Origin: Neospora caninum Liverpool
Taxonomy: Eukaryota > Apicomplexa > Conoidasida > Eucoccidiorida > Sarcocystidae
Reading direction: 5' to 3'
Assembly: GCF_000208865.1 (NCBI RefSeq)
Contig: NC_018397.1
Location: 310,001-374,000 of the forward strand
DNA: 64,000 nucleotides
The notes beneath the pieces were generated by a model. It saw only the letters and a list, made by a program, of their open reading frames with translations, was not told where the DNA came from and ran no database searches. The position numbers were made by a program, and so were the translations under genes. Position 1 is the first letter of the stretch; every line of letters begins with the position of its first letter. Below are positions 1 through 64,000 of this stretch, one piece after another.

Positions 1-3000
1 AAACTCAAATCCTAGTATGCCTTGTAACTACACCGACCACCGACCGTCCGTGTTGTGCGTCCATCGTGAAACCAGCATCAGGGCGACTGCTGGACAACAC
101 AGAACGATTATCAATTTTTGGGACGGACAGTTGCCTGTCCTGCGTCGTATGAGCCTTACTTCGGAATCAGATCCAACGAACGGACAGGAGGAATGCCCGA
201 GGAACGGCGGAAAGACAGGCCGAGCGCGGTGTGGCGTAGTGTATGTACAGCTGCTTTGGCGACAAAAAAGACGCCGCTGGAAGCAGCCGCTCCTTTCCTT
301 TGGAAACCTGCGCTGTCCCGGCGCCTTTGTCCGGCACAGGAAACGTTTTTTGAAAAAAAAGCTACCGAAGCGCAACGGCGCCGGTGCAGACGCGCAGCAA
401 CGGCCAGAAGATGGAACACAGGCCAGCTACACGGAGACGGTGCCAGGGAAGTCGACAGAACACCGAGACAACGAAGACAGAAAGGAGCCGGTCGATTGCG
501 AAAAATGTGCTAATCTGTAGGGAAACGAGCCCTCGGTTGTAGGTTTAAGACGGGAAGCCACCCCCTGTGTCCGCGAAGTCGCTCTTCTTAGGGCGATACT
601 ACGAAAAAATGCCCACCGCCTATTCCAAACAAATAATCACGCTAGTTCGTCCGTGCCAGGTCGGAGGGCGCTAATCGGGAGGAGGATCACCCCCGGCGTC
701 ACGATTCGATACACATGAAACAAAGCCCGACCTTTCTGTAAAGTACCCACAGAAGATCGGAACCGTAGAGTAACAACAAAGCAGGACAAAAACGGTGAAA
801 AAACGCCCGTAGAACAGAGATCCAACACGAGACGGCACCGAAGACAGACCGGTGCTCCGGCCCCCCGGTTTCGAATAGCAGCAGGGAAGGCAGAAGACGC
901 GCACAGTCGGGTTCAGTGGCGTCCGTTCAGGGTCTCTACCGCTTGGAGCGTTCCTTCTGTATCTGCCCAGCGAGAAATCACGGCGCTCCGGGACTAGTGC
1001 AACGGTACACACAAGACAACAGACGGGGGAGTTCCAAAAGCGATATACCGCGAACACGTTGCTACGGCGACAGCAAAAGACAAACGAAAACTGTGCCAAG
1101 AAGAAGAAAATTGAGAGCACGTCCTCTTCCCCGTCAGGGAGCGCTGCTGTGTGGTCTACTGTTTGCGAGAAGACGTGCGACAAGCTTACACGCGGGCTCG
1201 GAGATTTTGCACATGGGAGAGGAAAAAAAAAACCATCAGCTGACTGCACACGTGAGCGGAAACACGAAAACGAACAGGCTAGTGCAGACACAACAGGCAC
1301 TCGCAGATCACCAAAAGAGAACCGAATGAATCCGAACGGTGAAGCAGCGTTTTTTGCCGCCGTCGGTTCTGCCAGTTTCGCCTCTCCGGCGGTGGCCAGA
1401 TGCATGCTGGGCGCGCCTGGCTACATGATCGCAACACACCGAAGACAGCTCTGCAGTCTAGTATTTAACGCGCAGCCAAATACCCCTCGGCTGCCGTTCT
1501 AGCGCCAAAAAGCTGCACCATAAACCATTAGGTTCCAGCAAAAATGCTTCTTTGAAAGCCTCCTGGACTGCTTCTCACTCCTCGCCCCTCCGGAGAAGGG
1601 TGCGTGAAGTGAGAGTTAGTTACCAGGCGTGGTATCGAAAACGCCCACCGTTGCAGGCACCGACAGGAGCGGCGTCTTAGACGTGAGCACGACACAGAAA
1701 AAAGAACATCATGTCACTGGACATTCTTTCTTGGCACATTTGCCTCTGCATCCTACGGGTATTCCAGAGCGTCGCCAACGGTTCACCCGCTCACCTTCCC
1801 TTCTCTCTCACACGCCGCCTGGGTTCCGGTTACCGGGCCAGGGAAACAGTCGCACAACAGAGCGTTCTCGTGCTTCGAAATGGGATGCCGCTGACAGCGG
1901 GAAAATGTGTTTGGTTCTTGAAAAGCGTCTGACAAATTGCTGTTTTCCCCCTCTTAGGAAGCCGCGAGTTGCTGAGTTCATGCACACGGAGTTTCAGACG
2001 GTCGGCGGCCAAGTCAGGATGATAACGGTGGGTTGTTCGATCTAAATGTTTGCTCGTCTCAGTTGTAGCGACTGGCTACAAAGACTAGGCACTGGACAGC
2101 ATCACAGAAGGCAGCTTCTTGCTACGGTACGCTCCTCCGATGACGCGTCGAAGCGGTTTCTCGGTTTGAGGGTGAAACTGGCGTGGGAAGAGAACCCGTT
2201 ATTGACCCGTAGAGAGGAGTGTATTCAGTTTTCGATTGCACCGCTATAAACAACTGTCTCGTGAGCTGCGAAATGAAGAGGAAAGAAATTGTTCTCAAGC
2301 AAATCTAAGTCGCTCTCTCTCCCCTGACCTTAGGGAAAACAGGAATGCCGTTCCCCATGCCGCGTGTGGAGGATTAAATTCGGCCTACACTTCCGGTCAG
2401 GATCAAAGAAGTCAGCATGAATGGACAGCGAGTGGAACGCAGCTTGTGACGTCTGCCATCAAAGATATGAAATGTCTCTTTTGCAATAGCACGCGACCCC
2501 ACGCTTCTCCCCAGCAGCTATCTTCGTGTGGGCACGCTTGTGGAAAACTGTTGTCAGCTAGCGAGAGACTGCCTCTGAATTTCATCGGGGTGTTCTATTT
2601 GCCTCGCCCGTTTCCAGAGAGATGGACAAAAAAGGCCAGGACGCGGGAACAGACGGAGAATAGGCAAGTACGAGGGAGGGCGGGGAAGGCAGACAGTGAA
2701 CGGCGAACGATGAGATCGGCATTTTGCCTGCATCCAGCTATTCACAAAACGCCCATAAAACTATTGTCACTGTCTCTGTCGCGAGGAAAAACTCAATGAC
2801 CAGACATACTGCACGGGTCTCCCGTTCTTCACAGAGCTTCTTGCCTGTCCGTAAACGCCTTGGGTGGCCGACACCCCGAGATAAGCAAAGACACTGTCCC
2901 TCGATTGAGATGTGCTTTTTCTCTCTAAGAAAAGCGCCGAAATGCCTTCAAACCTGTCTCTTCGCTCTAGCGCGTGTTTTCCGCGTAAAGCCCCGAGGCG

Positions 3001-3305
3001 TGTTCCGCAGGAAAAGATAAGTTGCCGTCGTTTGTGGGCTTCGTCTAGGCCATGGCCGGCGTCCTACCCTTCTTTTTCTCTCAAAACTTTGTAGGAATGC
3101 GAGAGGATTACTTCCGCTGGGTGGTTCAGCGTGTAAGATTGTAGCACGGAAAATGGCAAGCGGCAAAAGGAATCAATCGAGAAAACTCATCCTTTGGTGG
3201 TTCTTACGAAAAAGCTCGAAAACCGTGAATGTATCCCACTCCCAACGACGCCTTACATGGGGCCCACCGACTTCCGTCTCACGTGGCCTCTCTCCCCTCC
3301 GAGGT
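1..3305. other. Intergenic / 3' flank without a supported gene
   Basis: No reading frame here shows a recognisable domain or a chain of phase-compatible exons. The longest open frames (about 190 codons) lack family motifs and overlap open frames on the other strand, as is usual in GC-rich coccidian DNA. The right-hand part should hold the 3' UTR of the minus-strand gene ending at 3306. The left end may be the flank of a gene outside the window. Confidence 0.5.
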
Positions 3306-6300
3306 CTAATCATCTTCGTCTTCCGAGAGTCCGATCATGCTGGCAAGTCTCAGTGCCATGGCCTCAGCTCTCGCCCTCCGCTCTTCGAAGGGGAGGTTCT
3401 GGCTTTCCACTCGGGCTGCTCTCAGCTGTTTGATCATAGCATCAAGTGAGTCCAAATGTGCTACATCTGTTGCCTCGCTTTCTTTCTCTCTGGAGGTTCC
3501 ACCTGGAGCCTTTCGCGCGTTTCCCATTCTTCCGGTTTTCGCCTCGCCCGCCGCGGTGACATCACAGGAAGCGGCCTCGACTCCTTTCTCGGCATGAAAC
3601 CCGGACCTCTCACTCTCTCGCTTTCCGTCTGACGCGGCCTTCACTTCCACAGAAGAGGTGCCGTCTTTCTCGCGATCTCTATGCCCTTCCTCTGCCGCGT
3701 TTCCCCCACTGCGACGTCCTGTCCGACTTTGGGTCTGGTCCCTCTCTTCTTCGACTCCTCGTTCTCCTTCGTGCGCCTCCTCCACCGCTTCTTTTCTCGC
3801 CTCCCCGTCTCCCAGCCCGGATTTGAGCCGGTGGCGGCAAACCTCTCCATTTTCGCATTGCATCGGCTCTGAGATCTCGACAGTCTTCTCTCCACTCGCC
3901 TGCTTCGCGTGACCCAGACCAGCGACGCCGCAGGACGGCGAAGGCGCCATCCGGAAAGCCGAGAACCCCGCGGGAGACTTCTTGAGTTCTGCGATCGGTT
4001 TTGTCGGCGCGCGACGCTTCAAGTTCGGCCACAGGTGACAGTGTAGCGCGTCGACGAGACGCGCCATCGCGTCGTGGGATCCCAACAGAGAAGGATGAGC
4101 AGTCGCTGAATGGCGAAACGAGGGAGAGGCCGAAGAGGCAGAAGAGACGGAAGATGAGGCAGATGAGACGGAAGAAGAGACAGGGCGGGGAGGAAGCCCC
4201 GAGGGTGGCCCGGAAGCGGCGATGGATTGCTTCTCACAGGACGACAGCGAGGAAGACGGGCGCGGCCAGGGCACACACACCCGTTCAAAGAGACAGTTGT
4301 TTTCGAAGAACAAGATCTCCGAAGGATCCTCTTCATCCGGCAGCCAGGCCCCGCGCTTGCAGACTCGCGACGCGCTCTGGAGACACCTGCGCGAATCGCC
4401 TTCTGGCGCCTCGACAGCCGCAAACAGCTTCACGGGCACGCGGGACAGCCATTCGCCGTCCGTCGCCTCTTCTGAGTCTGTCTCGTCGCCGAGGGGCGTG
4501 TAGAAGTCCGCTCGCGGGCATGCAGATGCCGCGTCTCGGCTGCCGTCGGCAGGCGTCTCGCGAGTCCCTAAGCAGTCCAGAGAACAAAACACAGCGATGC
4601 TGAGTGTTCTCGTACCACGCGAACGCAGCAGAAATGGGTTCCGGTGTAAACAAAGCCATCAAAATCTAAGCCAGCGGTCCAAGAAAAGACACGTGTTTTG
4701 TACACAAACCAAGGACCGACGCAGAGACAGACTCGCACTCGGAGGCATCCCGGAGACTGGGAGGGCCTCCCATGGGGTCACATTGCGAATCAAATGCGCT
4801 CCCGTGCGGCTCTAGACCGACAGACGGCGGAACCATTCATGCGCGCTCGATACGTCTGAACAGAGATGCAGCAGAAAGTCTCAGGAAGAAAACGCCACAG
4901 TCGTGGGGAACACGCCGAACGCTGCAAGGTATATCATATACACATCCATACTGTATTTAGATATATACGCTTGGGTGGCCGTGGTATGCGTCTCCGTGCG
5001 TACTTTGTATCAGGAGTTTCGAACGTAAATCTTTGTATCTTTGCATGTGTACGCAGAACTCCTTTTGCAGACTCACACTGAGGCACACATGGTCCGGCGG
5101 CAGAACTGAAGACGAGACGGCCTATGCATATGCATGCGTTTTGAGTTCCGTGAAGAGTTTCGGTTTCGGCTTACCCCTGCCTTTTCCGGCGTCGCCTGCC
5201 GGGGCGTTCAGACGGAACGGAGGTAGTCGGAGACAGCCTGGCAGGGGAAGCTCTGCCGTCTCGTCTTCTTCCAGGCGCACTTCTGAAGGCCACGCAGCCT
5301 GTGTATGCTCTCGAGCGTCCGGCTGTCGCTTCTTTTCGCTCCTCCCCGTCAGCTCCGCTGCGAGCAGAGAAGTGCAGAGGACGAGAAGCGCCTCGGGCGG
5401 AGCCGCGAGCTCGACGGCAGGCTCGAAGACAGCCTGCGGAGAAGTGATAGTCGAGGCGCGAAGAAAAGCAAAGGCCGAGGTCGGAGAAGAGACAGAAGCG
5501 GGCAGCGAGGAGGAAGAAGGCGAGACTGAAGACAGCGAAGAAGGCGAAGAGGGCTGAGACAGCGTCGAAGGCGTCGCACCCGATGCATGGAACAGAGCGC
5601 GTTGCTGGCCATCTTTGAGAGGCCCCCGACCTTTGCAAGAGACAGAAGAGACAGCGTCTCGATCGGCAAAGCAGCGTGGAGGCGAGGCTCCACGGGAGAG
5701 GCACTGACACACCACACGAACAGGCGCGTCGTAGTACTTTGTCTGCATGATCACCCCCTGGAAGGGCGACTCTATGAAGGTGGAGCTGGAGTGCCCAGAC
5801 CTCGGTTTTTCGCGTCGCTCTTCTAGAGGCGTGCCGAGTCGATGGAGGAGATCACGGAGGAAACGATGGGCTGGCGGCTCCGAAAAGTGAAACGCCTGCT
5901 CGGGTTCGCCGTCCTTCCCGATCGCTTCGCTTTCCGCCTCTGTCGCGTCTCCTGTCCTCTGTGCTTCGCCTTGCTCGGCCGCCCGCCCCGCAGCTGTCTC
6001 CCTCTCTCTCCCCGCTCCGTCTCCGCTGCAGAGCTCCTCAGAGAGAACAAGCACCAGCAGGACGGGGGCGTGCTCGAGATCTTCAGCCTTCGCAGTCAAG
6101 TCACCTTTTGCCCGGCTTGCCTCTCCAGTGCACGAGGAACTGGGCGTGGAAGAAGACGAAGAAGAGAGAGAGGAAGAAGAGAGAGGAGAGGAAGAAGAGA
6201 GAGAGGAAGAAGAGAGAGGAGAGGAAGAAGAGAGAGAGGAAGAAGAGAGAGAGGAAGAAGGGAGAGGAGAGGAAGAAGAGAGAGGGGAAGAGAGAGACGA

Positions 6301-6414
6301 ACGGGGTGCCGGAGAGACGAACGGGCACTCATCATTCTGAGAGGAGGGGTGAGGAGACAGGTCGTGTGAGTCCTGTGCGGAAGTGGTGAGAGAGACATCC
6401 ATTTTCCTGTTCAT
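3306..6414 (-). CDS. AAGAB: AAGAB/p34-like alpha- and gamma-adaptin-binding protein (AP complex assembly chaperone)
   Basis: Two exons, 6414-5175 and 4567-3306 (minus), give about 833 aa. The donor (AGGG|GTAAGC) and acceptor (TGCTTAG|GG) are both phase 1, so the 607-bp intron preserves frame. Family landmarks appear in order: a KYY-containing strand (QTKYYDAPVRVVCQ) of the G-like domain, a short hydrophobic strand (EALLVLCTSLL), the end of that domain (MARLVDALHCHLWPNLK), and a C-terminal helix (LPFEERRARAEAMALRLA) followed by an acidic end. In animals AAGAB stabilises adaptin large and small chains during assembly of AP1 and AP2 clathrin adaptors. The animal protein is about 315 aa; the excess here is Ser-rich (5920-6310 region) and charged linker sequence. 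The ATG at 6414 is the first in frame; an upstream TTG was not used. It is divergent from the USP gene. Family assignment is firm; function is inferred. Confidence 0.82.
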
Positions 6415-7682
6415 GCGAGAGAGAAAATCCGGAGAGAAAGGCCGCGAAGGACTGCGGCGGAGACCCGTTTTTGCTGCCAAATACTGCTCTGTTTCGACGT
6501 GTGTTTCCTGTGGATCTGCCGTGAGCGGTCAAAAAGCAAAAGATACAGGAGAGCGAAAGGACAAGGCATAGCAGAGCGAGAAAAAAAGGAACACGGAAGA
6601 AAAGAGCGCAAGACCGAGAATGAGAACAAGCAGAAAGAAAAGGGATGCAAGGAGAGGAAAGGGCCAGGTTCTGTGACGCACACTCTCTTCTTCGACGGGC
6701 ACGTCGAGTTTGTGATGCCTGACGTTCCTTTCTTTGCTCGAAAAATATTTTTGTACACTAGATTACACCACAGAAGGTGACCATGGAAAAGGAGAGAGAC
6801 AGAAAGAGAAAGAGAGAGAAAAGAGGGAGAAGAAAAGCGGAGAAAAACGGGGGGCAGGGGGGGGGGGGGCCAGACGTCTCAGCAGACCGCTGGCGAAGAG
6901 GGAGATTGTGTGTCGCGGCCACGCACATATCGCCCTCCTAGGACGTATGGCCCTCTTTACATTGCCTGTTTCTCAAGTGCGGAAACCGAAAATAAAGCAA
7001 AGAGAAAAGGAAAACGATGGAAGCAGGTTGCTGTCGTTTCGAGGCGGGATGCGACCCGTGGGTGCTTGCATCTCCTGCAACGCTCGTCTCGGTTTTCAAA
7101 TCGGAAAAGCGGCCTTTGAGTGGGCCACAAACTCTTCTTTCCGCATCTCCCGCTCTTCGTTCTTCCTGTATCTTTGTGTTGTCTTTCCGGTGTTCTCTCT
7201 TCTTTCTAGTCTTCACTAAGTTTTCCTTTTCTCCCGAGGACTGCACACCACCCGATTGAAACGGCCGCCGACTTTCCCGGGGGGTTGTCTTGCCAGCCCC
7301 CCTTTTTCCAACCTGGTTCCTCCCGCGTTTTTCCTTTACTGTCTCCTTCTCTTCTTCTCTCGTTCTCTCCTTCTTTCTCATTTCTCCGTCTCTTCTCTCT
7401 TTTCTCTTTCGTCTCTTCTCTTCCGTCTCTTGTGCGCTTCCCTGTTCTTCTCACTGTCCCGCGTTCCCGCCTTCCGCTCTCGGTGCACGCTTCTCGTGTC
7501 TCTCTCTCTCTCAGCCTTTTAAAGGAACCTGGGGAAGCGTCGGTCTTTTCTGCTCCTGGCTTTCCGTTCTCTTGCCTCATCTCGCGTTTTTCCTTTTCCT
7601 TCCATCTCCTCGCTCTCTTCTGTTGTCTCTTCTCAATGCTGCCGGCGCCTGTGCGTCTGTCTTCACGCATTGCTTCTTCGAG
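6415..7682. promoter_or_regulatory. Shared divergent promoter/5'-UTR region between the AAGAB-like and USP genes
   Basis: About 1.27 kb separates the two divergent start codons. The strand composition is strongly biased: purine-rich on + from 6540 to 6890, then pyrimidine-rich from 7290 to 7640, which suits the 5' leaders of the two transcripts. A run of 13 G occupies 6857-6869, with six more G at 6849-6854. No TATA box is evident, as expected for these parasites. Confidence 0.45.
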
Positions 7683-10600
7683 ATGGAAGAAAGCGACGAC
7701 TTCATCGTCCTCGGCCCCGCTGAGGAGAACGCGAACTGCCTGCCGTGGAGAACTTCAGGACACAGAGAAAAACCCCTCTTCTCTTCCTCTTCCTCTTCTT
7801 TCTCTTCCTTCGCTGTCGGGCGCGAGGCGACGGTCTTGGCACGCATATGGCGCCGACGGCTGAAGGCGCCGCGCTGCTCTCCTCAGCAGCCAGAAGGCGA
7901 AGGGAGAAAGGCGAGGAGTGAAGAAGACGGAAAACACGAAGCGGACAGAGACCAAGGCGAGGATGCGAAAGAAGAACTGAGTGAGGGAACGGGTGACGAA
8001 TGGGAACCGAGAGGCGGCGAGCATCGTTTGCTTCTTCTTCGAGGAAAGTTGAAGGGGCCTTCTCTGGACGGCATTACACCGACTCGCGAACTTCACTTGA
8101 AGGTAAGGAAAAGGCGTCTTTGCATGCGTCTTTCACACCCGAACTTCCGAAAAAGGCTAAAAAAACCCTCAGCCAGCCCCATGCCACGCTCAGAGGTAAA
8201 AAGGAGAGGAAGCGCACCCGTGCGGTTCCCGAGGAATGCGAACTAGGATCTCCGCTGCCTTTTTTCTCTCGCGACTCAACACACTCGCCTCGTTCGCTTC
8301 TTCGCACTCTCCTCCTGCGTGCTTCCCGTCTGTTTTTAAATTCCACGTCCCTCCGGGTGTCGCTGTCTTTGTGGGCAAGGCGTTTTCGTGTCTTCCGCTC
8401 TTTTCCCGCGCTCTCGTGAAAACTTTTCCGTTCGGCCTTCTCTGCGCTTCTCGTGTGAATCGCTTCAGGAGTTCTGGGCAGACGAGCAATGCGTGCATTT
8501 TCTGGCCTTCCTGCCTCCCAACAGCGTCATGCTCTGTAACCTCGATTTCAAACTCCAGCTCCTCTGTGCCTCGGATGCTGCCGCCGACAAAATCCTCACC
8601 CTCACACGGCGTCCTCCATCTTCTTTTTCTTCATCCTCTTCTTTTTCTCCATCCTTTCCTTCCTCTTCATCATCTTCTTCCTCTTCATCATCTTCTTCCT
8701 CTTCATCATCTTCTTCCTCTTCATCATCTTCTTCCTCTTCATCATATTCTTCCTCTTCATCATCTTCTTCCTCTTCATCATCTTCTTCCACTTCATCTTC
8801 TTCCTCTTCTTCCTATTCGTGCTCGGATAACGATGAGGAAGTGTGTAGCGTTGTTGAGATTTTTCCTGTGGTGGGGGGTGAAACAGAGGCGACAGAAGGC
8901 GAGAGCGGACGCGAAAAGACCGAGGGAGAAGAGGGAGATAGACGAGGAGAGACGGGCGGCCGGGGAGCGAGGAAGAGGAAGCTCTTGCGCCCCTCGCCTT
9001 CGGATGGAGACGACGCAGAGGACGCACCAGCCTCCCCAGGTAGGCTGTTGCGATGTCATGCCTGGTGTATCAGATGCGCCTCCGGGTCTTTCTCTTCAAA
9101 TCGTTTTCTTTCTCGTCTTGGCTGCGGAGTTGGAAAATCGCCGCCCACATTCTGGGTTGAGTGCTTCGCAAAGGAGAAGAAAGTCGCGGGGCCTCGCCAG
9201 AAGAAGCTTACAATCCTGACTGAGGGATACCCGCGTCTCGACTTGAGTTTCCTCTTTGGTGTTCTCGTTTTCTCGTTTTCACGCTCTCTCTCCTGTTTTC
9301 GCGAAGCTTTGTCAAGGTCAGAGGGCGGGATGAAAAACCGACAAACAGAATCTCCTGTTCTTCCACGCGGCCTTGGCAGCGAATCGTCCAGTTTGTCGCA
9401 CAAACGTGGCGAGTCGTGACTCGTGTGAGAAACGGGCCGCCTCTGTTCGCTCTTCCGCAACGCTCCGCGGCTCCTCTTGTCTTTGCCTGTCTCTGCGCCA
9501 CGCTTTCCAGAAAAGAAGCGAACGCGACCAAGTACTGCATCTCCACTGCTTTCACCCTTTTCGTCTTCCTCGACAGCTCAATTTCCCTCTTCTTCGTCCT
9601 CTTCTTCGTCTCCTTGCTACCCTGTCTCTTCTGTGTTCACATGTTCTTCTCCAAGCTCTGAGATTCCGGTTAAGGCGGACGTAAGCAGCCTCGCCCTCCA
9701 GGACACTGCAGAGCTTCGCCCCCAAGGCGAGCGTCCAGGGTGCGGAGGCGACAGGCAGGAGAGAGGAACGAAAGCCCACAAGGGACCAAGTCGAACCGAG
9801 GGTGAATCTTCTCTAGACAGGAAGTGCAACATCCTGGTAATTGACAGTGGAGATGAACACGTGCCTCCAGTTTGTAACAGTGACAAGAACGAGAGACACT
9901 CCAATGAGAGCTGCTCATCTTCTCTCTCTTCCGCTTCTCTCTCTGCCTCTTCCTCGCAATCTTCGGTTCCGTCCTCTTCTCTCTCTTCCTCTTCCTCGCA
10001 GGCTTCGGTTTCTTCTCTCCTTGCGCCGTCTGCTTCTGACGCTCAGTGTCGTCTCTCTGCTTCCGCGTCTTCTCCCGTCTGTGCGCCTCCCTCGCCTTCC
10101 TCTCTTTCTGGCTACAGGGGCCTCAGCGCGTCTTTCCGTCCTCGGCGCGCCTTCGTTTCGCATTTCGCATGCACAGAGCGAAGCGCAGCGGGGCGTAGCG
10201 GGCTGAAGAATCTGGGAAACACGTGCTACATGAATGCGGTCATTCGTCTCCTTGTTTCCGCACACGACCTCACGCTCTCGCTGTTCTTTTTCGCCAAGGT
10301 GAGATCCTCTCTGCGAACCTCAGGCTGCCACAAAACGCGCCCTCAGTCGGCTCCTCTCTCTGACCTGTCGATGGACGCGACCTACAAGGCGCATGCGACA
10401 AGCGCATGCATGCAACTGGCGCCGTTGTTTTTTCTACATACGCTTATATATATCTATATCTTCATATGTATGTGCATATGGTTTCGCTACACCTATCGGC
10501 TTATTTATATCACCTCAAGGTATGCATGCAAAACCGCGGAGGGTTTCACACGTGCGTCCCTGGTCTCCGCAGCTGGCTTCCTAGCCCTTTATCCATCCGC

Positions 10601-13600
10601 ATCTCTACGTACATGCACGTGTTTTCTGTCTATCTCTGCCTCTGTTTCCTTTCCCGCTCTCTATCTATACATATAACATATATATACGTATATATATATA
10701 TATATACATACATATGTACCCATATATTTATATATGTGTGTAATCTAACTGTGTATCTTTAATGCACTCGGTCTGTCTATATCTCCACACACGTCTGTCT
10801 CTCCGCTTTTTACGCTTTTTCCGTCGATGCATACGTATCTCTTTACATCTCGCAGTGCACGTGCATGTTTTGTCAGTTTTTCGGCAGGCCCCGAAGCGAC
10901 TGGGGCTCCGAGGCTTCGTCTGCTTGCGCGGCGCTTGAGAAGCGACAGCTAGTTGCCAAGTTCTTTCCTCGCGGGCCGAGCGTGGTTCCACATCGGCCGC
11001 TTTTCAACGCCTACCTCAGCCTGGCCTTCCGTCTCCTTTCGGGAGACTGGAACGCAGCCGTCAATCCCGGCCATCTAAAAAAGTGCATCGATGCGTCGCT
11101 TCCGCTCTTTGTCGGAAACCAGCAACAGGTGAGCAAGATGCAAAACGAAAGAAAAGCCCTCCAGGGGCCGCCGCGGTAGTCCGACTCCCCACACTTTCTG
11201 ACGCCTCGGAGACGATGGGGCGTTGCCTCTTGCGACTGACGTCCCCCCCCCCCCCNNNNNNNNNNNNNNNNNNNNNNNNNNNNNNNNNNNNNNNNNNNNN
11301 NNNNNNNNNNNNNNNNNNNNNNNNNNNNNNNNNNNNNNNNNNNNNNNNNNNNNNNTTCTGTCCACTGAGTTTCCCAGAGCTCCACTGACGGGACCATTTC
11401 TCTCTCTCTGTCGAGCGCTCTTCGAGGGCGCAGATCTGCCGGAGTGCGTGCCGGTTTTTTCACGTGCATGCAAGTCTCTCTGCAGATGTTTCTCGGGTTG
11501 CGGGGGGCGAGGAGATCGCGACCGCTTCGCCGCTCGAAAAGAGACATAGCGGGAAGGTTCTGCGTTCCGTGGCTTTTTCAGGACGCCCACGAATTTCTGT
11601 GCATGCTGCTCGAGGCTCTGGACGCCGAAGTGTCTTCGTATCTATCGGAGAAACGACAGGAACTGCTTCGTCTCTTTGGCAAGGACGCACGGGCTCTGTC
11701 GCCGTCCGGCGGGGGCAGTCCCGCGTCCACAGTTGTTTCTCGGCTTTCCTCAGGGACAAAGCTCGAGGCGGAAAGAGCCCAGACGAGCGGAGAACGCGAG
11801 AGGGGAGACGCAGAGAAGTCCCCAAAGAAGGAGACGGCGAGAGAAGAGTGGAAAGACGCCGCGGCGGAGGCGGCGGACGCCGAGAAAGAGAACCACGCGG
11901 ACGGCAACGCAGCGAGCGGGGTCTGTGGAACTCAGCTCTGTGCCGAGTCGCGACGCATGCAAGAGGGAAACAAAACGAAGTTTCCTGCGCAAAAAGCCTC
12001 TCTGGAAGGACACGGCGCGGCGCAGGGAAAAGCGAGAGAAGAAAGAGAAGCAGCCAGAGAAGATCGGCCACGAGAGGGGGGAGAAGAGCGGGAGAAGTTC
12101 CAGGGAGAAGGAGAACGCGGCTACAAAGAAAGTGACGAACGAAAAGGCCAAAAGAAATTCGTGCAAGGCCCGGTCGCGCATTTGATGGGAGAGAAACTCC
12201 CGGCAACGCCTTTTTCGGAGTACTTTGAGATGACATTAAAACAAATCATTCAGTGTACATCCTGCCTGCACAGGTGAGCCCCGTTCCCCGTTTCTGAGGA
12301 ACGAAGACCACGGATCTGCGCCTAAGAACGCTCGCCTCTCATCGCGATTCTGTGATGTCGATTTCGCTTTCCGTGTTCCCGCGTTCACTACCTTGCTCTT
12401 TCTTCTCTTTCCGCCTCTGATTTTTCTCTCGTCTCGTCATGGCATGGTGTTTGACCGTTTTTACGCAGCAGAGAAGGCGCGCTTTTCAAGTGCTCGCGCG
12501 CCCTCTTCGACTCTGTCCTTTCGCTGTGCTCCGTCGTTCGTCTTTTCTGCGCGTTCTTTCTCGGGTTGCTTCTTGAAACTCCTCTGCATCCGTCCTGTCG
12601 CGTGCTTTCTGCCCAGGCGCGTTCGCTTCGAAGTACAGCGCTGTCTCTCACTGGACATCACGCCGCCCACGCGAATATCTCTCGAAAATTTCGAAGCAGA
12701 ACCACTCGCTTCTTCCTTCTCGCCACGCGCCTCTTCTTCTCACCCCTCTTCGTCTTCGTTGTCTTCCCTGTCTCCTGCGGGGCGCCTGCTGATGCTTCCG
12801 CATCCTTCTCTGGGAGATTTGTTGCGCTCTTTTTTCTCGTCGGCGACGCTCGACTACAGATGTGAAGAGCGAGGCTGTGCAGGGCGGCAAGTCCAGAAAA
12901 TCTACCGGATTTGCTCGCCGCCGAAAGTGTTGCTTCTCCACCTGAAGCGGTTCATGACGCGGTCGCAGCTGCGCGACTACAAGGAGAGACTTCGCCGGGA
13001 GTTGCTGAGGGCGGGGGAAAAAGCGGTCGGCGGATGCGAGAGAGAAACGGATGAATCGGAGCGGGGCGGGGCGGGGCACAGCGAGGATCGCTCCGCTGTG
13101 ATGAAGCCGGAGAAAGACGCCTTCGACGAACAGTCTCTGCGCCTCGAGAAGGCGAAGCTGAAGGTGAGAGTCCCTCTCCGTCTCACGCTGCGGAATTTCC
13201 TCGCCCGAGGCGGAGCGAGGGCGAGGAAGCCCCAAACGCGGGAAAAGTGCGAGAGAGAAGAGAGCTCGCCGAGGTCAAGGGCCGTCTTCCAGGGAATGGA
13301 GAAACCTATGCGAGAAACATTCGAGGAACAGCAAGCTCAACCAGGACGAGAAGACAGAGGGGGAGAAGAGAGAAGGGGAGGCGAGAGAAAAGAGGGAAAC
13401 GCGAGCGACATGCGAGAGAAGGAAAATGTACATGGACGCCAGGGAGAAGGAGAGGAAGAGAAGGAAGAGGAAGGGAAGCACGGAGATGCGAACCATGCTA
13501 GGCAAGAAGCAGAGACACCTGATCAGACCATATATCGTCTCAAGGCCTTTGTGGCCCATCGCGGCAACTCCCCCGACAGTGGGCATTACGTCTGCTATTC

Positions 13601-14555
13601 GCGAGTAAGCAAACAAGTCGCTTCCCTCTCCACACGCCAATCTCTTTTTCTTCAGACCCAAGCGTGAATTCGCATCGACTCTGCATCGAAGCTCACGTGC
13701 CAAGACATCTCTCTGCGTACGAACATGTGTGTCCGTGTGCGCATGCACATGTGTCTCTCTGTCTACCTCACGCCGCCCTACAAATGTACAGAGAGAGACT
13801 GTTTTCTATATCTATGTATACATATGTACGCGGCTTCCCACAAGTGGAAATAGAGACACCCACACTTCCCTCTCTATCTGTCGCTCTGAAGAAAAGTGTC
13901 TCTATGCTCGTGAGCATGCGTGTGCACTTCGTTCGCGCAATGTCTGTTTTTCCCTTCAGGACGGGGCCGCTGGCGAGAATGGGGGCTGGACGTGTTGGAA
14001 CGATTCCGAATCAACCAAGGTGGGCGGAGCGGCGACGCACTTTTGCGCCGCTCGCGAGAAGGCAAAGTCGAGGCAGCGCGTTGGGAAACGAAGCGAAAGA
14101 GGCCCAGAAACGAGCTCGTGCCGTGTCCAGGTTGATTCACGTGTTACCCAGAAAGCAAGGCAGAACAGCATACTTACACATATATCCATATGCTTTTGCA
14201 TATGTATAAATGTATATATATATATATGTAGATATCGAAGTGTGTCCATAAGGACAGATACGAGGCTTTCCGAGGGAGTCAGGTAGGGCGAGAGGCAAGG
14301 GAGACGCGTGAAAGTGAAAGAGTTCGGAGTGTCATCGGCAGCACACGTTCGTTTCCAGGCAGCAGAGATTCGCCAGATGCGCAGGGTGGCTGTTTTGTCT
14401 TTCTTCGTGTGTCTCAGCTCGGCACAAGTCTCCCCGCAGAAGTTCACACGGAAGGCTACCTTCTGCTGTACGAACTCGATTCCTCTCCTCACGACAGCCG
14501 CATTGCGTGGAAGAAGGAAGTCGAGGCGTCACGAAGACTCGAAAGGAAGGCGTAA
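7683..14555 (+). CDS. Ubiquitin carboxyl-terminal hydrolase, USP (C19) family
   Basis: A cysteine protease that removes ubiquitin from proteins. Eight exons fit: 7683-8102, 8469-9039, 9511-10298, 10877-11128, 11582-12273, 12617-13604, 13960-14019 and 14418-14555, about 1,302 aa, all phases consistent. The Cys box GLKNLGNTCYMNAVIRLL has its nucleophile codon at 10224-10226. QQQ|DAHEFL spans the exon 4/5 join, across a scaffold gap. Later come the finger-type QCTSC, LKRFM, and the His box (NSPDSGHYVCYSR, His at 13584-13586). The end is GGWTCWNDSES followed by EVHTEGYLLLYE, the usual USP finish. The N-terminal ~500 residues are not a known domain to me; they hold long Ser runs and start at the only in-frame ATG. 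Exons 5 and 6 carry large charged inserts within the catalytic fold. The last join (14019/14418) was chosen by phase and is the least certain. USP subtype unknown. Confidence 0.85.
8661..8786 (+). repeat. Coding minisatellite, seven 18-bp units (poly-Ser)
   Basis: Seven head-to-tail copies of TCCTCTTCATCATCTTCT lie in USP exon 2. One copy carries TAT in place of TCT and encodes a Tyr inside the Ser run. Copies are otherwise identical at the base level, which suggests recent expansion rather than selection for serine alone. Confidence 0.9.
10670..10745. repeat. AT-rich microsatellite island in USP intron 3
   Basis: Alternating TA/CATA/GTATA sequence without coding potential, in the intron between exons 3 and 4. 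Similar islands recur in most introns and spacers of the window. Confidence 0.7.
11256..11355. other. Assembly gap (100 N) in USP intron 4
   Basis: Exactly 100 N, directly after a run of 13 C (11243-11255), so the true length is unknown. The flanking exons still join in phase 0 to form QQQ|DAHEFL, so no coding sequence of this gene need be missing. Confidence 0.97.
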
Positions 14556-17111
14556 AGATGCGTTCGTCTTTCCGTGTCCCACGTTCCCTCGCTCTCATAA
14601 ATTGGCATCAATCTCTGCCTCGAGTCTTCTCTTAGCTATCTCTCGATCTATCTCCCTATTCCCACATATATATATACAGGTATATATACATATTTACGCC
14701 GTCTTCTACGTATACTGTCTCTGTATATATATCGATGCACATGCGCCTGATGTGTGTACCCCGTATTCTTTGCGGATGTCGCTGGAACAAGAGAGGCGAG
14801 GGGAGGCGTCGGTGGCCGCTTCACCCCCACCAATATATTGACGTCTATACGCATATATATATATATAAGTAAATGCCTGTATGCATATATACGTGCAGCT
14901 CTCCAGAGTAGGATTCCAACTGCCTGAAGAGAAAGTTTTTGAAGAGCCGTGTTGTCTCCTTCCCCAGCCCGTTGTTTCGTTTCGAGGAAACACGAGCGTC
15001 TCTTCTCGCCACAAGTGCCTGTGCCGGTGGGCGTTTTCCAAGGGACGAAAATGACGCACGGCAGCAACGCAAACAACGCAAAGGCCCTGCGCGGCCTTCC
15101 GTGACAACAAGGCTGCCGAGACACGCCACAGACTCAAATGTCTCTACACAAGCAGACGTGCACTATTACATCTATTCATATTGATAAATGTCTCGATGGC
15201 TCTCTGTGTATCTACCTATCTACCTATATATGTATATATATATGTATGTATATAAGGATAGGTAGGACACGCAGAGATACACCAGCGTGCACAACTGTGA
15301 CCGAGGAAAGCCCGGTTGGGTGTCCACTGGGAAGCGCAAAAGTGGAAGAAAAGGGGGAATCGAAAGCGCACACAAGGTTCTCCTTTATTTGCCGACGCCC
15401 TTGAAAGCGACAAATGTCCATGGATGTATTTTCTTTGTATGCGCCCAGTCTGAGGAACAGAAGCGGGTACAGAGATGTGAGAAGCAGAGAAAAGGCTGCC
15501 GTTGTGCATGAACTGATGATTGCGCCGGGATGTTCAGTCCCTTTTGCATTTTAAAAATCGCCTCTTGGTGCAGAGAGGAAGGATTTCAAGCGACTTTCCC
15601 ACTCGCACACACTTCCGTAGCTCACTCTCTTAACGCGACAAGGAACGGTTCTATGCTGAGTGACTCTGCGTTGTGTACAAAGAGCGGGGCAAGGACGTCG
15701 GAACTGGAAACCCGCAGGTGGACACGTCTCTCCAGCTCGTTTTTCGCTGGTGTTCGATTAACAGAAATCAATCTTTAGACTCAAACTCGGAAACGAATCC
15801 TAAGGAAACGAGCGAGAGAGGCACAAGCCGCACACGCTTCTCGTCCTCCGGCACCTGAAGAGACAAGGTCCAGAGCCTCTGGCCTTCACCCTGGCAAGTA
15901 CATTTATATATAAATGTATATGTACCTACATATATCCATATAAATATCTCTATTATATACTTGTATTAGATATATTATACAAATGTTTATGTACATATAT
16001 ACATGTATGTGAAGTTTTTGTGCACATATAAATATAAGTATCATAGTATATACATGGAATTTTAGATATCTACACAAGAGAATAACTCCGGAGCTGTGCG
16101 TGTATTTACGCATATGTAAAAGTGTCGAGGTGCGTATATCGATGAATATGAAACAGATTTTTCTTTTTTCGTAGAAATGCAGTTCCGTTTGGCTGCATGC
16201 GGAAACCGGTTGTTCTGGCGCCTTGCGCGGCCAACTGTCTGCGGTGTCTGTTGTTTGTGCCCGCTAGTTTCGATGCCTGTGGAGTTTGTTTTTCGGATTT
16301 TTCTTGGTGCGAAAGCGATTTGACTTTCAGTGCGTGCGTCTAAAGAACCAACAGGATTTCTCGTTGCTGTTTCCTCTACCGTCCACAAGCGAAGACAAGG
16401 AGAGCCTGGCCTTGCCGGCGCTGGCCGTCTGTACCGGGGCGAGAGACGAACAGCTGTCGCTCTGGGAATAAAAGCGTCGGCGGATTGCCGTTTCGTCCAT
16501 TAGCGCTTTCCTTTTCTCTCTCGATTGTGTGTCTCTCTGTTTCGTCTTGACACTTCCTCGGGTTTGCGACCCCTCGCGTTTTCCCTGCGCTGTCCCCATG
16601 GTGCAACTTTTCTTCGCCGCGCTTGGAGCATCTCGGATCGAAAAAGAATTGAAAATCGGCGAAACGTGCCAGGCAACAGACGAAAACTTTCAACTCACCT
16701 GTCCAGCGTCTTCCTCCAGGCGGTGTGGGGGAAACTCAGGGAAGGACGTGTCTTCTGTTGCGCGTCTTTGTCTCTCTTCATGTTTGCATCTTCACTCCGA
16801 GACCAGAAGCGGAGTGTGACACTTGCGAAAACCACACAGCTCTTGCCTCGCTGCCTTTTCCTGTCTCGTTGGCACTTTCGTCTTTCGTTTTGCCTCTGTC
16901 CTCGGTTTTTTCGTTCCGCGCGAACTGCAGGAGAAAGATGTGATCCTGGAAGTCGCCTCTTTTCCGTCTCCAGTTGTCCTCCTCGCCGTCGATGCGGTGG
17001 TTTCTGTGCCTGGCTCCTCTCTGTCCCAAAGAAGATGCGGCGGTGAGAAACCCCTCTTTCGCTGGCCGGTTTCCCCTCTTCCTGAGCCCCTCCTCACAAA
17101 AAAGCACAACC
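14556..17111. other. Intergenic region between the USP and zinc-knuckle genes
   Basis: It should contain the USP 3' UTR and the promoter and 5' UTR of the zinc-knuckle gene. There are several AT islands (14640-14870, 15220-15260, 15900-16070). A good acceptor lies at 16960-16973, upstream of the chosen start at 17112, so the 5' UTR may be spliced. An ATG at 16598 opens a short frame that I could not join to the gene. I see no supported gene. Confidence 0.45.
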
Positions 17112-20100
17112 ATGGAGCAAGGGGAGGAGACAAAGCAGGGCGTTGGAGGCTCGGGTGGTTTTATTTGTCTTGCCTCGGAAGTGACTTCGTTTTCAGACGC
17201 GCCACAAGACGCGGGAAGCGAGCAGTCCTTGGCATCACGCCTTCCTGCAGAAAAGGGCTTGCTCGAAGAAAAAGAAAGACATACACACGTCGACAGACAC
17301 CTGCGCGGGGACGCCTCCGTGTCCGGTCTCGACTTGAGGTGTACAGACACCTCAGAGAGTGGAGAGACAGCGCAGAATGTGGCGTGGCCGCGCGAAGCGC
17401 TCGCCGAGGAGAGCCACGAAGAGGACGGATATGTGCAAGTTGCGGAAGGAACAGGCGTGGGGGCCGCAGTGCCAAAGGAAAGCAACGAAGGTGGAGAAAC
17501 TGAGAGAAAGGAGATTGAGAAGACAAGGCCCGGTGAGAAGAGCACGTGTGTAGGGAACCGTTCCCACAGGCTGCAAGCGGGGGACAGTTCCTCTCGTGAC
17601 CGAGGCTTTCTCTCTGGAAGCGCCGATGCTCCACACCACAGTCCTGAACCCCCTGAGGCGGCATTTGTGGCAGGGGCGTCGACAACGAAGATCTCTGCTT
17701 CGCCCTCACCCCTCACGCCTTTGGAGGCAACGACTCCTTCCTCGCCTCCCTCTTCTCAAACCTCCTCGACAGGTGTCTCCGTGGCAGACATCTCTGCTCC
17801 GGGGCGGCTTCCTTCTCTTTCTTCTGCGTCTCCGTCTGCGCCGTCTGCGCCTCCCGCTGGGGACGCGAGCGACGACGTTTCTGCCTTCTTCACGATCGAA
17901 GTGCACGGGGACGTCTCTCTCGAGTCAGAGATTCTCTCTTCTTTCTCCAGCTCTGGGGGAGAGAACTTCCGGCGCGCCGTCGAGGCAGAGACTGCGCGCT
18001 GGCACGTGCAGAGTCCAGGACTCGGGGCTGCCTACGCCCTGCTGCATGCGCGTCTCTTTTCCAGGCTCCTTTCTCTCGGCGCTCTTCGGCGCTCTGGCGA
18101 CTCAAGGCCAGAGGCGAAGCGGCGAAAACTCGCCGAAGATCCCCCCCCCCTCCAAGAGAGGGGACGGCTCGAAGCGGCAACCGCCGCGCAGGGGGAAGCA
18201 AACGAACAGCGACGCGCTTCTTTCTCTTGTCCATGCGAAGGCGAGCACTACGAGCTCTGCGGAGACGTCTTGGCCGGCGTCGTTCGAGATGCTCAGCTCT
18301 CTGCCGCCCGCGAGTGCCAGGGCGGATGGGCCAACTGCATTCGCCGCGTGTTTGCGCGCTCTGGAGCCGAAAAGGAAAACCGTTACTTCTTCGAAGACGG
18401 CAGTCCCGCGCTGGGGGGAAGGCGACCCTTGCTGCCTGTCTTCAGCGAGGCGCCGCTCTCCGAAGGCCGAAAACGCGCCCAGACTGGAGGCTCCAGCGAG
18501 ACGGAAACAAAAGACGAGAAACCCCTGGAACAAACAAAGAAACGCGACGGCAACGCCCCGACACCTTCAGGAGAGACGAACGGCGAGGAGTCTGTTGAGA
18601 CGGAAGCGGTGGCTGCAGCGCTTTCTTCGCTGAGTCACGGTTCTTCGCTGCCTTCCGACGTCGATCAGCCGTTCTGCGCCCTGCGTCGGAACGGAGAGAG
18701 CAGAGATCCTTTGTCCTTCACGTGGAGAGACTGGGAGATGCACCACCGCTTCGTGCTCGCGAGTCACCAGAGTTCGATGTCGATTTGTTTTTTTTGCGGC
18801 CGGCGGGCGTGTCCGCGCTCCGAGAATTCGAGAATTGCATGCCCAGGTGAGAAATGAAAGACACTCGGCGTCGGTCTTCCCGTGGCAAGGGCGCAGCTGA
18901 ATCCCGTTCGCCAAACGGACGAAGGGGCTATGCTCCCGCCTCCACACGGGGCTTCTGGCTCTGTCCTCTGTTTTCCCAATTCCTCGATCTCTCCTGAGGC
19001 GCTTTCTCTCGTGCTTCCGGAGGACTTCTTCCCCTTTGCTTTTCTCTCTCTGCCCGAACTTCCTCGTCGCCCGCCTCTGCGTCGCCTTGGCGAGGGTTTG
19101 ATTTTCCACTTCGATTTTTGCGTCTCTCCCTTCGCCGTTTTCTGTCTCCTTTCTTCCATTGCGTGCGTTTTGTCTTCTCTTTTCTCGAATCTGCTTCGTA
19201 GCGTCTCGGTGTGAGCAGTGCTGCCAGCGCGGCCACAGAGCGTTTCGTTCAACTTGCAATCGGTCGCTTGCACTTCTCCACCGCATCGAGGAGGCATTCG
19301 AGGTGAGGCCGAAACCTTTTGGGAAAGGTTTTCGCGTTTCCGTGTCTTCGCTTCCGCCTGCACGGTTTCCCGTCTCGCTTTGGGAGCTCTGGCCTCGCGC
19401 CTTTGGTGTCTTTCCTCTGCGAGTCGCAAGACAAACCGGGCGGTTTGCCTCCTGGCTCGAGTGTCTCTGCCTCGGTTTGTCCTCTCTCGTTACCTTCCCG
19501 GCAATTTACAGTCGATGTGCATCTTCTGGGGGTCTGCCCTTATCGTCGCGTTGCTTCTACGTGCGTCTTTGTTTGTGTCGAGGCGAGGCAAGCGCCTTCG
19601 CTCTTTCGCCGCGCCTACCGTTCGCCTTCTCGCGCGTGATCTTTTTCTCTCAGGCAAGGTTCGCCGCGTCGATGAGGGAAGACCGCCAAGACATTCGCTG
19701 CGTGCAGTGCGGCGGCTCAGGACATTTCATTTGCGGAGAGGCGCCCGCCAGTGAGGGGTGAGAACGGAAGAAAGCGAGAGAAAAGAAAAGAGGGAGAGAG
19801 GGGAACAGGAGGGAGCATGCTTTGCATATGCATATCTACTTTTTATCTATATATATACATGTGAAGCGATTGCGGCCAAGTAATATATATATATATATAT
19901 ATATTACTAGTCGATGCGCATATTTGAATTTGTCGAATTATTGGTGGATGGTACGGTATACTCTGACTGCTGAGATATTTAGATTTAGGTGCACGTGTCT
20001 GTATGTGGACAATATGCGTGTGTGGCGGCAACGCATTTCGTCTGAAGGAATTTGGAGAGTCTTGGCTTATGTGCGGCTGAGTGTGCGGTGTACATACACT

Positions 20101-21667
20101 CTGGGTATGCATGCAGCGCTGAGCCGACCCGTCTATCTCCCTTTCTCTTTCTTGCACGCGCCTTTGTGCCTCTGTCTCTGTCGCGTGCGCACGCTTATCT
20201 TTTTGTTTCCCGACAGATTTTCAACTTTGTCTGTGCGCACATGCACGAACGTAAGAAACCGGGACGCTCGGCAAAACACAGACGCCTCTTTTCTATGGAC
20301 ACTGGAAGAAGCCAAGAACTATCTGGCCCGGCTTCCGGCTTATATTCGGAGACGGAAGCAGCCGCCGCCTCCACCGCCTCCCTCGTCAGCCCTTCGCTCG
20401 GAGGATTTCGACTGGGGCTCTCACGGCGAGGAACCGCATGCGCATGCATCGTCCTCGCGTTCCTTTCCTTCTCGAGCGGCAGAGGGGCGAGCAGCGCGTC
20501 GAGACACGTGGAGAGGCGAGAGGGAAGAGAGACAAAGAGGAGAGAGATTTGGATACTCTGCTCGTTCGGGGAGAGAAAGAGACCGACGCCCGCACTCGTT
20601 TCCTCCCCGGGAGTGGGAAGACGAGAGGAGAGACGAGCGAAGAGAAGAAAGAAGATACGCGCCTCATGGGGACGACACCAGTACGTCTCAGCTGCCGGGA
20701 GTAGATGAAAGACGCGAACACCGTTCTCGACGTTTTTGAAATTTCCACGTTTTTGTCCTCTTTCTACACGCCCATTTTTCTTTCTTCACACTTCTCCGCT
20801 CTTCCCTGTCATCTTCCATCCCATCTTGTTTCACGCACACACACACACACATAGGCTTGGCTCTCTTCCTCTCTGGGTCTCTGTCTACTTTACTGGGCCG
20901 TGTCTGTCTCCTTGCGTCTATATAGTTTTTGTTCCTGTGTCCTGTGTCGCCTGTCTCCGTTTTGGAAAACAGTATCTTTGGACCTTTACGGCTCTTCGCT
21001 CCTCTCCATATGCCGATTTTGCGGTCTTTTACCCCCAGGTGTTCACAGCGCGCTGCCTGCGGCCGTTCCACGAGGCCCTCCCTTCTTTCCGCCCCCCGCG
21101 ATGCATCCGCATGCACTCTGTGCTCCTCCGCTTGGCTTTGGCGTGCCTGTGCTCGCGCCTCCCGTCTGCCTCGCTCCTCTTCCTTCTGGAGCGGCTGCGC
21201 CGCTGCATACCTTTCCTGCGTTCGTCTCGTCCTTTTCCCGAGAGGTTTTTGTTAATCCGAACGCTCCCGATCCTTCCAGACCGTTTGAGCTGTCTGCGTT
21301 CTCTTCGCAAGGCAGGGGTCATCCCGACATCGCGCGATCGTGTTTCGAGGACGGAAACGCCTCCAGAACCCGCGAAGGCGGCCGGAGCCGTGCGCCCAGA
21401 GACTGGGACCAAGCGCCTCGAAGAAGCGACTCTCCCTTCTCTTCGGAGAGTCGCCCTCAGTCTTATGCTCGCGGCGGATATGACCAGGCGCCCTGGAATC
21501 TTCGCGCGGCAGACGAGACGCAGGCGATGCATGCGCCTCCACGCTCCGTTTTTGTCGCTTCCGGCGGCGAGGGAGAGAGCGGCGGATGTTGGGGCGAGGA
21601 GAGAGGGAGGATGCGCCAAGGACCGCGCTTTCCGTCACGGTCACACAGTCGCCATCCACGCTTGTGA
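17112..21667 (+). CDS. Zinc-knuckle (CCHC-like) protein with Arg-rich C-terminus
   Basis: Five exons fit: 17112-18846, 19202-19302, 19654-19757, 20217-20680 and 21039-21667, giving about 1,010 aa with matching phases (1, 0, 2, 1). The start ATG sits in CACAACCATGG, a very good context. Three Cys/His clusters are spread over exons 1-3: CFFCGRRAC, CEQCCQRGHRAFRSTC and CVQCGGSGHFIC. They resemble tandem zinc knuckles that bind RNA, as in ZCCHC7/Air proteins of the nuclear RNA-surveillance TRAMP complex, but spacing is not canonical and I do not claim orthology. The N-terminal ~370 residues are acidic and Ser/Thr-rich. A conserved-looking segment with FTWRDWEMHHRFVL precedes the first knuckle. 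After a YLARLPAYIRRRK helix and a poly-Pro run comes an Arg/Glu/Ser-rich tail, typical of RNA-associated nuclear proteins. RNA binding is inferred. Confidence 0.7.
17336..17353. repeat. Dispersed palindrome, GAGGTGT-ACAG-ACACCTC
   Basis: Seven-bp arms flank a 4-bp spacer, inside the first coding exon of the zinc-knuckle gene. It belongs to the GGTGT-N4-ACACC family described in the findings. Confidence 0.75.
19838..19906. repeat. AT-rich microsatellite island in zinc-knuckle gene intron 3
   Basis: Two blocks of alternating TA, one of about 24 bp near 19882-19906, in the intron before exon 4. Confidence 0.7.
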
Positions 21668-22609
21668 AGAGACGAAAGAGGTCAGAGAGCCCCTTTTCTT
21701 TCGAACTTTTCCGAGAGAAACGACGGAGAAGAGCTGGCGGGGGCGAAGCGTGAGAGAGGAGAACAAGGCCAGCGGAGAGGCGAGTTCAGATGGCAAAACC
21801 CGAGCCAAGAGCCTCTTGCCGAAGGCTTTTTTTTGTGACTTGGCGCGCAGTCTCGCGCATGCAGTCAAGCCTGAGGCGGGAAATTGCCGGCACTTTCACT
21901 CTCGCCCAGTTTTTGGCAAATTCGCGGGAGAGACTCCTCGATTCTTTTTCGCTGCCGGTGTCGCTCGTGTACAGGCAGTCCCGTATCGCATGGTACCGTT
22001 GTCGTCTTTTCAAAGTGAAACAATTGTTCGGTTTTCGTGAGTTTTTTGGCAAAACGCTTGACCTGCATGCGGTCCCCAAGCAGGTCCGAGGACGTTGTCT
22101 CCAACTCTGGCCTTGAGGGATTCTTTGGTCGCTCTTTCTGGTTTTGCGTCTCTGAAACTCAAGGGCGGCCCTCCGTGGTCACCCACGTCTCGCCGCTATT
22201 AGGAAGTGCTCTGCTCAGTTCCGGTCTCCCTGTTTCGCTCTAACGTTTCCTCTTGCACGCAACGGCTTCCCTCACACCTGCATCTGAGTCCATTTGCATA
22301 CACAAATGGATCCTTAGAGACCGAGGATAGACTTGTATTTTTATATATTTTTATATAGTCATATATATATATATATCGGTACACGTGCTTATTGGTATGC
22401 ATGTGGAGATACCAGCGGACACGTACATACAGATATATCTGTGTCAATCTCACACTTCTTCTCTGCGTATGTACACCAAAATATGTGAACACACATCTAT
22501 ACGCTTATATGGGAATTTGATCCCCGCATCGAGGGCCATGCAGAGCGCGCCTCAGGTTTGCACGAAAAAACTGCAAGGCAAGCCCGAGTTCTTCGCGCCT
22601 CTTTTGTGG
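21668..22609. other. Convergent intergenic region
   Basis: It lies between the 3' ends of the plus-strand zinc-knuckle gene and the minus-strand gene ending at 22610, so it should hold both 3' UTRs. It contains a (TA)n block at about 22359-22376 and nothing that codes. Confidence 0.6.
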
Positions 22610-25600
22610 TTAGTTCTCTTCCTCTGACAGATCGTCACCCAGCCAGGAGAAGTTGAAGAGTTTCTCCCAGCTCGTTTCCCCTGTTCCCTTGCGCTTGCTT
22701 CTTCGTCTCCCTCCTCTCGCCTCTGCGTCCTCATCTGCGAGGAGAAGCTGGAGGAAGCGTTTTTCTCTATCTGCCGGCGACCTTTTGAAACTCTCGCTTC
22801 TGTCTCTTCTCTCCTTTCTGCGTGCTTTCGAGGCAGCCCGATCGAAAGTTCGTTTCTCCTTCCCGCGCCTGCCATGCCATCCGTCTTCGTCCGGTCCACG
22901 TCGCGCCGTTCTCGCTCCTCCCCCCCTGTCGTCATCTGCATGCAGGAGCTTGCGCTGCTCTGTCTCTCCCGCCTCGCCCCGGTGAGCAGGCCTTTGAGCG
23001 GCGAGGGTGCGCGCATGCGACGTCGCCCTGGCTTCTTTCGCAGCCGCGCTCGAAGCGCAAAAGGCGGAGTCCGCAGAAAGAGAAGGTAAGAGAGGATACG
23101 AGGAAGCACAAAGCGAGAGAGAAGAAGAAAAAGAAGAAGAAGAAGGAGAAGAAGAAGAAGAAGAAGAAAGAGGAGAAGAAGAAGATAGAGAAGGAGAAGG
23201 AGAAGAAGAAGAAGAAAGAGGAGAAGAAGAAGATAGAGAAGGAGAAGAGGAAGAAGAAAGAGGAGAATAAGAAGAGAGGGACGAGATTAACGACACGGCG
23301 TTTTCTGCTCCGGGTTTCTCTTCGTCTTCAGTTTGCGTGTGTTGGCTCGTTCTCGCTCGCGCTTCTCTGGCCGCGCGTGTCTTTTTCATTTGCAGCAAGG
23401 CGTGAATTTGTTTCTGTCTGCTGCGGCTCTGAAGCTCTAGCAAACGCATGCGAAGGAGCTCGAAATCCGAGAAGGGCCGGGGCATCGGAGGGAGAGTGGG
23501 GGGGCCGGCTACCTTTCCTGTTGCTCTCAAAGACGCAGAACAATTGCTCTCATCTCGAGAGGCGTCCACATGGAGAAGGGGAGTGAAGGCGGCGGCCACA
23601 GGAAAAGACAAGGAAGAGGAAAAAGAAGAAGTAGGGTCGCGAGGAGAAGCGACGGAAGCGCAAGAAGAGGCTACGGAGGGGAGCCGCTCAGAAGACGCCT
23701 TGGACGGACTTGCGTGGCGGCGTGTCTGAACGGCGGCGAAGCCTCCCGCGTCTCCACACGAGCCTTTTGGCGCTCTCTTCTTTTCTTCTTCGCGCGTTGC
23801 CCCTCTGCTGAGGCTGGTGCAGCCTTCAGGTTCCTCGCCGCCCGACTCTGGCTGTCCATCGCCTGCGTTCTCTGCTTTCTCGCCGAGAAGTGCAGCCAAC
23901 TCGCTGGCGAGTTGTAGAGCTTCTTGGACCGGCGCTATCCCTTTTTCTGTGTCTTTCTTTCTTGCGACGTATCGGCGCCGAGAAGCCCTCTTGTTGGGAC
24001 TCTGGCCGCGTTCTCGGCCGCTTTGTGGTTCTCTCGGCTCCAGGATTCGCAGCGCCTCTTCGTCGGAGAGACAGGAGAGACTCTCGAGAGGCGAGCTCGA
24101 GACAGTGTCCCGCACACAGGCGTGGTTCTGGACGGCTACGAACTGTCTCTGCCAGGCCGCGGGGGATCCTGCAGACGCGTCGTTTTCCTCTGGGCATTCT
24201 GCGCCTCCGCCGAAGCGGAAAGACGGAAGAGAAGGTTCTCCCTCGCTGTCGCTTCCCGGGAAAACGTCGAAGGGTGCCGGCCGAAACGTGACTCGGATAG
24301 GGGCCTCGCACAGCAGCCCGGGAGAGGAAAAAGAGACGGGACCAGAGGGGGAAGCCAGAGACAGAGAAGAAGAGAGATGAACAGGAGACGGAGAAGGCTG
24401 AGAAGGTTGCAGAGAAGGACGAGAAGGAGACGCAGGAGGCGAAGGAGGCGGAGGAACACAGGGCGCAGAAAGAGAAGGACAAGAAGAGGAAGGAGAAGAA
24501 GATTCGTTGACGAAAGGGAAACGCCGCGATTCCCCTCTTTGCCTCTGCGCCAAGTCCCACGCGTCCACGACTGGACGAGAAGGAGAAGTCAGAGAGAAAG
24601 AAGGACAAGGAAGAACAGAATGCGAAGAGGGAGGGAAAAAAAGAGAAGAAACAGGCAGAGGAACAGGGGAAGCGGGGAAGCCTGAGGGGCGTGAACAGTT
24701 GTACGGATCAGCAGGGAAGACAGGGAAGGGAGACTGAGAGGCGACACAGGGCGCGGGCGGGAGGGCGAGTTGTCCGTGTGGAGAGATCGAAAGAGGGCAA
24801 CAAGGGAAATGACCGACGGGAGAGAAGCTGTAGGGGACCCTTCTGTCTCGAACCGTTTGTTCACCTTGTTCGCGGGTCTGACACTCCATCTTCCATTCGT
24901 CGCATTCCCTCCGCTGATGGACGTCTTCGCACTTTAAGCTCTCCAACGCCTCCTTCCACTTCCTCACCCTCTCCCTCTCTTTCTCCCTTTCCTTCTCTCT
25001 CGCACTGAACAGCTTGTCGAGCCGTTCTGCTCTATCACGAGAAACGACCTTCCCCTTCTCGTCCCCGCGCCGCAGGCGTCTTCGGGAACGCGCCGTTCTA
25101 TGGGTCGTTCGCGGTGGCGGAGAGGAGGAACACGAACGCGGAGAGGACGGACGAGAAGAAGGCGAAGAATGAGAAGACGGCGAAGAATGAGAAGACGGCA
25201 AAGAATGAGAAGGCGAAGAATGAGAAGACGACGACGAAGATTCGGCAACCGTTTTGGGCGTCCGTTTCTCGCGAGTCTCATGCTTCTCGGCGAAGTTCGG
25301 GTCGTTGCGAAAGAAATGGCACGCGCTACTGAGGCACTTCCGGCTTCGTTCGTTTTTCTCTTGGAGAGTTCCGAGGAATTGCAATTGACTCTCAACGGTT
25401 CTTATCTTTCCAGTGATGTTTTCCAACGTCTCAAAATTCTCTTCTATCTTCGATTGTTCGCCTAGCCCTCGCTCGTGTCCTGCGCTCCCTGGACTCTCTG
25501 TCTCCCCCTTCATTCTCCCACTTCCTCCGCCTCCTTCGCTCGTCCCTCGTTTTTTTCGCCTTCTCTCTTCATCTTCCCTTCTCTCTTCACCTTTCTTTCT

Positions 25601-27300
25601 CTCTTCATCTCCCCTTCTCTCTTCACCTTTCCTTTTCTCTGCATCTTTTCTTTTCTCTTCATCTCTCCTCCCCTCTTTTTCCTTCCTCTTTTTTTTCGTT
25701 CGCTCTTCTCCTCCCTGGTCGTTTGCCGGACTGAGACGATTCTGCAAGAGAGACGATTGCCCCACCGGCCCCTTCGTCTCGGGCTCCCCCACAGACTTTC
25801 CTCTTGCACTGCCTTGCTTGTGTGAGGCGTCCGTCGGGCGGCGCGTGGAGGAACGCGAGTCTCGGCTCGATGGGCCAGTTGCGCGACTCCGCCTTCCTGT
25901 AGAGCGGCTCCTGCCTTTTCCTCTCCCTCTCTCTGTCCGCTCTTCATTTCCCTTGCTCCGTTCGCCTTCTGTAGACCTCCCAGCGCCGCCTGCACAAGCG
26001 TTCTCTGTCTCGCGGTCTGTGTCTTTCTCTCCACCTGCGATGTCTCTGGCCTCCGTTCTCTCCTCCGCTCTGTCCCTTCGCCGTGGCTCTGCTCCCTTCT
26101 TCTCTGCCCGAGGCGATCGCCAGCGAATCTCGACGAAATTGCCTCTGTAAATGTGCAGGCGGCCGGGCCTTCTGTTTCTGAGGTCCTCTCTCGTTTCTGC
26201 GCGTTTCTCCAAGGCACCCTTCGACTCCGCGTTCGCTCTGGCACCGGCGCCTCTTCGCTCCCCACCCCGTTGTCCCCCAGCCCCTCTCTTCGTTTCTCTC
26301 TCGTTGCGGTCCAAGTCCTGTCTCGCCTCTCTGAGCTTCGCTTTCGCCGCTTCCTCCACGCTGGGCCTCGCGCTCGGCCTCGGCGGGGCATGTGCACCCC
26401 TCAAGGCGCTGCTGGCCTTCGCGCCCCGGTTTGCAAGGGACAGAGATGAGGAAAGAGATGAAGAAAAAGGCAGAGAGGAACGAAGACACTTGTGCTGACC
26501 GGGGTTCCGGTGTCGCGAAGAACCGGGAGTGAAGCGTCCACTGGACGCTTGGAGCAGATGACGCAGCTTTTCCTCCTCGCGCTGTTCCCCTCTTTCTCGC
26601 CTCAAAAGTCTCCGATAAAAACCCATGGGGAGGCAAACTTCCGCGTCCCCCTCATCGTGACTCACGTGCTCGGGCGTCCCGGATCGACTTGTTGATGTCG
26701 ATGAGCCAGACGAGAAAGACGAAGAAGGGAAAGAAGAAGGGGAAGAAGAAGGAGAAGGGGAAGAAGGGGAAGAAGAAGGGGAAGAAGAAGGGGAAGAAGA
26801 AGGGGAAGGAGAGGCGGACGAAGTAGCGGAAGACGAGGAAGGAGATGAACGGTGCCCCCTGAGGGAGTATCTGCAGGCCAACATAAGAACCAAACCTTGT
26901 TCGACACGCGTCTGGAGCTTGTCCCTCACTTTATGTCCTTTTATGGAAAGGAGCCTTCTGTTAACAAGCAGCGTCGCCTGCACATCTCTCTTACAGTTTT
27001 TGTTCAAGCGGCACGCAAGGGAAGAACCCGTGCACTTCCGTCTCTGCGGGCTGGCTGTTCTCCCACCTTGGTTTTTCCGTGTCTCCAAAAGACTCACCTT
27101 TTCTTGCGGTATTCCTCAACGGCATCCTTCAGCTCCCCGTTCGCCTCAGTCAGCGCGGCAGCAATTTCTCCCAGCACAGTTTTGACCTTTTCGTTTTGCT
27201 CCCCTTCCGCCTGAACCGCGTCCCAGAGAAGACAAAGCTCGTCTCTCTTGTCGCTCTTCGAAGCGCGGCGCCGCGCGTCTCTCGCTGGCGGTCTCTGCAT
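22610..27300 (-). CDS. Large low-complexity protein of unknown function
   Basis: I do not recognise this protein. Exon 1 is 27300-27098 and exon 2 is 26870-22610 (minus), giving about 1,487 aa. The donor (AAAAG|GTGAGT) and acceptor (CCTGCAG|A) are both phase 2. The ATG at 27300 has the context GGAAAATGC and is the only in-frame Met in the upstream open frame. Exon 1 encodes a helical segment with coiled-coil character (ELCLLWDAVQAEGEQNEKVK onward). Exon 2 opens with a Ser/Pro array, then Arg/Glu-rich stretches, a Pro/Ser-rich middle, a helical block near LRMRLLELQSRSRQKQIH, another Ser-rich array (about 23110-23270) and an acidic end (WLGDDLSEEEN). There is no signal peptide or membrane segment. 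Part of the Ser-rich sequence could be unspliced intron, though the frame stays open throughout. Confidence 0.6.
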
Positions 27301-30300
27301 TTTCCTTTGCCCCTGTCGCGCTGCCTCACACGAGGATCCTTGGATGCTCTCTCGCTGTGCTTTGTGTTGTCCAGCGCAGAGGGGTGGGCTCTTCTCGCCC
27401 CCCGGACAGGCTCGTGTCGCCTTTTCACACGCGTGTTCTCTCTGCCATGGATCGTCCGCCTTCTTCCCGAGTTCAGTGCGGCGATTTCCGGTCTCTGCGA
27501 GGCGAGGCCGCGCACAGTTCTCTCTTCCTCGGGGGTCAGGGTTGCCCACTGTCTTCTGGAGAGTCTCGGAGAAAAGGAGACAAAAAAATCTCCCGCGAAT
27601 TTCCCGCGCTCTCCCCAAGACCCGTCTGAAAGAGAGGAAGAAAAAGCGGAAGTGGGAGAGAGGGAGGCGAGAAAGCAGAAGTGGGAGGTCGAGAGAGAAA
27701 GAAGAATATGAGAGCGGGAAGAAAAAGGAGAGAAGGAGAGACTGAGGGAGGAAGAGAGAGAGATGGAGAACCAGGGAGGAGCGCGTCGAAGAGACAAGGT
27801 CTCCTGTCGAGAAAAGAGAAGAGCGAGAAGAGAACGTACGAGAGGGACAAGCTACCTCCCTTTTCCTCTTTCTGTCTCTCGGCCTTTCTTCTTTTTGAAA
27901 AGTGTGGAGTCTGAGAAGGAGGCAACTACCGAGCTCGTCCTTTCTTGTGCGTGGAAGAAGTGCCGTTGACACGTAGCCTCAACAAAACGAGCGACGCGCG
28001 CCTAGAGACACGGCTGCACGGACGATTGACAGGGATCCTCGCGGGAAGGCTTGAGAGAAAGAGAAACCAAGGAGGCGAGAACGGAGAGAAAAGCGGTCTA
28101 GAAGGAGAAAGCGAAGCCGCAAAACACGCAGAAAAATTTCGGAGGCTAGCCGCGAAAACACCCGCGCGTATGTGCATCGCCTCCGTTGCGTCTTCTTGCT
28201 GGTCCCTAGACAGCTGCGTGGTGAAAGCAACAGTGATTTTTGAATCGGGGAGACAAAGAGAAAAGAGACTCGAGAGTTTTTTGAGTTTCCCTTGTTTTCC
28301 CCCCGTCGCTCCCGCCTCTCATCGTGTCTTGCAGATCCCGCCTCGAGCTAGCGCGCAAGACAGCCAGCGCTCGCTTTTCCGCGCTCTCCGCATGCGCCCC
28401 CATTGGCAGAGAAGGCGCCGGTGGAGCTTCTCCCGAGTTCCGAATGGAGAAAGAATCGACCATACGCATCTCTACATACATACACCCTCGGGAACGTGAG
28501 CGTGTGTCTATATGTATATTTTCACTTTTTTGTAGATCTATCTGTGTGGCGCAGTGGATAGCTCTGTGTGGCGTGTGCGCTTGAGTTGACCATTCGTTCC
28601 ACCTAAGCATACCTAGAGCATATCCATCTATCTTTCCATATATATATATATATATATTCACATTTCCATAGATATACTTATATTCAGCATCTTAGTGGCA
28701 TATATACATCTGGTGTATAGAGGGGATCAAGAGCGACGGTTATCTTGTGTGTTGTTAAGGCAGACCCCGCGTCGACACTGGAGCCCCGTGGCGGTCGATG
28801 TCGCGGCGGTTTGGAAGTTTCCTGTTGGTTTTCTCGTTCGATTCTCAGCCTCCTTCAAGGCGCGAGTGCATCGAGATCGTCCGCTGCCTCGATTTTCCAG
28901 GTTGTTTCTTCAGAGCTGACCATTCGAAGGCTCCTCAATCTCTGGGGGCGCGCAGGCCTTGTCGCACGCGCGACCGACGAGAGCGGAGGCTTTCGGCCGC
29001 GCAGGAAAAAATCGGGGAGACGACACTCGAGGTCAGAAGCGAAGGCCTTCAACGAACAAAGTCCTAAATCTGCAGCGGAGAGTCACCGTGCTGGGGAATG
29101 TTTTTTGAAACCGAAAGGCCGTTCGAACACGACCAGGCACTCGAGGCCTTTCTGGGCGCTTTCCAAGGCCGCTCTGTCTCCTAAGCAGTCGGCAACGGAG
29201 ACCCTTCCCCGCCGGCCTCCAGGCGCAAGAGGGGAGACGGTGTGGGGAGCGAGACTCCACTGGACGTGAAGCGAGAAGGAAAACGCACAGGTGAGGAGAG
29301 AGAGAAGAGAGAGACAGAAGACGAGAGACAAAAAGACAAGAGGAGAGAGAGAAAGACAAGAGGCGACAAGAGCGAACACAATGACGAGCCGAGAAGAAAA
29401 GAGCAAAGAGCGGAGACAAGTGGAAATTTACGGGAGGTGCGTGGTCCTGCAGTTCGAGGAAAGGTGTTCCGAGCGCTGAGGGGTTCCAGGCTCGTGAGGC
29501 AGGCGAGCGTCTCGACACGACGTAGAAACGCGTTTTTCAGGCTGCGCAAGAGCGCACGAGAGGTCCGATGCGCTTTTAGACTTTAAGTTTACAGCGCCTT
29601 TCTCTCGACACAGACTGCGGTGCACGCGCGGCAGAGACACAGGCCGGGACATAAACAAAGGCTCGACAAGAGTAGAAAACCTTAAAAAGATAAATTCTTT
29701 TCTTCCTACGCACTCTCTCCGTCACAGAACACACTCGGAGACCTGTCACTCCTGGTCTCAAGAGTCAACGCAGCACGCCCTCGCGGCGTGTGCCATCGAG
29801 ATTTACACTTCCTCTCCACGCGCTGCCTGCAGATTCAAACGCGTTCGGCGAGCTTCTACCTGGCTGTTCCTGCTGCTTTCTCTGTCCTTCGTCTCGTCCC
29901 CCGCCTCCCCCCCAGCGACCGCTCCCTCCCTTTTGGATCTCTTTCCTTCTCCACTCAGCAGTCACGCAGACGAAATGTCCCCCTGTCTCCTCTGTCTCGC
30001 GCTCTCGTCCTCGCTGCAAACTCTAGCTTTGTCCCTCTTCTTTCCGCGCTCGCAGCCTCGCCCCTTAATCTGTTTCTTCTCCCTCCCCCCACGGCGGACT
30101 ACACTTCCCTTGCGAGGTCCTCCCCTCCAACTGTCTGTCGTCTTTGTCCATGACTTTCTCTCCGGCTTCTCGATGCCCTCCCTGTGCATTTTTTCTTGTC
30201 GTCAGACTCATCCTGTCTCCTTTTCTTCTCTGTCTTGTCTCCTTTTCTTCGTCTTCACGAGTCCACCTGTGCGTCTCCGACCTGTTCGTCCAGCGAGACG

Positions 30301-31583
30301 GAGGCCGTGGGAGGCGCAGAGGCGCCGCGATCCCCTTTCTCTGCATCTAACCTATTCAGCAGTTCGACTGCGTACTGAAAACGAGAGGGAAAAAACACAA
30401 AAAGTGACGTTCGAGAGTTTTGCGGTGTAAAGAGAAAAAAAAACAGAGAACGCAACACCGAGAGAAAGAGAAAGACGTAAAGAACGGAGAGATAAAGAGA
30501 GGAAGAGAGGCAAAAGAGAGGAGAGAGAGACGAGCAACAAAGAGCAAAAGAGAGGAAAGAAAGCTGTGGAAAAGGAACGATATAAAGCGGGGACGCATCG
30601 ATGACACAGGAAAAAAACTATAACAGAGCGATGACAGAAGCAGCCTGGTAAAGGACACTGCACGCCTTGGGAGAAGAGTCTCCGAGGCGAGCAAGGCGCA
30701 AACGCAGCACGCAGCGCATGCACTGTGTTGCAACGCGTGCAGATTTCTCTGCTCACAACGAAACACACCACGCCAGATGACTTGCATGCATACAATTCGG
30801 CCTCCAATATCTCTGTATGAAGAGAGACGAGATTGTGGTCCCGGGATGGGGGGGTGTACATGGCTCTACGGTACGTTGAAAGGGAGTACCGGCAGCGCTG
30901 ACTGTAAGCGGGATTTTTGCACGACCTGGAGAAAACGTGAGAGCCTTGATAGCCGCCGAGAGGCCAGCGAGGACGCACGAACAGAGAAGGGCACAGAGAG
31001 AAGATGGCGACTTGGCGGATCGCTCACATGCAGTGCCAGAAAAAGATCGCGACGGAGAGAGGCTCGAGACGAAAAGCACAAAAAACGACAGACACACGCA
31101 GAGAGCGAATCGAGAAGAAAGACACAGCCGAAAAAACCAGGCGAAAGTCGCGCACGCGCGCCGACGACGACTCACCCCGTAGTACTCGTTTCGCTCCGAG
31201 CGCACTGCAGGTACGAAAAGAAGCAGAAGGGAATTGTCGAGAGTGTTTCTTCGAAATGCGAGACACGACGCCCCCACGCAGAGAGGGTACCCCACGCCCT
31301 CACGGAGATGCGGACCTCTACATGAAGACCGTTTCGCAAAATGTTACATACAATTCTACGCATATATATATACATGTATGCATGTGTTTGTATGTAAATG
31401 GGGATGCGAATGCACGTGTCATGAAGCTGCGTTTTTCGGTAGGCAGGCAGAGATACTGGAGAGACGTGGTTCAAGATGCATGCACCGTAATGGATCACGA
31501 AAAAGATTGCCAGTGCGGGCGAGAATGTGGCCTTCCCTCCAGGGACCAGCGGAGGTGAACAGATCTGCATGCGGGTCGGATGT
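27301..31583. other. 4.3-kb spacer without a supported gene
   Basis: It lies upstream of the unknown minus-strand gene and downstream of the coiled-coil gene. The first kilobase is purine-rich on + (27610-27830), which suits a 5' leader and promoter on the minus strand. There is an AT island at 28637-28660. Several open frames of 80-200 codons exist on both strands, without family motifs or linked splice sites. A non-coding RNA or a poorly conserved gene cannot be excluded. Confidence 0.4.
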
Positions 31584-34500
31584 CTACGAGGCGCTGCAAC
31601 ACAGTCGAGATTCTGTCTTACATTTTCGGACGAGATACAAGAGTTTTTCTGAGTTGCGCTGTGCCTCTCCTGGTTCTTGTCCGTTTTCGGAGGCCGCATG
31701 CGCGCGCGCCAGGAGATCTCGGAGCAGGTTCTCGACTTCGTCGTCCGCCTCCAAAGGTTCTTCGGCTTCCCTCGCCTCGCGTGTCTCTCGCCCGCGAGGC
31801 TCGCCACGCCCAGTCGCGTAAGTCTGCCCGCCCTGGGAGGCGTCTCTCTCCGCGCATGCAGCCGTCTCTCGAGGCCGGCTAGCCTCTGGGGCTGCGCTGG
31901 AAGCGCATGCAGTAGAGTGGGCGTCCTCGGTTTGCGACAGATGCGCCAGAGAAGGGCGGCGCGAGAACGCGGCTTCCAAAGAAGGCAGAAAAGGGTAGTT
32001 GCGCGAAACGGTTTCTTCGATGTTCCCCAGCTGGTTCTGGAGATGGTGCACTTCGGCTAGAAGCGAGTTGCGTTCGCTTTTGCTCTTTGAGCACTCCAGG
32101 CGCAGCGCCTCCACCTGAGAAGCGCACAGCCGAGGAGAGACTAGCAACACGCGGACTCGGAAAATGACAAACCGGACCCGCGCGCGCTCGCGACACTTCC
32201 ATCCAGAGCTCCCGTCTTCGACACGCATCCACTCACAGACGCATGCAACTGCCGCGTTGACGGCTGATTCGTGCAGAACTGTACACATACGCGGCCTCAT
32301 GTACATATATATATATATATATATGTATATGTATATATACAGATATAGATATATATACGTATATATATATATATATACATAGAGAGAGGTGCACGTATCC
32401 CTATCTATATATCTATATATATAGATATAGTGCGGGAGATGGATAGAGAGATAGATAGAGATGCACACATAAGTAGATCGATATAGATAGACAGATGTAC
32501 GTCCGGGTTTTGCGGCTTTTCTCTCTCTCGAACGGACTGGAAACAAGGGGTGCGGTCTGCGTCGAGAGCGCCTCTGTGGGTGGAGATTTCAGACTTGCCT
32601 CTGTCTGCAGGTGCTTTTTCTCCTGCTCCACGAGCGCGTACGCCTTCCGGATGTTCTGGCACTACACGCAGAAAAACGCGCGCGTCGCCTACCCCTCTTG
32701 ATCAACTTTACCAACACACAAAGACCAAATTTTGAGAATATACGAAACAAGTACCTAAATGTGTGCATGTAAATTGACAGGCACACGACGGCGGACGCCT
32801 TCTCGGGACTCCACTTCATACACCTGTGTTCTCTCCCGTCAGTGTCTCTCCTGTCTGTTGCGCCAAAAAGCTCTCCGCGGCACGTAGCCGCCTCCGTTTT
32901 CGCAAGCACAGAAGAGCGGCGATTTTTCACGCATACAGATACTTTTGCATGCACTGGGAGAGAGCGGCTCCCGGGGAGAGACAAGGGCGCAGCTGCAAAG
33001 CTTGAGGATCCTGTCAAACTCCAGGGACGTCAAGATATATACCCACGGCGGCGTCGATGCACGCGCACGCGGAACAGTTTCTCCTCGCTTACATCCCGGA
33101 CGGAAATTTCCTGGGCCTCGCGCTCGAGTCTGATGCGCTCGTTCTCCTTCAGTGCATGCTGCGAAATTGAGAAGAAGCGAAAGGGGGGAACAGAGCCTGT
33201 TTATTCGCGCGCGCGCGCCGGGAGTGAAGGGTTGCCCAAAAATGAGAAACAACAACGGCAGAGACCGGCCCCTCGCACGTCCTCGCAGCAGGTGAGGAAG
33301 AAAAACGGGGAAGAAAGAGAACCCCTGCACAGAAGACACACCGGAGAGCGAAGAAGAGACGAGGGAAGCCCGCAAGAACGAGCACGCCTTCGCCTTTTCC
33401 GCTCCGTTTCTGGTCCAGTTCGGAGTGCCGACGCAGAAAGATACACAGAAGAAAGGAGCACGGGGATATCAAGACTTCTTTTGAAGACGCATCCATTTAC
33501 CTCGAGTTCCACAGACGTCACGCGAAGACGCTCGGCGAGAGTGTCTCTCTGCACGGTGAGGTCGTTGATGGCCGTCTGTGAGGCACAGTCAGAAAGAGGA
33601 TGCACGCGGCAGTTTCTGGAGAGAGAGAATGTGGGGGAGAACGCGACGGGAAATTGGAGAGAACGAAAGTCTCTCAACTTCCAGCAACTAAAAAAAGGGA
33701 GACTGCACTGCGCGAGGGGTCGCTCAAAACGGGTAAGGAAAGAGCAGATGCGCACACGGTTGCATGCAGACGAAGTCTCGAAAACGCCTCCGGTTCCAAA
33801 AGACCCAGAGACACCAAGCTCCATCAATTGCGCGCTACACTTGCATAGCCACGCATGCAGCCCCTGACCAGAAAGGTGCGGATCGAGGTGCGCCCATACA
33901 CGCAAACCCACACGCACGTGCCGAAGCACGCGCGTTTACATTTATACTACACACCGCCGATCTCTCACAGTCACGCGCTCCTTTGCACCCGCCGCACACG
34001 GAAGAATGGAAATGGTTGTCCTTAGGAAGGCAGAAAAGGAGTGAGGAAGGCAGAGAAAGAGTGTTTGTTTTCTGTGTGAGACAGAAAGAGCGCCTGGTGT
34101 TGTGAGCAAGCAGATATGTGGGTGTCTGTACACCTCGTGGAGAGGCGGAGATTGATTTTTTGCGGCCTATACCTCGGAGTCGGCACGCAGCGCCTGAACC
34201 CGCGCCTGGCAGGAAGTCAAGACCTTGTGCTGACGCGCGAGTTCGCGGTGGCTCTGCTCTTCGCGCTGATTCGCCTGCTGCAGCATCGCGCCCAACTCGC
34301 CGCTGTACTGTCGCAGGCGACTCGACTCCTCCACGGCGCGCTGCCTGAACGTCTCCACCACTTCGAGATACGCTGAAAACACGCGAGACGCGCCCTCCAG
34401 AGATCTCGAAACGCAGCCGGACCAGCCCACACGCGTCAAATGCAAACACATGACGTACACAAATATACGCACTGAAACATACATGCATTCAAACAAAGAC

Positions 34501-36167
34501 ATATATGCATATATATATATATATATATTTATATGTATACATATGGAAAATGGCGTACGTACGCATGCATATATACAGATATACAAGTGCACTTTTGTGC
34601 CCAGAGATACACAAGGAAATTCGCATGCATCGGGTGTACGGCTAGCGAGTTTTTTGTGGGGCAAATAGTTCTTCGAACTGAAGAGATTGTACGCGACTCT
34701 TTTTTTCTGTGCTTCCGGGGCATTTCGTCTACTTTCCTTTTCTTTTTCGCAGGGACCCTCTTCCCGTTTTGCTGTTTGCTTTTCCTCTCGCACTTGTCCC
34801 TTCTTCCTTTTTCAACAAACGTTGCTTTCGTTCTTCTAACCCCCGGAAAAAAGGCACCCGTTTCGTTTCCTCTCTTTCTTTCTCCGTCTCTCAGTTAACT
34901 GTCTCTTTCCCTTTTCCTCACCTAGGAGTTCTTGCGCAATGACGGCGAAGTCTTTTCTCTCCTCTTCGAGCTCTCCGCTCTTGAAGGCGGCGGGGAAGGA
35001 GAGGCGTCGGACGCCGCCCCAGCTGGAGCCGTCGAGTCCCCAGGCTCTCCAGTCTGTCTCTCTACCTGTGCCTGCCTTGTCCGGGCCGAGCGGCGCGGCT
35101 CCTGTCTCCGAGTGTCTCTCTTGGTCTCTCGGTTCTTGGTCGCCGCAGCCCTGAGGACCGTTGAGACCGCCGCGTCTCTGCTTCCGCTGGTGCTCGGCGT
35201 CTCCACCCTGGGCGTCTGGGCACACTCCCTCGGCGCTCGCCTGGGTTCGCGTTTGCGAGGCCAGCAGAGAAGGCAGCGCGCAGGCGAAGCTGGGCCTCGA
35301 GGCGCTGGTGTCGCCGCCGTCCTGGGAGGCAGAGATCGGGCGGAACGACGGACTCGTCAGGTAGTCGAGCACGGAGTTCGGCGCAGGCTGCGACGCGGAG
35401 CACGAGCTCGCAGAAAACAGCCGCAACTCGGCACCCGTCCCGCTGCGCGCTTTCGAAAAGACGCCGCGCGTCGGCGTGGTCGGAGAGGCCCGCGGCGCCT
35501 CGCTTGCCTGGAACCCGCCGCCCGGTCGCTTCTCCAAAGAAGCGAGGGCAGGGAAAGACGAACAACTTTGGATATTTTGAGAAGACGCGCGAGACGAGCC
35601 CGCGGAGGCGTACGGGTGCGACGGAGCGTGCGACCGCAGACGCGCGCGGATCTCATCGAGAGACGGCGAAGACGCAGGGCCCGTTCTTCCAGAGGCACCT
35701 GGAAGACTCGAAGTCAGCGATCCAAGAGACGAACAAGAGAGAGAAGAAGAGAGAGAAGAGAGAGAGGAACTGTTGAGCGCTTTTCCGGTGTGCGAAGAAG
35801 AGGAACGGGGCGTCGGGTTGTCTTCGCCGCTGACGAGTGTTGAGGCACTGCGTCTTCGTGGCTGGGCAGTGGACGCGAACTTCGGAGCTGCCTCGGTTGT
35901 TGAGGAAGTGGAAGGAGAGAGAGGAGGCGGCTCGGCCGCTTCGAGCGCGAATGGGGGATCCGCGGAGGAAGGAGCGGCGCTGGGGTCTGAGCAGGTGGCC
36001 CCTGAGCTAGGCTGTGGGCCCGGGCACTCCTTCGAGTCGTCGCCCGGAGAGGAGACAGAAGCAGCTGCCGAGGGAGAAGCAGAGACGACTCCCGCGTCTC
36101 CAACAGAGCCCCGAGAAAGCGCCGTCGGAGCCTCAGAGAGAGCGGGAAGCGGCGACGAGCTGGGCAT
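31584..36167 (-). CDS. Coiled-coil protein of unknown function
   Basis: Six exons on the minus strand fit: 36167-34922, 34372-34173, 33575-33501, 33158-33093, 32661-32599 and 32114-31584, giving about 726 aa. Phases are 1 at the first join and 0 at all others. Exon 1 encodes a Ser/Pro-rich disordered region of about 415 residues. Exons 2-6 encode an almost unbroken run of charged heptads, for example LRQYSGELGAMLQQANQREE, LKENERIRLEREAQEISVRD and LLAEVHHLQNQLGNIEETV, then a polar tail. The intron after exon 5 appears to use a GC donor (ACAGAG|GCAAGT). Three internal exons of 75, 66 and 63 nt are symmetric, so skipping any would keep frame. Such architecture is common in cytoskeletal or centrosomal proteins, but nothing here is specific and I assign no function. 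The ATG at 36167 has context TCACCATGC. Confidence 0.68.
32301..32440. repeat. AT/GATA-rich microsatellite island in an intron
   Basis: Alternating TA with interspersed GATA/TATC units, in the last intron of the coiled-coil gene. Confidence 0.75.
34121..34134. repeat. Dispersed palindrome GGTGT-CTGT-ACACC
   Basis: Five-bp perfect arms around a 4-bp spacer, in intron 2 of the coiled-coil gene, close to the exon 2 donor. It belongs to the family described in the findings. Confidence 0.7.
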
Positions 36168-37687
36168 GGTGACAGAACAAGAGAGACGGAGCTGAAGAAA
36201 ATGGAAAGAGAGAGGGAAAAAGACGGAGAAAGGTGACGAGAGCTTGTCTCTCGCGGGGAGAAGGGAGAAGGGGAAAACCGGAAAAAAGACAAAAGAAGAG
36301 CCAGAGAAGGGAGAAGACCGGGGACCCCGAGGAAGAGAAGAGAGGAAAAGGAGGGAGAAAAGCCCACGGTGGAGAGAGAAAAACTCAAGAGCGACAGATG
36401 GAGAGAGGCGAGACGAGAAGAGGGCGAGGAAAAGGAATGAAACGGGGCGCCAGTCTCTTTTGCAGGCAGGAAGAACAAACCCTGTGAGCTCTCCGACAGG
36501 AAGGCGAAAGGCGGAGCGAGAGGGTGAAAGAGGTCACAGAATCGTAGGGGAAAGGCACCGGGTAAGCCGCTTGGAGAGAGATCGTTGGCGGTCTGTTTCT
36601 GGATGTTCTCTCGGGGGAAGAGGCAGGAAATCCGAGAGGAAAGAGGAGCGAATCTTTTGTGAGAAGAAAAACGAGGCGCCGCCCTGTCTTTGTGTATGTC
36701 TTCACTGAAGTGACACCGAAACTGGGCTCACACACCGGCGGGGCACAGAAACTGGAAAACTTCCATTTTTGTCAGGGGAAATGCACCGAAAAGTGTCTCA
36801 GCGCGTTCTTCAAAGGGATGTGTGTTTTTCGTTTAATGAAAAACAAGACACCGTTTCGGCGTTTTCCACAGCCTGCATTTTGCGCGCAGAGAGAGGGGGG
36901 TGGAGATGCGGAGTGTGCTGCGAAAAGAACCGAGAAAAGAAGCACCGTGAAAACGCAGAGAGAGAGGAGAGGTCTTCGATGCTCGAACCAAAAGCAAATT
37001 TTAAAGTCCCGAGTCTAAGTCTCAGAAGAAGATGGTGCATGGAGATGCCAAAATGAAAAAAAAGACAAGCAAGAAAAGATGCAGGGGCGCTTTCCCGGCA
37101 TTCAAACGAGTCTCCTGGGGGTGAGCCTAAGAAAAACAGGAACCGTTTAGGGTTGTTAGGCGGGTATTTGGAAGGAGAAAAGGCACTTTTTCCTCTCTCT
37201 CGCAGGAAATGTGAAAATGTGTGCAGCGAGAAGGAATGCCGCAAAGGGTCAGTGTCTCAAAAAAGCTGGCGCGGGGTGAGATGAGGAAACACCGAGTTCA
37301 GCGCGCCTTGTTCGATACCCACGCGAAATCCGAGGAAGGTTCGTGCTCATTCGAATGAAAAAAAAAAAAAAGAACAGGCCTGCGACTTCACACTGAGACA
37401 CCCGGATCACCTCCTCGTGACTCTCCGGGAGGTTCTTCCTTTGGTTCTCTGCATATACGTAGCTGTATCTACAAACATGCATATATATGTATACATTTAG
37501 ATCCGTAATTTTAGATGTATGGTTTTCTACGCTACATCTGTATGTATGGATTCAAATATTTATCTTCTGTACGTATGCATATCTCTACATACATACACTT
37601 CATCCGTTCTACATTAAAAGGGATCTATCCTTCTCTGCTCTCTCTTTGTAAATATATATATGTATATACTCTACGGGAACATACCTT

Positions 37688-37689
<2 letters not shown>

Positions 37690-37721
<32 letters not shown>

Positions 37722-37735
37722 TATATATATATATA
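37690..37735. repeat. (AT)n microsatellite
   Basis: An uninterrupted AT run of about 29 bp, a GC interruption, then a second AT run, in the spacer before PEX3. Confidence 0.9.
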
Positions 37736-38981
37736 CTTACCTCGTTATCTACTCTGCATATATATGCCTACTCTACGTTATTTGTATAGGAGTATCTGCC
37801 CTGATAGTACTGATCATGTGTGATCGTCTTTGCTACATTTCTAGCGTTTATCGATGATGCACGTCTTATTTCTCATCCTGCACAGATGGTCCATAGATAC
37901 AATCGCCTATATGTTGCTCAACAACTGCATATCTGCCGCTCTACAGAAACGCAGCTCCAGTGGCATATATCTCTAGCTCTATCGATGGATAGATAGCACG
38001 ATTTCGCGAAGAAGTTATACGATTGTCGCAGATGCACGCCGGTTTCCACAAGTTCCAGTTGGCTTTCAACGAAGCTTGCAGTGCTCTAGTTTGGTCCTGC
38101 CTCGAAGCCTCGGAACCCCCCCCGCTCTCCTCTCTGTCCTCTAACGGGCGCCTCGTGGTGACTGCATGCGTGCTTCCCTGCTACCCGACTCACTAGCGAA
38201 ACGTGCTGGCTAGTCACTCTCTTTGGTGTTTCCGAAAGGCGGGAGAGTCTCAGAACAGCGACACAAGGCGCGAAAAGAAGGCGCGGTTCGGCGTCACACC
38301 CCCGTTCATCAGAACAAGAAACAAAAGCGTGGTGCCGAGCATGCACTATGAAACACCAGCCCGGTCTAGTCCACCGGCAGGAGCCGAAATAGAAATATTC
38401 CTTTTTGTAGAGAGTCATCAACACCAAGCGAGAGGCAGAAGACGCGCAAGAATAGGAGATTTCTCTCCATGTCCTTCATATAAATATATTTACTTGTATC
38501 TATACATACGTCTATATACCCCGTAAACAAAGAGATCGTCTGCAGCTACACATGCAGCTATCAACTCACATGTATAGACACATACATGCTTCTCTTGGTA
38601 GATGTACACGTGCAGATACATATAAATAGATACGGATGTGCATACCCACGTATGCACCCCCCCAGCAGCTTCCCCTTAATTACAAACATCTCCGTAATAC
38701 AAACAGAACTACAAATATATATATTTATATATAAATATATATATGAATGGTGCGTCGAGAAGCCAGTTTAGTTGCCGGCGTCGGCTCTTGGGTGTATCTG
38801 TCTGCACTAAAATCTCATTTCGCCTTCATCGATTGTCGACCCGCAGAAGTTAGAGATGCGCTGAACTGGTCTTCTTGGGGCCTGCGTCTGAATGCATGCT
38901 TGCATAGGGGCATGTTTGTCTGTATTTGAAGGCTCACAAGTGTGCATCAACTTCGTCCAATCATGTGCCCGGGAACACGAG

Positions 38982-39009
38982 TATATATATATATATATAT
39001 ATATATATA
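38982..39009. repeat. (TA)n microsatellite
   Basis: An uninterrupted TA run of 28 bp, a few hundred bases downstream of the PEX3 stop codon. Confidence 0.9.
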
Positions 39010-39339
39010 GCCTCTGAATGCTGTGTATTGAAAAGTGTGTTTGGCGTGCCTGTATCGTCCTCGCCTTGTGTGTATCTTTCTGACGAGGCAGTGTTCGTCT
39101 ACGGCGTCGAAGATGTGTCGTTCTCACTTTTCTGTGTCGCCGTGGCATTGCGCGAGGCGCAACATTTCCCTCCCCCTGTCTCTTTCTTTCCTTCGGCAGT
39201 TGCACACAATCCCCGCCAGAGAACACTCCGTCGTGTCGGGGCGGGGCCTTCCTTCAGAGTGTTTTTCGTTCCCTTTGCTGACTCGCGCAATTTCTTCCCC
39301 ATCTCGACAGCCCGCCATTGACAGGGCATTCGCTGGGGT

Positions 39340-42300
39340 CTAGGATTTTTCAAGATTTTCGGTCTTCTCAGCGGGTTCAGGTCCGTTCTTCCCTCGTGCG
39401 TCTTCACTCTCTGCTTGTATTTGGTCATCGCTTTCGGCTCCCGGCTCGCCTCCTCCAGCAGGCGACCCGGGTGCCGAAGACCCCTTTCTCTCGTCTTTTC
39501 CTTCCCGCGTCTCCCCTGTCTCGCCCGCCTTCTCCTCGTGTGCATGGGCGCCGAAGGCTGCGCCTGAAACGCTATCTTCTGCACTTTTTCCAGGTCGCCT
39601 AGTCTCTGCGCAGGCTCCTCGTTTTTTTGTGCCCCGGCCTGGGTCAGTTTCCCCTCGTTCGCTCTCGACTTTCTTGTCTCCTTCATCTCGGTCACTGCCG
39701 CGCTTCTCCGTTCTCCGATCCACGAACGAAGACAGAGACACCTCGGCGCCGCTCCAGGAGTCCAGAGGACCCCGAGAGCTGAGACGGCTGTCGATGAGGT
39801 GTACGTCCAGCGACAGATCCGAGGCGGCGCATTGGCAATCGAGAAACCCCTCTTCCTCAAGCGTTAAACCGTCGCCGCTCCCTCCTCTCTCCGCGTTTGG
39901 AACAGTAGGTGGAGACCCAGGGGCAACCGACTCCACTCTCGCCTCCCTCTCCACCGAAGGCGACTGTCGCTGTGGTTCTGCGCAGCCTTCGCTTCTCTCG
40001 CTCTCGCCTTCCCGGTGTCGCAGCGCACCGTCTCCCGCGCTGTCTGTGGTTTGCCTTTCCAGAGAACGAAAAAAAGAGAAGAGCTGTTTCCCGCTGCCTT
40101 GCTCTCCTTTTCGGTCCTTTCCCGCAAAACCGCCGTCGTCACCTGTCCCCTCACACGCGCCCTCCGAGGCGTGGATCCGCGAGAGACACCCCCCGTCGAG
40201 GGCGGCCGTGGATGCTGCGGGGCCGGAGGGTTCCGAGGGCGCCGCTGGACGGACGTCTCCCGCTCTCGCCTCGCGAGAAACTTCCTGCAAACTCCCGGGA
40301 GTCGATGAAGGGTTCTGAGCCAGTCTCGAGAACGCGACCGTGAGGCAAGACTCTCCGCGAGAGTCCAGACCTCTCTCTTTCGTCCCTTCGACTTCTCGTT
40401 CTCCCTCCTTTCTGCCTGCAGAAAACGTCTTGTTGTGGGCCCTTGACGTCAGAGCCTCGCGCAACAGCTTCCCTTCATTCTCTCTTGTCCCCGCGTCTGA
40501 AGTGTCTCGCTCGGACCAGGAAGAGAAACGAGGCTCCGCAATTGGCGCGGGTTCCTGCGTGTCGTGCACCACGCCTGCCTCTGGTTTTGTCTTCGTCTCT
40601 TCTTCCTTCTCAGCTTTGCAAGTCACTGTCTCCTTCCGTTCCACTTCTTCTCGCTGCTTTCTGCGCGTCACCAAAGCCTGTTCCTCGCGCAGCGCGGCCA
40701 GCAACACCTGCTTCTGAGCCTCTCGCTGCATCTGGAGCATGTGCCGGAACGCCGGACTTCCCCGCTCGCTCAGGCGCCCGAGGGGCAACAGAAAGCGCCG
40801 GCGTGTCTCCTCTGTCTCCGCCTTCTCTCGAGCTGCCACAGCGAGCGCGCGGAGAGCGTCCAGCTCGTCCTCTGTCGCCGTGGGGAAGAAAGCGAACGAG
40901 GAGAACTCCTCGATTGCCGGCAAGCGCGCAAAGAACGCCAGGACGTCGCTGTCGCTCTCTTCTGCGGGGCTCTCAAAGTCGCCAGTGCCCGGTCGTCTGT
41001 TCGCGCACTCTCCTCGCCGTGCGGCAGCCTCTGGGGCTCCTGAGGCGCCCTGTCGCTTCGCGCCTCCGGTCGGCCTCTCCACAGCCTCGTCGCCCTCCCT
41101 GCTCCCGGGCGTCCCGAGAACAAAGTCGGCTAGCTGGCACATGCGCCCGAACGTTCGCGCAAACGGAAAGAGGCAGAATCTGGGAAACCACAAATCCTCA
41201 TCTGTCACGGACACCCGGTTGCTGTCGACCCACTCCGTGCGCTCCGCAGAGGCTCGCACATCCACGCGTGACCGCTCTTCTCTGTTCCCCTCGAAACGCG
41301 CTGGAGAGGCGTTCTCGCGCTCGTCCTGTCGAGACTGCGACCGGTTCTGAGATACCACTTCGACAACCGAAGAAAGGGAAATCGAAGCGCGAGACGGGGA
41401 CAGCAGCGACGGGCTTGGCGACGCCGGCACAGCCCGCCCAGCCTGGAGGAGACACCCTTGGAGGCACTGGACAGCTAGCCACAGCGAGGCGGTCAACCCG
41501 TCGAGGGTTGCTTCCGCGCATGCAGGCGCTTCGAGGAGGTCCCGAGCCTCTGCGAGCTGAGCTTCGACGAGGGACGAGATCGCGGGGTTTTTTAAGTCGG
41601 CGAGAGATGCCGGCGCGCCTTGGACAGTGTTTGAAGACGACCGAGGCTCCACTCGCACCTCGCCGCTGCTCCGCTTATGTGACGCGCACGTGTCTGCCTC
41701 ACAGAGGTCCCGACAGGTCTTTCGCGCTGCCTCGTCTTCCGGGAACACCTCGAAAGGGTGCGCTCCCTCGGGGAGAAGCAAAGCCGCCAAACCGATGCCG
41801 CGCGACACTGGTCTCCTGCCTTGTTCCTCCTCGCTTTCTGATTCGTCTTCTTCCCCTTCTGTCTCCTCTTCTTCCTCTTCTTTGACCTCTTCCCCTTCTA
41901 TATCTGCTTCTTCCTCTTCTTCGTCGGGTTCGGTGTCGTCAGCGGCGGTGCTCCGAGACAAGGCTTTGTGTCTCTTGCGGGGTAGGGCGCCGTTTTCAGC
42001 GCGTTTCAGAATGCGCGTGTGGGCAGTGACGAGAATGAGAAGAAGAAGATGCAGGAGGTCTTTGGACGAGAGGATTCCCTCGGGCTGCGCGTCTCGAAGG
42101 ACTTGGCGAGTGGCGCGGTGGATTTCAACTGCGATGAGGTCGAGCGCAGCCTGCGAGGAAAGCAGGTACCTCGTCGTCGTCAAAAACAAGTAGTTGGCAG
42201 CCTTTACTTCCTCCAGAGAAATCGACTCCTCGCCGCTCGCATCTTGCTCCGCCCTGCGCTCATCCTCACCACCCACCAGAGACGCAAACGCCGAGGGTGT

Positions 42301-43143
42301 TCCAGGGTCTTTAGGGTCATCTGGGGACGGCGCGTAGGTGCGATCCTCTGTTCTCTCGGCGCCTGGCTGCGTCGAGTCCCTCAGCTCGCCGCGTTTCTCT
42401 CCAGGTGTCTCCTCCACGCGCTTCCGGGTGAATCCAGGTGTATAGACACCGTAGAAGGTCTGGCGCGCGACGATGTTGACCTGGACTCTGTGTAGCACTG
42501 CGAGGAGAACGAGGAGGTAGATGGCCATCAAGGTGCGGGCGTACACCTCGACGCTCATGTGGAAGAAGCACCGGCGCTTGGCGACTGGCGAGAGGGTGCG
42601 GGCGGAGACTGGATCCCGCAGAAGCGCGGTGTAGTGCGAGATGTCGAAGGCAACATTCACGATGCCGCGAATCTCTTCGCGCAGTTCCCAAGTCGACCGG
42701 TCGGCGAGAACTTGCGTCCGAAGAAAATGCGCAATCATCTTCCACTCTGCCGAGGCGCTCGCGCGCGGGACGGTCCTGCTCCCGCGAAAAGGCAGGAATC
42801 CCAGTCGCTCCAGAAATGAGGAAAACGGAGAAGACAAAGAAGCAGACAACGCAGAAAAGGAAAACACCGGAGCGCTGGTGTCACGCTTCTCGTTCTCCTC
42901 TCGCTCCTCGTCTTGTTCTCGATTTGTGTCAAGGCTCCCGTCCGCGGGAAGCTCTTCGGGGTTCAAGCCCAGCAGCGCGGCGAGGAGACGATCCAAGTCT
43001 TCTGTGTCTTCCAGCATTGCCGACAGCTGTTTGTACTGTACGTACACCTGGCGGCCCAGGTAGGCGAGTCCCGCGGCGGCGCTGCCGCCCGCCAGGAACT
43101 TCCATTTGTGTCGCTTCATCGCATTCCACGTGCCCGTCAACAT
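39340..43143 (-). CDS. PEX3: Peroxin-3 (PEX3), peroxisomal membrane biogenesis factor
   Basis: PEX3 is the membrane docking receptor for PEX19, which delivers peroxisomal membrane proteins. One exon encodes about 1,267 aa. The N-terminus MLTGTWNAMKRHKWKFLAG lines up with the start of animal PEX3, with basic residues directly before a single membrane segment (about residues 15-35). The family signature follows as AIYLLVLLAVLHRVQVNIV. Then come NYLFLTTTRYLLSS and IAVEIHRATRQVLRD, matching the helices before the middle of the family fold, and EARDLLEAPACAEATLDG, matching its LNETRDMLESP region. Typical PEX3 is 370-450 aa. The excess is an acidic insert (41,840-41,940 region) and a disordered tail of roughly 500 residues. 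The start at 43143 was chosen by this alignment; a 16-codon upstream extension begins with GTG and contains a splice-acceptor-like tract. Identity is strong; a working peroxisome is inferred. Confidence 0.88.
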   Translation of the reverse strand: MLTGTWNAMKRHKWKFLAGGSAAAGLAYLGRQVYVQYKQLSAMLEDTEDLDRLLAALLGLNPEELPADGSLDTNREQDEEREENEKRDTSAPVFSFSALSASLSSPFSSFLERLGFLPFRGSRTVPRASASAEWKMIAHFLRTQVLADRSTWELREEIRGIVNVAFDISHYTALLRDPVSARTLSPVAKRRCFFHMSVEVYARTLMAIYLLVLLAVLHRVQVNIVARQTFYGVYTPGFTRKRVEETPGEKRGELRDSTQPGAERTEDRTYAPSPDDPKDPGTPSAFASLVGGEDERRAEQDASGEESISLEEVKAANYLFLTTTRYLLSSQAALDLIAVEIHRATRQVLRDAQPEGILSSKDLLHLLLLILVTAHTRILKRAENGALPRKRHKALSRSTAADDTEPDEEEEEADIEGEEVKEEEEEETEGEEDESESEEEQGRRPVSRGIGLAALLLPEGAHPFEVFPEDEAARKTCRDLCEADTCASHKRSSGEVRVEPRSSSNTVQGAPASLADLKNPAISSLVEAQLAEARDLLEAPACAEATLDGLTASLWLAVQCLQGCLLQAGRAVPASPSPSLLSPSRASISLSSVVEVVSQNRSQSRQDERENASPARFEGNREERSRVDVRASAERTEWVDSNRVSVTDEDLWFPRFCLFPFARTFGRMCQLADFVLGTPGSREGDEAVERPTGGAKRQGASGAPEAAARRGECANRRPGTGDFESPAEESDSDVLAFFARLPAIEEFSSFAFFPTATEDELDALRALAVAAREKAETEETRRRFLLPLGRLSERGSPAFRHMLQMQREAQKQVLLAALREEQALVTRRKQREEVERKETVTCKAEKEEETKTKPEAGVVHDTQEPAPIAEPRFSSWSERDTSDAGTRENEGKLLREALTSRAHNKTFSAGRKEGEREVEGTKERGLDSRGESCLTVAFSRLAQNPSSTPGSLQEVSREARAGDVRPAAPSEPSGPAASTAALDGGCLSRIHASEGACEGTGDDGGFAGKDRKGEQGSGKQLFSFFRSLERQTTDSAGDGALRHREGESERSEGCAEPQRQSPSVEREARVESVAPGSPPTVPNAERGGSGDGLTLEEEGFLDCQCAASDLSLDVHLIDSRLSSRGPLDSWSGAEVSLSSFVDRRTEKRGSDRDEGDKKVESERGETDPGRGTKKRGACAETRRPGKSAEDSVSGAAFGAHAHEEKAGETGETREGKDERKGSSAPGSPAGGGEPGAESDDQIQAESEDARGKNGPEPAEKTENLEKS
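42437..42450. repeat. Dispersed palindrome GGTGT-ATAG-ACACC
   Basis: Perfect 5-bp arms, inside PEX3 coding sequence, where the minus strand reads Gly-Val-Tyr-Thr-Pro, directly after the conserved membrane-proximal signature. It belongs to the family described in the findings. Confidence 0.75.
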
Positions 43144-45238
43144 CTTGGCAACGGCACGACGAAGAATGCTCTGAAAAAACAAACGGAGCACTAAGAGAGA
43201 GGCAAAAGCGGATCCGCGTCTCTCTTTAGTCGGGAGGTCGTCCTGTGTGCCTGTCGGAGCACAGACGCACCTGCTGACGCAAACCGGGAGCTAAGAGCGA
43301 AAGAGCACCTGTCGAGGCGGAAACCCGGTCCTGCCTGTCACGCACGTATCTAGCTTCTTTTTTACTCTTCTCGTCTCGCGTCTATGTAATACGCGACACG
43401 CGCGTTCCTGGGCTTCTCAATTGGAAGATGCGATGCGCCTCAGCTGTGTCGAAGATTAAATGTGCCCAGAAATTCCCACAGTCGCTGCTCTCACTCTCGT
43501 CCATGCGAATGAACTCTAGGAACTCGAGCCTTTAGACGAGTGCTTCCAAAATACATTACCTGCATACATAAATACATACATTTTCACACATATGCGCAAG
43601 CAACTACCCGCATATATATGCACATGTATGCGTTTCGATGAAATTCTATTTGCGCATAGAATCAACGCTTGACTGGACTTGAATCGAGACATGTAGACCG
43701 GCCACACACTGTCTGTGTCCCGCTTGGCGAGTATCCGCTTTGGTACTGAGGTCTTTGAAAAAATCGGGAAGATCCACGTTGCCGCCGAAAGCTGGTGCGC
43801 TGCTGCCTTGGACGATTCCCAGAAAAATCGAAAGGCCACGCTGTCAGCCCTAAGATTCACGAACTTGTGCGTATAGAGACGAACTATTTACCGAAGACCT
43901 GAATGCGGCTATAGTTCAAACTGCAAAGTGGATTACACGAATCTACATATATATATATATATATATACATATATGCTTCAATATATGCACAAAAATCCAT
44001 GCATAAACAAGATCTAGAAATTGTAAATCTATGCAAATATCGATGCACATATGCATACGCAACCATGTAGGCACATGGATTGTACGGGAAAAGAGGTTTG
44101 GTATTTTTTGCGTGTGCCGTTCGCAGAGCGCACTGCGGAGAGTCTCGCGTATACCCTTCTCTTCGCGCCGTTTCTTCTGTCGCACACAGCGAGACACGTC
44201 CTGGACCGACGGTGGCCAGCGCCGGGACACGGAGGGATAGAGAAGTCGAGATTGACGAGAAGCCTGCAGGAAGAGCTGGTGCCCAAGCCTCGATATCGCG
44301 AGAGGAATTTTGTATTTTGGCGGAACCGGAACGCGGTCTGAGAGGAGAGAACGGTCCGAGACGAGAGGCAGCGCCTGCGGGAGTGTCTCGTCTCTTGCTC
44401 CACAAGCTGGTGCGGCGCCTTTGTGGATGAGAGAACCACCTTGTTTTTCCCTGCGAGACCAGAAGCGGACCGAGGAACAGAAGGGATGAAAGCCGAAAAG
44501 CGAAAAAAGGAAAAACGGTCGTCGATCGCCACGGCGCAAAGCGGCGGGGATTCCACGAGGCGCAACAAGAGAGAGCCGGCGAGGGCAGACAGGCAGGAGA
44601 GGCAAAAAAGTCACTTTCAGTTTCCCTTTCTTCTCTGGACAAAGCGTCCACAGGGGGAAGAGCCTTTCCTGCGTTTTGTTCCCGTGCAGATGAAATGAAG
44701 GAGACCGGGATTCCCCGTTTTTGACTCTCCGCTTCGTCCCTTTTCCCCTCTCGAGCGCTCGAGTGGAAGAAGCTAGCTGGAACGGGACGGAGGGAGCGCG
44801 AGTGGCCGGGCACGAGAAAAAGAGACAGCGCGTAGAGAGACAGCGCGTAGAGAGACAGCGTGAGGAGGAGGGGAGAGGTACAGGTAGCGACGGGTTTGGC
44901 TGTTCCTGCACGGTGAAAAGACGCATTTCGAATGTCTTTTCTTTCGGCATCCTGGGAGCCGCCTGCGGATTGTCGAGGACGGCCAGATGCCGTTGAAGGC
45001 ACGCAGTTTGGCGGTGGTGTATGACGCCCCGCTGGTGGGAAAGATCGCTTCTCGGAGCACGCGAAAAACGATTGAGAGCGAAAAGACGGCCAGGTAGAAA
45101 CAGCCGAGAAAGAACGAAAATTCCTCCCGTTGCGTGAAAAATGGGCCTCTTCTGTGGGAGGAGAAACGGAAACGCGTTCTGAGACGCCTTTCCTGGCGTC
45201 GATTTTTCCGCGGAGCACGGGAAAAACGCAATGTCTTG
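43144..45238. promoter_or_regulatory. Divergent promoter region between PEX3 and the SufE-MnmA gene
   Basis: About 2.1 kb separates the two divergent start codons, so both promoters should lie here. An AT block sits at 43949-43975. Minus-strand frames of up to 466 codons cross the region, but they overlap one another in different frames and carry no motif. No specific element was identified. Confidence 0.4.
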
Positions 45239-48200
45239 ATGGCAAAGCGGCGGGCTGTGCTTCGGTGGACACAAGGCGCTTCATCCTTCCTCGCGTGGCC
45301 GATGTTTCTCAAATCACGTGGCGGCTGCAAGACGCTGCCTGTCGTCCTTTTTCTCTTCCTCATCACCGTCGCCCCACGACGCGCGTTTCCCCTCGCGATT
45401 CCCGTCGCCAGCTCCGCCGGTTCGCCGTGGCTTCCGCCGGCGCTTTCCTGTTCGTCAGGTAAACATAGACCTCGTTCACCTTCTGCCTTCCCGGGTGTAC
45501 GTACACCCGAAAACGAAGAAGGGATTCTTTCAGGTGTACGTACACCTGGCCAAGTCAACCGCACTCCGTTTGCCCGGCGGATCGTCGCCAACCTTCCGCA
45601 GCTTTCCAGTCACGATGGCTCGAGGTGTCGACGGGCACTCCTGGGAACTCGCGGCTTTCTGGCCCGCGTTCGCATTGGAGCAGACAGAGGAACAGAAGGA
45701 GAGACTCAGAGAGACCAGAGCGAACGCGGCATCTGCGCTGCGTTTCCGCCGTCTCGCGGAGCCGGCACCCACCTCCGAGGATTCCATCGGGGCCCGTCGC
45801 TGAGCAAGAAGTCGGGAAAAACACTGCAGCGCAGAGGAAGCTCGCACCCGTGTTGTCTCTCTTTACCAGTGAAACAGGCTTCACGGTGTACATGCACTTC
45901 TCTCTCTCACCATGGAGAAGTTCCGTACTCAGGTAGTGGTGCTTCTCCTCTTCCTCACAGGTCTCGCCTCTCTCCCTCGTCTGCCTTTCTCAGCAACGCG
46001 AGGTCCAGGCGTCAGATTGGGGTAAAAAAAACCGAGCTGTGGCATCGTTGTGTCGCATTTAGACGGAAACACTGTCTTGGGGACAGCGCGAAGGCAGACA
46101 GGTCTGTGTTCTTTCTTTTTCACCTTTCACCAGGTGACTCCTCAACCGTCTCTGTTGACTACCTTGCCGAACCTTCGGAATACAGGGGCCGACTACAACT
46201 CGCCTCTTCTTTGTCTTCTCACTCTCTCCTGCGTCGTGTTTGTGTTTCTCGTTATTCTTCTGTTCGTCGTTCCTTCTGCACTCTTTCCTCGTCTTTTCCC
46301 TCTTTTTCTCCGAGACCTCTCTCTTCGTGCCTTTCCCCGTCTTCTCCCTCTTCCCCGTCTTCTCCCTCTCCTCCCCCTTCTCGTTTTCTTCCTCCACGTC
46401 TTCGTGCTTTACTTTCGGAGTTGCGAGAACAGAGGGACTTGCATGCAGTGTTCGAGAAACTTGTTTCCTTGGCGTCGTGTCTCCCCCTCCGTCGAGTGAA
46501 AGATACGGCGGCTCGGTCCCCGTCTTCCGCCTCGTGTTCGTCTTCCGCGTCTATGACATCCTCTCGGGACGAGGGTAACGAGACGGACGAGGAAACAGAA
46601 GACAATCCGCGAGCCTGGGAGAGAGTCGAAGGCTGTTCCGCTCTCGTGCACATCCGCGTCCGTCTGCAGCCCCGGCCGTCTCAAGATGCAAGAGAACCAC
46701 GCGACTGCGCCCTCGCACGCGGAAAAGAAGCTCCAGAGGAGACGCCGAAGAAGCGTTCGGGGTTTGGTCCTCCGTCTTCCCCCTCGCCTTTTTCTTCTTC
46801 GTGCTCCGACTGTCACTCGCTCCGCAGAGGCGACGGCGACGCAAGCAGAACCCCTCTCCCTCCTGCTGTCGGCCTCACGACAGAGAACAGAGGCGAGGTG
46901 CGCGTGGATCTCAGAGGATGGTCAGACTCCCTGCTCGTGCGAGGCTGGCTGTCGGTCCTCGTTGCGGGCCTGAAGGGCTGTGCGCCCGAGACGGTTCTCG
47001 CTCTAACGACGGACGAGATCCTGCGCGAGGCGGGGCTGAAGGCGCCGTCGACGTTGAGGTCTCCTGGCAAAGAGGCAGACCGCAGCGCAAGAGAGCCTCA
47101 GGAAGAAGGCCGGGCCGAAGGCGACGAAGTGCAACAGGGGGGTGAAGAAGACGGAGAGAGAGAAGAAAGGCGGAGGGCGAGGGATGAAGAGAAACGCCGA
47201 CTCGTTGTCCCGCAAGGTCTCGGGCACATGCTGCGGTCAATTCAACGGCAAGTCCGAGTCCAGCTCGGCCGCCTGCAGGAAGAGAAGACAGGATGCACGG
47301 CCGAGGAAAAAGTGGGGGAGAGGAAGAACTCCGACAGGTCTCACGAACCGGCCGGACCTCCAGGACAAGGAGAAAAGCCGACAGCTGAGCTCGAGAGCGT
47401 CCCGGATCCTCGCAGCAGGAACCGAGAGAAGGAAGCCGTCACTCTCCCCTCGTCTCCTCTTTCGTCTCCATGCCGTCCGCGAGCTCCGCCGTCTTCCCTC
47501 GCCAGAGCCCTCGCTTCGTCGTCGCCTCTCTCTTCGTCCTCCTCAGAAAGTTCTGGGCCGGAGGCAGAGGCGAGGCGCGCTGCCCCTCCGCTGTCTGAGG
47601 AGATCGCCGTGCTACTCAGTGGCGGAGTCGATTCGTCTGTGTCTCTCCGTCTGCTCCAGCAGCGGGGCTTCTCGCCTCGGGCTTTCTTCATCAAAATCTG
47701 GCTGCCAGAGTATCTGCTGGTGTCTAGACACCTCCCGCGCGAAGACACCGGCGAAAGCGCGCTTCCCGAGGCAGGCCGCGCGTGCGGCTGGAGAGCGGAT
47801 TTGACCTTCGCCGAGCAGGTTTGTCGCCAAGCGCGCGTGCCTCTCGAGGTCCTCCCGCTCCAAGAAGCTTACTGGGAAGGCGTGGTTAAGCAGCTGCTCG
47901 ACGAGGCAAGGTGCGCGGAGCCCAAACTGCAGGCGAGACGCAGATCGTGCGACCAAGGCGGGACACACGGCATAGCCGAACAAAACCGACGACGGAGAAT
48001 AAGGCTTCTCTCTGCCTGTGTCTCCGTGTTCCCTTTCCTCGTTCTCAGTGTCTTCGTTGGGCCCCTTCGCTTGCGGCCTGGGTTGATGCTTCCCGCTTCC
48101 GTCTCGCGCCCCGTCGCTGTCGCCTTACGTCCTTCTCCTCGAGTGTCTGCCTCTCTTCTTCTCTCGTCAAGTTATGTGTCTCTTCTGCCCGTTATTCTTT

Positions 48201-50494
48201 TCTGTCATGCAGACAGGGCCTGACGCCCAACCCGGACTGGTGGTGCAACCAGAGAGTGAAGTTCGGTGCGTTCCTCGACCTCCTGGACGGTCGGGAAAAC
48301 CGCCGCAACCTCTCACGACATAACGGAGACAAAGCGAGCGAAGCCAAAAACGCAGAGAGGCCTTCCTCCGCGTGGTCTTCGTGCTGGACCGGCGCGGTGG
48401 CGTCTGGGCATTACGCCCGAGTTGTTCATGACGCAGAGGCAGCGAGGTCTGGACAACGCGAAGGACACGAAAGAGAAGATGAGCGAGGAGACAGAAGAAC
48501 CAGGCTGTTGCGAGGAAAGGATCGCCGGAAAGACCAATCGTATTTTTTGAGTGGGCTGTCGCAGAGACAGTTGAGACGCTTGCTGACACCCGTGGGAGAT
48601 ATGGAGAAGGTGGAGGTAGGTCAGGGATTGGCGTACTTCTGTCTCTTCTGGAACGTGAAAGTCTTTGGTGGTCAGTTCGCTTTGCTCCGGCGCTGCCCCC
48701 GTGCACGTGTGTGTGTGTGTGTGTGTGTGTGTCGCTACTCTCGTGGCTGCATTTCTCTCATCCACTGTGGTTTTTTCCGGTCTCTTTTTCTGGTTCTTCT
48801 CGCGCAGTTCTCCCTTCGCCTTTTGCTTTTTTCCTCTCGCCCGTCTTGTCTCTCTCGCGCCGCCTTTTCACGCTTCGCTGGCCCGGATCGTCTGCTCTTT
48901 CGCGTTGTTCCCTCTTCTCGCGCAGGTCCGTCGCCTCGCTGCGGGTCTGGCGTTGCCGACTGCGTCTCGACGAGACAGCCAGGGGCTCTGCTTTCTGGGC
49001 AAACTTCCTCTGTCGCTTTTCTTCCAGCATTTCCTGGGGTCTTCTCCAGGCCCGGTGCTCCACTTCCCGTCCTGTCTCGCTCTCGGAACTCACGGGGGCC
49101 TCTGGAACTTCACTGTGGGCCAGCGGAAGGGCGTTACGCCCTGCATAGACGTCGGTCGCATTCGGAAACTTTCTTCTCGTTCCTCTCTGGACTCGCGTGC
49201 GGCTCCTTTCGGCAACCAACAGAAAAGGCAGACGAGGGACAGAAGCGAGCAGTCCAGAGGGCCCGGAGAACTTCAGAACTGGTCCCCGGCGTCAGAGTCG
49301 AGTGTACGTACACCTGGAACGCCGAACGTCCCCGAGCCGGCGGGCCCGGCGTTGGCCACGTCCGGCGAGGAGGCGACTGCGAATCTTCGCCTCGAGAGAA
49401 ACGCATCAAAGAGGGAAAGTCGGCCCGGCGGGGCAGACCCCAACGCGCCAGACAGGAACCGAAACACCGTGGGTCTCGTGTGTACATACAGCCGAGCTCC
49501 GCCGACTGACGGAGGTCGAGCGACATCTCCGAGTTCGAGCTCCGCCGTGGACGGGAACGAAGTTCGCAAAGGTGGACGGAGCCGTCTCCCGCGTCCCGCT
49601 CTCGCCGCCCTTCTCTCGGAAACTTCCCAAAACGTTTTTGGATCGGCACATCCCCTTCTGCGCGGAGGCCGTGGCGCGACGAGTCTCGCAGGCCGTTGGG
49701 TTGTGGCGGGGAAGCATCCCCCGTCGAACGCGCTCTTTGTTGTGAGCGAGAAAGAAATGAAGGATGCGGCAGCGGTGGCGGAAAGTGTCGGCTACTCGTT
49801 GGAGGTCCTCGCCGCGGGCGCCGGTGTCGATACAGCGGCGGAGTCCCAGGCCACGTATCTCCTCGCCTTCCTTCTCACCCTCCAGCAGAAATTCTTGCGC
49901 GTTGACGACTTCCAGTGGATTTCTGGCGCGCCGCCGCTTCGCCCTTTAAACGCGGTAAAAGAGGAGCATCCGTGGGCGCCGCGTGCGTCCTTCCTCCACG
50001 CGCTTCCTAGTCGCAGCGAGGGAGTCCTGCCATGGCGCCAAGCCGGCGACGAGAAGGAAGACGGCGACCTGGCGTTTCTTCGCTGGGCCCTCGAAGGCAC
50101 GAAGGACAGGAGTCCCCGGGTGTACGACGTGCAGGTGCGGCACGCCGCGGGGAGCGCCTGTGCAGCTGTTCATCGAAACGTCCGTCTTTGTCTCTTCCCT
50201 CCAGAGAAGGTTCTTTCCAAGGAAACTCTTTCCCGACCTTCCGTCCTTTCTTACCACAGCAAAGGGAGCAGAGCCGAGAGAACGCGTTGGCACTTTGGGG
50301 ACCAGCGCTCCAGCAGCAGCCTTCCTGGTGTCTGGACAGCGTGGATCGAGTTGCACGAACCGGATGAAGGCCTTGCTCCCGGACAAATCGCTGCTCTCTA
50401 CGAAGGAGAAGAATGTCTCGGTGCCGGGCGAATCAGCCCCAGGCAAGGACACCTGGCCGTCGAGGCAGCGCTGCGGGCTGCGGGGCTGAGTTAG
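45239..50494 (+). CDS. mnmA: SufE-MnmA fusion: sulfur-acceptor domain joined to tRNA 2-thiouridylase, probably apicoplast-targeted
   Basis: MnmA makes 2-thiouridine at tRNA wobble U34; SufE accepts sulfur from the cysteine desulfurase SufS. Exons 45239-47910, 48213-48615 and 48926-50494 give about 1,547 aa, with phases 2 and 0. The N-terminus has a hydrophobic stretch ([15 protein letters not shown]) followed by a Ser/Arg-rich region, the pattern of a bipartite apicoplast leader. The SufE domain spans [20 protein letters not shown] to [11 protein letters not shown]; its acceptor Cys is in RVEGCSALV (codon 46634-46636). The MnmA domain has the PP-loop [31 protein letters not shown] (Cys codon 48244-48246), [29 protein letters not shown] (Cys codon 48989-48991) and NFTVGQRKG. 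The C-terminal barrel ends in [17 protein letters not shown]. Both catalytic cysteines are present. The leader region (45240-46390) may hide short in-frame introns, e.g. 45459-45533. Confidence 0.88.
45492..45509. repeat. Dispersed palindrome, 18 bp, CGGGTGTACGTACACCCG
   Basis: Perfect 18-bp palindrome in the leader region of the SufE-MnmA gene. If translated it reads Gly-Val-Arg-Thr-Pro. A second copy follows 21 bp downstream. Confidence 0.85.
45531..45548. repeat. Dispersed palindrome, 18 bp, CAGGTGTACGTACACCTG
   Basis: Perfect 18-bp palindrome; its left end coincides with a splice-acceptor-like TTCTTTCAG. Translated through, it again reads Gly-Val-Arg-Thr-Pro. Confidence 0.85.
47719..47732. 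repeat. Dispersed palindrome GGTGTCTAGACACC
   Basis: Perfect 14-bp palindrome within the MnmA catalytic domain coding sequence, in a segment after the PP-loop that looks like a family-atypical insertion. Confidence 0.75.
48707..48732 (+). repeat. (GT)n microsatellite in SufE-MnmA intron 2
   Basis: Thirteen uninterrupted GT units in the intron between exons 2 and 3. Confidence 0.9.
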
Positions 50495-50706
50495 GAACAA
50501 AAAGGGGCCGGGTGTCTCTCTCGCCGCGCAGATGCGCGAGAGTGGCGGAGACAACGCGATCACTCTCGAGCGCAGCACTTTTCCGGGCGCTCTGCAGCCA
50601 AGAGGCAGAGAATTTGATAAAAAAACATCAAGAACAACTCTTGTGCAAACAGGCTTCTCGGCGACAATTCCTATATATCTATATGCATGTAGGCATGCAG
50701 GTGTGT

Positions 50707-50826
50707 GTATGTATGTATGTATGTATGTATGTATGTATGTATGTATGTATGTATGTATGTATGTATGTATGTATGTATGTATGTATGTATGTATGTATGT
50801 ATGTATGTATGTATGTATGTATGTAT
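50707..50826. repeat. (GTAT)n microsatellite, about 30 units
   Basis: About 120 bp of uninterrupted tetranucleotide repeat, followed by a (TA)n block. Any open frame across it (Met-Tyr-Val-Cys periodicity) is an artefact. Confidence 0.95.
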
Positions 50827-52215
50827 ATATATATATATATATACATATATGTCTATGTGAAGAGAGATCGGTAGAGAAAAAAAGATGCAGGGGTTAGGGA
50901 TGTCTCGTTGTGCATGGACGCTTGTGAGGCTCGTGGTGAGCTTCCTTGTACCTGTGTCGAGTCGCCAACAGGCGTCTCTTTCCTCGCTAATTTCGTCGTG
51001 AGGCCGGGAACTGCTTGAGACGAGACAGCGAAGTTTGCTCTGGAACGCACAAGCGACCGAGTTCGCAAAGAGGCGCTGCAAACACGCGGGAAGCTGACGA
51101 GACGCCTTCACTCGCCGTAGAGCAACAGAAGGAAAAGGGGAATCTCCAATTTTTTTTGCACAAGCTGCCAAAACCCTCACAGTGTCGGGTCGTCTCTCTA
51201 CTTCTCCATTCATCTGTGCATATACCTATAGATCTACCTATATATGCATATGAATATAGGTATATGCAGGCATCTATAAATGTATCCAGAATATATGTAT
51301 GTTCCGAGGTGGGGCATGCATGCGCATGCATAGAACTATAAATCCATAGCTACATGCACTGGGTGCTGTGCATTCCTTCTCCGCTCCTGCACAGCCTGCA
51401 TCCTAGATAGGGCCTTTCAGTTCCGCCATACACACAGTTGCATGCAGGGGATTTTTGTTTCAGGAATTCCCGAACGGACAGGACGTGAAGGGGTGCCTCT
51501 CTTCGAGGAGATAGAGCGGCCCTCCTAAATCTGAAAACGCATACACTCGCCTTCACACATGCACGAATCCTTTCATAGATAGAAACGTATGCGGGCAGTT
51601 TGGCTCGTGACAGTCTCTGACCCCGAATGAACTGCATCTTTCTTATCCCTTTACCTTTTGTGGGACTGCAGCAGCGTAGTCACCAGTTTTCGGACTGCGT
51701 GTCCTACCACGTCTCCCCAGTCACTGAAGAACCCAAATCCATGTAAACATGTATCTATCTGTAGTTATCCCCGTGAATGTAGATACGCGTGCCGGCTTTT
51801 TGTGTAGGTCGTTCCAGAGTGTCGATACACCCGCGAGAAGGTGCGTTGTCAAGGTGGGACTCTCTCACGTAGGACTCAAACGAGCGTTCGTCTCTTATCC
51901 CCTCTAAAGGTGTTTGCTTAAAGAAAACGACCTGCCACTGTCTCTCTTGTGCACCACCCATACATGTCTGTGTAACTCCTGCGTTAGGTCCACCCATGCA
52001 TGTTTGTGTAACTCCTGTGTTAGGTCGTTCTTCTTTTCGTAGTCTCTGTTCTCTGTCCTTGCACGCATGTGTGTGCAGTTCCGGGTCTCGCCCGCCAGTG
52101 TCCGTGAGTCGAATGTTCCCCTCTGCTCTTTCTCTTTCCCTGCCTCTCGACGCTCTGCACACTGTCTATACACCCCGCGGAGAACGCTGTCACAGCCGCG
52201 CGTCTCTGGCCCACC

Positions 52216-52229
52216 GGTGTACGTACACC
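52216..52229. repeat. Dispersed palindrome GGTGTACGTACACC
   Basis: Perfect 14-bp palindrome in the RPL4 3' flank, about 300 bp beyond the stop codon. It has the same core as the pair at 45.5 kb. Confidence 0.8.
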
Positions 52230-52536
52230 TCTCAATCGGGCCCGCCTGCACGTTACTTTTTTTTGTGGCCACGGGGCTCGTGAGGCTTCCTCGCTCTGTT
52301 CTCTCGCTTTCCCGCAAACGTTTCTCCGGAAGACTTCACCTCTCAGTTTCTTCTCTCACGATTTCTCTACTGGCACTGACGCCGCGCGCGCGCACACGAC
52401 TCTCCCACTGTCACTCGACATCGAGACGCGTCACAACACATTCTCTCGCGTGTCTTCTCTTCCCCTTTCGTCAGCTTCACGCCCCGCAACACAAGGGTAG
52501 TGTCCCCCCCCCTGAACGGTCCTTTTCGCTTTTCAC

Positions 52537-53787
52537 TTATTCCTCCTCGGCGCTCGCTTCCAAGACAGCTCCAGCCTCTTCGGCCTTGCGGCGGGCGGCG
52601 GCCTCGAGTTCGGAGGCCATCTTGTCGGAGAAGGCCTGTCGGATCTCCGCAGCGAAAAGGCGAGCGCTCTTGCGGTGTTTCTTGTGCTCCGCGACGTTCG
52701 CCTTCTTCTTTCTGAGGACCAACTCGCGCTGCTTGGTGCCTTCAGTCTGGGAGAGACGCGCGAGAATCTTCAAGTTCCGCGCCGCAGGGTTAACCCGGCA
52801 CATCACGGCGTGGTTCTTGAGCAAGTTCTTCTTCTGACCGCGCTTCTTCTGCGGGGCCTTGCGCGCAGGACGAACCACCCGCTGGATCTCCTCAGAGTTG
52901 ATGATGCGGCTCAGATCCGCGTTCGCCATCAACGCCCTGGGCAAGTGATACCCCTTCTTCAGCTGCGCCGTGCCCGAACCGGTGTGGCGGCCAAAGAGAA
53001 GCTGGAGACGCTTGAAGGCAGACGCGGTGTACAGACAGAAGCGGCCGAGGGCGCCTCCGGGAGCGAGTTGCAGCAGGTTCAGGGAATCGACCTTGCACAG
53101 CTCGACTCCGGGAATGTTGCGGAAGGCGCGCGTGACGCCGTTGTCCTCGGCGTAGACGACGAGAGGCCCGCGACGGATGTGCGTCCTGCGGCCACGCATC
53201 TTGCCCTTGCCGGCGCGCAGCTTCTTGGCGCTCGCGCGCACGCGCTCGAGTTCCGCACCGCAGCCGAGCGTCTCGAGGATCTTCACGGCCTCGCGGGTCT
53301 TTGTCACCTTCTCAACCTTCTCGCTGACAACAAGCGGCAGTTCCGGGACCTCGTCGATTCTGTGGCCGCGGGCCATGACTAGCGCGGGCAGTCCGGTCGC
53401 CGCAATCGCGGAAGCCACGGCGTGGCGCTTCTGCGTCACATTCACCTTGCGATGCCATCTTCTCCACGTCTTGTTCGGCGCAAACATGCCTCCGCCACGG
53501 CACATGTTGCCGAAGGCAGCCTGGCCAGCGCGGTGCGTGCCTCCGCCGGGGACGCGCGGAATTCGCGACACGGCGCGACCAGTTCCCCAGGACTCGGCCG
53601 AAGTTTGGTAGCCTGCGTTCGGCGCCACGCCGTACGGCTGTCGGCGGTTCTTCGCCAAGTTCGTGTGGACGAAGCGCACGAGGTCGGGACGCAGCGGGGA
53701 GAGGAAGACCGAAGGCATCAGGGACGTGCCGGAAGCAGTCCCGTCCTCCGTCTTGTACACGGAAACCAGCGGGCGCGCCGTCGCCAT
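52537..53787 (-). CDS. RPL4: 60S ribosomal protein L4 (uL4)
   Basis: A core protein of the large cytosolic ribosomal subunit whose long loop lines the exit tunnel. One coding exon gives 416 aa, normal for eukaryotic L4. It begins [16 protein letters not shown] and carries the eukaryotic L4 hallmarks [55 protein letters not shown], the [20 protein letters not shown] block and [19 protein letters not shown]. The basic eukaryote-specific tail contains [18 protein letters not shown] and an Ala/Glu end. The coding frame is free of low-complexity inserts, unlike its neighbours, as expected for a highly constrained protein. The ATG at 53787 has the context TCAAAGATGG. A spliced 5' UTR and a ribosomal-protein promoter lie upstream. 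Confidence 0.97.
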
Positions 53788-54901
53788 CTTTGAAACAAAC
53801 CCGCGAAAACACACAATGGAGAGCGCGCGCGAGAGAAGCTGCAAACACACACGAGAGACAGAGACAGACAAAACGGGAGACGTATACAACCAGGCAAACG
53901 AACGAGGAAAGCACACAACGCAAAGTGACAGAAAAAAACGACACATGCATGCACGATCTGTACACAGATGTGTGTGCACACCCTGGAGGAAAAGTCTCGT
54001 CTTCGCAGGCACTAGAAGTGGGCGGCGGAGCAGCTCGAGAGGCAACGGAAAGTGCACTGAAGCGGCACAGAGACAGAGACAGGAAGGAGTCTTTCCGTGT
54101 GGCACAGAAGACGGACGGTGCGAAACCGAAATGGAGACAGGAGGGACAGCCCTGGGGTCTCGGCTTGTCAGGGAGAAAGAAGGCCCGACGGCACGGGGTT
54201 CGGCCTATCCGAGAGACGTGAATACGGGGTTGATCAATTCCTTGAGCGTATTGGATGCTGCGGGAGCTGTGGTTTCGAGAGACCATGCCCGGAAACGGCA
54301 GAACGCACGTGGAGAGAAGAAACCGCACCACCCAGGACAGAGACGGGAGAACATGTCAAATACGTATCTCGCACATCGAGGAAACCACGTTTCCGGGAAA
54401 AACAGCATTGGGGGCCCAGCGGAAGTTCCTCCTTTTCCGCGTTCCGCTTTGAATCGCCCCTCGGAAGTCTTTCCCAGCAGGCCGTTCGCTGTGTGGGATC
54501 CACGGAGTTTGGAAAGGCTCTGCGCGAGAGCCAGGGGAAATTTCTTTCGCTCTTCTCTGCTCAAATTGAAGCACTCGCGGGTTTCACCGTCTTCTCTCGG
54601 CAGCCAGGTGTCCAGAACACGCCCCTGTGTTTCGCTCTCTGTCGCGAAACCGCCCTCGGCGTTTCCCCAGATTTTCCCGAGTCCGACCCGGCGTTGTTAC
54701 TCTCCAGGCTGCCTCCAACCGGCCTCATCAGACGCGTGCAAAGACGACGAGAGAAGTGCGAAATGCGAGAAAGACAAAAGGAGACTGCCCCAAAGACGAG
54801 AAGATTCGGGCACCAGAGTATCTATCGCCGGCATGTGGGGAAGAGAAGGCCGCCCCGCTCGCGCGCGGGGCGGCCTCCGCAGTGTAAATTCGCAAACTTA
54901 C
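53788..54901 (-). other. Predicted 5'-UTR intron of RPL4
   Basis: On the minus strand a consensus donor AGAG|GTAAGT begins at 54901, 1.1 kb upstream of the RPL4 ATG. A pyrimidine-rich TTTGTTTCAAAG directly precedes the ATG and could be the acceptor. The promoter elements beyond 55091 require a long leader, so an intron here is the simplest reading. No coding exon is supported in between. Confidence 0.5.
54848..54875. repeat. GC-rich perfect hairpin
   Basis: Arms GGCCGCCCCGC and GCGGGGCGGCC (11 bp, perfect) flank a 6-base loop. It sits just inside the predicted RPL4 5'-UTR intron, about 26 nt after the donor on the minus strand. Confidence 0.85.
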
Positions 54902-55090
54902 CTCTTTCCTCTCAGATGTGAACGGCACAATACCTCTCCGAAACGTTCGCCTGGACGCTCCGAACGGAAAGAAAAAACAGAGAACCCAAGGCGCGAAACC
55001 GACAACCCTTCCTTTGGCAGACTGTCTACCACACACGCCGAGCCTCTCCGCAGTCGAGAGAGCCTCCGGATTTTCTCGTGCCTGGCCTCG

Positions 55091-55362
55091 CGCATGCACT
55101 TAAGAAAACCCTCGCCGCCGACGAAACCCCTGCGGCCCGCACGCAGAAAGACGAGCGGCGACGGAATATAAGCCGAGAGACGCTCTGTCTCTCTGGCAGT
55201 GGCCGTGGCCAGGGAGTCAGCACAGCATTCTCCGCTTCGCCGTCCGCGTTTTGCGCGAGTCGCGGCGACGAGGAAGAGCGCAGACAGTGCCCGGCTCGTT
55301 TGTGCCGTGAGGCAGAGAGGCCGAGAGGCGCTGGCCTAAAAAACCTAGGAAGAACGCATGCA
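55091..55362 (-). promoter_or_regulatory. RPL4 promoter with ribosomal-protein motifs (TRP-1-like and TRP-2)
   Basis: On the minus strand 55176-55162 reads TCGGCTTATATTCCG. This differs by one base from the TRP-1 element (TCGGCTTATATTCGG) reported upstream of Toxoplasma ribosomal-protein genes. The TRP-2 element ([T/C]GCATGC[G/A]) occurs as TGCATGCG at 55098-55091 and again at 55362-55355. The cluster is 1.3-1.6 kb from the ATG but only about 190-460 bp from the predicted first 5'-UTR donor. Confidence 0.7.
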
Positions 55363-57181
55363 GCCTGTCTCACGCTTTGCGCTGCGGCGGAGAAAGGACT
55401 GCCGGGGTGTCCGGAAAAAGGGTAAGCAAAGAAGGCGCATTGGCGAGAGGCCGCTTTTCGCCGGGTTCGTGTAAAGGCCGAATCTGTCGGCGTGTGCTGT
55501 CGGCGAACGCGTCGTTTTTTCAGGTGATCTAAAACGCTTGCAAGACGGGCGGCTTCCTGCGCGAAAAAGAGGCGTCCATGTCCTGAAAGAAAGTGGATCC
55601 TCCCTTGATTCGTTTCTTTGTCTCGCCTCTCTCGAAAGAATCCGCAGCGTCGCGCTCTTCTTTTCTCGGAGCGCGCTCTCTTCGACAGGAAAGTGAAGCG
55701 GAAAAGACGGCATCTGCTGCCAAGGGTCGTGCGGAGGGTCCTCGACTCCAGGACTTCTCTGAGTTCTCTGCAAAGGGAAAAGCATAACTTTCCTCGCGGC
55801 CTGTGAATGGTTTCGCGCCTTTCTCCGCTGTATAGACACCTGACGGTGACCGCCAGCGAAAAGAGGGACGCTTTCGGGCCGTGTTTGGTTTCTGAGAAAA
55901 ACGGGACGGAAAGCAGAGAAGAAGCAGGAGCGGAACAGGGGGACAGACCTTTTTCGCGGCCTTTACTCTCGGAACTTATGCGTCTTTGGAACTCGACGAT
56001 TGCTCCTCGACAGATCGCGAGGAGGGGCAGATGGAGAGAGCGCGTTGCGACGGACCTCACTCTCGCCGTTTCCCTTCCCGGCCGACACTTTGGACGATCC
56101 GCTGCATCTGAAAAGGACACATCATACCAGAGGTCCTCGCTCTTTCCGTCGTTTTCTCTCTCCGTCCTTTGATCCGTGCGTCTTTCTCTCTGTTTTTTTC
56201 TATCTGTCTTCCTGGCCGTCTCACCGCTCCGTCTGTTCCTCTCCCTCGTCTGTTGTTGTGTCCCCTGTCTCATCTTCCGCGCTCGCCCGCACTTTCTTCT
56301 TCTGTGCGTGAGGCCGCGTGTGGAAGACAGGAGCGAGAAAAAGGGGAAAGCTCGACGAAAGAAGGAAGAAGTGTCTCCGTTTCTCTCCAGGTGAAGAGTG
56401 TGCCGACGAAGCTGCGGAAGCGTCAGCCGATATTGTCAGTTGGCGGTGCGCCTCGAGTTCGGCTTTGACAGGCAGGAAGAAACGCGCTTTGTCATCGCCG
56501 TTCTCTCCGGTGTTTCTCTCCCTTTTTCTCTTTGCCGTCGCTGGGACATTCCGAGGCCGGATGTTACCGCGTGTGAAGAGAAGAGATCAGCCTGTAATCT
56601 CCTTTCGTTCGTCGCCTTTTCCTGTCTTTATCTTCTCTCTCTCCGGTCTTTCGTGTCTCCCTTGACTGCGTGGATGCGTTTGGTGCTCGTCGTACGTTCG
56701 ACGCGTCGCTGTCTCTTTTTTTCGGGTTTTAAGTTTCCTCGTTCCGTCCGCACTGTTTCTGCCGGATAGGGCAGATGCGCCTCGACTCGGATTCCTGTCT
56801 GCATCCTGGTTACAGGCTTTCTGTTCTCTCTCGGCTGAGTGCGATTCTTTTTTTCGATTTGGCAGACAAGTCAAGATGGAGACCGCAGTAGCGAGACACG
56901 TCTTTCGGCTCGTCTGAGTCCAAGTCTGCTCGAGGTCGTTCGCCGAATAAGCGCGTCCTCGTCAGCTGTGTCTTGTCTCCTTAGAAAAACTACCGTCCCG
57001 CCGTCGACACCTCCCGCCTGTTTGGCCTTCCCTCTTTCCTTTTCTCTCGTAAGCTCGTTTCCTGTCCTCTCGTGCCTTGCTCCGTGTCTCTCTCTCTGTC
57101 GCCGTGTCCCGGCTGCAAAAAAAGCACGGCTTCCGCTGTCTCCCTCTTTCGATCTTCTCTCACTTTTCGTCGTCTTCAAAA
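55363..57181. other. Upstream region of the TBL1-like gene
   Basis: It should contain the TBL1 promoter and 5' UTR. The stretch 56140-57180 is pyrimidine-rich on +, matching leaders elsewhere in the window. Open frames on both strands (up to 415 codons on -, 55026-56273) have no family motif. The sequence just before 57182, TTCAAAAATGC, is a good start context. Confidence 0.45.
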
Positions 57182-59141
57182 ATGCGTATCCATCTGTCCT
57201 CGGACGAAGTGAATCTGCTGGTTCACCGGTACCTGCTTGAGAATGGGTTTCTGCACTCCGCCTTTGCCTTCTCGGCGGAGGCGGCGATCCCGAAGAATCC
57301 GTTCCACGTGACGCATGCGGAGAAGCTGCCTCCGAACGCCCTCGTCACGCTTCTCCAAAAGGCCCTCCTCTTCATCTACATCGAGTACCACACGGAAGAT
57401 GAGACGGGACGAGCGATTCCCTGCGAGGAGGCGTTCTCCTTCTTCAAGCGCCACGAGTGCTGGACCCGGCGCGAAGGCTCCGAAGATCTTGCGGCCTCAG
57501 CTGCGTCGGGTCTCCTGGCGACTCTCGCCGCCGAGGGCGCAGGCACGCCGCGGAACGCGCCGGCAGCGGCCTCGCCGTCTCACCTCGCGAAAAGCGGGTC
57601 GGAGCCTGGCCCAGAGAGTGCAGGAAACGAACTCGACTTCTTGCCAGGGAGTCTCCTGGCAGACGACGAGCGCGCAGAGAGAACCGCGGAAAGGCCCTCG
57701 GCGCTCCGTGGGAAACGCGCGACGGGCACCAGCGTTGCCGCCAGCGCCTGGAACAGAGGAGGAGGAGGAGGACCGCGGGGCAAAAAACGCGCTGTAAGGG
57801 CGAACAGAGAAGAAGCAAGAGGAAGAAACGGGGGAGGACACAGAGAAGCTTACACAACACAACAAAAAAAGTCGCATATTATGCTCATGGGAAGGGATAA
57901 GATATCTACGTGCATGATGGCCAGGCGTCAGTGTGTGCGTGCATGTGCACGCAAATAGTTATATATAATATATATGTCGACTCACTTCGACAGAAATGCG
58001 GGGAGATCCAGATACATGGATGGGGTTTCGCGACAGCTGGTTTTTAGGGGAGATGAGGCGATGGAGAGGCACGGCTAGGTGAAAGGCTTCTCTCAAAGAG
58101 TCGACAAGTGAAGGTTTTTCGGTTTTTGTTTTTTCGCTCAGCGCATCCAGTACCGAGGGGCGACTGCGGGCGACGGTCCAGGTTCTGGCGAGCTTCCCGA
58201 CGCACTCACGGGGTCTGTGCAGAACGCCGGCGGCCTTGTGGAGGAAGAGGATCGCAAAGAGTCGCCGCACGAAGGCGACGGAGGAACGTTGTCTGGGCGA
58301 CGCGAAGACGAAGAAGAGAGCGAAGACGCGCCTCCCGTCGCCCGCAACGAGACTGGGGAAGACACCATCTTCGAAGGACCCCCAGCGCATGCATGCGAAG
58401 AAAAAGTCGCTTTGAAAAACTTCATTCGGCTGCTGCCCGGTCAAGACGGAGACGCAGGCGCGCTGTCCGAATGGAGTCCGGCAGACCCGTGCCTCATCGT
58501 CACAAAGTAGGGCAGAAGAGAGGACAAGCTGGGAGGCGGGGAGCGGTCGGGAAGCATGCGAGAGAGAAGAGAGAAGAGAAGCGCGAGTGGAAACCGGACC
58601 GGAGAGAGGGCGAAGGAAGTCGAGAACTTGACAGGCGAACGCACGAGGAGAGGCTGAAACGCGAGAAAGTGCAGCCGACCGTTTTTCAGGCACCCTCGAT
58701 GTCTCGAGTGTCAGCCATCTGTCTTCTCTCTCCAATTTCCTCTCTGTGGCCTCTCAGCTTTGCAGCGGGCAGCCCGTGGCTGTATCGCCTTCCTCTGAAC
58801 ATCGTTGGCCCCGGAGTCCTTGCGCCTTACCGCGAACTTGATGGGCCCCGCGTCGCCGGTGCGCTCAATCCCGGCTCTTCTGCTCACTGGAAGGTAGTCT
58901 TTCCTCGGCGCTCGAAACGTCCACAGCTATGCACATGCGTATAAAATATACGAGCAGACGAATAGTCAAACGTAGTCATACATGGTCCCAATGCCTGTTT
59001 GCGTGTGTGCGCTTGTCTGTATAGCGTTATGTGACTGTTTTTCCTGGAAACGTGCGCTTCAACTCACTCGGAGCTTTCGGTGACTCGGAACGAATCCGTT
59101 ACAACCGTCAACCGTCTGTCCCCCTTCCAATATACACACGC

Positions 59142-59182
<41 letters not shown>

Positions 59183-62100
59183 TGTAGATATAGATGGAGA
59201 GATATATATGTGTTTGTACACTACCTGTGCGATTGTTGTTTAGAGAGATGGCGAGTTGGTGGCGACGGGGTACGAGTCTGGAGACGTGCGCGTGTGGAGG
59301 CCGTTGGACAGCCCGTTCGTTGCGTCGCTCTCGGTGAGTTCCACGTCGGTGATTTGCACGGCCTTTTCGTGCGAGGGAACTTACCTCGCGGCAGCCTGTG
59401 CAGATGGAACCGTCGTGGTTTGGAAGCTTTGCAGAGACGAGGCAGCCGAGACCAGGGAGAAAGGCGGGCTTGAGGTCGGGAGCAAGAGCGAGACAAACGA
59501 GGCGACTTCGGGTCCGAAAGCTTCCGAGGGTTCGCGGCGCGAAGAAGGCCGAGACGCGGAGTCAGGAAACGACGTCTCCTTCGTCAGGGTGCATGCGTAC
59601 CGCCACAGAGGTGAGCGGGGCTCGGCGCACCCACACGCCGGAGAGAAACAGAAAACAAATCTGCTGTCCAGCAGGAGACAGACAACGTGGCGGAAAGCCA
59701 CGTGATATGCGGGAGTCTAGAGTGTTTTTTGCGTCTATGGGCTGTTTTCAGAGGGACAAAAGTGCGTTTGCCTGATTTCGGCTTTCTGCGGAACGTCGGG
59801 TGCTGTCAACACGCGCACTGTTTTTGCCTCCGACGCGTTCCTCGGCGCGTTCCCTCCGCGTTGCTTTCTGCTGGGGGATCTTCCTCTCCACGTATTCCTA
59901 TCCGTATCTGTGCTTTCCTTTTCGCTATGTCTTTCGTCCGTTGGGTGTTCTCTCGGCATTCGCCTCCTCGCTGTCCGTCTCGTCTTTTCCCCTCGTGTTT
60001 CAGGGGGAGTCATCGATCTCGACTGGACGCGCGACTGTGTCATTGCGAGTGGATCGGTCGATGGCTGTATCGTCGTCACCGATTTCCAAGAAGGCGTGTG
60101 TCACTGTCTCTCTCTCGGCGACGTTTCTCCGTCTGGCGGGACGCCTCGGACCGTGACAACTGCCGTCCCCTTCGCGAACTCGACAGAGCGAAGAGCGGAG
60201 AAAGGGGGGACTGGAGGCAGCGCGCCGTCTCCCAAGGGTAGGCGCGACGAGAAGCGAGAAGGCCAAGACGCGGAAGATGCGCGAGACAGCGGGGAGGCGC
60301 TCGCGGTGTTTCCGGAGAAGCCTGCGCCTGCTGAGCTCGAAGCAAAGAAAGAGGACAGAAAGGGAGACGCACAGAAAGAGACTCTCGACGCAAGTGGAAG
60401 CGAGGCCGAAGTCGCCTCGCTGCGCTGGAACGCAGACGGAACCTTCTTGGCCATCGTTGACTCGTCCCCCGTCGTTAAGGTACGCGGAGCAGCAGCAAGA
60501 AGGGAAACAAAAGTGGGGAGAGAAAAGAGGAGAGCGAAAAGGCGAGAGGGAGACAGAAGTGCGAAAACGGAGAAAGAAAGGAAGCGGGCGCACGCCGCAA
60601 GGTTCACAAGCCGCGAAGAAGCGTGAAAACGGGGAGAACGTTTCATTGAACGGGGGGCGGAGAAGAGATAAGGAAAGCGAAGGACGCAGAGAGGACCATG
60701 TTTTTGAACTCGTCTCCATTTTTGCAGCTGTGGCGGTTGGACGTGCCGCAAGCGCCGCTCATTGAGTTGGCTGCGCACGCCGAGCCCGTCATCAAGGCGG
60801 AATGGCGCGATGGAGGCCGGGACGATGATCAGCACTTCCTAGTCACGTGAGGCTTGTGCATGCGTTTTTTTACATCAAGGCGGCGATATCTCTCTGTCGT
60901 CTCGTGTGCATTTTTGCATATTACATATATATGCATGGATGCATGTACATTTGCATATGATGTACAAAATTCCGACGACTATGGAAATACCTATTTTGTA
61001 CATGCATATATCTGGGAAGATAGAGTGCTCCGTTACTACTGAACAGACAAACGTCGAAACATAGATCTGCTTTTCTGTTTGTTATATCTGTGTATATACA
61101 CTGCGAGGCCGGGACACGCAGCCCAATAGGATACACATAGATGTACATCTGTGGATGTGTGTTGCGAATTCCGGCGACGATGTTGACCGACAGATGACGA
61201 GAATGTGTCACTGCGTTGCTTTCAGAGTCGCCATGGATCGCCAGTTGCTTCTCTGGGACTTGGAGAAATCTAAGGACGAACCTGCGAAGAACATTGTGTA
61301 CAAGTGAGCCTTCTTGCGCCTGCGACTTCTCCCTCTCTGCCATGTCCATCGCCCCCTCACCCCGATCGGAGCCCTGCGCTCCTCTCTGTCCTCTTTCTCT
61401 CCTCTCTCTCCTTCTCTCTCTCTCCTGCTCTTTCTCCTCTCTCCTCTCTGTCCTCTTTCTCTCCTCTCTCTCCTTCTCTCTCTCCTGCTCTTTCTCCTCT
61501 CTCTCTCTTTCTCTCTCTCCTTCTCTCTCTCCTTCTCTTTCTCCTCTCTCTCCTTCTCTCCCTCCTCCTCTCTTTCCTCTATCTCCTTCTCTCCCTCCTC
61601 TCTCTCTCCCTTCTCTCTCCTCTTTCTCTGTCTGTCTCTTTCTCCTTCTCTCTCTCGATCTCTTTCTCTTTTCTCTCCTCTCCCTCCTCCTCTCTTTCCT
61701 CTATGTCCTTCTCTCCCTCCTCTCTCTCTCCCTTCTCTCTCCTCTTTCTCTGTCTGTCTCTTTCTCCTTCTCTCTCTCGTTCTCTTTCTCTTCTCTCTCC
61801 TCTCTCTCTCCTTCTCTCTCTCCTCCTCTAGCTCCTTCTCTCCNNNNNNNNNNNNNNNNNNNNNNNNNNNNNNNNNNNNNNNNNNNNNNNNNNNNNNNNN
61901 NNNNNNNNNNNNNNNNNNNNNNNNNNNNNNNNNNNNNNNNNNNTCAAAGTTTTTGTTCTCCCCTTGGACAAAAGGGGAGCGGTGGGTTCCGTATTTCGCG
62001 GGGGGTGGGGGGGACTTCCGTGCTTTCCGCTTGAGAACCGAGAAACCCGCTTTCGGGGGGGAACGGCCCCGAACCGGGCTTCCGTTTCTCTGCGCGGGCG

Positions 62101-62970
62101 AAAGAAAAAACGCCACTGTGCAAGACTTTTTGTCGGCATTGGGGGCTTCTTTTCAAAGCCAGACGCGTTTTCCCCATGCTTTTTTCCTCAGCTACCCGCC
62201 AACGTCGCTGCGAATCAGCGGAGACGGCAGCCGCCTGGCTGTGGGGACCTACGACAGCATGGTCCACATTTACGCCTTGCCGTCTTTGACAGAAGTCGCA
62301 TCTCTCATCGACCCTCACATGGTCATTCCTCACATGTAAGTCTGGCGTCTCTGAGAACCGACAACAGGTTGTGCATTCCTGCCCCTCCACGCGTACGCGG
62401 CGGTAGCGCTCCCTCTCAGCGAAGCAAGTGTGCGTCGTCCCGGCGTGACAGAGAGTGTCGGTCGCTCCGTAGCCGCTGGTCGGATGGAAGGGTGCTGTCC
62501 CTTCTCGGCGAGATTGGCGAGTGCTGTGGCGTATCCTCTGTGGGCGGTTTCTTTCCCTGTGCTGCGCACGACGCATCCGCGCGTATCGGACCTTGGTGCC
62601 CAGCCCGCCCCCCTCTCCGTCTTCCCTTTGTCCTCGTAATCATCTGCCTCGCGGCCTTCTTCCTCGAAAGGCCTTTTTCTGTGGACTCCCTCCTTCCCGA
62701 GCTACAGACGAGCTGCCTGGTTTGTTTCTCGGTGCGTTTTGGGCGTTCCTACAACTTCGGCGTCTCGCTTTCTCGATCCCCCGTGGTGTTTTCGAGTTGT
62801 CTGTGTCGCGTTCGTCACGCGGGTGTCGCCGGCGCGTCTGCTGTGTTTGTCTTCTCAGCACGTGGCGCAGCACGCACGATAGCATTGCGTACAACGTCTT
62901 CAATATGAACCGGACGATTGTGGCCAAAGCTGAGAAGCCTGGCGCTGGAAAGTTGGAAGCGTCTGCGTAG
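57182..62970 (+). CDS. TBL1: TBL1/TBLR1-like LisH and WD40-repeat protein (HDAC3 co-repressor subunit family)
   Basis: Nine exons fit: 57182-57793, 58142-58506, 58758-58893, 59244-59610, 60004-60479, 60728-60846, 61226-61303, 62192-62335 and 62859-62970, about 802 aa, all phases matching. The N-terminus is a LisH domain very close to TBL1 (SSDEVNLLVHRYLLENGFLH, then ALVTLLQKALLFI). WD40 blades follow, with ATGYESGDVRVW, AAACADGTVVVWKL, IASGSVDGCIVV, WNADGTFLAIVDSSPVVKLW, VAMDRQLLLWDL and LAVGTYDSMVHIYAL. In animals TBL1 scaffolds SMRT/NCoR-HDAC3 complexes through LisH tetramers and histone binding. A TBL1-containing HDAC3 complex has been reported in Toxoplasma. Here the protein is about 1.5 times longer, from linkers in exons 1, 2, 4 and 5, and several blades have lost the canonical GH...WD signature. 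A gap in intron 7 does not break frame. Confidence 0.87.
59142..59183. repeat. (TA)n(GA)n compound microsatellite in TBL1 intron 3
   Basis: About 23 bp of TA followed directly by about 20 bp of GA, upstream of exon 4. Confidence 0.9.
61378..61843 (+). repeat. Polypyrimidine tract with 122-bp tandem duplication in TBL1 intron 7
   Basis: About 465 bp of almost pure C/T on the + strand. Two near-identical copies of a 122-bp unit lie head to tail at about 61561-61682 and 61683-61804, differing at a few positions (for example CTATCTCC against CTATGTCC). The tract runs straight into an assembly gap, so its full length is unknown. Confidence 0.85.
61844..61943. other. Assembly gap (100 N) in TBL1 intron 7
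   Basis: Exactly 100 N at the end of a long polypyrimidine tract. Sequence just after the gap (61944-62110) is rich in G runs and may be of low quality. Exons 7 and 8 on either side are both phase 2. Confidence 0.97.
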
Positions 62971-64000
62971 CCAGGACTGTAGAGTGGAGAGAACTGTTTT
63001 TTGTCGCGTTTTTTGTTTGTCCTGNNNNNNNNNNNNNNNNNNNNNNNNNNNNNNNNNNNNNNNNNNNNNNNNNNNNNNNNNNNNNNNNNNNNNNNNNNNN
63101 NNNNNNNNNNNNNNNNNNNNNNNNGTCAGGTCGCGGCCTGGCAATCGGATCCGCTGCGGGGTTGTGTTTGTTGTCCAAAAAAAAGAGTCCGCGTGGTGGC
63201 CAACCGTCTTTCTCGGAAAGACAGTGCGCGCAGACGCGCGTGCTTTCCCTTCTGCGCGGGGGGGGGAACCGGGACGCAAAAAGGAAGGATGCCTCTCGCG
63301 ACAGTGTCGCAGGTCACCGCTCGAGAGAGCTGGTGACAGACGCCGCGTCTCGGGAAGAAGTGCCTGTATCCGCTTTCTGTCCAGCGGGTGCATGTCGTTT
63401 TTGTATAGACACTTAAGAATAGAGGGTTTCGTTGCTTTCTTTCCCTACACAATCTTGTTGTGGTAGCTTCATAAGCGTCCGCCAGCACAGCCCTTTCTTC
63501 GGCCCAAACAGGGACTCGGAAAGGCAACGCTTTTCTCACTTTGCACGGTTTATCGCCAACGTTTTGACAGGCAGATCTACGACTTTTTCACGACACGAAG
63601 GTAGCCAGAGGAAGGCGGAAGTGTAAGACACACGCTCTGGAGTGGTCTATAGATCGCACAAGATCCCAGACACCCACACTTTCTGGGACTTCACACGCCT
63701 TTAAAACCGCCGTTTCTCTGTCGGCACACGTAGTGGCTTATCCAGTCAAGATGGGAATCTCTACCAGGGCTTGCCAGGGGATACCCGAAGGAAACAGTTA
63801 CAGAGTGTTCCATCACGCTTCCCCCTGGGGATCGCCCATGCTTTTGTTGCCTGCGCTGGGCGCGACGCGAGCGCCTTTCGTTTGCCGTGTTAGCGAAGAC
63901 AGCTGCGAAGAAACTGCCGTGAACTGTGGAAAGCGACGTTTTCGTGGATCTTTTGGGAGCGCATGATTCACGCTCAGAGAGAGAAGGGCGGGGTCTCTCT
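62971..64000. other. 3' flank of the TBL1-like gene, with a gap
   Basis: It should contain the TBL1 3' UTR. A run of 100 N occupies 63025-63124, and a run of ten G lies at about 63259-63268. A 77-codon plus-strand frame at 63733-63966 has no motif and no support from splice sites. I see no gene. Confidence 0.5.

What the first reader, a model, noticed from the sequence alone, without database searches (positions are those of the whole stretch)
45239..50494. Natural fusion of SufE to the tRNA thiolase MnmA, behind an apicoplast-like leader
One gene appears to encode a hydrophobic signal plus Ser/Arg-rich leader, a SufE domain with its acceptor Cys (RVEGC), and an MnmA domain with PP-loop and both catalytic cysteines. 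SufE domain and PP-loop lie in the same open exon (45239-47910), so the fusion does not depend on a predicted splice. Bacteria pass sulfur to MnmA from IscS through the Tus relay; plastid systems use SufS/SufE. A covalent SufE-MnmA would pass sulfur from SufS directly to tRNA U34, replacing Tus proteins. Inference: the parasite plastid depends on SufS for tRNA thiolation as well as Fe-S clusters. I do not recall whether this fusion has been described in coccidia.
Basis: partly seen in the sequence, partly recalled or inferred. Interest (0 to 1): 0.85.

Follow-up and report, generated by a model that had tools for sequence, protein, structure and literature searches.

The report
SufE-MnmA fusion from red-algal plastids
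One gene joins a sulfur carrier to the enzyme that puts sulfur on plastid tRNA; this was already reported in related parasites, but the same fusion also occurs in red algae, brown algae, diatoms and chromerids and looks inherited once from a red-algal plastid.

Summary
The window (Neospora caninum Liverpool) holds one three-exon gene with a hydrophobic leader, a complete SufE domain with acceptor Cys466, and MnmA with PP-loop, Cys902 and Cys1047. SufE and the PP-loop share one open exon. The fusion is not new: Yang 2022 (PMC9420914) reports SufE plus MnmA in the T. gondii orthologue and places it in the apicoplast. Swift 2023 (PMC10219651) reports a SufE-like domain in PfMnmA, used matching regions of four more apicomplexans, suggests the SufS to SufE-domain to MnmA route, and shows SufS is needed. 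What I add is breadth. The fusion also occurs in named red algae, brown algae, diatoms, Chromera and Vitrella, and in 0 of 118 further proteins from a green-seeded search. On a tree of the MnmA part alone, the 33 fused rows lie on one side of a branch (99/95). The acceptor Cys was never substituted where aligned. So the fusion probably arose once in the red lineage and reached the apicoplast with its plastid. My eight paper searches did not show this in print. Covalent relay remains inferred; complementation by Bacillus MnmA without SufE shows it can be bypassed.

The parts
45302..50494 (+). SufE-MnmA fusion gene, three exons (45302-47910, 48213-48615, 48926-50494); an earlier in-frame ATG is at 45239
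   Evidence: identical to public P0002 from Met439 on
45323..45373 (+). hydrophobic segment of the leader (residues 29-45)
   Evidence: hydropathy; lies in the stretch aligned to the start of the T. gondii protein
45374..46378 (+). Ser/Arg-rich leader, transit-peptide-like (inference), residues 46-380
   Evidence: composition; residues 22-380 align to the T. gondii N-terminus, 150 of 327 identical
46379..47308 (+). complete SufE domain, residues 381-690, with low-confidence insert loops
46634..46636 (+). SufE acceptor cysteine Cys466 (RVEGC)
47309..47587 (+). linker between SufE and MnmA, inside the same open exon
47588..47910 (+). start of MnmA catalytic domain with PP-loop SGGVDSS (nt 47618 on)
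48213..48615 (+). exon 2: MnmA with PNPDWWCN, Cys902 at 48244-48246
48926..50494 (+). exon 3: MnmA with DSQGLCF, Cys1047 at 48989-48991, then central and C-terminal domains

Best explanation
It is the apicoplast tRNA 2-thiouridylase MnmA with a plastid SufE domain built on to its N-terminus. SufS (NFS2) hands a persulfide to Cys466 of the SufE domain, which passes it to a catalytic cysteine of the same chain, and MnmA adds it to U34 of plastid tRNA-Lys, -Glu and -Gln. The fusion arose once in the red-plastid lineage and came to apicomplexans with that plastid. Shown here: one gene, complete domains, conserved cysteines, distribution, one branch. Published: apicoplast location of the orthologue and need for SufS in P. 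falciparum. Inferred: the intramolecular relay and the direction of the ancestral change.
Against: Bacillus MnmA alone, with no SufE domain, can replace PfMnmA, one success in four attempts, so the SufE domain is not strictly required when SufS is present. The P. falciparum domain is called a SufE-like structural domain, from modelling, in the passages read. In Cystoisospora (P0011) the Cys was not aligned, and two Eimeria proteins have R in place of G before it. The long loops and linker in the window's protein are unlike compact SufE. No tool here tests sulfur transfer.
Confidence: 0.75

Rival explanations
1. The SufE domain is a docking and activating module: it binds SufS and speeds the desulfurase, and SufS then gives sulfur straight to MnmA without a persulfide on Cys466.
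For: PfSufE raises SufS activity about 17-fold, and Swift 2023 argues that SufS may pass sulfur directly to MnmA, as YrvO does; Bacillus MnmA alone worked once in four attempts.
Against: The acceptor Cys is never substituted where aligned, which pure docking would not need.
Confidence: 0.17
2. The SufE domain is a relic with little role in today's parasites.
For: Weak SufE scores and large inserts in coccidia; Pfam lists no SufE in the Eimeria, Cyclospora and Cystoisospora proteins found; Cys not aligned in Cystoisospora.
Against: The Cys is kept in Neospora, Toxoplasma, Besnoitia, Eimeria tenella and Cyclospora and in two more Eimeria with a changed motif; the fold is intact in the window's model.
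Confidence: 0.05
3. Gene-model artefact: two neighbouring genes read as one.
For: The public N. caninum model starts inside the gene, at Met439; no transcript data were seen here.
Against: One open exon; P0002 itself still holds the SufE Cys; the same order in 136 of 136 fused proteins retrieved; tagged TgMnmA ran at the expected size.
Confidence: 0.02
4. Evolutionary rival: the fusion is older (ancestor of red and green plastids) and was lost in the green line, not gained in the red.
For: The tree cannot tell gain from loss; glaucophytes, Cyanidiophyceae and cyanobacteria were not sampled.
Against: 0 of 118 further proteins from a green-seeded search and 0 of 80 bacterial loci show the SufE part; fused rows form one branch, and five unfused bacterial rows fall with the unfused green-type rows rather than outside both, though weakly (87/73).
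Confidence: 0.25

Closest known systems
TgMnmA, TGGT1_309110 / TGME49_309110 (Yang 2022, PMC9420914; passages and one section read)
   Same: Orthologue: SufE domain followed by MnmA domains; apicoplast location shown by tagging
   Different: Species and length; the paper names the SufE domain in its domain analysis, and no mechanism for it stood in the passages read
PfMnmA with SufE-like N-terminal domain (Swift 2023, PMC10219651; passages read)
   Same: Same architecture; the SufS to SufE-like domain to MnmA route is suggested there; matching regions of B. microti, T. annulata, T. gondii and E. tenella were used in its structural figure
   Different: Coccidian protein has a longer leader and loops; the passages read do not extend the fusion to algae
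SUFE3 of green plants and algae: SufE fused to quinolinate synthase (PMC8003979, passages read)
   Same: A plastid SufE domain fused to the enzyme it is thought to serve
   Different: Other recipient (NadA domain); green lineage except a few heterokonts, whereas SufE-MnmA was found in the red lineage
SUFE1: SufE with BolA domain (PMC8003979, passages read)
   Same: Plastid SufE with an added domain
   Different: Added domain is not a sulfur-accepting tRNA enzyme
B. subtilis YrvO-MnmA and E. coli IscS-Tus-MnmA (as described in PMC10219651)
   Same: Feed a desulfurase's sulfur to MnmA
   Different: Direct pair, or a five-protein relay; no SufE domain

Membership tests
SufE (PF02657) | Profile match over the curated cut-off | tested here: met
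   31.1 bits against 27, residues 555-610 of P0001, profile 55-108 of 121
SufE (PF02657) | Acceptor cysteine in a V-x-G-C motif | tested here: met
   Cys466; 22 of 22 chosen rows of A2; column counts
SufE (PF02657) | Whole SufE fold | tested here: met
SufE (PF02657) | NCBIfam SufE/CsdE equivalog match | tested here: inconclusive
   None at E 0.001 for P0001, P0002 or P0003; below cut-off for P0072, P0081, P0145
SufE (PF02657) | Accepts persulfide from SufS | not testable with these tools
   needs biochemistry
MnmA / TrmU | HUP, PRC-barrel and C-terminal beta-barrel domains | tested here: met
   PF03054, PF20259, PF20258 over cut-off across the exon frames
MnmA / TrmU | PP-loop SGGxDS and two catalytic cysteines | tested here: met
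   SGGVDSS 794, Cys902 in PNPDWWCN, Cys1047 in DSQGLCF
MnmA / TrmU | TIGR00420 equivalog cut-off | tested here: inconclusive
   P0002 230.5 and P0003 236.6 bits against 236.95, just short, with inserts; Vitrella, Porphyridium and Seminavis relatives pass
Apicoplast proteins | Signal plus transit peptide and plastid location | not testable with these tools
   Leader composition fits; location published for the T. gondii orthologue
Red-lineage SufE-MnmA clade | MnmA part groups with the fused proteins, not with green-type or bacterial MnmA | tested here: met
   99/95 and 98/95; AU test against grouping with the green-type rows

The most novel reading that the evidence does not exclude
SufE-MnmA is a plastid sulfur-delivery enzyme of the whole red-plastid lineage, formed once before secondary endosymbiosis. 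It is the red counterpart of green SUFE3 (SufE fused to NadA) and a rare genomic change that ties the apicoplast and chromerid plastids to red algae.
Probability: 0.7. Interest if true: 0.6.

Novelty: already known. Interest (0 to 1): 0.42.

Why it matters
In the parasite, plastid tRNA thiolation and Fe-S assembly draw on one desulfurase; that is published for P. falciparum. The wider point is that this wiring seems ancestral to red-type plastids and can be studied in harmless algae. A single shared fusion is also a clean marker in the red-versus-green debate on the apicoplast's origin (the debate is recalled, not looked up), and two plastid lines appear to have fused SufE to different sulfur-using enzymes.

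Tried and rejected
Two-gene artefact: rejected (one exon; same order in 136 of 136 fused proteins). Apicomplexans gaining the fusion apart: holding the other fused rows together without them gave AU p 0.003, but that group, like the apicomplexa-plus-green one, was named after the tree was seen. A phmmer search of the PDB with the window's SufE stretch gave 0 matches up to E 10; profile and fold show the kinship. Foldseek with the window's model gave no match under E 0.001, though its 17 best rows were SufE, CsdE or the Thermus protein 1wlo. A plastid ASAF-like motif (pattern recalled) was weak: 13 of 124 fused against 4.6 expected by shuffling and 2 of 119 unfused; I do not lean on it. The four named red algae are not one clade by themselves (AU p 0.001), because unnamed rows sit among them. 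L006, the best Aminotran_5 match, scored low with the SufS model and was not taken as SufS. Whether C14:6384955 is an intact stand-alone SufE gene was not settled. Paper searches, eight in all: MnmA, SufE, apicoplast 3 papers; MnmA, SufE, fus 2; MnmA, diatom, plastid 1, off-topic; two of SufE, tRNA thiolation, apicoplast 36, 20 listed; MnmA, SufE 5; two of thiouridylase, SufE, red alga 21, 10 listed; MnmA, chloroplast, algae 1, off-topic; apicoplast, red algal origin, gene fusion 8, seen as a listing only. PMC8003979 and PMC12803347 were looked into by term; the passages shown hold no SufE-MnmA. Most subscription papers and bioRxiv are not held.

Full report
What is there. The window is part of the Neospora caninum Liverpool genome: a public protein of that name is identical to it, and the assembly has 57.5 Mb in 14 contigs. 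Adding two GT..AG introns gives a protein of 1547 residues, and from Met439 to the end this equals the public protein exactly. The public model therefore starts inside the gene. The T. gondii protein begins at the position of our Met22 (nt 45302), and residues 22-380 align with it at 150 of 327 identical positions, so the leader is a conserved part of the gene.

Already known. [quoted passage not shown] Swift 2023 reports a SufE-like structural domain in the N-terminus of PfMnmA and used matching regions of B. microti, T. annulata, T. gondii and E. tenella in the same figure. It suggests that this domain could take sulfur from SufS and pass it to MnmA, shows that SufS but not SufE is needed to keep the apicoplast, and found no Tus proteins in P. 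falciparum. It also takes direct transfer, as by YrvO, for the nearest parallel, and Bacillus MnmA alone replaced PfMnmA in one of four attempts.

What is added: breadth and origin. A search with the spliced protein gave 28 proteins; 13 carry PF02657, among them Ectocarpus, Chromera and the diatom Epithemia. A second search with the Ectocarpus protein gave 531, of which 120 are listed; by my reading all but one of the 120 (P0079) carry PF02657, among them Porphyridium, Gracilaria, Gracilariopsis, Agarophyton, Vitrella, Seminavis and Chaetoceros. A third, seeded with the green alga Raphidocelis, gave 781, 120 listed, with no PF02657 in the list by my reading; it leans to the green line by design, and my own SufE profile had no hit in any of its 118 new proteins. 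In each search only about 8,000 candidates were scored. Over all 263 proteins retrieved, P0002 included, 136 have the SufE part at E below 1e-3, in each case before the PP-loop. In E. tenella, E. stiedai, E. intestinalis and Cyclospora Pfam lists no SufE, yet the profile finds it; E. brunetti (P0007) falls just short at 0.0014. The acceptor-Cys column holds C in 131 and a gap in 15 of 146 aligned segments, with no other letter; some proteins give more than one segment, the window's locus is in three times, and the Cystoisospora protein is among the gaps.

The tree was built from the MnmA part alone, 361 columns, 57 rows. All 33 fused rows are one side of a branch with support 99/95, and the 13 unfused plant, green-algal and like rows another with 100/100. 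None of the 11 bacterial rows falls among the fused; five of them (Babeliales, Uabimicrobium, Ignavibacteriae, Spirochaetaceae, Gemmatimonadaceae) fall with the green-type rows, weakly (87/73), so red and green plastid MnmA are not shown to be sisters. Leaving out one long row and using stricter columns gave 98/95, with apicomplexans beside chromerids at 93/82. Placing apicomplexans with the green-type rows is rejected, p 0.004 and 0.010. In the first tree the named red algae with several unnamed rows form one part of the fused branch (95/78, not starred), and ochrophytes, chromerids, apicomplexans and other unnamed rows the other (95/93). The simplest reading is one fusion in the red line, carried on by secondary endosymbiosis. 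The tree cannot by itself exclude an older fusion lost in the green line, and Cyanidiophyceae, glaucophytes, named cryptophytes, haptophytes and dinoflagellates, and cyanobacteria were not in it. No protein named as Plasmodium appeared in the lists; its place rests on Swift 2023.

Mechanism. The genome has SufS-like exons at C13:5873618-5875993, scored exon by exon and below the whole-protein cut-off, with weaker matches on C5, C1, C7 and C14, and no TusA match. T. gondii has two further putative SUFE proteins, so the fused domain is not the only SufE there. Order, conserved cysteine and whole fold fit a built-in relay SufS to Cys466 to an MnmA cysteine to U34. The strongest contrary fact is the Bacillus MnmA complementation; it shows the SufE domain can be bypassed, not that it is idle. 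Which MnmA cysteine takes the persulfide is left open here.

Parallel. PMC8003979 describes algal SUFE1 (with BolA) and SUFE3 (SufE fused to quinolinate synthase, green lineage except a few heterokonts); SufE-MnmA is not in the passages I saw. Green and red plastid lines thus each seem to hold a SufE fused to a sulfur-using enzyme, but different ones. I did not find this remark in the searches named under Tried and rejected.

Noticed in passing
public N. caninum protein P0002 against window 45302-46552: The public gene model starts at Met439 and so omits the plastid leader and the first SufE helix.
   Followed up: yes
P0014, P0090, P0108, P0112, P0117, P0120: Six unnamed proteins of 1142-1186 aa carry a SET domain (PF00856) beside SufE-MnmA; real triple fusion or gene-model run-on is open.
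   Followed up: no
P0029: A protein from an unnamed source joins MnmA to a class V aminotransferase domain and is named cysteine desulfurase: another way of wiring sulfur donor to MnmA.
   Followed up: no
L014-L018, L027, L034: In this limited sample the bacterial MnmAs nearest to the plastid type come from Uabimicrobium, Babeliales, Ignavibacteriae and others, 44-51% identical to the query; cyanobacteria were not in the sample, and red and green plastid MnmA may not be sisters.
   Followed up: partly
window 48707-48732: GT microsatellite inside the second intron of the gene (read).
   Followed up: no
window 52540-54105 (-): Ribosomal protein L4 gene downstream on the other strand (PF00573, PF14374).
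   Followed up: no
T. gondii TGGT1_294380 (Yang 2022): A TtcA-like PP-loop protein with two aminotransferase class V domains: a second putative tRNA thiolase fused to a desulfurase-type domain in the same parasite.
   Followed up: no
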